Source of the DNA: Odontocerum albicorne
Taxonomy: Eukaryota; Arthropoda; Insecta; Trichoptera; Odontoceridae
NCBI GenBank assembly: GCA_949825065.1
Contig: OX463844.1
Coordinates: 24,585,763-24,649,762 of the forward strand
DNA length: 64,000 bases
Direction of reading: 5' to 3'
The position numbers were made by a program, and so were the translations under genes. Shown piece by piece: positions 1-64,000 of the stretch. Every line of letters begins with the position of its first letter. The first letter of the stretch is position 1. Under the pieces are notes generated by a model that was not told the DNA's origin, did no database searches, and saw only the letters and a program-made list of their open reading frames with translations.

Positions 1-835
1 TTTTGGAAGACTCAAATAAAACTAGCTATTGATATTGGTAAAAACTCTTCTGAGATGTGATGGTTTTAATGTTGATTTGCATACCATATTCTTAAATAGC
101 ACTTTTGAGAGTTTCATCTCTCGCTGACAGTAAATATTTATGTACTGAATTTTCGAAAAGCTATATTTTCTAGTTAATGGAATATTCATTAATAGTAAAA
201 TAATCAATAATCTTCTTTATGATGATGATACTGTTCTTCTTGCGGATAATTAACAGAGTTTGCAAGTGTTACTGGAAAGGCTTAACATATTCGAGACAAA
301 AATTATCAGTAGTGTCAATAAAAAAAGGACGGACAAAGGCACTTCTTGACATAAATAATTAGATTATTGAGCGAGTCTAACAATATAAATATCTGGGATG
401 CTGGCTGAAAGATCAATAGGACAAGTCTCAAGAGATCGAAGTAAGAATGGGAATGCACGAAGTTGCTTGTTCAAAATGCGGGATAACTGTAACAAAAATT
501 TCAATCACGAATTACGTATTCGAATTTTGCGTTGTTTCATATTCTCCGAACACTACTCGAGCCATCACAAAGAAAAATCGAAGAATTTTGCGAGTCAAAA
601 GGAGATGGAATTATTTGGGAATTTTATGCGAAGAGAAAAATATGAGACCCTTCAGCTGATATAGGGGAAAATTCAAGGCAGAAGTGTGGGAGAAGACGCA
701 TCTCTTGATTGAAGATCTTACGGGAGTGGTGTTATTGTGGTACCACATGTTTGTTCAGAACTACTATCTCAAAGGTCAAGATATCATTGAGGTAGCCAAC
801 CTCCGAAGAGGAGAATAACTTTAAAGAATTGAGCT
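1..835 (+). pseudogene. Decayed RTE-type LINE, C-terminal half of reverse transcriptase
   Basis: Degraded non-LTR reverse transcriptase. Reading the three forward frames gives the RT catalytic box as LLYDDDTVLLAD near 215-250 (the usual YADD has become YDDD), then ISGMLAE (~393-413). The stretch around 600-660 reads MRREKYETLQLI, against MRGEKYAILQLV in the open RTE ORF at 60510-62438. The end (~745-830) matches that ORF's ELFRAAQDRQ region and a glycine-rich tail, so both belong to one family. Several stops and frameshifts make it non-functional. The left end is cut by the window edge. Confidence 0.75.
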
Positions 836-862
836 CATATGTGAAGTATTGGGCTGTTTGAA

Positions 863-905
863 AGTATTTCTAAACACGTTTAGAAATACTAAAGTATTTC
901 TAAAC
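863..905. repeat. Perfect 13-bp hairpin plus a third repeat copy
   Basis: AGTATTTCTAAAC (863-875) is followed after two bases by its exact reverse complement (878-890). A third, direct copy starts at 893. It lies just past the 3' end of the decayed RTE fragment. Seen directly; function unknown. Confidence 0.85.
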
Positions 906-956
906 GTAATTAAGCTACTTTAAAGTTAAGGATGGACTAAATATGTTTTTATTTTT

Positions 957-1050
957 ATAAGAATCATATCAACTTAGGTTAAATCAGAATGAACATTAAG
1001 TTAAATCAGAATGATATTATCAATTAGGTTAAATCAGAATGAACATTAAA
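957..1050. repeat. Short imperfect tandem repeat (3 copies)
   Basis: Three copies of a unit containing GTTAAATCAGAATGA, two of them followed by ACATTAA, spaced about 25 bases apart. Simple local duplication. Confidence 0.75.
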
Positions 1051-1387
1051 ATGAAATAATAATAAAACAAATCTGAACGTAACACAGTAAGCAAGATGGA
1101 AAATATACGAACAATATATCTCGAGTAATAAGGCGAGAGGATGTAATATGCACTGAACAGCCGATATTATGAAATAATACGCCAGGTCTGCACAATGCAG
1201 CGCACATAAACATCCATTATTTGATATCATCGTTAATTCACTAGCGGATATTATAGGAAAATAATTATTTTCTCTTTAGAAAACGATTTAAATGTGTAAA
1301 TCATTGCGGAATGAGGTCTAATTCGTATTAACTCCGTTTTGACAATACGTGATAGGGGAGACTTTAGGTTTTAATCCTTGTTGGGTT
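1051..1387. other. No gene recognised
   Basis: AT-rich sequence with no convincing ORF, RNA gene or repeat that I can name. Confidence 0.6.
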
Positions 1388-1845
1388 AAGCAGAGATAGA
1401 GCACTAGACTGTCCTAACTCGATACACATCCTTCCTAATTGTCCTTAAAACTCCTACGATTTCTCAGACTCTACGTTTCCTTCTTTCAAGATATCATTAA
1501 TTTAATCCAACCACACTTTCCTTTATCTTTCTTTATCATGCCTTTAATTCACATTTGCACTGCATACTTGTTTTTTTAGTCTTTCTTTATTCATTCGTTC
1601 CACATTCTCAAACCATCTCAGAGGGCTCTTCTTCATATTGCTCAACATATAGCCTTAAGTTCACATTCATCCCTTAATCATTCATTCTGTATTCTGTCAT
1701 ACATTGTTATGCCATGAACACGCATTTATACACCATTTATTTGACACCTCCCAGTGTTTTTCCACGTCCACATATCACTCAATTACCTCAAAATTGGCTC
1801 CAAATACTGTTGTGATCTATTGTCTTAGCAGATTTTGATACTGCC
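1388..1845 (-). pseudogene. LINE reverse transcriptase 3' end, family B, degraded
   Basis: On the minus strand this is a decayed copy of the RT C-terminus also seen at 56740-57200 and 18985-19170. Shared stretches include the reverse complements of CTACGATTTCTC and TTTCTTTATTCATTCGTT, and CCAAACCATCTCAGAG, which encodes the usual 'LRWFGNV' motif that closes many LINE RTs. It is broken by stops. The family assignment rests on alignment by eye between the three copies. Confidence 0.65.
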
Positions 1846-2117
1846 GACAGATGTTGATACTATAACGACAGGAAACAAGGTAAAGGCAGTATTCAATGTA
1901 ATATACAATAACCACGCTATATCAAAAGCAGCAAATCTGACAATTCATAAAAGTGTGTTAGCACCCATCTTGACTCATGAAAGTGTGTTGGCAACCATCT
2001 TGGCACATGGTTGGCACTTATCTGGACACATGAAAGTGAAACTTGGACTTTGTAGAAAATGGATAAAATAAGATTAATGCTGTGAAGATGTATGCACTTA
2101 GAAAAAAATGTTTTATT

Positions 2118-2150
2118 ATGTATAAGTACAACCATGTTGTACTTATACAT
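2118..2150. repeat. 14-bp perfect inverted repeat
   Basis: ATGTATAAGTACAA and its reverse complement flank a 5-base loop. It could form a short hairpin. No flanking ORF depends on it. Confidence 0.85.
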
Positions 2151-4166
2151 TTGTATTTTTATGCATCATATTTTGAAATATATACGTATCCTTGATTGTT
2201 AATTTGAAAGATGAATGTGTCGAATTTTCTTTTTTTTATTTATAATTGTTACTGCGATAAGTTAAGAACACTTAAGTGTAATTTATTTTGTCAATAAGTA
2301 AATAAATATATCAATATTTATAAGTGGTCGTGAATTGATGGTGGTTTTTTGTTTTAATATTCTTCTTCGTGTGGTATTAGGATAGAAGAGACACATGTAG
2401 ACTTCTCAGTCAGATCAATGCATTTGATTTACTACAAACATGCCCCTTTAAAAGGCGTCAATAAGACATGCCTCTGTTATGTACCTGGTTTTTAGCATTT
2501 CTTCATTTGAATATCTCAAATGGGTGACTCCGACTCCAATTATGGTCTTCAATATGTCCGCATCTCCAATTCATATACCGACATGTTGAGTACGGTATGA
2601 ATTAATATTGATCTTAGGAAGAAAATCTAGGCTGCTCCATGATTGGATATGGTATTAATTAAGTGTTAATTTATCATAATATATTAATATAAAGTCGTAC
2701 TACTTTTTGTACATATGAAAATTGATACAGTATACAATAACATGAATTGAAAATTTTATAGGAATCTGAAAGAACCACGCCAGACCCTACAAAAAATAAT
2801 CCACTCAACATTCTTTGTATACGTTCAGGGTGAGTTAGAAATAGTCGACACAATGCCCATATTGATTGGCTAATCAGTGCAGCCGCAGCATTGGTGGTTT
2901 ATGACAGTTTATCCTTTTAGAACGAATAAGAAGTAGATCGAAAAAGAAGAAATTGTAACTAAGGATAATGTAAAAAAATATGAGCCAGGAGTACTTGTAT
3001 GACGAGATGCATGCATGTGGATGAGGCGAGAGCCGTGTGCATGGATAGAAAGTAAACATTAACTTAGATGTATATCCTCTCTGCCTACTCCATAAGAGAT
3101 ATAGCGCGATGGTATATATATAATATCGAGGAAAATGTATCAAAATTGAGAAAAAACTATGTTATTTGTCCCGTTCGTTGCCTTCGTATAATTTTGTAGG
3201 ATGATATTCAGTGTCAAAGACAGAGATGAATCACGCCACTCGCCATCGCGACCCGACTTCTGCATGCGATTCGACTGCTAAAGAATGCTCAAGGTCTTGA
3301 AATGGATCCGCAATATTCGGTCGGCTCTGTTGCCAACGGCACATGAGGTTTGCGTACATAAACGGCGAAATCCGAGTGTTAGTTCACTTATTATTTCCCA
3401 AAAAGTTTCACTTGCGTTATGTAGGAAGTCGGGGAGTAGATATATATATGGTGATCATGTAAAATATACACTTTCTTTAACTTTTTATCCAAATGACAAT
3501 GGATTACATGATGTTTATCATGGAGATTATTTACAGAATAAAACGTCATAATAACCTTGTTATCCCTTGTGCAAATGTATCAAAGAATTTATGATTTCTA
3601 AATAAACCATTTTTTTGGTTAAATAGTATTTGTCTCTTTTCAGTTTCTACTGTAGGCCCATATGCTACAATGTGGTTAGATATAACATATGCTACAACGT
3701 GGTTAGATAAATGTAATATCTAAAAACAGATGTCGCCCAAATAACACATTATTGGTTTATAATTTCAGATTTATAATAACATTTGTTGCAATATTTTCAA
3801 TTTTGTAAATAAAATGATACACGTGCTGGTATAATTCTATCCTGAAGTAGTGTTGAACAAATAATAGTAGCAAGTGAATATTTTTAGCTGTTAGTTGATG
3901 TTAGTGACGGGGCGGTATTGTTGTGCTTAATGCGTTTGATTTTTCTTTTAAAATTTAATTAAGGAAATTGTGTTTATAATAGTAATGAATAGGTAGTTAA
4001 TCCCGTGAATGTTTTATGTATGTACAAGCGCACCATTTTACAACAGTGTACAAACGTTGTAAAAAAATTTGAAACTTTGCAAAGCACGAGTTTAATTGTT
4101 AAGCATTTAAGAGTTAGTTCCAAAAAATGTAGATAATATATTACGAAATATTTATTACAAATAATC

Positions 4167-4511
4167 TCAAATAGCTGATGTATTTCTAAATTTACGAGTG
4201 TTAGTTAACACTGGTCTTCGTTTTATTGACAAAAATTGAGATATGCGCCCATCACATAACACAGCACTTGTGAGTTTACTTGAACTGAATTTACCTGATA
4301 GGTGCCAGATTGTACCACTTTGAAGGTAATTAGAGTGAGTGGTTTTAAATGTAAACAGGATACCAATACAAGCGAAACATATAAATGAATCTTTGATCAA
4401 TTTTAAATCTTTACGAAGATGGAAGATATAAAAATGATTCTTAAATAAGCTTAGTAACGAAATACTCGCACATAAAGCTGTGGCTCCTTTCACATTTAAT
4501 TCATTTGCCAA
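4167..4511 (-). other. Unrecognised 114-codon ORF
   Basis: An open frame from ATG to stop with no motif that I know. The composition resembles the surrounding DNA and no promoter or splice context is evident. Chance is the most likely explanation; decayed transposon sequence is possible. Confidence 0.12.
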
Positions 4512-5948
4512 CTATAGTATGTAGTAAAGTCCATAAGTTTCCAACTCATGGATATAAAAAATGTGATAGAATGAAAAAAAACCTTTTTTTTTTTTCAATT
4601 AAGTCACCTGTACTTCAATACATTTTTTAGAACAATGAATGAATTTTCCAGCACCACGAAGTTTTGTTCTGGTGATGTATCACTGCGGAGACCACTTCTT
4701 CGTCACTTTTAAATAGTTTCATCTCCCGTGACAATTGACTTTTTCTTTCACATCGTCGAGTATTAAAATTCACTGCGACTTCCAACACGTCGTTGCGCTC
4801 ATTTTTTTTATTGCCAAGATGATTGTGCACTGTGGTTTTAAAAAAACCCACACCTTGATGCTATTTTGTTTGATTTTGGTATTCTGTCTTGTAACAGTTG
4901 CTCTTGCACTAATGCAGCTGTTTATTGCGTGAGTTTTCCTGCTGGCCTTGACGAGGGTCATCTTCAATCGACTAATCTAAGTTAAACGGTTAAACCCAAT
5001 CTTTACTGTAGAATATGATGGAAAAGATTCTCCGTAGATAGTATTTGAACTTTGTTCAATTTCTGCCGAATTTTTCCCATCTTTTGAAAAAAAATTGATA
5101 ACCTCGTGATATCCAATTTTTAACATTTAAGAATATAACGAAACAACAGTTCTTATATCCGCTCTAATTGATACACTTCTGAGGGTAGATTTATCAAATT
5201 TTCATTTCAACATCGCCTGACCATGCAATGTTGAAATTGGGTGTACCCGGCTTGGTATCTGTTTATACACGGTTTAATCAGTTCAGACCGAAAACTTTTG
5301 AACCTAAGTAATTATAATAATAAAGTGCGATTAGAAGTAGTTTCTTAGTCAGGACAGTAAACGTATTGCAATCTAATTTTACGTACTAAAATGTGTAAAA
5401 AACCGGTAGGCGAAGCCTGGCTCATCCATATGCCATTTCGTGCTATTTTTTTACTTCGTGATAGTTGAGAATTTATATCATGTTTATAAAATTCGTGTTG
5501 GTCTCCTTTCCTGGTTACTTTGTGTATTAAGGAAAAACTTTGGTGAGTGCGTTTGGCGTTTCATGATTGATTACTGCAATGAAATAAATATACGATGGTT
5601 TATCACAAGTAAAAGTTGTCATGCTAGAAATGACTAACCGGCATGCATAATTGCAAAATGTCCTTGAAGGATGTGAAGTCGATTCTTAATGCCTCGAAAT
5701 GTTAGGGCATCTCTCTTTGGATTGAACACTTACTGAAGTTTCTTTTGTAGTCCAGCATGCGCTGTTGAATTTTATCGGTCATTTAATTTATCTTTTGGTG
5801 GTGAGAACCCTTTTGAAAAATGCAAGGGGCCGTGTTAAAAAAACACTAGTCGAAAATAGCCATTACCAATCACATGTTATTTCTTGAATCTTAGAAAATA
5901 CGTTTGTTTCACTTTGTGGTGTCATGTTTATAAGTTTAAAAAAATGTA

Positions 5949-6074
5949 CTTATTTTTTATTTTGTATTCACCACTGTTTTATTTGAGTACCCTTCACTTG
6001 ACGAGGAAGACGGAGTTCTTTGAAACCGGCAGTGGACTCAAATAAAACAGTGGTGAATAAAACATAAAAAATAA
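5949..6074. repeat. Foldback element with GAAACCGG core
   Basis: The arms 5966-5988 and 6036-6058 are exact reverse complements (23 bp) and extend outward imperfectly to about 40 bp per arm. The loop carries a single TTTGAAACCGG preceded by GACGAGGAAGACGG. The same core occurs at 13230-13290 and in both arms of the palindrome at 16508-16973, so I read it as a small member of one foldback/MITE family. Confidence 0.75.
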
Positions 6075-8289
6075 GAGTTTAATTTATTTTAATAAAAAAT
6101 ATTCACATGTTATGTTAATATAAAACATAAAGTAAATACGATACTATTTGGTTACTAAATAACGGTAAATGTAACGTAAAACTGAAACATCAGGTTTTTA
6201 TAAAAACTCAATATAAATAAAATATTATTGTTTCTATAAGCAATATGAGGTTTTGTTAAGTTCAAAAAGTTTGCGGGTGGAATATAACGAATCCACCTTG
6301 ATCCTATATTTATTATTTTTTAATATTCTTTGAAATTATTGTACATAGATCTAATAGCGTTACTTTTTTTACTATGGTTTATATAAATGTTTCTACTCGA
6401 GCATTATTTTTGCATTATCTTATCTTATTTTCAAAGCTATTTTAAAATTCCTTTACATTATCATTTCCCCATTTGGTAACTTTTACAACAAGTGTTTCAT
6501 CTTGCGACTAACTTTGCGAGTCTTCAGATTTCCTACGAAAAGTTCCCACATATTCTTCAGTGGCATTAAATATGCCATGAAATTCGGTTCGACCTACAGA
6601 TCTACGAGTACAATAAATAAATAATAAGTATGCCGGAATCGTTCGAAATAGAGTTTATTATCATGATACACAATAAGATCCCTATTTTTCGTTTCAGAAT
6701 TCATTTATACATTTTGTAGGAAAAGGTAATGTTTTTCAACAAATATTTCAACCAAAGGTTACAGACTTTTACATATTATATCCATACCATCATGCCATAT
6801 TCTTTTTGGGAGAAGCAGATATAAAATAACTCCACGCTTTTCTTTCTACACACACAGTCTTCGTTTCTTCCACTGTCATGTATTGTGTCATACTTGCCCT
6901 TCAATTTATCACACTTCTCACCTTTTCCTCAGTCCTCCAGTCGGTATTCTTTCTTCGGTGTACCACTTATTCGCTCTCCATTAATTTCAGACATATACAC
7001 CCATCCCTTGATTTACGTGATTTTACCTTTACGCGATTAATATTTATTTTGTTACAAAAGACGATCTTTTTCAAATTTTTTGAATTTCGTCTAGTAAATT
7101 ATACATCTAGACGACTGCACTCGTCTCAATCACTGTAATCGTTACTTAAATGAGTCAGCAGAAAGGCAAATTAGCAACATAATAAATGGCTATTGAGTTT
7201 TTTCACATAATTTTATTATCATATTAAAAAGTAAGTACCAGTGCATTGAAAAATAATATTTTTATTGATAAATAAAAATGTTTTTTTATCCTTTGATAAG
7301 CTTGGTAGATTCTTTGTACGCGTTTCTTTGTACCTTAATTCGATATTTATTTGAGTTCTGTATCTTAATTTACGTGGATTTCGATATTATGGAACGTATC
7401 CTACATTTTTAAATAACCTTTTTTCCTTAATGCATGATTTCTACTTACGTGAATTTTATCGGAAGGTATGTACCGACCGAGTAAATCGAGGAATGGGGGT
7501 GTTTATTTATTTTTTCTGTCAACCTCAACTCATTCTCTCAATCTGGCCACTCGATCTCAAAATCTTTTCTTATTTATACTCGTACTTATATTTTTCATCT
7601 CGAACAGTTACTTTTTATTCGATCATTTTTTTCATTCGATCATTCTTTTCTTTTATACTTGTATATTGAAACATCGGATAGTCTTTGCAAGACAAGTATT
7701 ACTATGTTCCAAGCCTTTTTTTTTAATTACTTGATTTTGCTTCTATAAATTAGTGTAGATCCTTTTTCTTCTCGTATGGAATATCTACACTACATAGAAA
7801 TATACGGGTCTGTTAGCCATACCATCGCTTCGTGAGACGTTCTGTTGACCTCCCGCAATCTACCTGCGAACGAGTACAACAGACATACGTTAATGATGTG
7901 ATTCATGGTCTTCAGAAACCGTAATCACAAATTGTGGTGTTCTGCAGACCAAGTCCTTGTGAGTTATTAAATAAGACAATCCAACCTACGTAAGAATGAG
8001 AAGTGAAACATGTCACTTGTACCAGCCATCGATTCGGGCCTGCTTTTGTAACATCGGTTTGCTCAGATATCACCAACACACTTCCAATCACGCCATCGTC
8101 AACTTCAATTGTCATGATGTCACGAGTAGTGACGAAGAAACAATGAATATTTAGTAAAAAAAAAAAATTACATAAAAGATTCAAGTGATAAAATCCTCAA
8201 AACGTATATATTTGGTTTTAATAAAAATATCAACTAATTTATATGCAAACATCTCGAATCAGTTAAAGTTATTTTTTAATGGTTGAACT
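6075..8289. other. No gene recognised
   Basis: Mostly AT-rich. Forward ORFs at 6878-7138 and 7430-7734 look like chance frames in T-rich DNA. A GC-richer patch at 7800-8130 contains a 90-codon minus-strand ORF (7912-8184) with no known domain. Confidence 0.5.
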
Positions 8290-8500
8290 GTATAACATTT
8301 TCGTTGTATAGAATTAAGTTGGGTGGGTTCATTGCCATGTGGTAATCTCTTCCAATCAACTAAAAATATCCAATCAACCAACTGAGTGGAAACCGGACTG
8401 GAGTCTTTTTATTAAATCTGGGTTTTTAAAAAAAAAACTGGGTTGAAAGGGGACCTCCGACTTGGAAGACAAGCGTCTTACCAATTAGAGAATGGAGGTT
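8290..8500 (-). mobile_element. tRNA-derived SINE copy
   Basis: On the minus strand, a tRNA-like head (~8500-8440) carries the A-box-like CTAATTGGTAAGACG, then a body, then the shared 3' domain: GGTTGATTGGAAGAGATT, an ATTGCC-type stem and a CAACGAAAATGTTATAC tail. The same modules occur in the same order at 24292, 33695, 62598 and 63976 (minus). The B box is decayed here. Confidence 0.75.
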
Positions 8501-8890
8501 GTCATGATCATAGCTAAATTCCGTTTTAAAAAAATATTTCACATACTCCCATACAAGACGCTTTAATATTTTTTAATATTATACTGCCCGGTCGTGCCTG
8601 AGTTAAACCCGGGTCCACGTCGAACTGTGTGTAAGAATAAATATGCGAGTATTTTAAAAGATTAAGCCTCATTATACCTCATGAAAGCTCTCCTAAATTA
8701 TAAAAGGTAGCTCATTAGCGCCATTATATAAATTTAGATTAAAGATATCTGAGAGGGATATCTAAATCGAGATATCTAGTGAACACCAGATCACTGGAAC
8801 CAGCTAGCTTGTTTCGAAGGTTTGAGCAGATATGAAGATTATGACTACCTCAAAATGATAAAGTGAAGTGTCAGCGGCTAGCGCTTCTTG
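8501..8890. other. No gene; clustered GATATCT motifs
   Basis: Three GATATCT-type motifs occur within 8744-8780. No coding signal or known repeat is seen. Confidence 0.5.
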
Positions 8891-9042
8891 AGGCACCCTT
8901 TAGACGGTCAATCTCGATCGCAATCCGCGATCAAAATCAACGATCACGGATTGACGGATCGCGCGACTATATTAGACGATCAATCCGATTTCCTTCAGTC
9001 CACACACCGCAACCGCTGCGTCAACATCTTTCTCAACTCAAA

Positions 9043-9181
9043 ATGGACGTAGGTGAAGTAAAAGCTGTTGTAGCCCTTGTTCTGGGCCTAACTTTGAAAA
9101 AAACGAGTTCGAAGGAAACATTGGGTTAAACAGTGGCTACGAAAGAGGGAATTGTATACCCATTTAAATCTACTAAAATAA
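9043..9181 (+). pseudogene. Harbinger transposase N-terminal fragment, frameshifted
   Basis: The frame opens with MDVGEVKAVVALVLGLTLKK. After a one-base slip in an A-run (~9100-9106) it continues as KHWVKQWLRKRELYTHL and stops at 9179-9181. The 'WVKQWL' motif is typical of the region before the DDE domain in PIF/Harbinger transposases, and the same motif appears at 25952-26281. Everything after it, including the catalytic residues, is deleted. Confidence 0.75.
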
Positions 9182-9189
9182 ATACATAA

Positions 9190-9579
9190 AAGCTGCATAA
9201 ATGATTTTGATTTCGATGTATAAACGTCGTCCGCACCAGCCCCAGATCTTTTTGAATTTGTAATTTTTTGTAATTCTCTCCTAGAATTCGATTTCAGACA
9301 ATTTTTTTTTCTCACGTCGTCAACGGTTGCTTGCGGCTTTATTTTCTTTAAAATTCCCAATCACTTTTGATGCCCTGCTTGCCGTTTGTATTTATTTGAA
9401 TAATCTTTGTGTTGAGCATTCCAGAGCTCAGGGAGAGTTTCAAGTCCGATCATAAAATTCTCTTCTAAAGTAGGCAGGGATGGTGAATCTGTTGAAATCA
9501 CTGCCGCCGGCGGCGGCGTTGACGGTGGAGAGCATGAGTCCATCTCCATCGGTGCGCAATCGTTGACTGACGCGATCAC
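9190..9579 (-). pseudogene. MADF-domain (Harbinger second ORF) remnant
   Basis: Harbinger elements encode a MADF/Myb-like DNA-binding protein beside the transposase. Here the minus strand reads PELWNAQHKDYSNKYKR, then an in-frame TGA (9361-9363), then KPQATVDDVRKKN, SRRELQK and SGAGADDVY: the ordered MADF landmarks. An upstream proline/serine-rich leader starts at 9579. After DDVY the frame departs from the domain, so its C-terminal end is lost. It is convergent with the transposase fragment at 9043-9181. Confidence 0.75.
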
Positions 9580-9605
9580 GATCTTACACGATCAATCCAG
9601 ATTGC

Positions 9606-9801
9606 GATCAGCGGATCGCAAGCGTGATTTCAAAATATCTGGATATTTTGTGATCTGATGTATCAATCAGTCAATCCGCTTCTTACAAATAAATCTGGAT
9701 CGCGATCAGCGGATCGCAAGCGTGATTTCAAAATATCTGGATATTTTGTGATCTGATGTATCAATCCGCCAATCCGCTTCTTACAAATCAATCTGGATCG
9801 C
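9606..9801. repeat. Two tandem 98-bp units inside the Harbinger element
   Basis: Units begin at 9606 and 9704 with GATCAGCGGATCGCAAGCG and are nearly identical. They make the right subterminal region longer than the left and multiply GATC-type motifs that could be transposase binding sites (inference). Confidence 0.85.
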
Positions 9802-9856
9802 GGTCGTTGATTTTGATCGCAGATCGCGATCCAGATTGACCGTCTAAAGGGTGCCT

Positions 9857-11169
9857 ATGACATTTTACATCTGAATTTATATTTTTCTGTAACTTACGAG
9901 TATATGCTAGATAACCAGGTTGCACTTTTGTAAGCGACATTGGTGTCTCTCAACCTCCCTTATTTTTTTGTTGAGCTTATTAGGAAGCGCTCGCGAGGTT
10001 ATCGTAATGATGAGGGAACAGCGCTATACCAAATTATCTGAAACAAAAATCTTATGGTTCTAGATCCCCAAACATTTTAAGTGTCACTGCCTTCAAGAGA
10101 AAATTTAGTCTTGATAAATTAAAATTTGTCTTGTAAGAACCGCCACACATTAGCCTAAACCGGAAAAAAATCAATTTCCTGAAATATGGGCTGGATCTTT
10201 TTTGCGCATATACAACAAATTAGCGTTCAGTTGAATTATTCATTGATACACTTCGTTAAATGAAAATTTTCATTAATAGGTTACGATAAAATATATAGGA
10301 ATGATTTTGCTTCACCTCTTTTATCATAGAGCCTTTTATTGCTTGTTCACTTACTTCCCCACCTTGAATTTAAACGAGACCAGTTTTGATCCACGTGGTG
10401 GCCGGTACTATAACCTGACAATAAATTACCATTAATTCGTTAAAAAAACACACGACCGAATGATGTGACGACTACGAGGTTGTCATTTTAAATAAAAAAA
10501 TATATTTAGCATATGAAAACTGTTTTTATTGACATTTTATAATCTTTTGATTTTTTCTGATTTTTTAATACATCAAGGAATTGATTACAAATTTATTGAG
10601 TTAGGTCTGGAATATTATTTACATCAAATATTTCAGAAAAAATATTTTTTTAGATACACGTATGATCGAAAATTTCACGACTGTTTTCCACTAATTCATG
10701 TATATCGACTTCAATTTTTTAAGCTTAATTAGTTGAAACTTTGAATTATCTAGAATCGCCATTTTTTTAAATTGATTTTATTATATTGACTCGCATACTG
10801 GCTTGAATTTAGTGGCACAAATCATCCTAGTTTGGGTGTATTGCCAATTTGAAAAAAAAATGTTGAGTTAGCTTCAATGATGACCAACGTTTAGAAAGTG
10901 TTGCAGCTTTCATCCTCATGGCGATGTCTGTGAGAGAATATAAATTCCAAAGTGTTCTTCCTGTTCATGCCGTGATAATTGACTTTTATTTAAAACAGAT
11001 TTTACCCAGTGATTCTAACAACCGTTATTTTATTTGTACATATTTAAAAATACAGGGGAAAAAACAATGCTATTATTATTTTTGTTGCTTTTTAAGCAAA
11101 ATTATAATCTGAAATATCTTAAATTTTTTCTTTGGTTATGTTTTCGGATAGCAAAGATTTTTTCAAAGC
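9857..11169. other. No gene recognised
   Basis: AT-rich DNA. Short ORFs at 10529-10732 and 10918-11112 have no known domain or context. Confidence 0.55.
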
Positions 11170-11332
11170 TGTACTGTATTACACATTCGATGTATATGGG
11201 TTAATTGCCATGTGGCAATCTCTTTCAACCAATCAGAAATATGTTAAAGATACCTTAAGTGAAAAACAGACTACTCTTTTTAAAACATCTGATTGATAAG
11301 CGGCTTACTAACTAAGCCACGGAGGTCAGCCA
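11170..11332 (-). mobile_element. tRNA-derived SINE copy, partial
   Basis: On the minus strand the head starts CCTCCGTGGCTTAGTTAGTA (~11329). The 3' domain has the stem TTGCCACATGGCAA and a decayed tail. The B-box region is deleted or mutated. Same family as the copies at 33695 and 62598. Confidence 0.7.
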
Positions 11333-13229
11333 AAGGTGTTGTTTCTGATTTTATCTCAGATACTTTATTTCTTAAATATTAATATGATGTAATATTTTCA
11401 TAATACATACTTTGATATCAGACCTTTTTGAGAAAATGGGAAGAAAATATATATAATACCACAGGTTTAAAAATAATTAAACATATAATTAATCAATGCA
11501 CGTTATTGATTTTATTTCAGCCAAAATAACGCAAATAAAACCAATATTTTTTTATTTTATTTTTCCATGATTGTCATTCTATTAAATAAATACTTACCTA
11601 ACGTGTTCAACACAAGAAATACTCGTACTTGACGTTATGATGATCGTTTTTCTCGTCATTTCTCGCTATTCTTTAAGATAAAAATAACTCATACTTTGTG
11701 ATTTCAGGTGCGCATTGTTCTCATTTAGATGCTGGTTATCTTCCATTGTATTTGAAGGTCATACTTAAAGGTTTGATTTAACAAAATTGACAGTAAAATA
11801 ACTTATAAAAACTAACAATAGACAATCCGTCATTATGTTTCGTTATTTTCCATTTTCGTCATACAGTAATTGAACTTAAATATCACAGGAACATTGGACA
11901 TAAATTAAAAAGAGGATGGATTAAAATTCTACTTAAAAAATCGGTTTGTATCTCGACAGAAGGAATTTGAAGTATTCGATTTCGGTCAGATATTTATTAA
12001 ATCACTTATTATATATTTTAATAATTTTCCGATTCATACGTTAAAGCGCAGTCATCGAACAACAGACGATACATTGAATCTGGTTCTGATCCCATATGTT
12101 CACTTATCATTTGGGAATAGGAACCTGCTGTTCCTTCCACCAAGTATGCCCAATACGCTCCCGAGGGCGAATGGTGACTTTTTTTATATCACGACTAGTG
12201 TAAAAAATATAACATGACGATTCTTCGACGGAAGTTTTTGGAGCTCTCCTTATATGTATGTGAATGACTGATGCGGATATTTAGCGCGTAATAACAAGTT
12301 GTTGGAAATGATATGACGTACTTGTTGAAATTGTAATGCGCTTAGAATTGTGTTTATGATTGTAAATGTTTCTGATAAATATACAAGTTTAAAAAAAAAG
12401 TTATATGAAATTTGTTATGAAGGAATGAGACCACTCTGTCACACACAGACTTTGTCTAGAGAAGTGCTTCTCTGTGCCCATAAAATGGTTACTTTATTAA
12501 TTTGTAATTAACTTGTTATATTCAGTTCGCCATCCCATTCCAACGAAATTTTATTTTGTTTTATATAAATTACAAGTATTTTAATTCTTCGTTATGCAAA
12601 TACCGATTTTAGATAAAAAGTAAACGTGTTTAAAAAAATATCTGTCATAGCTTTCAATTCAATATGTACCTACTTAAATTAACAAAATAAACTATATTTA
12701 TTATAAAAGTAAATTTCATAACACACAATTTAGTAACTTAAGTTAGTATGTTTTTTGTGTGTATCATGTGATTTTGATAAAATAACTACAAAATTTTATA
12801 GTTTTTATCTTGAATCTTAAAAACAAAACAATGGAATAGAATTATTTATATGAATAATGATACCGCAAATATTATTTCGACAAATTTGTATAAATATATT
12901 ATACCGACGTTTCATACAATCGGTTATGAAAAATGTTGATTAAATACATGCAAGGAAAATAACCTGTTTAATCCGAAATTTATAAACTTAACATAAATGC
13001 AATAACAGTTCACATTTTTACACATGAAGGACTAAAATAAAGTTTAATAAAAATAGTTATGGAGAGCTTGAGATGATAGATAAGTATCACATTAAATCTC
13101 AATATTATAAATAATCAGGTCAGTACACCAGTTTCAGTGCACCATTTTCACTGCCTATACACCCCCACCCCTTACTAGCCAATTACCTTTTTTTTACTAA
13201 TGAACACTAATAAACATATTTGAAACATT
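11333..13229. other. No gene recognised
   Basis: AT-rich DNA with no convincing ORF or recognised repeat. Confidence 0.55.
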
Positions 13230-13290
13230 TAATTAAAGTCCTCATCACCGGACGAAGAGGACAGAGGTCTTTGAAACCGGTGGTGAACTT
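13230..13290 (+). repeat. GAAACCGG-core repeat, single arm
   Basis: CACCGGACGAAGAGGACAG, then TCTTTGAAACCGG, then GGTGAAC. It matches the loop of the 5949-6074 element. Only weak inverted arms remain here. Confidence 0.55.
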
Positions 13291-13310
13291 ATTAAAAAAA
13301 AACGTGTAAT

Positions 13311-13523
13311 TTATTTTATTAACTAAAAGTCATTTATTTAATCTATGAATGGTAAATCTGTTTCGCCAAAGTCACCCATTATTATTTTATTAACTAAAAG
13401 TCATTTATTTAATCTATGAATGGTAAATCTGTTTCGCCAAAGTCACCCATTATTATTTTATTAACTAAAAGTCATTTATTTAATCTATGAATGGTAAATC
13501 TGTTTCGCCAAAGTCACCCATTA
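13311..13523. repeat. Tandem repeat, 3 copies of 71 bp
   Basis: The marker AACTAAAAGTCATTTATTT occurs at 13321, 13392 and 13463, an exact 71-bp period with essentially identical units. A recent local amplification beside the GAAACCGG repeat. Confidence 0.92.
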
Positions 13524-14435
13524 TAATTTTTCACCGAGTAGATATAGCGATATCAATATGAAGAATGTTTAATTGGCCTGAATTTATTTTTCCCGCTTTG
13601 CAATACTTTTATTTTCACGTGACTAGTCCAAGCATACTCTGACCCACTATTTGCTATGATTCATTTCTGTAAACATATAATATTTGTAACACAAACGCGT
13701 GTTTAAAGAATAATATTTAATTCTTGCCATACGAATAAAAAACCTCAATAGAACTATGGGAAGTGTTTGGTGCTTGACACATCTCGTTATAAGAATGTTT
13801 GATTAATAGAATTCTGTTTCATTTTTGAAAACTTTCAATTAAGTTTATGAAATATTTCACCAACACTGCGTTCTCCGCATAAATCTAGAATTTATGAAAC
13901 CTGGAATTGTGGGACTAATTCAATTATCCTCTTAACGTTTTTTTTATTTAGTTAGTACTTCCATACAAATACATATAATGGATGTATTGCTTTAAATTAA
14001 TTTCTTACAATCAACCAGCTTTTGTTTCATAATCATTGCCAGAACCCATGACCGTGTCTTAAACTTAGTAAATAAAAACCATTTTTGAAAAAAAAAGCAA
14101 AAAATAAACAAAAGATAAATCTCAAAGTAAATAGGGATCAGGGTGGGAAATGTATGGGAGTTCAGGACGAGGAATTTTTTAAGATAAATTGTAAAGCTTT
14201 TTCTTAAATATTGATACACGGATTTTACCCAAAACGCCAAATGCTGTCTTAACTGTTTAATGGACGCGAGTAATATTATTATCACTTCTAGTTTGAAAAT
14301 TAAAAGCACTTGAAGTCTGGACAAAGGAATAACTAGAGAGAGAAAGAGAGACTAATTGACTTTTCGTAACATCGCTAATAACTGAATCATACTTACTTAC
14401 ATAATACGTTACGTCATACGGGCAAAATGTAAGTA
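13524..14435. other. No gene recognised
   Basis: AT-rich DNA. A 110-codon minus-strand ORF (13992-14324) has no known motif and looks like chance in low-complexity sequence. Confidence 0.55.
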
Positions 14436-14602
14436 CAGTACCCGGCGGTAAGTAATGTACATCGTTTGTAGAGCGTCGTCTCTGTCATTCATACACGTGT
14501 TCCGTCGCGATTTGTCAGTCGTTACCGGATCGGACTGTTTGCACATCGTGCGACAGAGACGACGCTCTACAAACGATGTATATTACTTACCGCCGGGTAC
14601 TG
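14436..14602. mobile_element. 167-bp MITE with ~50-bp terminal inverted repeats
   Basis: The left arm (14436-14486) begins CAGTACCCGGCGGTAAGTAA. The right arm (14552-14602) is its reverse complement with one or two mismatches. The GC-rich 65-bp centre encodes nothing recognisable. The true boundary may be at the TA inside CAGTACCC, giving a TA target duplication as in Tc1/mariner-like elements, but the symmetric flanks make this ambiguous. Superfamily unassigned. Confidence 0.85.
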
Positions 14603-14779
14603 GACCATTCCTTGTGTATCTTAGAATGCGAAGCTGTGAATAGTTTGTAACATTCTTATTTTTTTTATATGCTCACGAAACTTATTTGTTTCGTATGATG
14701 GCGAATATGACAAAGAATAGTTGCGGTGGGCAATAGAGTGAATGGTGGGTTATGTAATGTGCTTACTAACTGGAGTATT
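14603..14779. other. No gene recognised
   Basis: Short AT-rich spacer between the MITE and a LINE remnant. Confidence 0.5.
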
Positions 14780-15330
14780 TCAAGAGAATAAAAACTTATT
14801 TCTCATAATGGAATTTTGGTCCCAACGTTTTGATATTTAATCGAAACTTGGACGTGGCTTAAATATGATGAAAATATGAACACGGTAGAAATAAGAGCGT
14901 TGCGTACAATATGTGTAAAAACAATGTATGACAGAATAAGGAATGAGGGCATTAAGGAAAAATGCGGATCGAAAGAAAATACAAAACTTAAGATGAAGAA
15001 AGAAACATTGAGCATTAAAATTAAGAAAATAACAAAATAGCAAACAAAAACAAAACATGAGCATAAACATTGAGATGGTTCGCCCACGTAGTAAGAATAA
15101 ATGATTTACAAAAATATTCTATACGAGTAGTATATGATATATGAGAAAAATTTGGAAGGTCTCGAAAAACGTGATATGACCAAATCAATCAAATTCTGAA
15201 AGAGGGATTTTTTTAAAATTAGAGCATGCATGACGAGAATATGGGCGTGGTAGAAGTAAAGATATGGCCGAAAAGAACGCAGTACGGATCTGTTCACTTA
15301 ACATATCCCAATAAGGACATGGCATGATAG
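14780..15330 (+). pseudogene. LINE reverse transcriptase C-terminal remnant
   Basis: Forward frames give VEIRALRTICVKTMYDRIRN (~14888-14947), then LRWFAHVVRIND (~15070-15105) and later QINQILKEG. This is the order of motifs at the end of LINE RTs (a 'RRxLG...' region, then 'LRWFGHV.RM', then 'W...V...L'). Multiple stops. Probably related to the family at 56740-57200, on the opposite strand. Confidence 0.55.
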
Positions 15331-15954
15331 TGTAATGATGATGAAGCGTATATGATATTATATATGTATTTGACAACATTTATAAATCTTATATAATGTG
15401 TGTTGTTAAAAATATGATCATCATAGAATGTTAAAATACAGAAGAAACATAAGCTTTACCAGTTAAAAGCTTTTATCTAGCAAGTGCAATGCCGAGGAAT
15501 CGAATTACGCATTTAAGAGATATGGGTTTGAATTGTTGATAAAGAGAACGGTATGTGTATCTTATATCTCAGGTAACATAACAAGACTTGCAGGAATTAT
15601 GTGGACTATAACAAGTGTCGGCATTTATTGGCTATTCAGTATAACAGACAGGCCTTACATGTACTCGTATATATCTTAACACTTTATTGAAGGATAAACT
15701 ATTTTTAAAACTTAGTCCATTAAGAAAAATTACTTGTAACAATATGAAAGTTGTTTTTAAAGAACGCATTCTTTTAGACTTTTGTTGTATACAGTACAAC
15801 CTGGCGGTTCTTAAAGAAGCCTTAAGTAAAAACCTCCCTGGATTTCTTTTTAGCAAAATTGGTTACTTAAGGGAAGTCTTATCAACTAGGCCAAGGAAGT
15901 CGTCGTATTATGTATGCACTATGACCTCTTGAGATATTTTGATAGGAAAAAAAT
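15331..15954. other. No gene recognised
   Basis: AT-rich DNA. Overlapping short ORFs at 15632-15932 on both strands have no known domain. Confidence 0.5.
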
Positions 15955-16170
15955 GGACAATCGCTACTCCTAGTGCTCGGATGTCCTCGTCTTCATCATT
16001 CTCTCATCTTTTTTGGACGACCTCTGCGTTTTCTCCCGTTAACCTTCAGCCGAAGTAACGATCGGCCTATAACTTTTCGGGTCTTCTAGCAATGGGTCCG
16101 AACCAGCGCAATCTGGTCGCCCTCAATTTGTCATTTACGGGTGCCACTTTGAGACTTTTTCTGATATATT
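15955..16170 (-). pseudogene. LINE reverse transcriptase C-terminal remnant
   Basis: The minus strand reads KLRATRLRWFGPIARRPE followed by decayed sequence. The 'RLRWFGHIARRP' motif is characteristic of the RT C-terminus of many insect LINEs. Only about 200 bases survive. Confidence 0.55.
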
Positions 16171-16171
16171 C

Positions 16172-16193
16172 GATATCATTTATAAATGATATC
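16172..16193. repeat. 22-bp perfect palindrome
   Basis: GATATCATTTA followed directly by its reverse complement. No known role. Confidence 0.85.
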
Positions 16194-16507
16194 AAAAACA
16201 TTTTTAAAGACATTTCTTTTTATATGACGTTCAGCTAAAGTATGCATTTTACACCTCTTTCAACAATTTCTAAATATTTAACCAGTTTGCAATAATATCA
16301 CGAATGTTTAGATTTTTCGTGCGAAAATAAATTATTACGAAAGAACAACATAAATCAACTGACTCTTTTTAATTGAATATGGAAAACTAACATACTTAAA
16401 TCAACTGTTTTTTTAGAACTACTTAAATCAATTTATTATTTTTTCTGGTTCACTTGTTTCTACGTCAAAATTATGTTGTAAAATCATTGTAAAGATCAAT
16501 ATTAAAA

Positions 16508-16973
16508 ACGTTGTAATTTGTTTTTACACACACTGTATATTCGACTTTTTGTAACGGTATAACCCTACCGGTTTCAAGGCTTTCACCTCATCATCAGGGA
16601 GCACAAACAAGACTGAATTATGTTCGAACTGGTACCTACATACATACCTCTTACGGTAAACATTCGGGTTGGGGACTGTGAGTGGAGGGAGGGAGGAGAC
16701 AACTTCAGCGAGCAGCGGCGAGATTCATGAACATCTGGGAAACCCATATATTCCAAGAATCTGGCCGCTGCTCGCCGAGGTTGCCTCCTCCCTCCCCCCA
16801 CCCACAGTCCTCAACCCGAATGTTTACCGTTAAAAGTGTGTAGGTTGGTACCAGTTCGAACAGAATTTAGTCTTGTTGGCGCTCCCCTGATGAAGTGAAT
16901 GCCTTGAAACCGGTAAGGTTATACCGTTACAAAAAGTGGAATAAACAGTGTTTGATAAAACAAATTACAATGT
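16508..16973. mobile_element. ~466-bp near-perfect palindromic foldback element
   Basis: The two halves are inverted copies. The left includes TTGTAACGGTATAACC, then CCGGTTTCAAGGC, then a G/A-rich block and GCGAGCAGCGGCGAGAT. The right repeats all of these in reverse complement, around a short unmatched centre near 16725-16752. Arms are over 200 bp with few mismatches. Each arm contains the GAAACCGG core. There is no transposase, and I cannot define the target duplication. Confidence 0.9.
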
Positions 16974-17197
16974 CTTTAAACCTTCACAATGTTAATGCCT
17001 TAATTATAAATAATATATAATACGATATTAAAAAATGGCTGGCATATTTGTACAAATGTGTTATGTACTCGTATTATAAATATACTAACATTAAGAATGT
17101 TTACTTTGGACAGCATATTCAGTTGTTATAAATGATATTGTTTTTAATTTTAATTAATGGATCAATCTGTTGAAATTGATGTATAACTTGATAAGAT

Positions 17198-17319
17198 CTT
17201 TAATCAACAACTATATCTTATATTATTGCATAACTCAATTATTATACATACTTGCTAACTTTAATCAACAACTATATCTTATATTATTGCATAACTCAAT
17301 TATTATACATACTTGCTAA
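17198..17319. repeat. Tandem duplication, 2 x 61 bp
   Basis: CTTTAATCAACAACTATATC starts at 17198 and again at 17259. The two units are almost identical. Confidence 0.9.
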
Positions 17320-17573
17320 CTAAAGATTTTCTCAATATAAAAACGAATACTTGTAAAGTCAAATTGTTTGCCAATTAAGACACAGCATAAAAAAAATAAA
17401 GTTTATGCTTCTCTAATTCTTAGCATCTCTACCTACACATTTATTTATTGAAAAAATATACGAAATTTACGCAACCTGTACAAATCATAGCAACATTTCC
17501 TACATAAAAGATAAAATATTATCAGTTAAAAAATTAGTACAATATTAAAAAAAACATCAAAGTAAATATAAAA

Positions 17574-17867
17574 ATGAAAAATATAAAAATGAAATTACCA
17601 GTCTCCATACGTGTCGTGTCCACCACGGTGCGGGTGATTTTTGCATGCTTACTACATTCGGTAATGTCTTTTAATATCACCATGATAATGAAGGTTGCAA
17701 CGCTTTCGAAAAGCCTGCCATCATTTAAGCCAATTAAATACGGCTGTAACTCTGGAAAACATTATAAACAAGTTTTTAAGTGTTATTTACGATGCTACTC
17801 GGGCGAATGTGACTATAAAAATGCATATACAAAGTTAAGTGAAGTGACATTGACAATATTGTTATAA
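17574..17867 (+). other. Unrecognised 97-codon ORF with cysteine cluster
   Basis: An open frame with a basic/hydrophobic N-terminal stretch (residues ~7-35) that could act as a signal or anchor. The C-terminal part holds four closely spaced cysteines (~58-79; spacing C-x11-C-x3-C-x4-C). Its base composition is a little more balanced than its flanks. No family is recognised, and no promoter or splice sites are evident. It may be a chance frame. Confidence 0.18.
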
Positions 17868-18174
17868 TTGTATCAGCATTGAATTAGTAGAACAATTAAC
17901 AGATGTATTTAATGTAATTAAAAATGAAACGGAGAAATTCTTACACAATATTTATTTTAGATAATTACAACTTAAGATGTAGGTTTACACGGAAAAAATA
18001 ATATTGACCATATGATCGTTTTTGACCAGCGGTTATAAAACTTTTTCACTGGTTGATAGATGCTTTGGCATCTAGCTAAATTGATATGGACCCCAATTAA
18101 TGAAAAAAATACTACACTAATTGAGTTTAAAAAATAAAACCAATATAACTGTAGACCCCTTTTTTAATTTTATA

Positions 18175-18531
18175 TACGGATGTCGCAAAAAAACGTATCC
18201 ACACTTTTAATGATTATAAAGTCTGTATTTATCAGCATACAGTTCCCTTTCAACGTTCACAATGAACTACATAAATGTATATATTTTATACTTGGCGTCT
18301 GTTTTCAAACTGATGAGACATTACTGGCAACGCGAAGCAACGAAATCACAAACATCGAGAATCATTTCATTTGGTATTTGGGCACATTCTCTTTCAATGG
18401 CTATTCGTAATTCATCAATGGTTTTAGGTTTTTTAGAATAAACTTTATTCTTGAGAAATCCCCAAAATAAAAAGTCTACTACCGCGTTTTTGTTATTAAA
18501 GTATGGATACATTTTTTTGCGACATCCTGTA
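18175..18531 (-). mobile_element. Deleted Tc1/mariner-type element with transposase C-terminus
   Basis: Terminal repeats GGATGTCGCAAAAAAA at both ends extend to about 30 bp; TA dinucleotides flank both ends. The minus strand (~18321-18512) encodes FLFWGFLKNKVYSKKP, TIDELRIAI and IPNEMILDV, matching the last part of Tc1/mariner transposases. The catalytic domain is deleted; about 357 bp remain of an element normally over 1 kb. Non-autonomous. Confidence 0.8.
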
Positions 18532-18799
18532 TATTAAAAACTTATTCATTTACGTAACTAATTTATACTACTTTATTTCGTCTTGATGCGAAGAATGATG
18601 CTGTGTTTTTCTTTACCAAATAATGAATGTCGTTCTCAACGTTGGAAAGTTTAATTTTTAGACTTGACTCCACCTGCAGCCGGTTTTGATATTTATTTTT
18701 TATATAGACGAAGGATTAGGCCACAAGTAGAAAAATGTATTAGTTTTAGTTTGTTGCGTGCGTGAAGATTTTTTTAGAATGATTGTAATATATTTCTGA

Positions 18800-18870
18800 A
18801 ATGTTTGTGGAGATACCCTCACGGACCTTTGGGGGTCTGCGGACACTAATTTGAGAGCCGCGGCTCTGAA
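18800..18870. mobile_element. Possible hAT terminus remnant
   Basis: GGGGGTCTGCGGACACTAAT followed by TTTGAGAGCCGCGGCTCTG resembles the ends of hAT elements, where a G-run with CCGCGG precedes 'TTTGAGAACCGCTG'. No partner end was found. Confidence 0.35.
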
Positions 18871-18984
18871 TTATAAGATACTTTGGACAGAAATTGATTC
18901 GTTTATTTGCAATGGACGATTGTACACTTATGTAAGTGTAACATAAATGTTTATGGATAAATAATAAATCGGGACCACATTACG

Positions 18985-19170
18985 TACATACCTTCATGTT
19001 GTTTCTCTGTCGGGGTAACTAGAGAGTACAAGTAACTACATCCATATACCCTTTTATCATATACAATTCCTACGATTTCTCTGACTTGATATTTAATTTC
19101 ATTCATTCAAAATATTCACTCGATCCAACCATACTTTCCTTGGTATTCCCGTTCACACAACAAAACACAT
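18985..19170 (-). pseudogene. LINE family B 3'-end fragment
   Basis: Shares CCTACGATTTCTCTGACTT and CGATCCAACCATACTTTCCT with the 3' ends at 1388-1845 and 56740-57200. Minus-strand reading gives KESMVGSSEYFE. A short decayed remnant. Confidence 0.6.
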
Positions 19171-19554
19171 TTAATACAGTTAAAATAAAACAAAATTAGA
19201 TGTAAATATATAAGTCACAACAAAACCGCAAACCACTATCGCTGAAAAATAAAATGACAAAAAATGTTTTTGTTGTTATATGTTTTATCATAAAAATACT
19301 TGTCTAGGACTGAAAACAATTTGGTAGTTTTTTATGTAACATATTTTTCAACCTCTGTTACAACCGTGGAATCATCCATTGTTGAATTGTCGATGATCGT
19401 TAAATTCACAACATCGCACACATGCGTCAAATCTCGTGACATGTTCGAGACAAAAAATGTTCACTTATTTATATTCAGGACCGTTTTCAGGATGGAACAT
19501 CAGGAGTGTTGGTATCGGGTACAAAATGTGATAATGTTGACAGGATAAAATGAA

Positions 19555-19800
19555 ATATATCTCGCTGAAAAAAAAATTAAATCACAAATATTCGCTGCGC
19601 TCGAGTAGAGATTGCCTTTTGGTATTTCCAGTTAATTGGTCCTCTTTTTTCACGTCGTTCTTGACTGTTCGTGCCGTCAGTCTCTGGAACCGATTACCGG
19701 TTGGTCTAAACAATTTTACATTTCTCTTCAATAATGAAGTGTGTTTTTTCATAGTTATCATTTTCCTTTCATTCCCGGGTCTTAATGACATTTGAAAATA
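19555..19800 (+). pseudogene. LINE family A reverse transcriptase C-terminal fragment
   Basis: The forward frame reads LRSSRDCLLVFPVNWSSFF, then LTVRAVSLWNRLPVGLNNF. The minus-strand LINE at 58895-59785 has LRSNRDCLLAFPVHRSSFF and FTVHAVRLWNQL in the same order, so these are copies of one family. It matches the extreme C-terminus of CR1/Jockey-like RTs. 5'-truncated. Confidence 0.75.
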
Positions 19801-20449
19801 TTTTGTTTGACTTGTTTTCCCCCCATTTGTTTTCAAATGTGTTTAGTGTGTTCAATTTGCATAGCTAGTTCGTGATAACGATTCACATATAAATGTTGAA
19901 AATTTCATGTGAAGTATTTTTTCTTGAGGTTATAGCTTTATGCGTTTAAAATTAGGCCATGACTCTGTTTATTTTTATTTGAAGACCACAAATATTTTCA
20001 GTGGTTGAACGGAGCGACCAAACCCCGTGTTATTTCGACACTTATGATGTATATACGAGTTTACGTATGACGAAACTGCATGTTGATAAAAACTTATTGT
20101 AAAATAAACAAGTTTCTAGTAAGGAAATATAAATTCATCACCATCCTCGTCATTTCCCTTTTATTCGGGGGCTGCGCGACTAGTCGCCTTTCTTTATCGT
20201 GCTCTATCCAGAGTAATCTCGGTGCAAATCACTCATGTCTTGGTTGATGCTACCCTTTCATCGCTTCGTTGGACGACATCAACGTCTTTTTCCAGGGATT
20301 CCCATTGTCTTGTTTCCCACATATTCAGCTGGTTTTATTTGTATATATCTGTACCTCCGAAGCATAATCTTTAAATTTCAGCAAGATTGGGTCAATTTTC
20401 ATTTTACTCGAACATATTGATTCCTAATTCCGTTCCATTTCTCATTGAA

Positions 20450-20500
20450 GATTTTTATACAAACATGCAGAAAACATAAAAACATGTTTGTATAAAAATC
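20450..20500. repeat. 18-bp perfect inverted repeat
   Basis: GATTTTTATACAAACATG (20450-20467) and its exact reverse complement (20483-20500) around a 15-base loop. Confidence 0.9.
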
Positions 20501-20778
20501 TCAGTATAAAACCAAGTGAATTTTTATCTCTTATGATATATTTTTTTATTTATATTATTGTGTAGTTTCAGAGAGTAAATTATCTTATCAGTTAATTTGC
20601 TTATTACAATTATTTACTTATTCCATTTCACCGAATGATAAATTTGTATTTTTTAGAATAAAAATTAATTAATATTTTTATTTTAAACTCGGAATATAAA
20701 GTAAACGTGGTACGGAATGAAGCGTACCAATTATCCGGGGGTTGTATTATACTCGTACCCATGCTAAAAATAAACAGC

Positions 20779-21153
20779 TTATAGGTCTTCCGCCTCCAGT
20801 CTGCTCGACAGTAAGCTACAGTTCCTAGATGGAAGCAAATATCTCGAACTAATTACATTCATCCTTTGTGCGAAAAGATCGCCCAAAGACCGAGGCTGAA
20901 CTACCAAAACAATATTTATTATGTTGATGCCAATCGTATCAACCAATATTACAGCTTTTGTCGGTTCACAAGTTAATGAGCCGAAATATGGTGCATGAAA
21001 AAAACTCAACAAACTGCAAAGTAGATTTGGCTTTTGCACTTCCAATACACTAACATTTACTGCCCGAGGGCGAGAGTTATCAGTGGGCTGATATTCAAAC
21101 ACGTATTTTGTATTTTGTCTAATGATGCCATCTCCATTGCTGTGAGTGGCCAA
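20779..21153 (-). other. Unrecognised 124-codon ORF
   Basis: The longest open frame in this interval, with mixed composition and no repeat structure. I recognise no domain. It ends about 90 bases from the hAT pseudogene on the opposite strand and could be decayed transposon sequence. No promoter or splice evidence. Confidence 0.2.
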
Positions 21154-21243
21154 GTATCGAATAGAAAGGATCGACTAGACTCCAATTTCACCTCATCCCA
21201 AGCAGCCTTATAACCGACCGAGTCAGATGCGTTCATTCAAAAT

Positions 21244-21990
21244 ATGGATGGTCTTCCAACTTGTCACACCTGTCACGAAAATATCGCAAATAATAAGAAA
21301 TCAAACTTAGAGAGACATTTCTCTACAAAACATAGTACATTCACGAGCAAATATCCGGCAGGTGATGGTGACGCACGGAAGAGAGCTGTTACAGAACTTC
21401 AGCGTCAAAATCAGAAGTCGAAGAACAATGAAGAACAATTTTGGTGAACGTTTTCAACAATTCAGAGCAAATAAGACAATACTAGCTTTTATCGTACGCC
21501 CTTTCAAAATAAATGTCAATGAACTTAACTTAACACCGTTCGACACAGATGCTGGTTCACTCCAGATACAGTTAATAGATTTAAAAAGCAAGGAACGGTG
21601 GAGCAACAAATTCACAGATCTGACCAGCCGCTTGGAAGAACTCGAAAGAGAGAAATCCAATTTGATTTCTCAGCACAGGTGGACAGCTATAAAAAAACTG
21701 CCTAAAATAGAAACAATAATATTTGATACATGGAATAGTTTGCCTGAAACATATGACGCGTTAAAAATACTAGCTTTTGGTATTCTCACTATCTTTGGCT
21801 CTACATAGTATATGATATATGCGAACAAACATTCTCAACTATGAATCAAATAAAAAATAAACTTAGAAGCAGAATAACGGATGAAAATGTACAATAATGT
21901 ATTCAATTAAAAATAAGTAGCTATTTGTCAGATATATTAAAGCTATCAAAAGCGATGCATGGACGCCGTTCTAATAAAAAAAATTAATAA
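21244..21990 (+). pseudogene. hAT transposase, zinc finger fused to C-terminal domain
   Basis: Frame 1 (21244-21447) is a BED/C2H2-like finger: CHTCHENI then NLERHFSTKH, i.e. C-x2-C-x14-H-x4-H, followed by SKYP and a K/R-rich segment. This resembles the N-terminus of the GTF2IRD2/ZBED-type hAT proteins. From ~21450 another frame continues with RPFKINVNELNL, DTDAGSLQIQLIDLKS, FDTWNSLPETYDALKILA and LTIFGSTY, the C-terminal hAT region. The catalytic middle is missing and there is a frameshift at the join, so it is non-functional. Confidence 0.82.
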
Positions 21991-22147
21991 AAAATCTCGA
22001 ACTTTTTTTTCCCCTAAAAATCCATATCATAAGTACATATGTACTCGTATATTATGTTACATATGTGGTATGCGGCTCCCTGGTATCTTTGTTATCCTGT
22101 TTCCATGACAATTTGGCTCTTCTCACTTGACAAACTGCCGACCCCTG
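21244..22147 (+). mobile_element. Internally deleted hAT transposon (right end preserved)
   Basis: The left part encodes a zinc finger and the right part a hAT dimerisation region; the segment ends with CTGCCGACCCCTG (22135-22147). Its reverse complement CAGGGGTCGGCAG is a typical hAT terminus. I could not locate the left terminus or an 8-bp duplication, so the true start is uncertain and may lie upstream of 21244. Confidence 0.75.
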
Positions 22148-22741
22148 GACTAGGGGACCTGAGAACAGAAATTCTTCATTTCATTTAGTTGCTAATAAGA
22201 ATACTTCGGATTTTCTTATTGAATTAATCATTTTTGCTAAATTCCTTAAAGCGGGAGATTTATTTTGATCCGATATTTTACGTCTTCCGAATTATCAAGA
22301 GCTTTCAAATATGTTGCGTCTAACGAAACGACACATGGATAAATATTTTTATGGTGTATATATGTAGCTTAAGGAGTGCCTTTAAATATGTTTTCGTTGT
22401 TAAGAAATCATCAGAGAGCTACTCCTTTATAAAAGTTGTAGAGTATTCTTGCTTGAAATATCTTAATCATGAAAAAAATGAAAAACCATCCCATGTTTTC
22501 TACCTACCATTATTTCAATATCATTTAAAAAAAAATCACAAAGATAATTGTGACGTCTCTAAGCTGTTGTTTTTATGATTTATTTCAAGTGACACTTATG
22601 TGCATGCACGTGGCTCGAGAAATTATTCCACTTGTCATTGATATATCATATATGTCGATGTACGCTTGTTGCGTATTTCACAAATCGGATATAATTGTGA
22701 AATCCACAGATCATTACGTGGGAAGTTTGAAAAGTTAAAAA
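22148..22741. other. No gene recognised
   Basis: AT-rich DNA between hAT and mariner remnants. Chance ORFs at 22351-22738 have no domain. Confidence 0.5.
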
Positions 22742-23525
22742 AACGTTAGTTTTTTTTTCTTTTTTTTTCGAAAAAACTATTTTATTTTTCAACATATTCT
22801 CCTTTGAGGGCTACACACTTGGTCTGAAAAATAGGTTTTGTCAAACTCTGCAAAATAGTCATTTACTGCGACGATGACATCCTGATTCAACGAGTTTCTT
22901 TCCACCGACCAATTTTTTAAAATTTTAGGAACATGAAGAAGTCGCATGGGACCACGTCCGGGGAATATGGTGGATAAGGAACCAATTCATGCAGTTTTGC
23001 TATTGCGATGGTCGATTTATGGGATGACGCGTTGTCCTGGTAGAAGAACACTTTTTTGCGTGCCAATAATACCGCATAATAGGCTACCGTTATTGTCTTG
23101 TCTTTTTCGAAGTAGTCAATCATGATGATTACTTGGAAATTCCAAAAATACAGTGGCCATCGCCTTTCCTGTCGACAAAACAATATTCGCCTTCATCGGC
23201 GTACTTTCACTAGTTGTTGTCCGTTATTTTGACAGCTGTCTGGACTATAGTATGTAGTGATGAATCCAAGTTTCGTCCACTGTCACAAATCGACGCAAAA
23301 AGACCTTTAAATTGTGATTAAACACCGCCAAATACTGCGTTGAAATGTCCTTTCGAGTGCATTTTTGGTCTGCAGTCAACAATCGTAGCACCTATCGCGC
23401 AGACAGCTTTTTCATATTCAATTTTTTGTGTAGGATATTGTGAACCCATTCACTTGAGATGCCCACAGGCTCAGCAATCTTGCGCATATGGTCGCGCATG
23501 TGAATTATTTCTATGTCCCTTTAAC
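22742..23525 (-). pseudogene. Decayed mariner transposase
   Basis: Minus-strand frames give, in order: SSEWVHNILHKKLNMKKLS, then FVTVDETWIHHY (first catalytic Asp), then TGKAMATVFL, then QDNASSHKSTIAIAKLHEL (second Asp), then PPYSPDVVPCDFF (third Asp). Only 30 residues separate the second and third Asp, not 34, a four-codon deletion. Several frameshifts and stops. The helix-turn-helix region is missing at the high-coordinate end. Confidence 0.85.
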
Positions 23526-23833
23526 ATACAATGATAAAACCTTAAGTTCAGCAATGACTAACACTAGAACAATGAAATTAAACGTATACAAAAAATAATG
23601 ATTTTTGATCTTTGCTTTTAGTTATATTTGAATATTGTGCTAATTATTTTCTTTTTTTTTTGTCAACAGATGTACAATGTCTGTCATCGAGTGAACGATC
23701 ACAACTGACTGTAAAACAATTTACGTTTATTGTAACATTGAAAAAAAATGATTAAAACCCAACTGTTATAGCGTTGTATCCATACGTTGGATACAATAGT
23801 TGTGTGACGGAAAACTAAAGTGTTGTGGCGCTG
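23526..23833. other. Upstream region of the host exon
   Basis: No coding sequence. Holds a small inverted repeat, GTATCCATACGTTGGATAC (23776-23794), close to the putative start site. No clear TATA box 25-30 bases before the initiator. Confidence 0.4.
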
Positions 23834-23838
23834 TCAGT
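23834..23838 (+). promoter_or_regulatory. Candidate arthropod initiator TCAGT
   Basis: TCAGT is the arthropod initiator consensus, here 25 bases before the ATG of the host exon. It would give a 5' UTR of about 27 bases. Five bases occur often by chance, so this is positional inference. Confidence 0.35.
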
Positions 23839-23862
23839 GAAGTGAAATAAAACAAGGACACA

Positions 23863-24002
23863 ATGGCAGAAAACAAGGATGTCCAGATCACCATCGCAAG
23901 TGGCGGCACGGGATCCTTGGAAAGAGGCGGGAGGGTGGCTTACACCCCTCGGGTCCGCTCCCCCCCGCTTCAAGAGCAACTCAACAACGGAGGAGTATTG
24001 CA
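23863..24002 (+). CDS. First coding exon of an unidentified host gene (46 codons plus 2 bases)
   Basis: ATG in an ACACAATGG context opens a frame beginning MAENKDVQITIASGG and continuing through LERGGRVAYTPRVRSPPLQE to NNGGVL, where it meets CA|GTAAGT, a consensus splice donor. The exon is strikingly GC-rich (GGCGGCACGGGATCC, CCCCTCGGGTCCGC) in AT-rich surroundings and is not similar to any transposon in the window. The peptide is polar, with a serine-proline (RVRSPP) that looks like a proline-directed phosphorylation site; no fold or family is recognised. The exon ends in phase 2, so the next exon must begin with the third base of a CAN codon. No such exon is identified within the window. 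An N-terminal regulatory tail is plausible, but function is unknown. Confidence 0.65.
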
Positions 24003-24008
24003 GTAAGT
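24003..24008 (+). other. Splice donor GTAAGT
   Basis: Consensus U1-binding donor directly after the open frame; without splicing, the frame hits a stop within one codon (CAG TAA). Confidence 0.65.
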
Positions 24009-24291
24009 GGATTTGTGAATAAATTATAAGTATGGGCTGGTAATTCCTTCCTGAGGACCTATTAGTAACGTATTCATTATTTTGTCCTCTTACCCAACGA
24101 TAATTCCCTCAATTACCATTTGGCGTTTGCTTGTTAAGGATATTTCGTGTCTAAAAGATTAATGATGTGGACAATTTATCAATATTTGTTTCATGTTACT
24201 TTGAATATATTCCCTTAAATAATCGTTTATACAGTTTTTTTGTACACATATAAACGTGCAGGCTTATGTGGTAAATTTCTTCAAACAACCT

Positions 24292-24502
24292 GAAAGATGT
24301 GGTCTAATTGGAAAGAAACCTGTCTAACCTGGGGGTTGCTGGTACGATTCCCGTTGAACACCAAATTAAGAGAAAACCAGTCTGTATTTCACGTAAGGGT
24401 TTTTAAAGATATTTCTGGTTAGTTGGAAGAGATTACCATACAGCAATAAGCCCGCCAGGTTGTACAGTATGCAACGAAAGTTTAATACAGCACAATACAA
24501 TG
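24292..24502 (+). mobile_element. tRNA-derived SINE copy
   Basis: Head GATGTGGTCTAATTGGAAAG (A-box region), GGTACGATTCCCG (B box with one change), body, then TTTCTGGTTAGTTGGAAGAG, a decayed stem, CCCGCCAGGTTGTA, and a tail ending in AATACAGCACAATACAAT. Lies in the putative first intron, same strand as the exon. Confidence 0.85.
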
Positions 24503-24769
24503 TTTAAAGCATGTTTGTAAAAAAAATCGTTATCATCAATAATCTAATCGATCATCACCAGGTGTTAGGCGAGCATTCAACCACTAGAATACAAAGTTTG
24601 TCTTAATTATTAAGAGGTAACGAAGTTATGCATTTTTTTAAATTTGAAAGAAAACATCAATAACTTTTATAAAAAGATAATTGATCTAGTCGAAATTCAA
24701 TTTATAGAATTCCATTTAAAGGGAAATTTTAAAATATAAACTGTATTTTCACATTTTGTAATCATCATC

Positions 24770-25020
24770 TCTACATCCCAAGATGGCTGATATCTCGGTT
24801 GCCTGCGGGAATCTTTACCACCTAACATATCTGTAGCATGAAGCACCTATCTCAGCAGCATCACTCCTTCAATTGGTTATACCCACTGTGCGGCAGTTCG
24901 TTGTCACACCATCTAGCCATCCAATCTCTTGCACCCCATCGGATCCCTGATCAAAGCTTTTCTTGCAGGGTCAGCGTCCTGCATGCGACATATGTACCCA
25001 AGCGCTCGTAATGTACCTTT
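24770..25020 (-). pseudogene. LINE reverse transcriptase C-terminal remnant (family of 46298-47779)
   Basis: The minus strand reads GYICRMQDADPARKALIRDP and KRLDGWMV. This parallels the 'GHVQRMSEEDIPRRLL' and 'RPKLRWLDGV' order in the RT ORF at 46298-47779. Short and broken. Confidence 0.45.
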
Positions 25021-25816
25021 TGAAATACATTAAATAAAAATCATTATAAAGTCCTATAACTACGATTTTTAGAATTGATTTTTTAGTAAGACGTTTCCAT
25101 CTCATTTTTTTTTTTAATTTATACTACATTCATAATTTAATAATTTGTATGCCTCTTTTTTACCGAATTTAAGTTAATAATAATTTATTATATATAACAT
25201 ACATATTTACCAAAAAAAGTTTAGTTATAACTTTACATATTTTTTATAAGGGCTACTTACATTGCATTTTTGAAGTTTCTATTGCTTATTTGTGTTAATA
25301 CGATGTAAAAAAATATAACATTTTTTACCAATATATAACAAAAATTACGTGTCCATAAAAAAATCCCTGATAGTTTGCTGAACGTGAAATTCCCTCACTG
25401 TGAAGATTTTTCGGTCCACATTAAAGACGGTAAGCGAACACCTATTGTACTCCTTAATGACTGCAAATTTTTCGTACGTATACGTTAATGTATTAAACTA
25501 AATAAATACATAATTGTAAATCTGTAAAAATATTGTTTGATTTAAAAAAAATCTTGGTATTTGATTTATCAAAATAGTGGACATATCACAATCTTGGTTC
25601 TTTATCTTGTTTCACTTTCGATCCCCTATTTGCAATATAATCCTTATTCGATCTCCACACAAATGAAAGACAGAAATATAATTGTCTTATTTTACTTATT
25701 CAGGTTAGAGTAATATAGAACAGTTTATTACAATAAGTGGGAAATTTAAGGAAAAGAGTCTTCGAAATAACCAATTCCATATTAGGCTCAATTGATGAAA
25801 TGACTAACTACCCTTA
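25021..25816. other. No gene recognised
   Basis: Very AT-rich. A short open stretch at 25376-25490 followed by GTAAGC was noted but has no recognisable coding content. Confidence 0.45.
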
Positions 25817-26492
25817 AGGCGCGTTCTCACGGATCAAGTTTAATTGACCGATTATAGTTGATCAACAAAAGTTGAATATGACTTGAATCAGTTTTTGTTC
25901 ACACGTTTCAATAGAAACTGATTCAATAAACATAAGTTAATTCAGTTAAAAATGGCGTCGAAATCAGTTGGGCTTGAAGTTGTACAGATAATAACTGTTT
26001 TGTTAAAAGAAGAACTAAAAACAATTTTATTTAATATGGGCAAAAATCGTAAGAAACGTCGTTTTTGGGTGAAGCAATGGATATTAAGAATAAATCGATT
26101 GGGAGCATCAGACACCTTGCTGAAGGAACCAGCATTAGAGGATAAAGATGGATATAGAAATCATTTAACAATGTCTGAAGAAATATTTAACGAACTGCTG
26201 TTGAAAGTTCAGGATCGCATAAAGAAACAAGATACAGTGATGCGACAAGCAATCTCACCAAAAAACTTGACAATCAACTGAAGTTCACACGTTTCAAGAC
26301 AGGTTTCGACTTGAAAGCAAATGGCGGATGACTCTTCACTTGAACGATAAAGTTTTACTGAGTCAAACTTTTCTTGATCCACTAAAAAGTTTATCAACTC
26401 TATTGAAACAAAGGTTCTCACTACAGATTTCATTCAACTTTTGTTGATCAACTATAATCGGTCAATTAAACTTGATCCGTGAGAACGGGCCT
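25817..26492. mobile_element. Internally deleted PIF/Harbinger element with TTA duplication
   Basis: Termini AGGCGCGTTCTCACGGATCA and GAACGGGCCT are inverted repeats of about 60 bp with few mismatches. The flanks are TTA (25814-25816) and TTA (26493-26495), the 3-bp TWA duplication diagnostic for this superfamily. Inside is a transposase N-terminus only. Length 676 bp, so non-autonomous. Its termini differ from the 8891-9856 element beyond the first few bases, so this is a separate family. Confidence 0.92.
25952..26281 (+). pseudogene. Harbinger transposase N-terminal fragment (109 codons)
   Basis: The frame from ATG includes KNRKKRRFWVKQWILRIN (~30-48), then DTLLKEPALEDKDGYRNHL, MSEEIFNELLLKVQ and MRQAISPKNLT. 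This is the conserved region before the DDE core in PIF/Harbinger transposases. The frame then stops where the internal deletion joins the right subterminal sequence, so none of the catalytic residues remain. The open frame suggests fairly recent origin. If expressed, a truncated protein might still bind partner protein or DNA (speculative). Confidence 0.85.
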
Positions 26493-26529
26493 TTATGTCT
26501 GCGTCAACATTCATTATGGGAGGAGTCTT

Positions 26530-26738
26530 GCTTTTTATATTAGTTAGAGTCGAAAATGGAGTTTCACACAAATAAGTCGAGTCGAATAAAGTAATGTTTT
26601 AACAACTTTTCTAGATACAACAGAGTATTTGTTTGTCAAGGTCTCAAGGTTATTTGTGTTTTTAAGTACTAAATTAGTGACCACACTGCGTTTTACGACC
26701 TCCGTAGGAGTCGCAGCCCCCAGGTTGCGCACCATTGA
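26530..26738 (-). mobile_element. Possible hAT terminus next to the mariner
   Basis: Minus strand starting at 26736: CAATGGTGCGCAACCTGGGG, then GCTGCGACTCC and GGAGGTCG. This resembles hAT termini of the 'CAGTGGTTCTCAACCTGGGGG' type. The mariner at 26743 is inserted a few bases outside it. The other end was not found. Confidence 0.4.
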
Positions 26739-26742
26739 TCTA

Positions 26743-27696
26743 CGAGGCATATCCAGAAACTAAGTGTACTGAATTTTTGTAGGTTACAATTTTTTTTATT
26801 TCAACAAAAAAATTACGTGGTTACCGTAGTAAATATGTAAGCTATTTTTCGACATAGTCGCCATTCCTCTCAATGCAGGTGGTGAAGCGGGGTATCAACT
26901 TTTTGATGCCTTCCTCGAAGTAGTTTCCCGCCAACCCCTCCGTCCACTTCTCCACCTCCTCCTTTACTTCCTCGTCGGTTGAAAACCTTTTTCCACCCAT
27001 GTACAGCTTCAGGGAGGTAAAGAGATAGTAATCTGAAGGTGCTAGGTCAGGGGAATGCGCGGGACTGTTCAGGACATCCCGTTTAAATGAGGCGAGCAGT
27101 TCCTTCGTGGCGTTGGCCGTGTGTGGTCTGGCATTGTCATGCAGCAGGCAGACTCCCTTAGTCAGCATGCCTCTCCTCTTGTTCTGAATCGCCCTCCGCA
27201 ATTTTTTTAGGGTCTCACAGTATCTTGCAGAGTTGATGGTCTCACTTTGAGGCATATATTCAATTAAAATTATGCCTTGACAGCCCCAAAACACGGATGC
27301 CATGATTTTCTTGGCTGGAATTGTGGTTTTTAACTTTTTGGCGGAGGGTGAAGAGGTGTGACGCCACTGTTGAGACTGCCTTTTGGTTTCAGGCGTGTAG
27401 TGTGCAACCCAAGTTTCATCTCCAGTAACGATGGAGCGGAGAAATTCATCTCCATGGAGTTTGCAGTGCCTCAAAAACTTTTGCTTTTTTTACAAAATTT
27501 CGCACTTGGCGGGAGATTGGGTTGACATTTTTCACGAAACATGTTGTCGCGTCGACACTTCTCAACGTACTGACCTCGAACTGGTCTCGTTGCGGAGGGG
27601 AAGGGTCAGGCTACACGGAAGTGTAGCCAACATGTCGAAAATAAAATCCATCCGGTCGTGAGAGCCTCAGTACACTTACTTTCTGGATACGCCTCG
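26743..27696 (-). mobile_element. Mariner element, 954 bp, TA-flanked
   Basis: Inverted termini CGAGGCATATCCAGAAAC and GTTTCTGG-type GCGTATCCAGAAAG agree over ~30 bp. TA occurs at 26741-26742 and 27697-27698. It is shorter than the ~1.3 kb of complete mariners, and the missing part is the N-terminal third of the transposase. Confidence 0.92.
26842..27474 (-). pseudogene. Mariner transposase, catalytic part only (210 codons open)
   Basis: DNA cut-and-paste transposase. The catalytic triad is intact: SIVTGDETWVAHY (Asp 1), VCLLHDNARPHTA (Asp 2) and HSPDLAPSDYYLF (Asp 3), with exactly 34 residues between Asp 2 and Asp 3 (DD34D, true mariner). The C-terminus ends IERNGDYVEK, normal for the family. 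The paired helix-turn-helix region that binds the terminal repeats is missing upstream; only short decayed pieces lie at 27475-27660. So the chemistry core is open but DNA recognition is lost. Minus strand, not connected to the host exon. Confidence 0.9.
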
Positions 27697-27698
27697 TA

Positions 27699-28243
27699 TA
27701 TTCATTACCTCTGTGCTAAAATTAGCAGTTTCGATCAAAAAACGGGTCACGTTTCCTTATCAGATTACAAAGGATGGTAGACTACTGATGAATATCAACT
27801 AAAATATATATTATTTTTAAAAGAAAAAAATATATAAATCTTCATTGACATTTTAAGGGAATTGCTGAAAATGTCAACAGACTTTATGAATGGCAGAGGA
27901 AGAGCTAGAGGGGAGGCAATAGATCGGTATTTGGGAGTGGCGCCTGTTTTCCTGAATTTCAGTATTCACTCTGTCTGTTTCCTCTTCTCGTCTATCCATT
28001 AAACTTGTTTACCAATTAAGGCGATCTGTACCCTGTGGAGCCATGATCGGGGATGGCAAAGCAAATTTTTATGTAGGTACTTAATAAATGTATAGGTATT
28101 ATTCTTAATAAATATAAGGTCATAAATGTACTTTAAAATATTATGGGTAGTATGATACCATACCAAGAAACAGTTTAATAAAAAAACATACTATTTTTAT
28201 TAATTGCTGATAGTGACTTCAAAGGTGTACCGTTTGTATTAAT
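27699..28243. other. No gene recognised
   Basis: A purine-rich, GC-richer patch at 27885-27960 has no recognisable protein. The rest is AT-rich. Confidence 0.5.
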
Positions 28244-28440
28244 AGGATGTCCGGAAAGTAATTTCGTATTTCACGTCAAATTAAACCAAATGCTCGTGGA
28301 CGACAGTTTTCGACATTTTCAGTATCTCGGCCATGTCTCCATATAACGCTGGTTATTTTCGATCAAGGCCTGGATTTGGGCGTCATCGGAGGTAATCCTT
28401 CCACAGGTCGACCTTCCATAGTGGATATCATCTTCGAGTT
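28244..28440 (-). mobile_element. Mariner/Tc1 fragment with transposase N-terminal remnant
   Basis: GGATGTCCGGAAAGTAATTT at the low-coordinate end looks like a mariner terminus. On the minus strand the interior reads SDDAQIQALIENNQRY, resembling the 'DDDQIKALIEENPRY' part of the helix-turn-helix region. The rest is deleted. Confidence 0.55.
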
Positions 28441-30959
28441 TCGATATTCTCTATAAATTATGATACTTGAGTAACCTTACGTCTTATTACAGTATTAGAA
28501 GACATAAATTTAATATTGGATGATTAATAATAAAAAGATTTTCCAATAAACACGCTTGAACGAAAATACTTTTGGATATGTTGCGTTGATTTTTCATTAT
28601 GTTTTTTTACCTACATATTTTTTTCAATGTTGGTTAACGATTTCATAAATTTTGCCCACATTAATCATAATTTTCAGAAACTACCAATGCCCACGTTTGT
28701 ACCTGGTTCATATTTAACCTAAATAAGTATGACCATATGTTTGGAAACAGCGTTTCGAAACTGACTTCAATGGTTAAAAATAAGACATCGAAGAAGTCAT
28801 CACTTTCTATCGTTTTTTTTGTGTGTTTATGAATTATATTTTATATCTTCGCGAAAAAAATAACTTTTTTTCAGAACACAGATGATCTCTCCGATCGGGC
28901 GATGAGAGACTCTTATACATACCAACACAACGTGCCTTGTTTTACATATCTTAATCTGCGATCCACTCAGCGTGAATGTGGAATAAACTTTTAAGAGTTA
29001 TCAGATGTGCAACATCCTAAGTCATGTTCAAGAAGAATATATAACATTACTCAGAAAGTCATTTCATACTAATTTCCCTTTCCTTCTTTATCCTTCAACG
29101 TTCATCCTTCAACCTAGCATTATTGTTTAGAAATTAGTATTTTTTACTTAAATTCAAATAAATTTAGTTATTTTATAATCTTTTATGGATTAAAACAACT
29201 TAACGTATTCAATACAAGCTGGTTGGTCGTAAAAATGCTGTATAACAATAATCCCGCTACATGAACTATGTATAACCATGTTCATAAAAAAATACAAATA
29301 CGAGTACTCGTAAAATAAATGATAGCTTCCTGAATCCAAGATTCAAAATAATATGTTTATATTGCTGGAATGTGAGAAAAACTAATTAAAACCACAAAAT
29401 GTATTGATTCTTCATTGTCATTTTAGCATAACTCGTGTTAAATTTAATTACAAATAATGTATATACGGCTTAAATAGATTGGGTTTGCTTTCAACTGTAA
29501 ATCGAGTTCCCTGGGTTCTACATTTTTTCCATTGCTTGATTTGTTTGTGATTCTGTTTTCCAAAAAACGTTTAGTTTTCAATATTCTATTTTTGTAGTTA
29601 CGTCAAATTTGAAGAAACTCTTTGGTTATATAGCTTTAAAGTGGAGAGGTTTGAAGGAAAAGTGAGTAAGGAAATTTGATCATTTCAGACGGATATGACT
29701 GAGATTTACTGGTTTATGTTGATTTCAACTCCAGATTTCGGCACAATAAATTTCATTCGCCTTTGTCATCAGCAACATCTAAGCTGCAAGATATCTTTAG
29801 CTGAATTAGTTGTGCCGAAAGTATAAAACACACTCTTGCCAGGAAACTACTAACGGCACGGCTGGAAATTTCTTTGTAGGCAATCTTATTTATTGTTTTC
29901 AGATTTGATGAAATGTATAATTTTTAACTTAACAAAATTGATTTTATTTAATATCACTTTGAATTAATTATAATCTGATACGCTTTGTATTATTCTTTGA
30001 CACTTTCGTTGCATACAGTTCAGTAAGTAAAATCAAGACTAGAACCTATTTTTAAAATAATCATGTTTTAACGTGGGTCGAATCTTAGCAAACAAACCAA
30101 AATTATTGACAATTGAAAAATGGTTTGAATTTTGTATTCAAATAATTTATCTATTTATTTTAATCATATTATCCCTCTTATGGACATAATATAGTCAAAA
30201 AAAGTGTTTTAATTAAGATATAACAAATAATTGAAAAAACTTTTTATGTCTCGAGTAATTAGTTTAACGATACTATTTTTACAACTTGACGTCTATTTCT
30301 ATAGACAATGCCATTTATTATTCACGATGAACTTCACACTGTCAAATACTCGTCGAGGCTATCGATCATTCTGTGAACAAACACTGCCGATGGCATAGCT
30401 ATTTTTTTTGACACCTAAAAGTGATCGCGTTGTCCGTAAATATTTATAAACATGTTACATTCCTATCGATTTTTCCCCTTGAAAACACCTGTTAATTTTA
30501 GGGAGGTTACCGATCTATTTCCAAATTTATGAAACCATAAAAAGTCTGACAGACTAATGAAATGTTAATTATTTTTATACTTCTCAATATTTAAACGACG
30601 TATGTATGTCCTATCCTTTCAGAATAAACAAATTGTATTTAAATTATATACTCGTATATTTCAATAAAATCACTGATATTTCTTAAAATGCATGAAACGT
30701 GTATACTAAAAACTCAAGTTTAATTTTTATTTTTGATACACTTGTGCCATTATTTTCTGTTTAGTATAATAGTACATAAATGTTTTTCCGTTTTCATTAT
30801 GTGATCAAGTTTTAATGTTTGTTTTTAATTTTCATTTTTGTTGTGTGATTTATTTGTTATTTGAGTTTTCAAGTTTGTTTGACTGATGTTTGCATCTGAA
30901 TTTTATTGTTTTTATTATTATTTTTTATTATTATAAAATTTCGAATTAATAAACTTATA
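28441..30959. other. AT-rich DNA, no gene recognised
   Basis: No convincing ORF. Contains one small inverted-repeat element (29736-29820). Confidence 0.55.
29736..29820. repeat. 85-bp hairpin element, TTTCGGCACAA termini
   Basis: Inverted 11-bp ends TTTCGGCACAA/TTGTGCCGAAA. On the minus strand the inside reads CTGATGACAAAGGCGAATG, reminiscent of the GATGA...GAAACCGG cores elsewhere in the window. Confidence 0.55.
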
Positions 30960-30964
30960 TGACA

Positions 30965-31040
30965 CTGACTACCTCCGTGGCCTGGTTAGTAAAAAGCTTG
31001 TTCTCAATTCGGAGTTAAGTAATCGATTCCTAATAGCAAT
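30965..31040 (+). mobile_element. SINE head fragment
   Basis: ACCTCCGTGGCCTGGTTAGT matches the tRNA-like head of the local SINE family (A box); a decayed B box, AATCGATTCC, follows at ~31020. The 3' domain is absent. Confidence 0.55.
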
Positions 31041-31292
31041 GTGCCGTTGACAAATAAATCCTAACATAATGACGTAGGATGATACATTCAATTGGCCTGG
31101 TTATTAAAAACCTGGAGGGATATTCACACATCGCCACTTCTAATTAGCAGCGGTTAAAAATTAATGATCTAATTAAGGGTGTGTTAAATTAGTTGTGTTA
31201 TTGTGTTTCTGATTATAAAACATGATGGTATTTTGCATTTTTAATTTCTACGAGCTCAAAAAATATTAATGAGGATCTCACTAGGCAGTTAA

Positions 31293-31357
31293 CCGTGGCA
31301 CCATACCTAAGGTATGGTGCCACGGCCACCTTAACCTTAACCTACCTTAACCTTAAC
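31293..31357. repeat. 15-bp perfect hairpin followed by CCTTAA repeats
   Basis: CCGTGGCACCATACC, 3-base loop, exact reverse complement (31293-31325), then ACCTTAACCTTAACCTACC and more of the same to 31357. The repeat is not the canonical insect telomere unit (CCTAA). Confidence 0.85.
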
Positions 31358-31634
31358 AAGAAAAATTGAAATTATATAATAAGAATACCTGCAGAAATGT
31401 ATGAGTATAAGTTCTATATTACAATGTAATGCCACCTTCTCGCCTTGTTTGTCTGTTTAATTAAGATAAACCTTGAATAATTTATTACTTTATAAGGTAA
31501 TTATGTAAAGGGGCATGCATATTATATTACAATATTAAATGGTTCTTATCTTTAAATGGCCGATTTAACATCTGATTTAGAATCAAACATCCGATGCCCG
31601 GATGAACTAAAAACAAAAATCGAAAATGTTTTAA

Positions 31635-31862
31635 GCCTCTTATAACAAACGCGACCAAAGTTGAGTGCGGTTTGAACTAATCTTAATTTCACACGATACA
31701 CCACTAGGAGATTTTGACGTAGTTCTATTTTGAAAATGGATTTGTGTACTTAATTAAATAAATATATACGAGTATATTGTTTTAAAAGTTTTCAAAATAA
31801 TAGTGTGGCATTCGATATTTATACACACCGCTTTCAAGTTTTGTCGCGTTTGTTATAACGGG
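31635..31862. mobile_element. piggyBac-like MITE, ~228 bp
   Basis: Inverted termini share TTATAACAAACGCGAC, with ~36 bp of similarity. The left flank is TTAA (31631-31634), the right TTGA (31863-31866), consistent with a TTAA duplication with one later change. Ends of the CCCnTTATAAC type resemble the piggyBac at 38115-40325. No coding capacity. Confidence 0.7.
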
Positions 31863-32139
31863 TTGAATAATTTAAAATTTTTGTTTTTTTAACTTATTCG
31901 GGTATGGGATATTTATATTTTTCCTACGAAAAGTGAAGTGTTCAAATAACCGTCATTCTTCTATGATCATACTTGATTCACGTCATGGGATAGGAGTAGG
32001 AGCATATTGTCGTACTTCAATAATATTAATATGAGTGTTTTTGGGAAGTACGCGCAAGTATGAAATGTGTATACTCAGTGACAAAACAATGATAACATTA
32101 AAATAAATAAAAGCTAACATGCATTTTTAATTTCACATC

Positions 32140-32485
32140 AATTCATTAGTCACGGGATTCCCTGCGTATTTATAATCAAAGACTTTTGAAAAAAAGTACA
32201 CGTCAATTTTTGAGCGTATAAATGTGTATGTTTATCAGTATTTTTTATTTCGGTTTTATGATATGCGAAGAAAATAAAGTTAAATTTCGGAATAAATCTG
32301 TGCAATAAAAACGACACTTAATTCAAATACCACTTCTCTAAATTGACCCTGCTTGCACTCGACATGGGTGCGCAAACCTATACAATGGGCTCTTTATGTA
32401 AGTGTTGGCGTGGTTGCGCCTGTAGACTTTCTGCGAAGAACAAAATATTTTCGAGATCTTTCTATAATATTTTAAAACTTACCAT
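32140..32485 (+). repeat. Interspersed repeat R, copy 1
   Basis: Collinear with 35400-35775 in the same orientation. Shared blocks include CTGTGCAATAAAAA, AATTCAAATA, ACTTCTC and ATGGGTGCGCAAA-type sequence, ending in TCTATAATATTTT. Identity is roughly 65-75 % by eye. No known family and no termini defined. Confidence 0.7.
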
Positions 32486-32935
32486 TATGATGGTCGTTCT
32501 ATTTTTCAACCTTTCCCCTCTATTCAAAGCATTTAATCAAATCAGTGAGCCACCTTGAAAAATATTGCAGGGGAAGACATTATAGGTCCTATAATATAGG
32601 AGAATACAATTAAAGCTATTTAAAATATGAAATTATCTGGCATTTCGACTTGCCTTTAAAATACTGCCTCCCTGACCTACATTCTATTAGTTTTACGGTG
32701 ATCAGACATACTGTCACTGTATTTTTTAAGTAAAGGTTTTTAACGTCTTCCTAGATGATTAAAATAAATTTCCATATGATAATATCCCGGTCATATTAAG
32801 TTCAATAATACGTATTCAATAAATGACACGAGTGCGAGTATTTTACGTTTCCCTACTTCATAGCAGAGTATCTAGATCACAGACCAGACCAAGGGGAGAT
32901 GTTATATTTTAAACACTTAATGACACCACGCAAAC

Positions 32936-32956
32936 GGGGGGGGGGGGGGGGGGGGG
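32936..32956 (+). repeat. Run of 21 guanines
   Basis: Uninterrupted G21 on the plus strand followed by TGTCTGACGAGCGAAGCGG. Real length may be uncertain because sequencers handle such runs poorly. Confidence 0.9.
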
Positions 32957-33130
32957 TGTCTGACGAGCGAAGCGGCCGTGACACCGTAGTGGTTGCCCTC
33001 AACCTTAGCGAGGGAAATGGAAAATTATGTAACGTCGGCTACGCAACAGACGTACCCGCCCACCGACTACCAAAATACTCGACAAAATTTCGACTATCTT
33101 CGGGCTCTCATTTTTTTATGCAGTTCAATG
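32957..33130. other. GC-rich island, coding status unknown
   Basis: Unusually balanced composition, with CpGs, just after the G-run. Two overlapping forward frames are open (32899-33186 and 32993-33214). One reads TLAREMENYVTSATQQTYPP, which I do not recognise. It could be a host exon fragment or an old insertion. Confidence 0.25.
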
Positions 33131-33694
33131 CTAGCGGTGTATTTTTATTCAAGTTCATCTTTAAGAATATGGCCGTATGTATTTAAAAATATCCAAAATC
33201 ACCTAATTTTTTAGTTCATTCTTATAACGAAACACAATATCTTATTCTCTTTCGTAACATTAACCAAAATATTCAGCTAGTAAAATGTGTATTTTATACT
33301 CCAGTCTTAAATATAAAATATATAAGCGTATATTTGAGGATATTTATTACATTTAAAAATAGGTAGCATTTGGGTAGGATCTTTTTTGCACAGATACGCC
33401 CCATATGGTGTAAAACAGATTGGAAAATTAATCAGATCTCTTCTTGAGATAATTGGGTAAATATTATATATTTGCAGTTTTTATGAAATAATTGTAAATA
33501 TTTTTTTTACATTGTATTACAAATGTTGTCAATGCCAATTGCATATAATTACACATTCTATTATATATAATATAAAGCGTCGTAAAAATGTGACTTTGTA
33601 CCAGCATAATAACAGCATCTAGAGAATATAATTACCTCGCATTATCACAGTGTTTTTCAACCTTAGTGGTCAAACATTTTATTTGATAAGTCAA
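33131..33694. other. No gene recognised
   Basis: AT-rich DNA. Confidence 0.5.
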
Positions 33695-33877
33695 TTCAAA
33701 GCCTGGTGGTAAGACACTTGTCTGCCGATCCGGAGGTTGCGGGTTCGATCCCCGCTGGAACCCAGATTTTTTTAAATAGGATTTCAGTCTGGTTAACACT
33801 TAGGACCTATAAAAACATATTTCTGGTTGGCTGAAAGAGATTGCCACATGGCAATAAACTCGCCAGGTTAAAAAAAT
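33695..33877 (+). mobile_element. tRNA-derived SINE copy with good Pol III boxes
   Basis: GCCTGGTGGTAAGACACTTG (A box) and GCGGGTTCGATCCCCGCTGG (perfect B box in a stem), then CCCAGATTT, body, TTTCTGGTTGGCTGAAAGAG, the stem TTGCCACATGGCAA and TCGCCAGG. The tail is decayed. The best-preserved head in the window. Not a functional tRNA: the D and anticodon arms do not fold properly and there is a 110-base extension. Confidence 0.88.
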
Positions 33878-35399
33878 TCACCCTGTTGAGAGTGGTTTGT
33901 GATATCAATAATTTATTCGTGGTGATAATTTTATTTAGTGATATTAAAAAAATAGATACTCTCATTTTCCATTAGAACATCCAGTACAATAACTGACTGA
34001 GTTTTTATTCCTTCGAAATATATAATTTTAACAAATAAGTTTTTATATCCCCATAGACGTAAAATACTATATATACGAGTATATATGAATAAATTAAAGG
34101 TTTATTTTTTTAGTCAATTTAAAAAAATATTTTGTTACATTCCCATCATTTATGAGTTAATGTTACCGTTAAGTATCGTATTTTTGCATTTTCGAAAAAT
34201 GTAAATAATAGCAAGCATATTAATTGTACTATATTTTATTAAAAAGCCTATCCAATTATTGAAACACATTTATACGCGATCTCGTTCTTTTATAAATTCT
34301 AGAAAAAGGACAACATTGTAATATCGCCATATCAAAAAAAAAAAACAAACACATAAACAAAGATCTTCATAAACAGATAAAAAAATATTTTTTTAAAGAA
34401 ATCTATAATAAGTTTAATGTAACGTTTTTTATGTCTTACGGCCTTAAGTATCTTGATAATAAAATGTTGGGAATTGCTGTACGCGCTTCTATTCTCCTAT
34501 TTGCATGGCAGTATCGTGTTGCACGTGAATAATAAATTGCAGTTAATGATTAATCTGGTTTCTCGTTACGTAAGAACTAGAAACTCTATGATTATCATGT
34601 GTCATGTTAATAACAAACTTTTGAAAAAAAATACAGTTTTTTTTAATAAGGTGGATGGTTTTTATGGGTCGCGGCTACATATTCTAAACTTTCTATAGGA
34701 TAAAGGTGTGGATATTGAACCAGGAAACATCACCCTTTTGAGATATGGATCTAGAGATGTTTCCTCAAAATTTCATGGACCAATCGTTTTACAAATGTAA
34801 AAATGCTTGCTTGTATGTATGGTATAAGGACCGAGAAATGCTTAAAATTTTGAAGTTTTGCTGTATCTCGATTACATAAATGGCACACGATACATTATTA
34901 AATAACTGATAATCCACGGAAAAATAAATGGCATGTATTTTAGCTTAAGAATATGCGAGTGGTTTGGGTGCAGTTGTATTGAGTTGTTCCGGGCTGTAGT
35001 GAAAGGATAAGGATTGCCACGATGGTAACTCACCTCCGATTGGAGAGGGCACCTCAAGAAGAATTACTATTTTATGATTATACTATAATTGCTAACTATT
35101 TTTTTGTGTCAGTGGAGAACAATAACCAAATTGGTGCAGGAAAGGGCCAGTTATGCACGTTGTTGTGCAAGCGAAGTGGTACCGACCTTTCTAGAACAAA
35201 TATGCTAAAACAAAGTATTTACGAGTATGTATTGAAATTTTTTTTACGTTTTAATATAATAATGCTGGTGTTTTCTAATCCAATCTGTTGTCGATATATG
35301 ATATTAATACCTTATTTAAAATTTTAGACACCAATAATAATTAGTTAATGACTAGAAAATGGTTACATTATAATGAAAAAAGCATAAAAAACTAATGTG
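33878..35399. other. No gene recognised
   Basis: AT-rich. Short ORFs at 34453-34698 and 35022-35327 have no known domain. Confidence 0.5.
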
Positions 35400-35775
35400 T
35401 TATGTTAACTCCACGTCAAATCATTATTCACCGAATTCTTTGCGTATTGAAGCCGAGGAAATGTTGAAAAAAAAAATGTTTTTGTGCTGTAAAAAATGCG
35501 TTTTATTAGTGTTTTTATTTCGATTTTAACAAATCCGAAGGAAAAAAAGTTGTATTTTCTGAAAATCTGTGCAATAAAAATTATACTAAATTCAAATAAC
35601 ACTTCTCAAGGTGACTTTGTTTGCACCCGAAATGGGCGCGCAAAGCCATAACATTAGTTCTTTATTGTTGGTGTGGTTGTACCTGAAGACTTTGTGTCAA
35701 ATACAAAATCCCTTCGACAACTTTTGTGCGGCTGTGCTTTAGAAAAATCTTTTTATAATATTTTTAAACTTAATC
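35400..35775 (+). repeat. Interspersed repeat R, copy 2
   Basis: Second copy of the element described at 32140-32485, same strand, about 3.2 kb away. Ends near TTTTTATAATATTTTTAAACTTA. Confidence 0.7.
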
Positions 35776-38314
35776 CGAATATACGTACTTAGTTTTCGTT
35801 TTATATTCAAAACGTGTTTTTATCTCTCATCCAATGACTACAGGCAGAGTGATCTTGCGATTTTTAGGACTAACGTACGTTTCATCAGAAGTTTGTGTCA
35901 TCATTGATACAAAATAATATATATTTTTTTGCATTTTCAGGTTATATATCTATGTTATTTTTTTGCTAATTGATCAATTATAAGATATAATATATCTTTT
36001 GCTTTCGATTGAAATAGTATAAATAACGAGAGAAAACAATTTAATCAACCCCTTAATTGAAATATTTCCTTTGTGTCATCAGATCACACGCACTTCTGAT
36101 GAAACATGATACCAATTATGTAGATACAGGTAGTCCTCGACTTACGACGGTTCTACTTACGACCATTCGCACTTACGACCAAAAAAAAATTGATTTTTTT
36201 TTAAACTTTTTTTTTTTTATTCTTTTTTTTTAATTTTTTTTTATTCATGCGTAAACAAAGATGACGCAATAATGATGTCATAAAAACTTCCTGCCGGTCA
36301 GTAGATCGCGGGATGTGCGCAAAGAATGTCGTTTGTTTCTCACTTCGTCCCTTCGTTGTTTTAAAATTATGTATACATAATTCAGTTAACACAGTGTTTT
36401 TGAACATGGACATACTCGTATATACACATTAATATAATAAGATATAAATAATACATATACCCATTTAATATCTGAAGTGAATAATCAATAAATCGTGCCC
36501 ATAATGAGTGGCAAACGGAGTAGATGTGACAAAAAAAGAGAAGTGCAATAGATTTAGAAATAAAACTTAAAATAATTAAACAATATGAGAGTGGTAAAAG
36601 AGTGAAGGGCATAGCTCGCGATCTACACTTATCACATTCAACGATCTCTACAATTTTGAAAAATAAACTTAGTATCAGTGAAGCTGTTAAAGGAGCAATA
36701 TCCATAAAATGTACAATAATAACAAAAAAAATCTTGGACCCATTTACGAAATGGAAAAACTATTGGTGATTTGGATGGAAGATTTGATAAAAAAACGAAT
36801 CCCCCTTAGTCTTGTGACCATAAAGACCAAGGCGCTGAGCCTTTTCGAAAACCTAAAATTAAAGGAGCGAATTAACTACGAGCAAACATTTACTGCCAGT
36901 AATGGTTGGTTTGCGAGATTCAAAAAACGGGTGAATTATCAAAATGTGAAAATAAGTGGAGAGGCAGGTAGTGCCAATTACAAGGCTGCTGAAGATTTTA
37001 TCGAAATATTTGACACGTTGATTAGGAAAGAAGAATACGTCAAGGAACAAATTTTTAATGTTGACGAAACCGCGCTCTATTGGAAGAAAATGCCTCAGCG
37101 TACCTACATTAATAAGGAAGAAAAAGTAGCCAGGCTTCAAGGCATTTAAGGATCGTTTTACACTTTTATTGGGTGGCAATATTGCTGGATATAAATTGAA
37201 ACCATTAATGATATATCACTTTAAAAAACCGAGAGCCCTCAAAGGAATCAATATCGATATGTTACCGCTATATTACCGCTCAAACAAAAAAGGGTGGATG
37301 ACACAATATATTTTTGAAGACTGGTTTTTGAATTTATTTATTCCAGAAGTAAAACAATATTGTAATCAGAAAGGAATTCCATTCAATATACTTTTAATAC
37401 TAGACAATGCACCAGAACATCCACCACATATCGGAAATTTACATCCTAACGTTAAAATCGTGTATTTACCCCCTAATACCACCAGTATTTTGCAACCCAT
37501 GGACCAGGGAGCTATTGCCACATTTAAAGCCTATTATTTAAAAACTACATTTGCCCAAGCAATAGTAGCGCTTGACGAGGGAAAAACGTTTCAAGAGTTT
37601 TGGAAGAATTTTAATATTCATCAAGCAATTAAAAATATTGGAAAGGGATGGCAAGAGGTCACATCATCGTGCATGTATGGAATGTGGAAAAAGCTTACTA
37701 AACGTTTTGAAAACATAACTCAGTCGCAATTTGAAAAAGAAAATGAAATTGAACACACTACAAATCTCATTGTAGAGCTTTGCAAGAAACTTGATATTAA
37801 TATTGATCGTGAAGACATAGACCAACTTATAGAAAATGATTTGGAAGATCTTACAAATGAAGAATTATTATGCATCGAAAATCAAAGGGTTGAAGAAGAG
37901 ACTAAAAAAAAGAAATGGTTTTGGAATCTCCAAAAAAATTTGTATTGAAAGAAATGGAAGCAGCGTTTCGTCAAATTGGCCAAGTAATGCAAAAATTTGC
38001 AAAAATGGATTCGGATAACGAAAGATTTTTGAGTATAAACCGCCGTAATTCAGGAAGATCTTGCTTGCTACAAAGTAATATACAGGGGAAAAAAACAACA
38101 AACAACTCAACTAACTCTTTGAACTCCAGATTTTTTTTTGTATGACATACCAACAACTCCAGGGTATTTTTTTGAAATTTTACTTTAAAATGATAGGTTT
38201 TAGAAATAATTTATTTAAAAAAAAATTAATAAGGTTTCATGCAATTTTTTTATTCAAACTATTAGATAAATGTTTAAATGAGTTTATTTTGATAAAAAAA
38301 ATAACAATTCAACA

Positions 38315-40063
38315 TTATTTTTTAGTTTTATAATCTTTCAAAGTATGATATCTGAGGAAACAATCCCCTAAATGCATCCTAGGTTTTCCAGGACAGGTGT
38401 CGCAAAACTCATATGTTTCATGTCGTTTGCCCATTTTGCCTCTATTTGAGCAGACCACACAGTCCTTCTTCTTTCCCTTCTGCAAAACATGAAGTTTACC
38501 ATCTAGTCGTACATCAAAAGTAGAAGTTGATGGCCTACTTCGCAGCTCCCGAAAGTCTCCTACCAACTGATCAACTAAATTCTTGACAAATTTCAAATGA
38601 GTTAGTGGTTTTTCATTATTTTTCAATTTTATATTCTTGTAGAGGATGTATGCATTGATTGAGCAAATTTCCATTCCCCAGAAAAAAAGTTTTCTCCACC
38701 ATTTTAATGACTTCCTGAGAAAACAATATGTGGAAGCATACTGGTCGGCACGGTCTACTCCACCCATAGATTTGGTGTAGTTTCGTACTACATTTGGTTT
38801 TTCTGTAACTAATTGAACACCTCCCTTCCCTGTTCTGGAAACAGACGACATGCCAGCAGAATCACCAGTACTCAGCATTGTAATTATTCTTTTATCCTTC
38901 CATGCCAAAAGCATTGTTTTTCTTTTTCTTACAGCCAAAACTTTTTTATTGCCAAACTTTGGTTTTTTTATGGTGATCGGAATGCCTTTTCTGTTGGTCT
39001 GTATCGTCCCAGTTAAATGACATTTCATCTTCAATAGTGCTTCAGCAAGTGGAAGACTTGTGTAGTACCTGTCTGTAAACAAGTGGTATCCTTGTGCATG
39101 GGGTACCTTCTCCAAAATTTTTCTGAACAAGTAGATGGGTATTCTCGAACTCACAGGCAAATCTGGGCTTGGTAAATTCTCTGTAGTAATACTACCGTAA
39201 TAGGGAAGAATACTGTACACATATGATGTTTCAGAATCCGCCAAAACGTAAATGCGTATTCCCCATTTAGTAGACTTATTTGGATTGTAAGTGATGAAGC
39301 ATATTCTTCCTTTGAATTTCACTACTGATTCGTCAACACAGATATTTTTGTTGGGTATGAAATAGTCAGCAAATTTTTTATTTATATATTCTAAAAAATT
39401 ACTGACTTTCTGAATCCGTGTTCTTAAATCACTATGGCCAGTTTCTTGTGTATTCAAGTGTAACATCCAGAATATTTGATGAAATCGAGATCTCGTGAAA
39501 ATATTTGCAAAGAATGGGACTCTGGAATTATCTCTAGTAGACCAATATTCTTGCATATTGGCAAGTGGCATTGTTCCCATATTTAAAATGACCCCAATGA
39601 ATGCCCAAAATTCATCTTTTTGTACATCACGCCAATTTTGCCAAATAGAATTTGCAGTTAGAACTTTTGATTGAAGTTTGACTTTTGCATATGCATTTGT
39701 TTCCCGTATTATCTCCGTTACAATTTCTTCCGTGAAAAATAATTTGAAAAATTGACTTGGTTCTTTGATTGTTAAAGGAACATTTGGTCCGACATTCTGA
39801 GCTCCGATGTCAAAATTTATAATGTCAGGAGAATCCACCGTATTGGATATATCAATCCATTCATCGTCTTGTGAATCTTGAGCGCTTGTAGTACTTGAAG
39901 AACTATCTGATGATAGAAGAGGACCAACTCTGCGTTTTTTATGACCAATGTACTCTGATTCATCACTAGAGGTCTGAATATTGATGTTACTATCACAACT
40001 TTCATCACTATATACATTTAAAATAAATTCGTCTTCACTTTCACTCAGTTGCGATTTTTCCAT
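38315..40063 (-). CDS. piggyBac-family transposase, intact 582 codons
   Basis: Cut-and-paste transposase acting at TTAA-type sites. The frame is open from 40144, but MEKSQLSESEDEF at 40063 is the likelier start, because the 27 codons before it are hydrophobic and overlap the 5' UTR. Order: acidic/serine-rich N-terminus (to ~90); DDE-type core with ICVDESVVKFKGR (Asp 244), HLFTDRYYTS (Asp 331) and MGGVDRADQ (Asp 437), the three piggyBac aspartates; RKSLKWWRKLFFW; then a C-terminal cysteine-rich domain (CVVC, CDTC, C at the end) used for end binding. Length is normal for the family. No internal stops, so it is potentially active. Nested in the Tigger at 36127-40636, opposite strand. Confidence 0.93.
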   Translation of the reverse strand: MEKSQLSESEDEFILNVYSDESCDSNINIQTSSDESEYIGHKKRRVGPLLSSDSSSSTTSAQDSQDDEWIDISNTVDSPDIINFDIGAQNVGPNVPLTIKEPSQFFKLFFTEEIVTEIIRETNAYAKVKLQSKVLTANSIWQNWRDVQKDEFWAFIGVILNMGTMPLANMQEYWSTRDNSRVPFFANIFTRSRFHQIFWMLHLNTQETGHSDLRTRIQKVSNFLEYINKKFADYFIPNKNICVDESVVKFKGRICFITYNPNKSTKWGIRIYVLADSETSYVYSILPYYGSITTENLPSPDLPVSSRIPIYLFRKILEKVPHAQGYHLFTDRYYTSLPLAEALLKMKCHLTGTIQTNRKGIPITIKKPKFGNKKVLAVRKRKTMLLAWKDKRIITMLSTGDSAGMSSVSRTGKGGVQLVTEKPNVVRNYTKSMGGVDRADQYASTYCFLRKSLKWWRKLFFWGMEICSINAYILYKNIKLKNNEKPLTHLKFVKNLVDQLVGDFRELRSRPSTSTFDVRLDGKLHVLQKGKKKDCVVCSNRGKMGKRHETYEFCDTCPGKPRMHLGDCFLRYHTLKDYKTKK

Positions 40064-40252
40064 TATTTTAGAGGGTAAAAAAAAAACTTGTGTAATCTCA
40101 ACGGTGTAAAAGGGTGCGTACTGATTATTTTTCAACCGAAACACGTCTAAACAGTAGAACAGTTGTTGTGAAACTAATGTAACATGTTTATACCTGCTCC
40201 TGGGTGTCCCGAGATGTTTGTTTATGTAAACAATACAACCATAAAAAATGGC

Positions 40253-40325
40253 GACATATAGTCGCCTCTGGAGTTATTAAAATAATTACCATGGCGACTA
40301 TATGTCGCCTCTGGAGTTATAAGGG
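40253..40325. repeat. piggyBac right-end subterminal repeats
   Basis: GTCGCCTCTGGAGTTAT occurs twice (near 40260 and 40305), each preceded by a short palindrome (GGCGACATATAGTCGCC and GGCGACTATATGTCGCC). Likely transposase binding sites (inference from known piggyBac internal repeats). The left end has a weaker second AACTCCAGGG near 38154. Confidence 0.8.
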
Positions 40326-40636
40326 CTAAAATTGGATATGTTTTTTAAAAAGACTACTACTGCTTCTTCTTCCACTACTGTTAATGAGCCAATGGATTGT
40401 ACATATGTACTTATATATGTACAGATGACGAAAGATTTTAAATATTAATGAAGTAAATATTTTATTTTGTATTAATAAATAAGTATAAATTTAACAATAA
40501 AAAAATATAAATAAATACACATGTTTTATTTTAATATGTAAGTACGTACATATTTTGTATGAAATTCGACTTACGACCAATTCGAATTACGACCAAAGTC
40601 CAGGAACGTATCTCGGTCGTAAGTCGAGGACAACCT

Positions 40637-41319
40637 AATCATTGCGCTCGTAACAAACCAAGTTCTGTTCGCTTGTAGAAAGCTTAAGCATAAGGGATAG
40701 AAACACGCGTTGCTGTGATAAAGTTATTTTTAGTTAAATAATCTTATAAGCCGTTTTCAGAACTTAAAACCGAATTCTTTGCTTGATTAGATAAAGTATT
40801 ATATAACTTGAAAATGTAATTTTGAACAATCATTCTCTGTCGTGTGTCTCTTATGAGATAATGTATTCCATTTAATGATTGATTGTGGTTTTTGCTCTAT
40901 ACATTATTTATAGTTATTATTCACGATTTTCTGTATTTCTTGTGCAATTTAGGATTTTTTAAAGATGGGTGAGCTGCTATTTTTTTCTTGTTTGCTATGT
41001 ACAAGACATGTACATCGCAGAAATTATTTTGAGTTAGTGAAGACATCGGACCTTTTGGTGGTTTCTCTCTTGAATTTTTCTTTTCATTTGCTTTAGAATG
41101 TGTGTGTGTGATTTCGGGATTTATATTTGCATTTTTTTTTAACAGTGAACCTGTTATATTGATTTCTTGTTTATTATAATATATTTTTTATTTACATGTG
41201 CAAGGGTATGGGATAAAAACATTTTATACACTCACGGCCGGGCTCGCCCTATATTGGTGGGGATGTGTCTCGACACTAAAAATAAAGAATACACGTATAT
41301 CTGCAGATTTCTATAACTG
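40637..41319. other. No gene recognised
   Basis: AT-rich DNA with a short TG run near 41100. Confidence 0.5.
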
Positions 41320-41670
41320 AGTTGGACTGTGATATGTTGTTGAAAGTGATGAGGCATACAACCTTGTCAGATCGAAGAAAGATGTTTGACCTCACAACAT
41401 TGGTTAAGATTGTCGGCTCGTATAGTTCGGAACTAACTCAGCTTGTTATGATACACGTTCCTTGTAGGCCCACTCGGCAAAATCTTTTGTTCCATAGTGA
41501 AGTGGTTGCAACTTATTATTTGTACAACTCTTCATAACAAGACCTCATAGATTGGGTAATCAATATGGGCATTGTATGGATTTTCATATGGCATTGGCTA
41601 ATGATAGGAATAAAGTGAAGAAGTTTCGGCCGCGATGAATTGATTGAATTGTATGTTTGGATTTGCTTTG
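41320..41670 (+). pseudogene. CR1/Jockey-like LINE, RT C-terminal fragment
   Basis: The frame at 41322-41537 reads LSDRRKMFDLTTLVKIVGS, IHVPCRPTRQNLLFH and, in another frame, ANDRNKVKKFRPR. This is the 'LSxRRxxxDLxxLxKI...VPxRxTR' pattern at the RT C-terminus of these LINEs. The N-terminal RT is absent (5'-truncated). Confidence 0.65.
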
Positions 41671-42570
41671 TTGTGTTGTCCGTCTTGTACTGTTTTTTTC
41701 CTATTGTACAACACTGCTTACATGTCAATGTAAAATTATATATGTTGTTTTTAATCTTTGGATCAAAAAGGTTATTTGGCTGTTGAAATAAAAGAAAATA
41801 AAAAAAATTATGTATAATCTAATTCGAAAGTAATCGATCATTCGCAAATATGAAAAGCTTTTCATTTAGAAAGAAACATTTAATCGTTTTGTTGTTTTAT
41901 CATTTTTACTAATTTGCATGTCATTTTAATAAAATATTTGACGCAAAAAAGCTTTTCAAGGTTCACTTAAAAATCCCCGTTAAGCCGATATGTCATGCAA
42001 ACGTTTTTTGCTGAACACAGCAAACATTACATAAGTAATAAGTATAATCTTAGGGCAGTTTCTACAATAGGCTTGAAGTTACCTGTTTCACAAACTTGAA
42101 GGTTTTTTATTATTCATTATAATTTTTTCTACATTTCAGCAGACTCCTTTTTTAGGCATTCATTCTAGGGCAAAAAATCATATTTCGAGGTTTACACCCA
42201 AAAGCTTATACTTCTTTATTTTATTATTAAAGTTATTGATAGTAAGATTGATGTGCCCTTAAAAAGTTTGAAACCATAAAGTAACAGTAATACCAATTCA
42301 CTTTAAAATGCATCACGGATTGGTCCCCCAACTTACGGGGAGTGTGGAACTATGCAAGGTACATGACCGCGGGAAATGCGCTACACTTCCGTGCGGTATG
42401 TCGCTGGTTCATACCCCACACTGTGCTACTCCCCTCGAATAACACAGACATTTTTTTCTGCATAGTATTCGGGGGTATAAGGACACCTTTCATTTTGGTC
42501 ATGTCGGTTCTTTAAAAAAAGAGAAGAAAATACACGCCGGTGTGTTTCGATCGTTTCACTTCAGTGTGCC
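41671..42570. other. AT-rich; weak tRNA-like B box at 42406
   Basis: Mostly featureless. At 42335-42425 a GC-richer patch includes GCTGGTTCATACCCCAC, close to a Pol III B box, with no convincing A box. Possibly a decayed SINE. Confidence 0.35.
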
Positions 42571-42610
42571 ATTGGATCTGATACAGCGGTGTGGCTGTAT
42601 CAGATCCAAT
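42571..42610. repeat. 17-bp perfect inverted repeat
   Basis: ATTGGATCTGATACAGC, 6-base loop GGTGTG, exact reverse complement. A strong hairpin of unknown origin. Confidence 0.92.
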
Positions 42611-43650
42611 TTGCTGGTGTGCAACGACTCACTCACTTAAAAATAAACAAAAAACTCCACAGCACTGGTTCGTTTTCCAACTGAATTGAGATTGGAATGG
42701 CGAGGGGGTCCTCGACTACGAGGCCCAGCAACGACGACGACGAAGCTATAGTTCAAAGAGATAAACACCCGATACCCTGTCTGTATCTTTTATGATTGTG
42801 TGAGATATTGAAAACTAATATTTTTAACTCTTCTCATTATGGTTCTACACTCTTTTTCATTTAGAGAATCACTCCGTGATGGTTATCACTGCAAAATGGT
42901 TTTTCGTTTTGATACATTTTGAGGATATGATCATCGTAGTGGATTGCCGCTATTTATGTGAGTATATATCATATATACTCGTAGATTCGGTGGTGTGGAT
43001 ATATTCATATGTTAAAATAACTCCTATCATAAAATATGTTGGTTGGAATATATCTGATGTATAAAATATTTTTTTTTTTTCTTGGATCACGCACAACTTT
43101 GTAAATTATTGTACTGATGTTCAATGTATGAATGTATTGTCCTACAGCAATGTCGTAAAACCGCACAGGAAACTAATATGTATGCACGCCGCGAAGTCCT
43201 TTTATACGTGTTAATTAATTTGGCACCGCATTTGCATTTTAAATTAATTTAATCGCATTTACTTAATAACTGTCTGAAAGGATTATACTAGATATAATGT
43301 TTCTTTAGAAGGTTATTCACCACATTGTCGATAACCTGATATATTGTCTCAAATTGGTTTCCACACTCTTGTTAGAATCACATGAAACCTTTTACCTTGA
43401 GAATACAATAATTGGCTAACGCCATGTCTGGTTTGGTGAAAATCATTTATGTAGATGTTGTTTCGAGTTCAGGAGGATCCTCCTCCGGCATTTCTTCAAT
43501 CTTAGATCTTGATTTGAAGTTTGACTATTTTATTTTGTAATCTATATAATTATGTATTGTTGCTGTCGTTGAGAGAGATTTTATTTTCACCTGCTCAAAT
43601 TTTGTGTCGTTGATTATATTTGAGTATTTTTTTGTTGTAGTGTTGTTATA
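42611..43650. other. No gene recognised
   Basis: AT-rich. Includes a small GC-rich patch with GACGACGACGA near 42735. No ORF of note. Confidence 0.5.
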
Positions 43651-45917
43651 CAGTGGAACCTCTCATAACGAGAATAATTCGTTCCAGAATCTTGCTCGTT
43701 ATGTGAAACACTCGTTAAGCGAAAAAAAATTCCCATATAAATCAATGTAAAATACGATAATGCGTTCCATGCCGAAAAAAAAACAATTTGTTTTTATTTT
43801 TAACGTTTATTCAAATAAAATTACATCCTACTTATAAATTGTTAAGGAGCGTAACAACCCGGAATACGATTTCGATTTGCAAAAAACAATAAAAAAATCG
43901 AAATAACTAGTTTATTATTTATGACAAATTATTAATTCTTGTTTTTCCAGAAAGCTGTCTAGAGACATTTGTTTTTGACGACGCTTCAAAATTTGGTGAA
44001 AATGTGACACAGCATTATCATTGAATAAATTTGTAGAACGCATAGCCACCTCCTTATTAGGGTGATGCTTCTTAATGTACGATGCAACAGTTTCCCATGC
44101 TTTCAGCATTTCTCTTATTGCGCCAGAAGATCGTTGCTCTGCTCCTTCCTCCTCCTCCACTAACAAACTCTCCTCCATAACTTCTTGCTGTGAAACACAA
44201 TGCAACTCCATAAGCTCTTTGGTGGTCAGCTCTTGACTGTGCTCTTCCACAAGCTCATCAATATCGTTGTTATCCACCTCCAGTCCCATGGTATTGGCCA
44301 AAGACACAATATCGTTGACTGTAGACTCCACAGGTACTGTTTCAAACCCCTCAAAATCACATTCGACAACGCTCTCTGACCAAAGCTTCTTCCCAGCAGA
44401 AGTGAGGGTCCTCTTGGTAACCCCTTCCCACGCCTTGTCAACCATCTTGAGGCAAGCAACGATGTGAAAGTGATATTTCCAAAACTCTCTGAGAGTGAGA
44501 CTTGTCCCTTCAGTCACCTCAAAACAACGCTCGAAGAGTGTTTTAGTGTAGAGTTTCTTAAAGTTAGAAATAACCTGCTGGTCCATAGGCTGGAGTAACT
44601 GAGTGGTGTTGGGAGGCAGAAACTGGATTTCGATGAAATTAAATTCTTCAAGAATATTATCTTGTAGTCCTGGAGGATGGGCGGGTGCGTTGTCCATAAC
44701 GAGCAAGACATGGAGTGGCAGATTCATCTCAAGCAAATATTTTTTCACAGAAGGACCAAACACTTCATTAATTCAATTAGTGAAAATGACACGTGTCACC
44801 CAAACCTTCTTGTTGGATCTCCACATCACATTTAGTCTGCTCTTCTGGACATTACACTTTTTGAAGGCTCGTGGAGTTTCTGAATGGTAAACAAGCAGCG
44901 GTTTAATTTTCAAATCGCCGCTTGCATTGGCACAAAATAGCAGCATGAGGCGGTCTTTCATTGGCTTGTGGCCGGGCATTGCATTCTCCTCTGCTGTTAT
45001 ATAGGTGCGCTTTGGCATCTTTTTCCAGAAGAGACCCATCTCGTCACAATTAAAAACTTGTTGCGGCAGGTAACCCTCAGAATCTACGAGCTTCTTATAG
45101 TCGCCGATGAAGTTCTCTGCTGCCTTTGTGTCAGAGTTTGCTGCTTCACCGTGCCTCACAACGCTGTGGATGCCGGTTCTTCTCTTAAATTTCTCGAACC
45201 ATCCATGACTTCCCTTAAATTGTACTTCTTTTTCGGTTGATGATCCTGGCGTCTTCTAAATGAGGTCGGCGAAAATAGCTTTCGCTTTCTCACAAATGAT
45301 GTTTTCGTTAATAGTATCGCCTTGCAATTGCTTTTCGTTTATCCATATGAGAAGCAACCTTTTAACATCATCAAGAGTAGGTAACCGTTTCGTACACATT
45401 CTTGACACTCCCTTTGAAGCATCTATCTTCTTAATTTTGTCCTTGTTCTTGAGGATAGTGCAAATCGTTGATGTAGACCGATTGTACGAGTATGTGCGCG
45501 CTAGATCAGCCACGCTCACATCTCTTTCTCGCTTTTGAATGATTTTACGTTTCATTTCTACAGTTACTTTTATTCTCTTATGGCTGTCTTTTTGTGGCTT
45601 TTTCTTCAGGGACATTTTTGCAAGGGTTATTAAAGTTTGCACAAAAAAATTACAAATAATGTCTGAACACAAGTTTGGAAAAATGTGTGATCACATGTGA
45701 CACTAACGTGCTAGCAGAACGAGTGCTAACCAGAGACTGACGCACTGGCGCGGAAGTCCCGACTCACAAGAGAGTGACGTGAAGATGGGACTTCCCCTTT
45801 CTGCGTCACTCGTTATGCGAAATGTCGCTCGTTAAGGGAGCATTTTTTTCACAACCTGTTTAGCTCGTTATGCGAATTACTCGTTATGAGAGGTGCTCGT
45901 TATGAGAGGTTCCACTG
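43651..45917 (-). mobile_element. Tigger/pogo element, complete termini, 2267 bp
   Basis: Both ends are CAGTGGAACCTCTCATAAC (right end in reverse complement), flanked by TA at 43649-43650 and 45918-45919. Subterminal copies of CTCGTTATG are repeated three to four times at each end. A different family from the 36127 Tigger. Encodes one transposase broken by two nonsense codons. Confidence 0.95.
43915..45615 (-). pseudogene. Tigger transposase with two in-frame stop codons
   Basis: CENP-B-like DDE transposase. Start MSLKKKPQKDSHKR at 45615; HTH region MKRKIIQKRERDVSVADLA then STICTILKNKDKIKK; second HTH GSHGWFEKFKRRTG; catalytic QVFNCDEMGLFWKKMP (Asp 1), LLVMDNAPAHPPGL (Asp 2) and LLQPMDQQVISNFK (Asp 3); acidic segment EEEEGAEQRSS; C-terminus MSLDSFLEKQ. 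The three open segments are all in one frame, interrupted only by TAG (45256-45258) and TGA (44773-44775; the context suggests an original Trp). 566 codons in all. Recently inactivated. Confidence 0.95.
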
Positions 45918-46297
45918 TACACGTATTGATTGGCGATTTCATAGGTCACGTGTGTTCTGAATTGTATTTGATATGTTATCTTTTGTTTGACAATCATTGG
46001 TGTGATTCGAATAGGATACTTAAGTGTCATATATATTGTCAAGGAATAAATAAATAATTTCAATGTTGAAAACAAATAAATTATTCAATTTCATTCAATA
46101 AACGTTACAGTTAGTGGTTAATTAAATAGAAGGAATATGTTGTAAATTTCTTATCACTCATCAAGGGTTAATGGTAAAACACTGAGGGTTTCAGATTTGA
46201 ATTCTGATGATGATAAAAATGATTAGTTTGTTTCTTTTTGGAAATATTTCTTATTTTTCTAATTGTTTAGTATATAGTCTATCAATCAACAATGGCT
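45918..46297. other. Spacer; possible tRNA-like head
   Basis: At 46157-46215, AAGGGTTAATGGTAAAACAC and AGATTTGAATTCTGATG resemble decayed A and B boxes. The rest is the 3' flank of the LINE that follows on the minus strand. Confidence 0.3.
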
Positions 46298-47779
46298 CTA
46301 CAACCCAGGTCGGGTCTTGGCCTCCTTTAAAGCACGCCTCCATGACTGGCGGTCCTGTGCTGCTGTTCGCCAGTTCTGGATGCCAATGAGCTGCGCATCC
46401 CTATTGACACCATCCAGCCATCGAAGCTTCGGCCTTCCTGGCTTTCTTCGACCCCCCGGTGTGCCATTCAAGAGCCTTCTCGGAATGTCTTCCTCACTCA
46501 TTCGCTGCACGTGTCCAGCCCACCTGAGTCTCCCAATTAAAATCTCTTGTGTTATGGTAGGGTCTCCATACAGACCGTACAGCTCCTGATTATACCTGAT
46601 ACGCCATTCTCCGTTATTGCAAATGGGGCCATATATTTTGCGCAGAATCTTCCTCTCAAATGTCCCTAGAGCCCTCATGTCCACTCTACTTAGAGTCCAA
46701 CATTCTGAGCCATAGGTGAGCACAGGTCGGATGAGTGTTTTATAAAGTAGAGTTTTGGTTTTTCTAGAGAGATGTCGTGATTTCATGTACCTCTGCAGTC
46801 CAAAATAGCATCGGTTTGCAGCTATTAATCTTCGATTTATTTCAGTGGAAACATCGTTCTTACTTGTCACCATGGTACCGAGATACACAAATTCAGAAAC
46901 GGTTTGGAAGGTAAAGTTGTCTATTTGTAGACTTATTGGGTTTTGGCGTCCATTTACGGGCATATATTTTGTTTTGGTCTCACTGACTACTAAGCCTAGG
47001 TTTTTTGCTGATGCTGCTAGTGCTCGGAAGGCATTTATAAGTTCATGTTCCGACCTCGCTATGATGTCAATGTCATCTGCATAAGCCAGGAGCTGCACAG
47101 ATTTACTGAATATATGGCCTGTTGTTTGTATGCCGCTATCCCTAATGGCCTTTTCCAAAGCCATATTAAACAGCGTACACGCCAAAGCATCTCCTTGTCT
47201 AAGTCCATTAAATGTTTTAAGAGGTTCAGACAGATCCCCTTGCACTCTGACACGGCACTCAACGTTGGACATTGTAAGCCTGACTAGGTTAATGAGTTTG
47301 ACAGGAATATTAAATTCAGCCATAGCTTCATAGAGTTTTGTCCTATTGACCGTGTCGTAGGCAGCCTTAAAGTCTATGAAGAGGTGGTATGTATCAATGT
47401 TGAACTCTACAGTCTTTTCCAATATATGTCTAAGTGAAAACATTTGATCTATTGTTGACCTTCCCCTACGAAATCCAGTTTGGTATTTTCCAATTATGCA
47501 TTCGGAGTATTTCTGCAATCTATTACAAAGAATGTTTGAGAGTATTTTATATGCTATATTTAAAAGGGTGATACCCCTATAATTGGAGCAACTCATGGGG
47601 TCTCCTTTTTTGAGCAGGGGACATATTATACCACAATTCCACTCATTTGGTAGTATTTTGTAGCGCCAGATGTCACAGATGATTTTGTGAATATGATTGT
47701 GGAGAGCCTTGCCACCATGCTTGAACACCTCAGCGGGTAGATTATCACATCCAGGTGCTTTGTTATATAGTCTATACAA
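46298..47779 (-). CDS. LINE reverse transcriptase, 493 open codons, 5'-truncated
   Basis: Reverse transcriptase of a non-LTR retrotransposon. Landmarks: NKAPGCDNLPAEVFKHG (~6-22); GIICPLLKKGD and SNYRGITLLN (finger region); GKYQTGFRRGRSTIDQ; LFIDFKAAYDTVNR (134-145, metal-binding Asp); NGLRQGDALACTLFN; LAYADDIDIIAR (YADD 233-236, catalytic); then VSETKTKYM, FVYLGTMVTS, LLYKTLIRPVLTYGSECW, LRWAGHVQRM and PGRPKLRWLDGV. It ends KTRPGL. The endonuclease domain and ORF1 are missing at the 5' end (~47788), typical of LINE truncation. No stops inside, so relatively young. The left-over ATG is internal, not a true start. A mariner abuts the 5' junction. Confidence 0.9.
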   Translation of the reverse strand: MYRLYNKAPGCDNLPAEVFKHGGKALHNHIHKIICDIWRYKILPNEWNCGIICPLLKKGDPMSCSNYRGITLLNIAYKILSNILCNRLQKYSECIIGKYQTGFRRGRSTIDQMFSLRHILEKTVEFNIDTYHLFIDFKAAYDTVNRTKLYEAMAEFNIPVKLINLVRLTMSNVECRVRVQGDLSEPLKTFNGLRQGDALACTLFNMALEKAIRDSGIQTTGHIFSKSVQLLAYADDIDIIARSEHELINAFRALAASAKNLGLVVSETKTKYMPVNGRQNPISLQIDNFTFQTVSEFVYLGTMVTSKNDVSTEINRRLIAANRCYFGLQRYMKSRHLSRKTKTLLYKTLIRPVLTYGSECWTLSRVDMRALGTFERKILRKIYGPICNNGEWRIRYNQELYGLYGDPTITQEILIGRLRWAGHVQRMSEEDIPRRLLNGTPGGRRKPGRPKLRWLDGVNRDAQLIGIQNWRTAAQDRQSWRRALKEAKTRPGL

Positions 47780-47790
47780 TATACTATATA

Positions 47791-49087
47791 TTGGGTGTTA
47801 ACATAAGTTGTGTCCGTTTTTTTTCAAATGAAGAGAACAAGAGGACACAACAAAAAAAATAAAACAAATAAGTCAATAATGTATACTCCTTCATTATTTA
47901 CAACTTTTTGCCAACGTTCTACAAGTTTTTCAATGCCTGTACGATAAAAACCACCCGGTCTTGACTCGAGGAATTCGTCCAAGCATGTCCGCAATTCGAC
48001 GTCAATATTGAAAGAGACGCCGCGCAAATTGTTCGAAAGCGACCGGAAAAGGTGGAAATCTACGGCGCGAGGTCTGGAGAATATGGACGGTGCGGCAGGA
48101 CTTCCCAACCAAGCGTTTGAATGGCATTTTTCGTAATGTTGGCGATATGAGTGCGGGCGTCATCGTGTTGCAGAATAACGCCATATTGCCGATCCGGCCT
48201 TTTTTGTTGAATTGCAGTGTTGAGCCGCTGCATTTGCAGAATGTATAGCTCCGCGTTGACTGTCTGATTGCGTTCAAGTATCTCGTAGTGGATGACGCCT
48301 TGCCAATCCCACCAGATGCAAATCATCGTCTTGCGCGGATGCAAACCTTGTTTCGCTCTGGACGTTGCTTGTTGAGCATAACTCACCCATTCTTTCCGTT
48401 TCTTCATATTCACATAAAGGCACCATTTTTCATCACCAGTAATGATGCGGTAAAGGAAACTTTGCTTGTGGCCATGCGTAGCTCGTTGACGCGCGAGCAA
48501 ACCAGCAGAAATTGTCGAACGTTGATTTTTGTTGTTTTCACTCAAAACATGTGGAACCCATGCGCCGAACTTCTGGACATTTCCCACTGATTTAAGATGG
48601 CGGTATTTAGTCATGTGACCACAATTCATCTGCTCAGCCAAATCTACGGTGGTTTGAAGGGTATCTTCATGAATAATATGGTTTAAGCGGTCCTCATCGA
48701 AGTCCACTGGTCGTCCGGAATGCTCCATGTCTTGCAGGTCAAAATTACCGTCTTTGACAGGCAAAAACCATCGACGAGCTGTCCTTTCATTCATAGCATC
48801 TTCACCGTACACTTCGCAAATATCGCGAGTAGCTTTGGCAGTTTTATTCCCTCGATTGAACGCGAACAGAAGAAGGTGTCGAAAATGCTCACTTTCGTCT
48901 ACTTGACATTCCATTTTGAAGGCTGGTAATCAAATAAAATAATATATGTAACGTAAAAGCAAACACAATATCTTGTAGAGCAGAAGATTTTCTTTCGAAT
49001 GACGTATAAGCTTTACCATTTTGTTTGACTTTTGGTGCTCATTTTTAAATTTGGAAAAATACGAACACAACTTATGTTAACACCTAA
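47791..49087 (-). mobile_element. Complete mariner element, 1297 bp
   Basis: Termini TTGGGTGTTAACATAAGTTG and, on the other strand, TTAGGTGTTAACATAAGTTG, with TA on both sides (47789-47790, 49088-49089). Normal mariner length, with one nearly intact transposase gene on the minus strand. Confidence 0.95.
47824..48914 (-). pseudogene. Mariner transposase with one frameshift at the third Asp
   Basis: DD34D transposase. Start MECQVDESEHFRHLLL (48914). HTH1: KATRDICEVYG and NERTARRWF; then SGRPVDFDEDRLNHII; YRIITGDEKWCLYVN (Asp 1); VILQHDDARTHIA (Asp 2). At SPDLAP the frame meets TAG (48060-48062). The next frame continues with VDFHLFRSLSNNL, VELRTCLDEFLESRP and FYRTGIEKLVERWQK. A single-base loss therefore removes the third Asp and the C-terminus. 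By alignment, Asp 2 and Asp 3 would be 34 residues apart. Otherwise complete; a very recent pseudogene. Confidence 0.93.
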
Positions 49088-49201
49088 TACATTTAAAAAG
49101 TTAAACAATACAGTACAAGATCCGTTGTCAACCGTGGTCAATCCTCGAAAACTCCCGATGCTATGCAGCTTTAATCCAATAGCTTAAGCATTTTATATAC
49201 T

Positions 49202-49270
49202 CGTATGAGTATTATAATGTGATCGAGCGGTATTATAATGTGATCATGCGATATTATAATACGATCGTGC
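49202..49270. repeat. Imperfect 21-bp tandem repeat (3 copies)
   Basis: TATTATAATGTGATCGAGCG, TATTATAATGTGATCATGCG and TATTATAATACGATCGTGCG in succession. Confidence 0.85.
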
Positions 49271-50206
49271 GTATTGATTCAAGCATGCACTATATGAATT
49301 GTTCGGTGTCCATTTCATGACCAATCTATTTTAATCTTTTTGACTTACAAAACATCTACTACATTGTTTGACCGTATAAAGAGAGATAACAAATTTTGAA
49401 AATATATATTTTTTTAAATTTTAATTAAACACTCACCTGCCTAACGAGGCTTATGCATGTTTTAAGGCTGATAGGTTTCTCAAAACAAAACAGAATGTTA
49501 AATAAATGTATATAGAACTGGTATTAGAATAAATTTCACACTTAAACAGAAAATAAATGAAATTCAGTCGTATCCGCTTATCATCAAGAAAGAACATTGC
49601 AATGTACCAAGTGCCATTCACTGATTTGTAGTCACAAAAAACACAAAAAGTTCACAGAAACAAGGAAATAAAAACTGCGCATAATATGTTACATTTCCAT
49701 AGCATAATTTTGATCCAATTTGAGTTGTCATCTATGTTGACGTTATCTCTTACTATATTTGGTATGTTTTCTATCAGTCATTTTTTTATTTCACTTTTAT
49801 GTTTACTGTATATTTTAATATCTCTTATGCATTTAGTTAATTTAAATCTTGCGCTTGTACAGATATGTTATAAATAAATAAAACTGCCCCATATTTTCTT
49901 AGTCAAAACTAATTATTTTAAACAATACATATCGTTTGCGTCCTTATTTCTTTTATGATGATGCCACAAGGTCATAATTAAAATACGCTGGTCTCCGAAG
50001 CTGTCACTCACAATGAAGGCTTAACATCTCAAGTTCTACCAGAATGTGTCAACTCGATGTCAACTCATCCAGCCGAGAACTGTCAATTCTAAATTTCCAC
50101 ATTACCAAGCTTTTTTACTATACTCCGTCTAACACCGAAAGTTAGCTCATAATTAGAATCGGGCATTAAAGAGATGATTTTATATTTAAATTCATTTAAT
50201 AAACGG
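49271..50206. other. No gene recognised
   Basis: AT-rich DNA. The ORF at 49686-49877 is hydrophobic but shows no family resemblance. Confidence 0.5.
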
Positions 50207-50320
50207 AGCGACCTCCGTCTCTTGGTTGGTATATAAGTTCTTCCAACCCAGGGGTTTCGAGGTCAATTCACTATGGTATCCAAAAAATTGAATCCAGTAT
50301 AGTGTTTTCACAAGTGGCAT
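50207..50320 (+). mobile_element. SINE head fragment
   Basis: GCGACCTCCGTCTCTTGGTT with downstream CCAACCCAGGGGTTTCGAGG resembles the local tRNA-like head with a disrupted B box. The 3' domain is not recognised. Confidence 0.45.
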
Positions 50321-50852
50321 CAAGAAATAGCCATTCATATAGTTTTAATATGATTAAAAATATATTTAAGAATATTTAGCCTAACGAAAGGCTGCAAATT
50401 AAACATTCTTCCATCATCAAGATGACTGACAATCATTCTCGATCACGAGAAATTGTCTATAGTGTCGTAATTTTTTTAGACAAGATGGGAAGGGGATGAA
50501 GAAACGATCAAGAAAATGATATATAAAACAAATAACAAGTCTACAAAATATTCTTTATTATTAACATAATCTCAAGACATGTCTAGTTATTTTTTTTACT
50601 TAAATGACACAGAAGCGGTTCAAAAATAATTTGTAATTAGAAAGCTTCCAAAAAAAGCACGCACACAATATGGCAATTTACTTACTTCATTGCTTAATAT
50701 TAACATCATGGGATAATTTTCTACTGCAGTAGTCCAGAATACATTTTTTAAATAAATTTCTATTTTTAATGGAGCATCTTTCTTTCATTTATATGAGTAT
50801 AGGCGTTGCCCGTATTTTTATTACCGTAACGGTTCTTCGAAATTATACTTTT

Positions 50853-50892
50853 CGTTCTTACGGAAATTATACTCGTACTTTCCGTAAGAACG
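50853..50892. repeat. 14-bp perfect inverted repeat
   Basis: CGTTCTTACGGAAA, 12-base loop containing TACTCGTA, exact reverse complement. Part of a run of ACGGAA/TTCCGT motifs. Confidence 0.88.
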
Positions 50893-51247
50893 ACTATTGG
50901 GAGAATTGGTTTTATACAAAAATACATTCCCAGCTACGCCTTCTCACACTTATCACCAGGATTAGTCCCATTATTTAGATTTTATATTTTCAAGCTTTGG
51001 AGCTAAATCCGTATCCAGGTGAACTATTTATTTCAAGGATTTTATTTTCACCTCCAGTTGCTATGTAGGTTGATACTTTTTTCAGTTTATTGTATTTTGT
51101 GTTATTTTCTATTATGTGTTCACCCTTCAGTGAAACTTAATCGTTTGTTAAGAATTCGCAGAAGTATTTTTATTTTTTGTACTAACGTATTTTTAGTCTG
51201 TTTAAATTAGGATATATTATTATATGCCTCAGTTGCTTGGTTGGTAA

Positions 51248-51320
51248 GACCTCCGTGGCCTAGTTGGTAAGATACTGAACTTCCAACCGAGGTTCGATGC
51301 CCGATGGTACACAAAAAATA
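51248..51320 (+). mobile_element. SINE head fragment
   Basis: GACCTCCGTGGCCTAGTTGG (A box intact), TTCCAACCGAGGTTCGATGC (B box nearly intact) and GGTACAC. No 3' domain follows. A shorter similar head without clear boxes occurs near 51570-51640. Confidence 0.6.
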
Positions 51321-52499
51321 TTTTAAAAAGCGTCCCAATTCGATTAGTGTCCATCTTGTAATAATTCTCGCACACACGCTGAGTCATGCATATATTGTTG
51401 CTTCTTAACGTTCAACGACGAACCGCATGTTACGTGCCTTCAATGGTCCTAAACCCAAAAAATTGATAACTGGAGCTGACGACAATATTGTCTCCCAGCT
51501 TTTCTATTCAATGTCCCGCTTAAAAAAACCGAATATGGTACCATACGAAAAATAAATGGCTCAGTGGAATGACCTTATTGGTCGAATGGTTAACGTGCTT
51601 GTTCTTTGTCATCGGGGCTTAGATTTATTTCATCAAATCTGCAGTATGACTTGACACGATTTCACAGAGTGATCTGACATCTAATCAGATCAACACGAGT
51701 TTTTTATTATGTCACATTAAATTATCTTTTCTCTCTTCCTTCATATGATACATTTAAGATTGGGTACTTCCTGGCATATGCTGATGCGGAAAATTACACA
51801 ATCTTATGACTACAGGCCCCTTCCTATTCTTATATAATTACACAATCTTATGACTACAGGCCCCTTCCTATTCTTATATAATTTTTAATCTTTAATAGTA
51901 ACGAGTTTGATTCCCGATTAAGAGCGCCCTTGAGGAGAGTCTGATTATTAAATGGTGCCATATAAATAGTCCGTATATTATTATTGTCAAAATTCAATGA
52001 CGCTAAGATAGCGATACTCTCATTGAACATACGAGTATGATACATCTGCGATCTTGCTTCATAGACGACTCATGCATATGAAATAAAAGTAAAATATAAA
52101 TGCAATAAATTATGGATTCTTATTAGAAATGCTAAATATTATTCATAAATATCAGAATACAGTATTTATTCATTCATATAATAAGCAAAAAGTATCTACT
52201 ATTTACTTGAATTTATTATACACGAGTATGTATGACTGCTGACCATGACAGCTTTTTTTATAGTTTTTTTTACTCAGAATCAGCAAACGATCATGACAAA
52301 GATTATTTGAATAAAAAGGTTTGAGTCTCTGCAATTTATAATCTTTGTATAACTTATTTCTTTGTTTCAATGTAAATTGTATCAAACAAATGTCAAAATT
52401 ACACTTTTTACAGCAAACAAATAAATGAAAAGGAAACTGAACTGGAAGATTTTTTAATTTTCACATTTCTTGGTTTTAGCATTTAAAAAATATTCATCC
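51321..52499. other. No gene recognised
   Basis: AT-rich DNA with one 44-bp tandem duplication (51792-51879). Confidence 0.5.
51792..51879. repeat. Tandem duplication, 2 x 44 bp
   Basis: AATTACACAATCTTATGACT begins at 51792 and 51836. The units are identical over their length. Confidence 0.9.
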
Positions 52500-53040
52500 T
52501 GTCGTGTAGCTCATGATTGAGTATCGTGACTCCCATGATATCCCTTAACGACTCCTTTCCGACCATCACTGTACTCCACAGTTGTTAAGGGAAGTCCTCA
52601 CTTGGTCAGTCCAACATATTGAGACTTCTCTTGTGTGTCGTCCTTCCACGCTTCTAGTGACCATAAGACTCCAAACTGTCTAATTAGCCACTAGTAATGT
52701 GCCCAAAGAGTCAATGAAGACTCGTCGCATGTTGTTGACAATCTGTCAGTGACTCTCAGTTCTTCGATAATGTAGGCATTATTTTGCCTTGCCGTCCATG
52801 GAATTCGTGATATATTTCTCCAGCACCACATTTCAAATGCATCTATTTTACGTCTTTCTCTTACTCACAGAGTCCACGTCTCCGCGCCATGCATACATAT
52901 TGCAAAGACAAGAGACCTAAATAGACCCATTTTCGTCATGATGGTGATGGTTTTACCCGTACATATATTTTCCAGCTTTGACATCGCATTCTTCGCCATT
53001 TCAATTCTTTACACTTTAGCCTCCATTGTTGATAATACGT
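52500..53040 (-). pseudogene. RTE-like LINE reverse transcriptase C-terminal remnant
   Basis: The minus strand reads IEMAKNAMSKLEN, MGLFRSLVFAICMHGAETW, KIDAFEMWCWRNISRI and WTARQNNAYIIEEL. The RTE ORF at 60510-62438 has the equivalent KMKNLL, YVWSVLLYGVEAW, LEAFEMWIHRRMLRISW and SNVEVL in the same order. Stops interrupt the end. A distinct RTE subfamily. Confidence 0.7.
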
Positions 53041-53299
53041 AAGCATAAGTAAACAAAGTCAGTAACCACTTCTAGACCATGATTAACATTATTGGAAGCA
53101 GTTTGTTACTGCGTTCTTTTACCATTTACTTGAATTTTTACCTTTGCAAAAATATTACATTTATAAATATATAAATATACATTTTATGTATAAATATAAA
53201 TTCTACAATTCTACTAATAACTAAGTTTATATATTAGAATATTTTTTATTTGACAAATATATAGATTAAATCATAATATAATTATTAATCATAATGACT

Positions 53300-55340
53300 C
53301 GTCACGTTCTTTCGAGAAATAGTGAAGAGGAGGTGATTCCGTATTTCCGATATGTTAAAAATCTGGGAATCCTTGTCGATGAAGTTTTGAGTTGACGCAA
53401 TCATATCCCCGAGTTAAGCCCCAAAATCTTCGCAGGTCTCCATTCTCTCAATAGATTGCAAATTCTTCCCTATCTAAAGCAGAATTTTACTAGTTTGCAT
53501 TTTGCCCTTAATTGACTACGGGGAGGTAGTTTTATCGATACAAATGAGGAGTTGTAGGATACGCTGAAAAGGCTCGAAAATGTTTTTATTTGTTGTTTTT
53601 ATCTTAAATAATACGGTAACATGTCTGAATATAGTACTAAACTTCAACGCCTTAAAATAATTTAGCGAAGTTATATCCAGCTTCTATCAACCCTCTTTGG
53701 AGTGTTGAACAATATAATCTGTCCTCATGTTTTTATCTTAAATAATACGGTAACATGTCTGAATATAGTACTAAACTTCAACGCCTTAAAATAATTTAGC
53801 GAAGTTATATCCAGCTTCTATCAACCCTCTTTGGAGTGTTGAACAATATAATCTGTCCTCATATTTTTATCTTAAATAATACGGTAACATGTCTGAATAT
53901 AGTACTAAACTTCAACGCCTTAAAATAATTTAGCGAAGTTATATCCAGCTTCTATCAACCCTCTTTGGAGTGTTGAACAATATAATCTGTCCTCATATTT
54001 TTATCTTAAATAATACGGTAACATGTCTGAATATAGTACTAAACTTCAACGCCTTAAAATAATTTTGCGAAGTTATATCCAGCTTCTATCAACCCTCTTT
54101 GGAGTGTTGAACAATATAATCTGTCCTCATATTTTTATCTTAAATAATACGGTAACATGTCTGAATATAGTACTAAACTTCAACGCCTTAAAATAATTTA
54201 GCGAAGTTATATCCAGCTTCTATCAACCCTCTTTGGAGTGTTGAACAATATAATCTGTCCCTTTTTTTTATCTTAAATAATACGGTAACATGTCTGAATA
54301 TAGTACTAAACTTCAACGCCTTAAAATAATTTAGCGAAGTTATATCCAGCTTCTATCAACCCTCTTTGGAGTGTTGAACAATATAATCTGTCCTCATGTT
54401 TTTATCTTAAATAATACGGTAACATGTCTGAATATAGTACTAAACTTCAACGCCTTAAAATAATTTAGCGAAGTTATATCCAGCTTCTATCAACCCTCTT
54501 TGGAGTGTTGAACAATATAATCTGTCCTCATGTTTTTATCTTAAATAATACGGTAACATGTCTGAATATAGTACTAAACTTCAACGCCTTAAAATAATTT
54601 AGCGAAGTTATATCCAGCTTCTATCAACCCTCTTTGGAGTGTTGAACAATATAATCTGTCCTCATGTTTTTATCTTAAATAATACGGTAACATGTCTGAA
54701 TATAGTACTAAACTTCAACGCCTTAAAATAATTTAGCGAAGTTATATCCAGCTTCTATCAACCCTCTTTGGAGTGTTGAACAATATAATCTGTCCTCATA
54801 TTTTTATCTTAAATAATACGGTAACATGTCTGAATATAGTACTAAACTTCAACGCCTTAAAATAATTTAGCGAAGTTATATCCAGCTTCTATCAACCCTC
54901 TTTGGAGTGTTGAACAATATAATCTGTCCTCATGTTTTTATCTTAAATAATACGGTAACATGTCTGAATATAGTACTAAACTTCAACGCCTTAAAATAAT
55001 TTAGCGAAGTTATATCCAGCTTCTATCAACCCTCTTTGGAGTGTTGAACAATATAATCTGTCCTCATATTTTTATCTTAAATAATACGGTAACATGTCTG
55101 AATATAGTACTAAACTTCAACGCCTTAAAATAATTTAGCGAAGTTATATCCAGCTTCTATCAACCCTCTTTGGAGTGTTGAACAATATAATCTGTCCTCA
55201 TATTTTTTTTCTGAGCATGAATTGTTCTTCTGATTCTTTGAATACAAACTCATATTCTGATCCTTTGAATATGTCATCTTTTGCGGTTCACTCGGCTCGA
55301 CTTTGGAAGGTTCTCCTAGGCTGGGAGACAGCCTTCGGGC
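53300..55340 (+). pseudogene. LINE family A RT C-terminus interrupted by a tandem array
   Basis: Forward frames read VKNLGILVDEVLS, KIFAGLHSLNRLQILP, ERLENV and NMSEYSTKLQRLKI. After the array they continue ICPHIFFLSMNCSSDS and FAVHSARLWKVLL. Order and spacing match the LINE at 58895-59785 (FSLKVLPTFLP, KLQRLQNVYLRF, HITSYQKALNWLNV, VHAVRLWNQL). The segment from roughly 'FYLK' to 'NNIICPH' has been multiplied in place (53601-55207), so one RT fragment flanks and includes the array. Many stops. Confidence 0.8.
53601..55207 (+). repeat. Tandem array: 12 copies of a 134-bp LINE-derived unit
   Basis: The marker ATCTTAAATAATACGG occurs at 53601, 53735, 53869, 54003, 54137, 54270, 54404, 54538, 54672, 54806, 54940 and 55074. 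The spacing is 134 bp every time except one 133. Copies are almost identical; variants include CATG/CATA at the junctions, one CATA to C change near 54260, and one TTTAGCG to TTTTGCG near 54064. The unit is a piece of LINE RT coding sequence (44.7 codons, so the frame is not kept). Junctions lie in T-runs. Confidence 0.97.
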
Positions 55341-56335
55341 TCAGACAGCCTTTGGGCTAAGAAACAGTGGAGTAGGCGCAGAACTCGCTATTTATAATCG
55401 TATATGTTGGCAATATTATCGTACGTGAAGAGAAAACAACACTCGAACACGACTAACCCTCGTGAGCATTCTTACTAACCAGACTTTTTTTTAAAACATT
55501 GGGTAACGTCAAAAATCGAACCTGAGATCTCCGAGTGGAAGTAAAGCATTATCTATGCGAATGTAATTAGTTAAAATATACACGTATTGTTTTTAGCAAA
55601 GCAATCAATCAGATTTTATGAAATTATTCAAGAAAAAACTCCATTGCGAAAAATCGGATATATTATATAATATTCCATCTTTTTTTTCGTAAATGTTAAA
55701 CATATTTGGCAGTTTATTAAATGCAACCATTTTGCAGAAAAATCCATTAAGTTGAAAAAGAAACCAAATGTTATGTCCTGTCTCGACGTGCTGAGAATCT
55801 AACCTGAGATGCCTGGGTGCTAATCATACATATTACCACTGGACCTCTGCGCTGACGATAAGTAAATATACGAGTATTATATATAAATATAGTTTTTGAG
55901 CTTAAATATTAATTGGATATAGCAAAGGTACATGCAGATGCATTTTGAAACAAAACATATAATACACAACGCTCTTCGGTATGTCCGATTCACGGATTCG
56001 GATACGAGTTACTAGACGAATCATTGAACAATATTTTCCATTGTCAGCAGAAAAATATCAAAGAAATGCGTACGAATATAAATGAGTGGTTGAATTAAAC
56101 ATTAAATTCAAACCAAGGTCAAAAGGTCTGATAGAAAAATGCTGGAGAACTTCTTTTGTCTTTTTATTTAATTATATGTCACTGATTTTTATTGAATAAA
56201 TCAATTAAAGCTAATATTTTTTTACCGACATTGAAAATAAGGAGACAGAAGTTTGCGCTTGTTTTCGGTCGAGTTGGCAAGAACAATAAATGGTTAAAAT
56301 ACGCAAATTGGTAATCTCCGAAAATGTGGTAAGAT
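55341..56335. other. AT-rich; two tRNA-like heads on the minus strand
   Basis: The minus strand at 55485-55570 contains GATCTCAGGTTCGATTTTTG, and at 55790-55860 GGTCCAGTGGTAATATG followed by CATCTCAGGTTAGATTCTC. These are paired A- and B-box-like motifs of what seems a second tRNA-derived SINE family (head 'GAGGTCCAGTGGTAA', B-box context 'ATCTCAGGTT'). No shared 3' domain was found. Confidence 0.45.
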
Positions 56336-56470
56336 TTAGCGCGGTGTCGAGGTCACGGGATGCGAGAAGAGAGGCCTGGCCTGGAGCTGGAGCCGTATCG
56401 ATCTGGCAGGGGCTGGCCGGGAGGGGCCTAGCGACGGGGGCGAAGGGGGGGGGGGGTGGTGCTGAGAGGT
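56336..56470. other. GC-rich island with G12 run
   Basis: GC content is far above the flanks, with many CpG and CCTGG motifs, ending in a run of 12 Gs (56445-56456) and GAGAGGTAACC, a possible splice donor on the plus strand. Both strands have open frames (56290-56472 +, 56211-56486 -) with no recognised protein. Could be a noncoding first exon or promoter island. Confidence 0.3.
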
Positions 56471-56739
56471 AACCAAAGAAACACACAAGAGCTTTTATTC
56501 CTTACTTGTGAAACGATTATTTGATTTATTTAAAACATTAGATTAGAAGGCCATGCAATTTATGTTACTTGTTAAGATAATGCAGTGTAGATATATACGA
56601 GTACATATATAATCTATATACACACGTAAGATATAAATACATACAATTAGAACAGTGACACGGAGAAAGTTTATACAACATACGTATGAAATATCTAATG
56701 AATATGAAAAAAAACATACAACATACCACCACGCCGTTT
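56471..56739. other. No gene recognised
   Basis: AT-rich spacer. Confidence 0.5.
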
Positions 56740-57200
56740 CCTTGTCGGGGTATGCAGATAAAAGAGAGCGCCAGGCTTTCCTACCGTGATATATTTTTCG
56801 CTTCCTTTACAACAATACCATTAAGCTCCTACGGTTTCTCTGACTTTTTACATTATCTTTCAAAATATAATTCACTTGCTCCAACCATGTTTTCTTTGGT
56901 CTTCTTCTACCACGCCTTTCACTGATGTTTGCACTGTATATTTGTTTTGTTAGTCTTTCTTTATTCATTCGTTTTACATTTCCAAACCATCTCAGAGTGC
57001 TCGTATTGAGCTTACTAAATACGACTAAATTCGCGTTCATCCCTAATCATTTCACCCCAAGTATTCTTCTCAAAGCACGCATTTTCACAATATTTATTCG
57101 ACTCCTTTCAGTTATTTTCCACGCCCACGTTTCAGTTCCATACACTATAGTAGGTAGTGGAATATTGTTGTTGGCTATCATCTTAGCAGATTTTAATAAT
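56740..57200 (-). pseudogene. LINE family B reverse transcriptase C-terminus
   Basis: The best copy of family B. The minus strand reads IVYGTETWAWKITERSRINI, VKMRALRRILGV, LRWFGNVKRMNKERLTKQIY, RRGRRRPKKTWLEQVNYIL and KDNVKSQRNRRSL, then the end. This is the standard order at the RT C-terminus (ETWA... RRILG... LRWFGHV.RM... GRPKKTWLE...). One stop and a frameshift precede the best frame (56807-57040). 5'-truncated near 57200. Confidence 0.75.
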
Positions 57201-57449
57201 AATGAATAATAATAAATAAATATTGATGAGAAGTAAGAAAAAAAAACAATGTTAAAAATAAATAAAAAGAACTAACTACACATTAACATCTAGCTGGAGG
57301 AGTCTAGATAATAGAACATCATTCACTCAGTTTCAGTCCTCGATGGATAAAATATATAACTTTAATTTTCCTTATACATGAATCTCATTTAAGAACAGTT
57401 AAAATATGATTTAACTCTTTTATATGCAAACTGTATATCTAAGGGAAAG
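57201..57449. other. Spacer
   Basis: AT-rich, no features. Confidence 0.5.
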
Positions 57450-58170
57450 TGTAAGAGAGAATATGGGATGATCTATTTTCAGGGACAAACGAAGAATTGC
57501 GTATATGTAGTTAAGGAATGGATGGACTCAAATTTACTAACTCTAATTTCCCGAAAAACTAATTACGTCACATTTAGCATATCTACAAGAACTCAAGCAT
57601 CTACACCTACAAATAAATACATAGCACAGCCCACGTGTTCACCTTTGGCTGATTGTAGTTGTGTTTCTTTGGAAAGTGTTGATAGTATAAAGTATCTTGG
57701 AGTTTTTATTGATCAGTTTCTTCGCTGGGAGGTTCATATTAACGCTTTGAACACAAACATCAGGAAACCAGGGTACACATTCCGTATGATACAAAATGTG
57801 CTCAGTGAAAATATTTTAAAAGTATATACTTCGTCTTATGTCAGTCACCACTTTCCTACGGTATATCAGTTTGGGGGGGATGCACTTTAACACAAAAACA
57901 CATACTGAAGGTTTCCCAAAAATTGATTATAAAAATAATTAATACATTTCCTGCCCGGTATCCCACAGCTGAGCTTTTCAGGGAGTATCGGGTCCTGAAC
58001 ATAGCCAATTTGCATTTCAAATCCATTTTCTGGCATTATCATCGAGATTAGAGGAAGATGCAGACTCAGCACAGACACATGACACGCATGGCAGCCGATC
58101 AAATGTTCACCATCTCTAAAGTTAAAACATCTTTTGCCCAAAGGTAATAGGTCTATTTGGCTTCCATGAC
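57450..58170 (+). pseudogene. CR1/Jockey-like LINE RT C-terminal fragment
   Basis: The frame at 57468-57890 reads KEWMDSNLLTLISRKTNYVT, SIKYLGVFIDQFLRWEVHIN, TFRMIQNVLSENILKVYTSS and VYQFGGDAL. The next frame carries HILKVSQKLIIKIINTFPAR, PTAELFREYRVLNIANLHF. This is the thumb/connection region after the YADD box in CR1/Jockey-type RTs. The catalytic YADD itself is upstream and missing; one frameshift near 57885. Plus strand. Confidence 0.8.
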
Positions 58171-58894
58171 ATACAATGGGGTGCCGAATTCAATAAAGGT
58201 AAAAGGAGGAAAACAATTCAGGCAGTCGATCGGAGCGTGGTTGTTATTGCGACAGGAGTTTGAATACGTGGGCTTGCAAGAGGAATGACTTGTAGCATAG
58301 GTTTGTGTGAGCTCTTGAGTGTGGTGGTTTTTTTATGATTATTTGCGGTGTATTGTGGGATGAACGTGTTGGTCTGTCTGGAGTGATGGAAGTGTGCGGG
58401 GTTTGATTCGCGTGATGTATTCATATGGTAATTGAGTGTCACTGTTTGTAAGGTTGATGAGAATGTGCAATGGGGTTTTATATAATCAAAAATCTGAAAA
58501 ACGTATCGATTTTATTTTTTCATGCTATATTTCCTCAGTTAGATGCAGGTAAAAACCTAGTTTACTGGGGACACGACAAATGAAAGGCAACAAACTCAGA
58601 TTCATTAAAATTGTGTCCAAATTGAATTACCTGTTGTTTTTTCGCAAATTATGTATATTTCTTGTCATGTGTAAAATAAATAAAAAATAAAATATGTACG
58701 ATAAGAAACTGTAAACGATAAACGTTGCAGGTTGAGGGTATCAAAAATATTAAGCATATTTATAAAAAACATTGATAATACAATCAGATGATGCTTTTAT
58801 ATAAAAGCTGATAATCCTTTGACAATGCAAACACATATTATTATCTAGTTTTTGTATTAGTAATATTAGGACTTATTCGCTAAACAACATTATT
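58171..58894. other. No gene recognised
   Basis: G/T-rich on the plus strand at 58200-58460 (chance minus-strand ORF 58218-58442), then AT-rich. Confidence 0.45.
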
Positions 58895-59785
58895 TATTTA
58901 ACACTTTTATTGCAAATACAATCTGGCGGGTTTATTGCCAGGCGGCAATCTCTTCCAACCAACCAGACAAAAGTAAATGAAGCAAGTTACGTGGTCGCAT
59001 AAATCATTCAAATGACTATCCATCCCCACGAAATCCATAAACATATACGTGAGCACATGCCCACGAACCCCACAATGACGGACAGTCACCCGAACATTAT
59101 TTTTCATATAAAGTGAGATATCATCAATCAAAAGGAAAGGAGGGATAGTGGAGAGGAAAGGAAAATAAAAATCAGGAATGAAACACGTTATTTTACTGAC
59201 TATAAATTAAGAGGTTTTCAGTCGCTTCTTAAAGCATGCCAAGGACGGAGCGAGTCTTATATTGGTTTGTAACTGATTCCAGAGTCTCACTGCATGGACA
59301 GTAAAGGTCGACGTAAAGAAAGAGGAGCGGTGAACTGGAAAGGCCAATAAACAATCTCTGTTTGAGCGTAGCGCTAATCCATGATTGGAAAGACGCTGAA
59401 AATTCTCGACGAGATAAGAGGGGGTGGCGGGACAGTTAAGGATATTATGCAATAGAGACAGTATGTAAATTTGGCGTCTATTTCTAACATTCAGCCAGTT
59501 CAATGCCTTCTGGTATGAAGTTATATGATCGTACTTACGTAGGTTGAAAATGAATCTTAGGTACACATTTTGAAGACGCTGTAATTTGTCCAGCTGTTCC
59601 TCTGTAACATCCAAGTAACATACGTCCGCATAGTTCAGAATCGGAAAGAGCAGAGATTGTACTAGTAAAATTTTGGTTTTCATTGGAAGGAATGTTGGCA
59701 ACACTTTAAGGCTGAAGAAGATCCTTCGGCTTACCTCATTTATTTGATCTCGCCATGATAGTGTTATCTATTAGCACTCCTATAT
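58895..59785 (-). pseudogene. LINE family A: RT C-terminus and 3' UTR
   Basis: The minus strand starts near GVLIDNT (~59780), shifts frame to LSWRDQINEVSRRIFF, then runs open through PMKTKILLVQSLLFPILNYAD, EEQLDKLQRLQNVYLRFIF, SYQKALNWLNVRNRRQIYIL, YLVENFQRLSNHGLALRSN, FTVHAVRLWNQL and SLACFKKRLKTS to a stop at 59207. This is the C-terminal third of a CR1/Jockey-like RT. About 290 bases of 3' UTR follow and end with a block shared with the SINEs (58915-58990). Copies of the coding part occur at 19555-19800 and 53300-55340. 5'-truncated. Confidence 0.82.
58915..58990 (-). repeat. LINE 3' tail shared with the SINE family
   Basis: Minus strand: CTGGTTGGTTGGAAGAGATT, then TTGCCGCCTGGCAATAA, CCCGCCAGATTGTA and AAAAGTGTTAAATAAAT. 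The SINE at 62598 has the same blocks. There is no tRNA-like head in the preceding 200 bases, so it is probably the LINE's own end; a 5'-truncated SINE is the alternative. Confidence 0.7.
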
Positions 59786-60495
59786 CACACTACACGTTTA
59801 TAACGAATATTTTTATGTTACAAAAATATATTATGTTTACGACATAAACATAAAATAATATGAATTTGTTGCTCTTGACATTGCATATCAATAGCAGCGT
59901 AACAACTGACCAAATACTAAAACAGCAATTTAACCTGTTTTGATTGTACGAGTATGTTTGCACTTCCAAGTGACAATTCAATTTTTCGATATCAAGTCAA
60001 TTTATTTTGGCATCGAGTTTAAAATTTAATTGTTTTGGTTGCTCGGTGGATAAATGGATAAAACGTTACCACATTTTAGTCGATAGAAACGTTTAATACA
60101 CTATCCCAATTTTATAAACTAATATTTATTTTGGTATCAAGTACTAAATGGCAGCTTAAATATTAAATTGTGTTTATGTATGCAAAATAAATGTTTTGAG
60201 GTATTGAGCATTTTAACCATGAACGCTATACTCGAGTGGCTTATTTATTTTTAATGTATTCATATTTGAAATTATAATATTTTTTTTTGAGAGTTGACTT
60301 TTTTTAATGCATTTGTCCAATTTATTATAAGTTAGTTCTATGTTATCTATTGTCTAATAATTTTTATTTTATTGCTTATAATTATCTTATTATCACAGTT
60401 AATTACTTTTACTCCCTCAAATATTTGTATAAAGAACTATTTCCCTAATTGAGTTTATTTTATTACTAGTATATTGATCCCTAGTTACTAGTGTA
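59786..60495. other. No gene recognised
   Basis: Very AT-rich DNA. Confidence 0.55.
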
Positions 60496-62485
60496 ATTCT
60501 TCTTCTTCTTCATGTGTCCTGCCGGGTCCCCCCGACGTTGACGATCACTTGGGAGAAACCTTGTCTGTCCTGGGCAGCACGGAACAGCTCCTCCACACCT
60601 CTCATCCCGGTCCATTCTCTAATGTTCCGAAGCCAGGAGTGCTGCCTTCTTCCAACTCCTCTACGACCCTCAATCTTCCCCTTTATGACAAGTTGTAGGA
60701 TTGCATACTTTTCACCTCTCATTATGTGGCCAAAATATGAAGTCCTACGGAGCTTGATTGTTGTGAACAATTCTCTCTGTGTATTTGCTCTACGCAATAC
60801 TTCAACGTTGCTAATCATGTCAGTCCAGGATATTCTTAGCATCCTTCGGTGGATCCACATTTCAAAAGCCTCCAAGCGGTTAATGATATTAACTTTGAGG
60901 GTCCATGCCTCGACACCATAAAGCAAAACTGACCACACATAACACTTGATCATTCTTTGTCTGAGCTTCAAATTTATATTATCGTTGCAGAGAAGATTTT
61001 TCATTTTATTAAAAGCTGCACGAGCTGCTTCTATTCTACATTTAATTTCTATATCGGGGTCCAGATTCTCAGTGATGATGCTGCCCAAGTACTTAAACTG
61101 CTTTACCCTTTCAATATTGACACCACCCAGCCGAAGATTTGCATTTGGATGACTTTCTCGACTGAAAATCATCAGCTTAGTTTTGCTGACATTAATGTTC
61201 AAACCATAATGCTCACCGGTGGAACTGATCCTATCCAAAAGCTGTTGAAGGTCTTCTATACCATCTGCCAGTAGAACCGTGTCATCAGCATATCTAATGT
61301 TATTGATGACTACACCGTTGACCTTGACGCCGATATCTATATCAGTCAGCGCCTGCTTGAAGACAAAGTCAGAGTACATGTTGAACAAAGTAGGTGAGAG
61401 TACACATCCTTGTCTAACTCCACGCTGAATGGGAATACTTTGTGAAGTGGTTCCATTTTCAAGTCTGATAACAGCGTTTTGGTCCCGGTACAGATTTTTA
61501 ATCACTCTCACATCCTTATCATCTACATTACATCTTTGAAGCAATTTTATCAACTCTGTGTGTTTGACTCTGTCAAATGCTTTTTCATAATCAATAAAGC
61601 AACTATAAACATTTTTTCCTTGATCATGGCATTTCTGGAGTAAAACATTTATTGTAGTCAACGCTTCGCGGGTACCGAAGCCATTTCTGAACCCAAACTG
61701 GGTATCATCCAGGTCTTGCTCGCATTTCAGTCTTATTCTTGCATGTATAATCTTCAGAAATAGTTTAAGTATATGACTCATAAGGCTTATAAGACGATAG
61801 TCATTACATTTTCTTGGGTTTGGTTTTTTGGGTATAGTAATAAATAATGATGTTAACCAATCTTGGGGGATAATCCCTGTGTCATATATATTGTTAAATA
61901 GTTTGAGTAAGCAGTCAACATTATTTTCATTAATCAGCTTGATAACCTCCATGGAGATTTCGTCAGGTCCACCTGCCTTTCTGGTCTTTGAATTTTTAAT
62001 AGCATGTAATAATTCCGATTTTAATATAGTAGGACCTTGATCACACTGTGGCATTTCAATGTCAATGCGAGAGTCTTTAAAGAGATTCTGAATATAATCT
62101 TCCCACTTCTTTTGAATGATTGAATCATCCAAAATTAGATTGTTTGAGTCATCTGTAAGGCATGATGGTCTCGGTTTACTATTAAGACCGGACAGTTCTT
62201 TTAGTTTCCTATGCAGATTAAATGCATCATGCATCTGGTCATACTGTTCTAACTCTTCGCATTGTTTTTTTATCCACTCTTCCTTGGCATTCCTGATCTC
62301 ACGTTTTATAATCCTTTGGAGGTTCCTGTATTCATCACTATTGCGATTTTTGGTACTAACTACCCTACGCTGTTCCATTAAGTTTAATATGTGGTCTGTC
62401 ATCCATTGCTTCTTACGAGTCAGTTTTTCAGATTTCAAATGCTTCCTACTTATATCCTGTATTGTGTTTTTAAAGTGTAATTAGA
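60496..62485 (-). mobile_element. RTE-type LINE, 5'-truncated, (AAG)n tail
   Basis: A young LINE copy on the minus strand. The stop TGA (60510-60512) is followed directly by AGAAGAAGAAGAAT (60496-60509). The 3' UTR is therefore essentially absent and the element ends in a short trinucleotide tail, a known RTE trait. The 5' end breaks just upstream of HFKNTIQDISRKHLK (~62485), so the endonuclease domain is missing. Confidence 0.85.
60510..62438 (-). CDS. RTE-type reverse transcriptase, 642 open codons (partial protein)
   Basis: Reverse transcriptase that would prime at nicked DNA. Landmarks: linker RKKQWMTDHILNLMEQRR and a charged helix to ~75; KTRKAGGPDEISMEVIKLI (152-170); LFITIPKKPNPRKCNDYRLI (198-217); TQFGFRNGFGTREAL; SCFIDYEKAFDRVKHTEL (279-296, metal-binding Asp); IQRGVRQGCVLSPTLFNMY; NIRYADDTVLLADG (YADD 383-386, catalytic); GLNINVSKTKLMIFS; FKYLGSIITENLD; VLLYGVEAWTL; FEMWIHRRMLRISW; FGHIMRGEKY; GRRGVGRRQHSWLRNI; ELFRAAQDRQ. 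All RT boxes are intact with no stops, so insertion is recent. The endonuclease is lost with the 5' end, so this copy cannot move itself. The first ATG is internal to the original protein. Confidence 0.93.
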   Translation of the reverse strand: MKSEKLTRKKQWMTDHILNLMEQRRVVSTKNRNSDEYRNLQRIIKREIRNAKEEWIKKQCEELEQYDQMHDAFNLHRKLKELSGLNSKPRPSCLTDDSNNLILDDSIIQKKWEDYIQNLFKDSRIDIEMPQCDQGPTILKSELLHAIKNSKTRKAGGPDEISMEVIKLINENNVDCLLKLFNNIYDTGIIPQDWLTSLFITIPKKPNPRKCNDYRLISLMSHILKLFLKIIHARIRLKCEQDLDDTQFGFRNGFGTREALTTINVLLQKCHDQGKNVYSCFIDYEKAFDRVKHTELIKLLQRCNVDDKDVRVIKNLYRDQNAVIRLENGTTSQSIPIQRGVRQGCVLSPTLFNMYSDFVFKQALTDIDIGVKVNGVVINNIRYADDTVLLADGIEDLQQLLDRISSTGEHYGLNINVSKTKLMIFSRESHPNANLRLGGVNIERVKQFKYLGSIITENLDPDIEIKCRIEAARAAFNKMKNLLCNDNINLKLRQRMIKCYVWSVLLYGVEAWTLKVNIINRLEAFEMWIHRRMLRISWTDMISNVEVLRRANTQRELFTTIKLRRTSYFGHIMRGEKYAILQLVIKGKIEGRRGVGRRQHSWLRNIREWTGMRGVEELFRAAQDRQGFSQVIVNVGGTRQDT

Positions 62486-62597
62486 ACATCAAATTTATTA
62501 TTGGATTGTTTGGATTAAAATTACGATAAATGAAATAACTCATTGTTTAGTCTATTACACTTGTATATCGTACAACCAGTTTGATTTCTTGTCAAGT
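62486..62597. other. Spacer
   Basis: AT-rich, no features. Confidence 0.4.
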
Positions 62598-62801
62598 GAT
62601 CCGTGATCTTGTTGGCAAGACGCTCGTCACCCAACCCGGAGGTTACGAGTTCGATTTCCGTTGAACTCAGATTTCAAAAGACAGGCTTGTTTTCATTTAA
62701 GGCCTCTTTTACATATTTCTGGTTGGTTGGAAGATATTGCCACATGGCTATAATCCCGCCAGGTTGTAATGTATACAACTAAAGTGTAATACAATACAAT
62801 A
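62598..62801 (+). mobile_element. tRNA-derived SINE copy, complete 3' tail
   Basis: Head TCCGTGATCTTGTTGGCAAG, B box GAGTTCGATTTCCG, CTCAGATTTC, body, TTTCTGGTTGGTTGGAAGAT, stem TTGCCACATGGC, CCCGCCAGGTTGTAATG, then TAAAGTGTAATACAATACAA: a pentamer-like (AATAC) tail. The most complete 3' end of the family. Confidence 0.88.
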
Positions 62802-63794
62802 ATCACTTCCAACAAACCAGAAAAGGTTTTAATTAAAAAATCAGACAAGAACGCTTTTTTTATAAAATGGGTACAGGGATTGGGCCACCTTGTATATGAG
62901 GTTAATTAAAAAAAGACTTATCTAAAAGCCGTGAAACTCCGCGTACACCTTCCAACTCAGGGTTCTATAGACATACCCTTAATTATACGAAATTCCGTTT
63001 CAATATTTTTTTATTACATCGATTTATTAAGTCTGTAGGGATATCTATATAATGGGTTAAGCCAAATGGTTCACATCGTGACTAATGTACTAAAGAAGAA
63101 GTTATTACTAATAAATAAATATGTAACTAAAATGAATTTAACCTCAAATCTAAAGATATTCTTACAAGTCCTCCCTTCTTATGTCAGTGATTTGGGGCAG
63201 GTCTGTGGATCAAGGATGGGGGAGAGCAACCCAGCCTCTATATTTGGGTCAGCTACTCCTCGTCTGCTATGTAATGTGATCTGCATGTGTTACAGATGCG
63301 ACACTGCATTTGTGCATCGAATTAGGGGATTTTTGACGGAGAGACACTCTTATTCAATAGGAAGTCTACATTCCAGTCATTGAAATAAATTTTATACAAG
63401 TACTAACGACCGATATACGTTATACAATATTCCATACAGTGTATATTTGACAGCTTCAATATGATTGGTTGATAGCTCAAAAATCTAAGATATTATTTTG
63501 ATGTCTGTGCCGACAAATGTTTTTGTACTCCATTTTGAGATTTAAGATATTTTATTACTTGCCATTCTTGCCTTACCCTGTTTTCTCCAACAATTAGTAC
63601 GTAATATCAGTAAATTGAATTGCAACGATTTTTGTACATGCGCAAGTACTGGAGGTATGACAGTTGTTATGATTATTAGTTAACCGATCAAATACGAGTG
63701 GGGAGCCATACGAGTATGTGGTAGTATATGATATTGATCTTAGTTTAGACTTATCTTTAATATGCTTTTACTTTATTTTATTGTATTACTCTTT
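62802..63794. other. No gene recognised
   Basis: AT-rich apart from a GC-richer patch at 63170-63360 within an open 105-codon frame (63066-63383, +) whose sequence I do not recognise. Confidence 0.4.
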
Positions 63795-63976
63795 CTTTGT
63801 ATAAAATGTGCTAGACTCATTGCCATGTAGCAATCTCTTTCGACCAACGATAACTTTGTCAATGAGGTGATAGGTGAAAACCAGACTGAACCCTATTTGA
63901 AAAAAAATATAGGTACTAACGGGAATCGAACTCACAATCTGACAGGTGCCTTACCAATTAGGCCACGAAATTCGCC
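63795..63976 (-). mobile_element. tRNA-derived SINE copy
   Basis: Minus strand: TCGTGGCCTAATTGGTAAGG (A box), GTGAGTTCGATTCCCGTTAG (B box), body, GTTGGTCGAAAGAGATTGCT, stem and AATGAGTCTAGC. Same module order as the other copies. Confidence 0.85.
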
Positions 63977-64000
63977 TTTATTTTGCATGGGTTCATAATT

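Follow-up and report, generated by a model that had tools for sequence, protein, structure and literature searches.

The tandem array at positions 53595 to 55201 (forward strand) of the 64,000-nucleotide window analyzed here (C9:24585763-24649762, a stretch rich in transposon pieces) is very probably a single-locus, transposon-derived minisatellite that formed in an old, dead copy of a LINE; we put the probability of this reading at about 0.88. The array is most likely one product of a genome-wide tendency towards short tandem arrays.

Structure of the Array

TRF reported the array at 53596-55207 with a period of 134, 12.0 copies, 99% matches and a score of 3161, and together with an alignment of the units this confirmed the 12 near-identical tandem 134-bp units described in an earlier note on this DNA. 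The 12 unit starts run from 53595 and 53729 to 55068, and 10 of the 11 spacings between them measure 134 bp, the remaining one, between units 5 and 6, being 133 bp; overall, eleven units are 134 bp long and one is 133 bp. When the period was extended exactly, the array spanned 53594-55207; the six further in-period bases at 55202-55207 (ATTTTT, forward strand) are the remnant of a 13th unit, or else they represent microhomology with the right flank. The array thus consists of head-to-tail repeats of a unit longer than 20 bp at one locus, which is the form of a minisatellite. Outside the junctions, the sole difference among the 12 units is one A-to-T substitution in unit 4, and the mean pairwise difference between units over unit bases 2-129 is 0.13%.

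The 11 internal junctions fall into five of CCTCATATTTTT (A type), five of CCTCATGTTTTT (G type) and a single GTCCCTTTTTTTT, which sits between units 5 and 6. This variant junction (54259-54272, forward strand; CCC T8 ATC) is one base shorter, and more than one simple change separates it from the other two types. The earlier description of regular units with CATG and CATA junction variants therefore stands for the array and its low divergence, but has to be amended for the 133-bp spacing and the third junction variant. The A and G types show no local clustering along the array (5 switches; shuffled mean 5.0), and because of this the growth path of the array is unreadable from their pattern. 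Both the copy number and the age of the array are those of one assembly. When 200 kb of this genome was resampled with a first-order Markov model (n = 1), 0 arrays of period at least 25 resulted, so the array is not a chance product. No sign of a function was found for the array. The window as a whole gave no Rfam match at the gathering score.

LINE Identity of the Unit and Its Flanks

LINE sequence on both sides of the array, as previously proposed, was seen in the DNA (blastn and alignment) as well as in protein (tblastn). The left flank (53333-53594, forward strand) is decayed LINE sequence, collinear with unit 1, from the protein region just past the RT core, and blastn matches to relatives elsewhere in the genome extend leftward to 53333. 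The right flank (55208-55322, forward strand) continues the same LINE (SSFAVHSARLW), with a gap of ~20 bp with respect to the relatives. By tblastn with proteins of the family that resembles a LINE piece at 59207-59704 of the window, and with E-values that refer to a small search space set by us and carry no composition correction, P0007 aligns over the left flank and unit 1 (53336-53725, 35%, E 5.9e-14), P0004 aligns to 53336-53707 (E 1.3e-6), and P0003 aligns to unit 12 and the right flank (55070-55315, E 1.1e-5). The piece at 59207-59704 (reverse strand), which is related 3' coding sequence of a LINE, lacks a TRF array and was used for comparison only, likewise aligns to unit 12 and the right flank (E 3.1e-4). 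Homologous to one TE copy and flanked by it in register, the unit is that of a TE-derived minisatellite.

P0004 starts with MYADDLQLY, and its match to RVT_1 lies at the end of that domain (E 3.4e-4; 20.8 bits, below the Pfam cut-off of 29.6), which places the array piece in the region after the RT core. The same scan of seven homologues gave weak matches for P0007 (E 0.09) and P0008 (E 0.022), and four were without a match. In our reading, the relative L026 carries RT-like sequence upstream in the same orientation. We take the LINE to belong to a CR1/L2-like clade. The 12 proteins resembling the piece at 59207-59704 include ones from Colias croceus and Spodoptera litura. Eight window ORFs were scanned: two match RVT_1, four match transposase families (DDE_Tnp_1_7, DDE_1, and Transposase_1 twice), and two, including 59207-59704, match no family. 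Selection on coding, which had already been doubted from the unit length, is rejected, given that 134 cannot be divided by 3 and that stops interrupt the LINE frame in the array copy.

Relatives of the Unit and Amplification in Place

A search for the unit in its own genome (a 1.287-Gb assembly, with 40 of 271 candidates scored) listed 45 matches, 6 in the array itself and 39 dispersed at 70-82% identity; no second locus above 82% identity was found among the candidates scored. We examined 20 of the 39 relatives, leaving the entries for the array itself (L001-L006) out of the count. The segment is present once in 19 of these 20. The exception, L009, carries a duplication of its own (130 bp, 2.4 copies) that overlaps the segment and has other breakpoints. 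L009 may owe its search rank to that duplication.

Past the unit, significant blastn matches continue leftward in 12 of the 20 relatives and rightward in 9; five relatives have them on both sides and four on neither, with the AT-repeat matches of L022 left out. The matches follow the order of the window flanks from ~260 bp left to ~120 bp right of the array. The four unit-only relatives (L017, L022, L023, L025) count against the preferred reading. With the segment present once in 19 relatives and separately duplicated in L009, the sequence comparison nonetheless shows that the unit is LINE coding sequence amplified in place, as the earlier note had it. Insertion of a pre-existing satellite is rejected, since flanks and unit form one LINE in register.

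Breakpoints and Proposed Origin

The dispersed LINE copies show the pre-amplification state, so the breakpoints of the array can be compared with them. At the right edge we aligned 19 relatives, excluding L009 as itself duplicated. By our reading of this alignment, the bases after the unit end are GTATC in 12 of the 19 and a close variant in 6, and L023 is broken there; L009 also reads GTATC. In many relatives the GTATC-like bases are followed by a stretch like AATTTTCTTTCTGAGCATG. Past the unit end L016 reads CCTCAGTATCTGGGTAAAAATTCAATTTTCTTTCTGAGCATG, where the window reads CCTCATATTTTTTTTCTGAGCATG, and ~20 bp of LINE (18 with respect to L016) is absent exactly at the right array edge. That edge, CCTCATATTTTTTTTC, repeats the A-type junction, so that CCTCATATTTTT is present at five internal junctions and once more at the edge. 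Two relatives, L011 and L020, have likewise lost sequence close to this site, in other ways. In L016, ~50 bp of LINE past the unit end (the part with SSFAVHSARL) occurs twice in succession, a repeat absent from the listed TRF arrays.

The left GTTTTTATC and the right ATTTTTTTTC share T5, and the earlier note had placed both breakpoints in T-runs and proposed a start by microhomology. The left T5 is still a candidate, whereas the right edge weakens the proposal: 18 of 19 relatives read GTATC-like bases with no T-run, which means that the T8 now adjoining the array came to lie beside it through the loss of ~20 bp of LINE. Judging from the alignment, the right-hand breakpoint is not in its original state.

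We propose that a 134-bp stretch of the dead LINE copy would first have been duplicated in tandem, probably by replication slippage or by end joining that needed little or no homology, close to the T5 run. From this pair, 12 units may then have arisen in place through unequal exchange, slippage or another copy-number process of that kind, in an expansion that is recent relative to the age of the LINE. The right edge could reflect a deletion that brought a T-run in a truncated unit up against one in the LINE.

Age of the Array

One substitution in 12 × 128 bp corresponds to 0.00065 per bp (95% 0.00002 to 0.0036) under a star tree. In the unit core the LINE copies differ from one another by about 21%, and the window unit differs from them by 25%, in a sample of 19 relatives chosen for likeness to the unit. 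Set against this 21%, the 0.13% between units makes the array far younger than the LINE insertion, and the proposed recent origin is upheld. A mutation rate of about 3e-9 per generation would put the age of the array, very roughly, at the order of 1e5 generations; homogenisation would make it appear younger.

Frequency of Tandem Arrays in the Genome and in the LINE

Short tandem arrays are routine in this genome. In random DNA, sampled as 20 stretches of 10 kb (200 kb in all) on 15 contigs of known length, TRF found 27 arrays of period at least 25, 10 of them with at least 3 copies and all together covering 2.4% of bases. The 20 relative loci (62 kb) gave 17 such arrays, 9 with at least 3 copies, and the window gave 7, 3 with at least 3 copies. 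A joint TRF scan of all 326 kb counted 49 arrays rather than 51, since loci were oriented. The 134-bp array, which was selected for length, is the longest of the 49, and this counts against regarding it as an ordinary product. Next in length is the array of L017, which runs off the end of the examined sequence; the three longest are all LINE-internal. Four further arrays in the window (9600-9802, 13311-13530, 17198-17321 and 51792-51883, with units of 98, 71, 61 and 44 bp) have 2-3 copies, 96-100% matches and units unlike the 134-bp unit. At L037:1943-2464 there is a 173-bp × 3 array (98%) whose unit matches the random loci L033 and L035 at 90-99%; it may represent a dispersed repeat family with internal tandem structure.

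Five other copies of the same LINE carry LINE-internal arrays of their own. The array of L017 has a 66-bp unit in at least 21.7 copies (99%; reverse strand; L017:1656-3087, within C17:34942084-34945170), and the other four lie in the 3' end and UTR of the LINE: L011 (73 bp × 13.1), L007 (32 bp × 9), L024 (57 bp × 3.2) and L009 (the 130-bp duplication above). The units of all five have matches in other relatives, situated about equally far from the unit end; for L007 the evidence is weak (a single 30-base match). The L017 array has a higher-order pattern, with one variant in units 2, 6, 10, 14 and 18 of 21; its unit length is divisible by 3, and the reading frame stays open for 485 codons, with no evidence of a gene. 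L009 also has a second array (45/90 bp) 262-488 bp past the unit end, the unit of which matches nothing else examined.

Counting this second L009 array with the five LINE-internal ones, 6 arrays of period at least 25 touch the zone from -500 to +450 of the unit end in the relatives, about 19 kb in total, where random DNA has 27 in 200 kb (p 0.22); when at least 3 copies are required, the counts are 4 and 10 (p 0.31). The 19 kb is our figure (20 × 950), and the arrays of L017, L011, L009 and L007 extend beyond the zone. For the 20 relative loci taken whole, the count is 17 arrays in 62 kb, compared with the 27 in 200 kb of random DNA (p 0.06). An excess of arrays over random DNA was thus not shown for the 20 copies of this LINE (p 0.22 and 0.31), and neither was a special array hotspot within it.

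Alternative Explanations

That 6 of 21 copies, the window included, have amplified a different segment or used other breakpoints, with units of 32, 57, 66, 73, 130 and 134 bp, could mean that the 3' part of the LINE repeatedly and independently spawns minisatellites, the element or its chromatin serving as a minisatellite nursery; we consider this unlikely. We give more, though still less than even, credence to a variant of the preferred origin in which the T-runs seeded the array: ~20 bp would have been lost first, setting T8 beside CCTCAT, after which the left T5 and the right T8 mispaired, the A and G junction types being the two parental bases. The T5 shared by the two sides fits this order of events, as do the flank bases G (left) and A (right), each of which recurs at five internal junctions; in L021 a T8 run has in fact arisen at that LINE site; and the model of Haber and Louis, as outlined in the parts of PMC6947457 and PMC3389668 consulted here, requires short direct repeats flanking the unit, which would be 5-10 bp long at either end of the ancestral single unit. 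By our count, however, it needs a prior deletion, an insertion and a substitution, whereas fewer steps suffice if a duplication with a G junction was followed by one G-to-A change and then by the deletion, which in joining TATTTTT to TTTCTGAGC gives T8 exactly.

Two other explanations would change the standing of the locus itself, and we regard both as very improbable. Near-identity of the units is what an assembler multiplying one or a few units would produce, but the three junction variants and the one substitution are unevenly spread, LINE flanks lie on both sides, and L017, another array here, has real internal structure. A long read would span 1.6 kb, and the array is only that long. The birth of a new satellite family, spreading or already spread, had been raised in the earlier note, and a young, homogeneous array of 12 copies, the longest of 49, would suit its early stage; satellites derived from LINE ORF2 and CR1 are among those listed in the portion of PMC9659126 used here. 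A satellite family, however, has long arrays and/or many loci with the monomer, and what we found is one locus above 82% identity, the same array not turning up at many unrelated loci (40 of 271 candidates scored). Moreover, other young arrays are common here, so most are presumably transient, and nothing was found that disperses the array; the suggestion is therefore possible but unsupported. A single-locus minisatellite derived from a dead LINE copy is the reading that we retain.

Comparison With Known Systems

By itself the array matters little, and its use is as an unambiguous example of amplification in place. If it is true that this LINE seeds arrays more often than other DNA does, the initiation of minisatellites becomes testable. 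A literature query on names of LINE-derived satellites gave only unrelated papers among the matches listed.

The mouse locus Ms6-hm is a short-unit hypervariable locus. Like the array here, it is a minisatellite born inside a retroelement, in that case a MaLR, according to the passages of PMC9659126 and PMC6947457 that treat it. Minisatellites derived from TEs, like satellites with an origin in LINE ORF2, are already documented, and the array is another instance of the former. In the human genome, 7,276 of 31,472 minisatellites (23%) are TE-derived, and 5,747 of 5,932 clusters of these are confined to one locus, as given in the survey of Ahmed and Liang (2012; PMC3389668), in which the postulated mechanisms account for only 6% of the TE-derived cases. 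These human loci and the array share the tandem amplification of an internal TE piece and its local expansion; host and LINE family differ, and the AT-rich unit here would probably be excluded by the minimum GC of 40% set in that survey (PMC3389668).

Satellites made from LINE-1 ORF2 or CR1 sequence include PROsat of Phodopus, Pvc 20 of Phoca and HinfI/SCR1 of chicken, as listed in the relevant section of PMC9659126 (PROsat also in that of PMC6947457). Their unit, like ours, is at least partly LINE coding sequence, but they are satellite families, whereas here there is one array of 12 units. The Ogre-derived satellites of Lathyrus, as far as the excerpted account goes (PMC7004042), offer a likeness in their short arrays inside retrotransposons that act as satellite seeds; in Ogre these occupy the element's 3' UTR and are present in its many copies, whereas the array described here lies in one dead copy.
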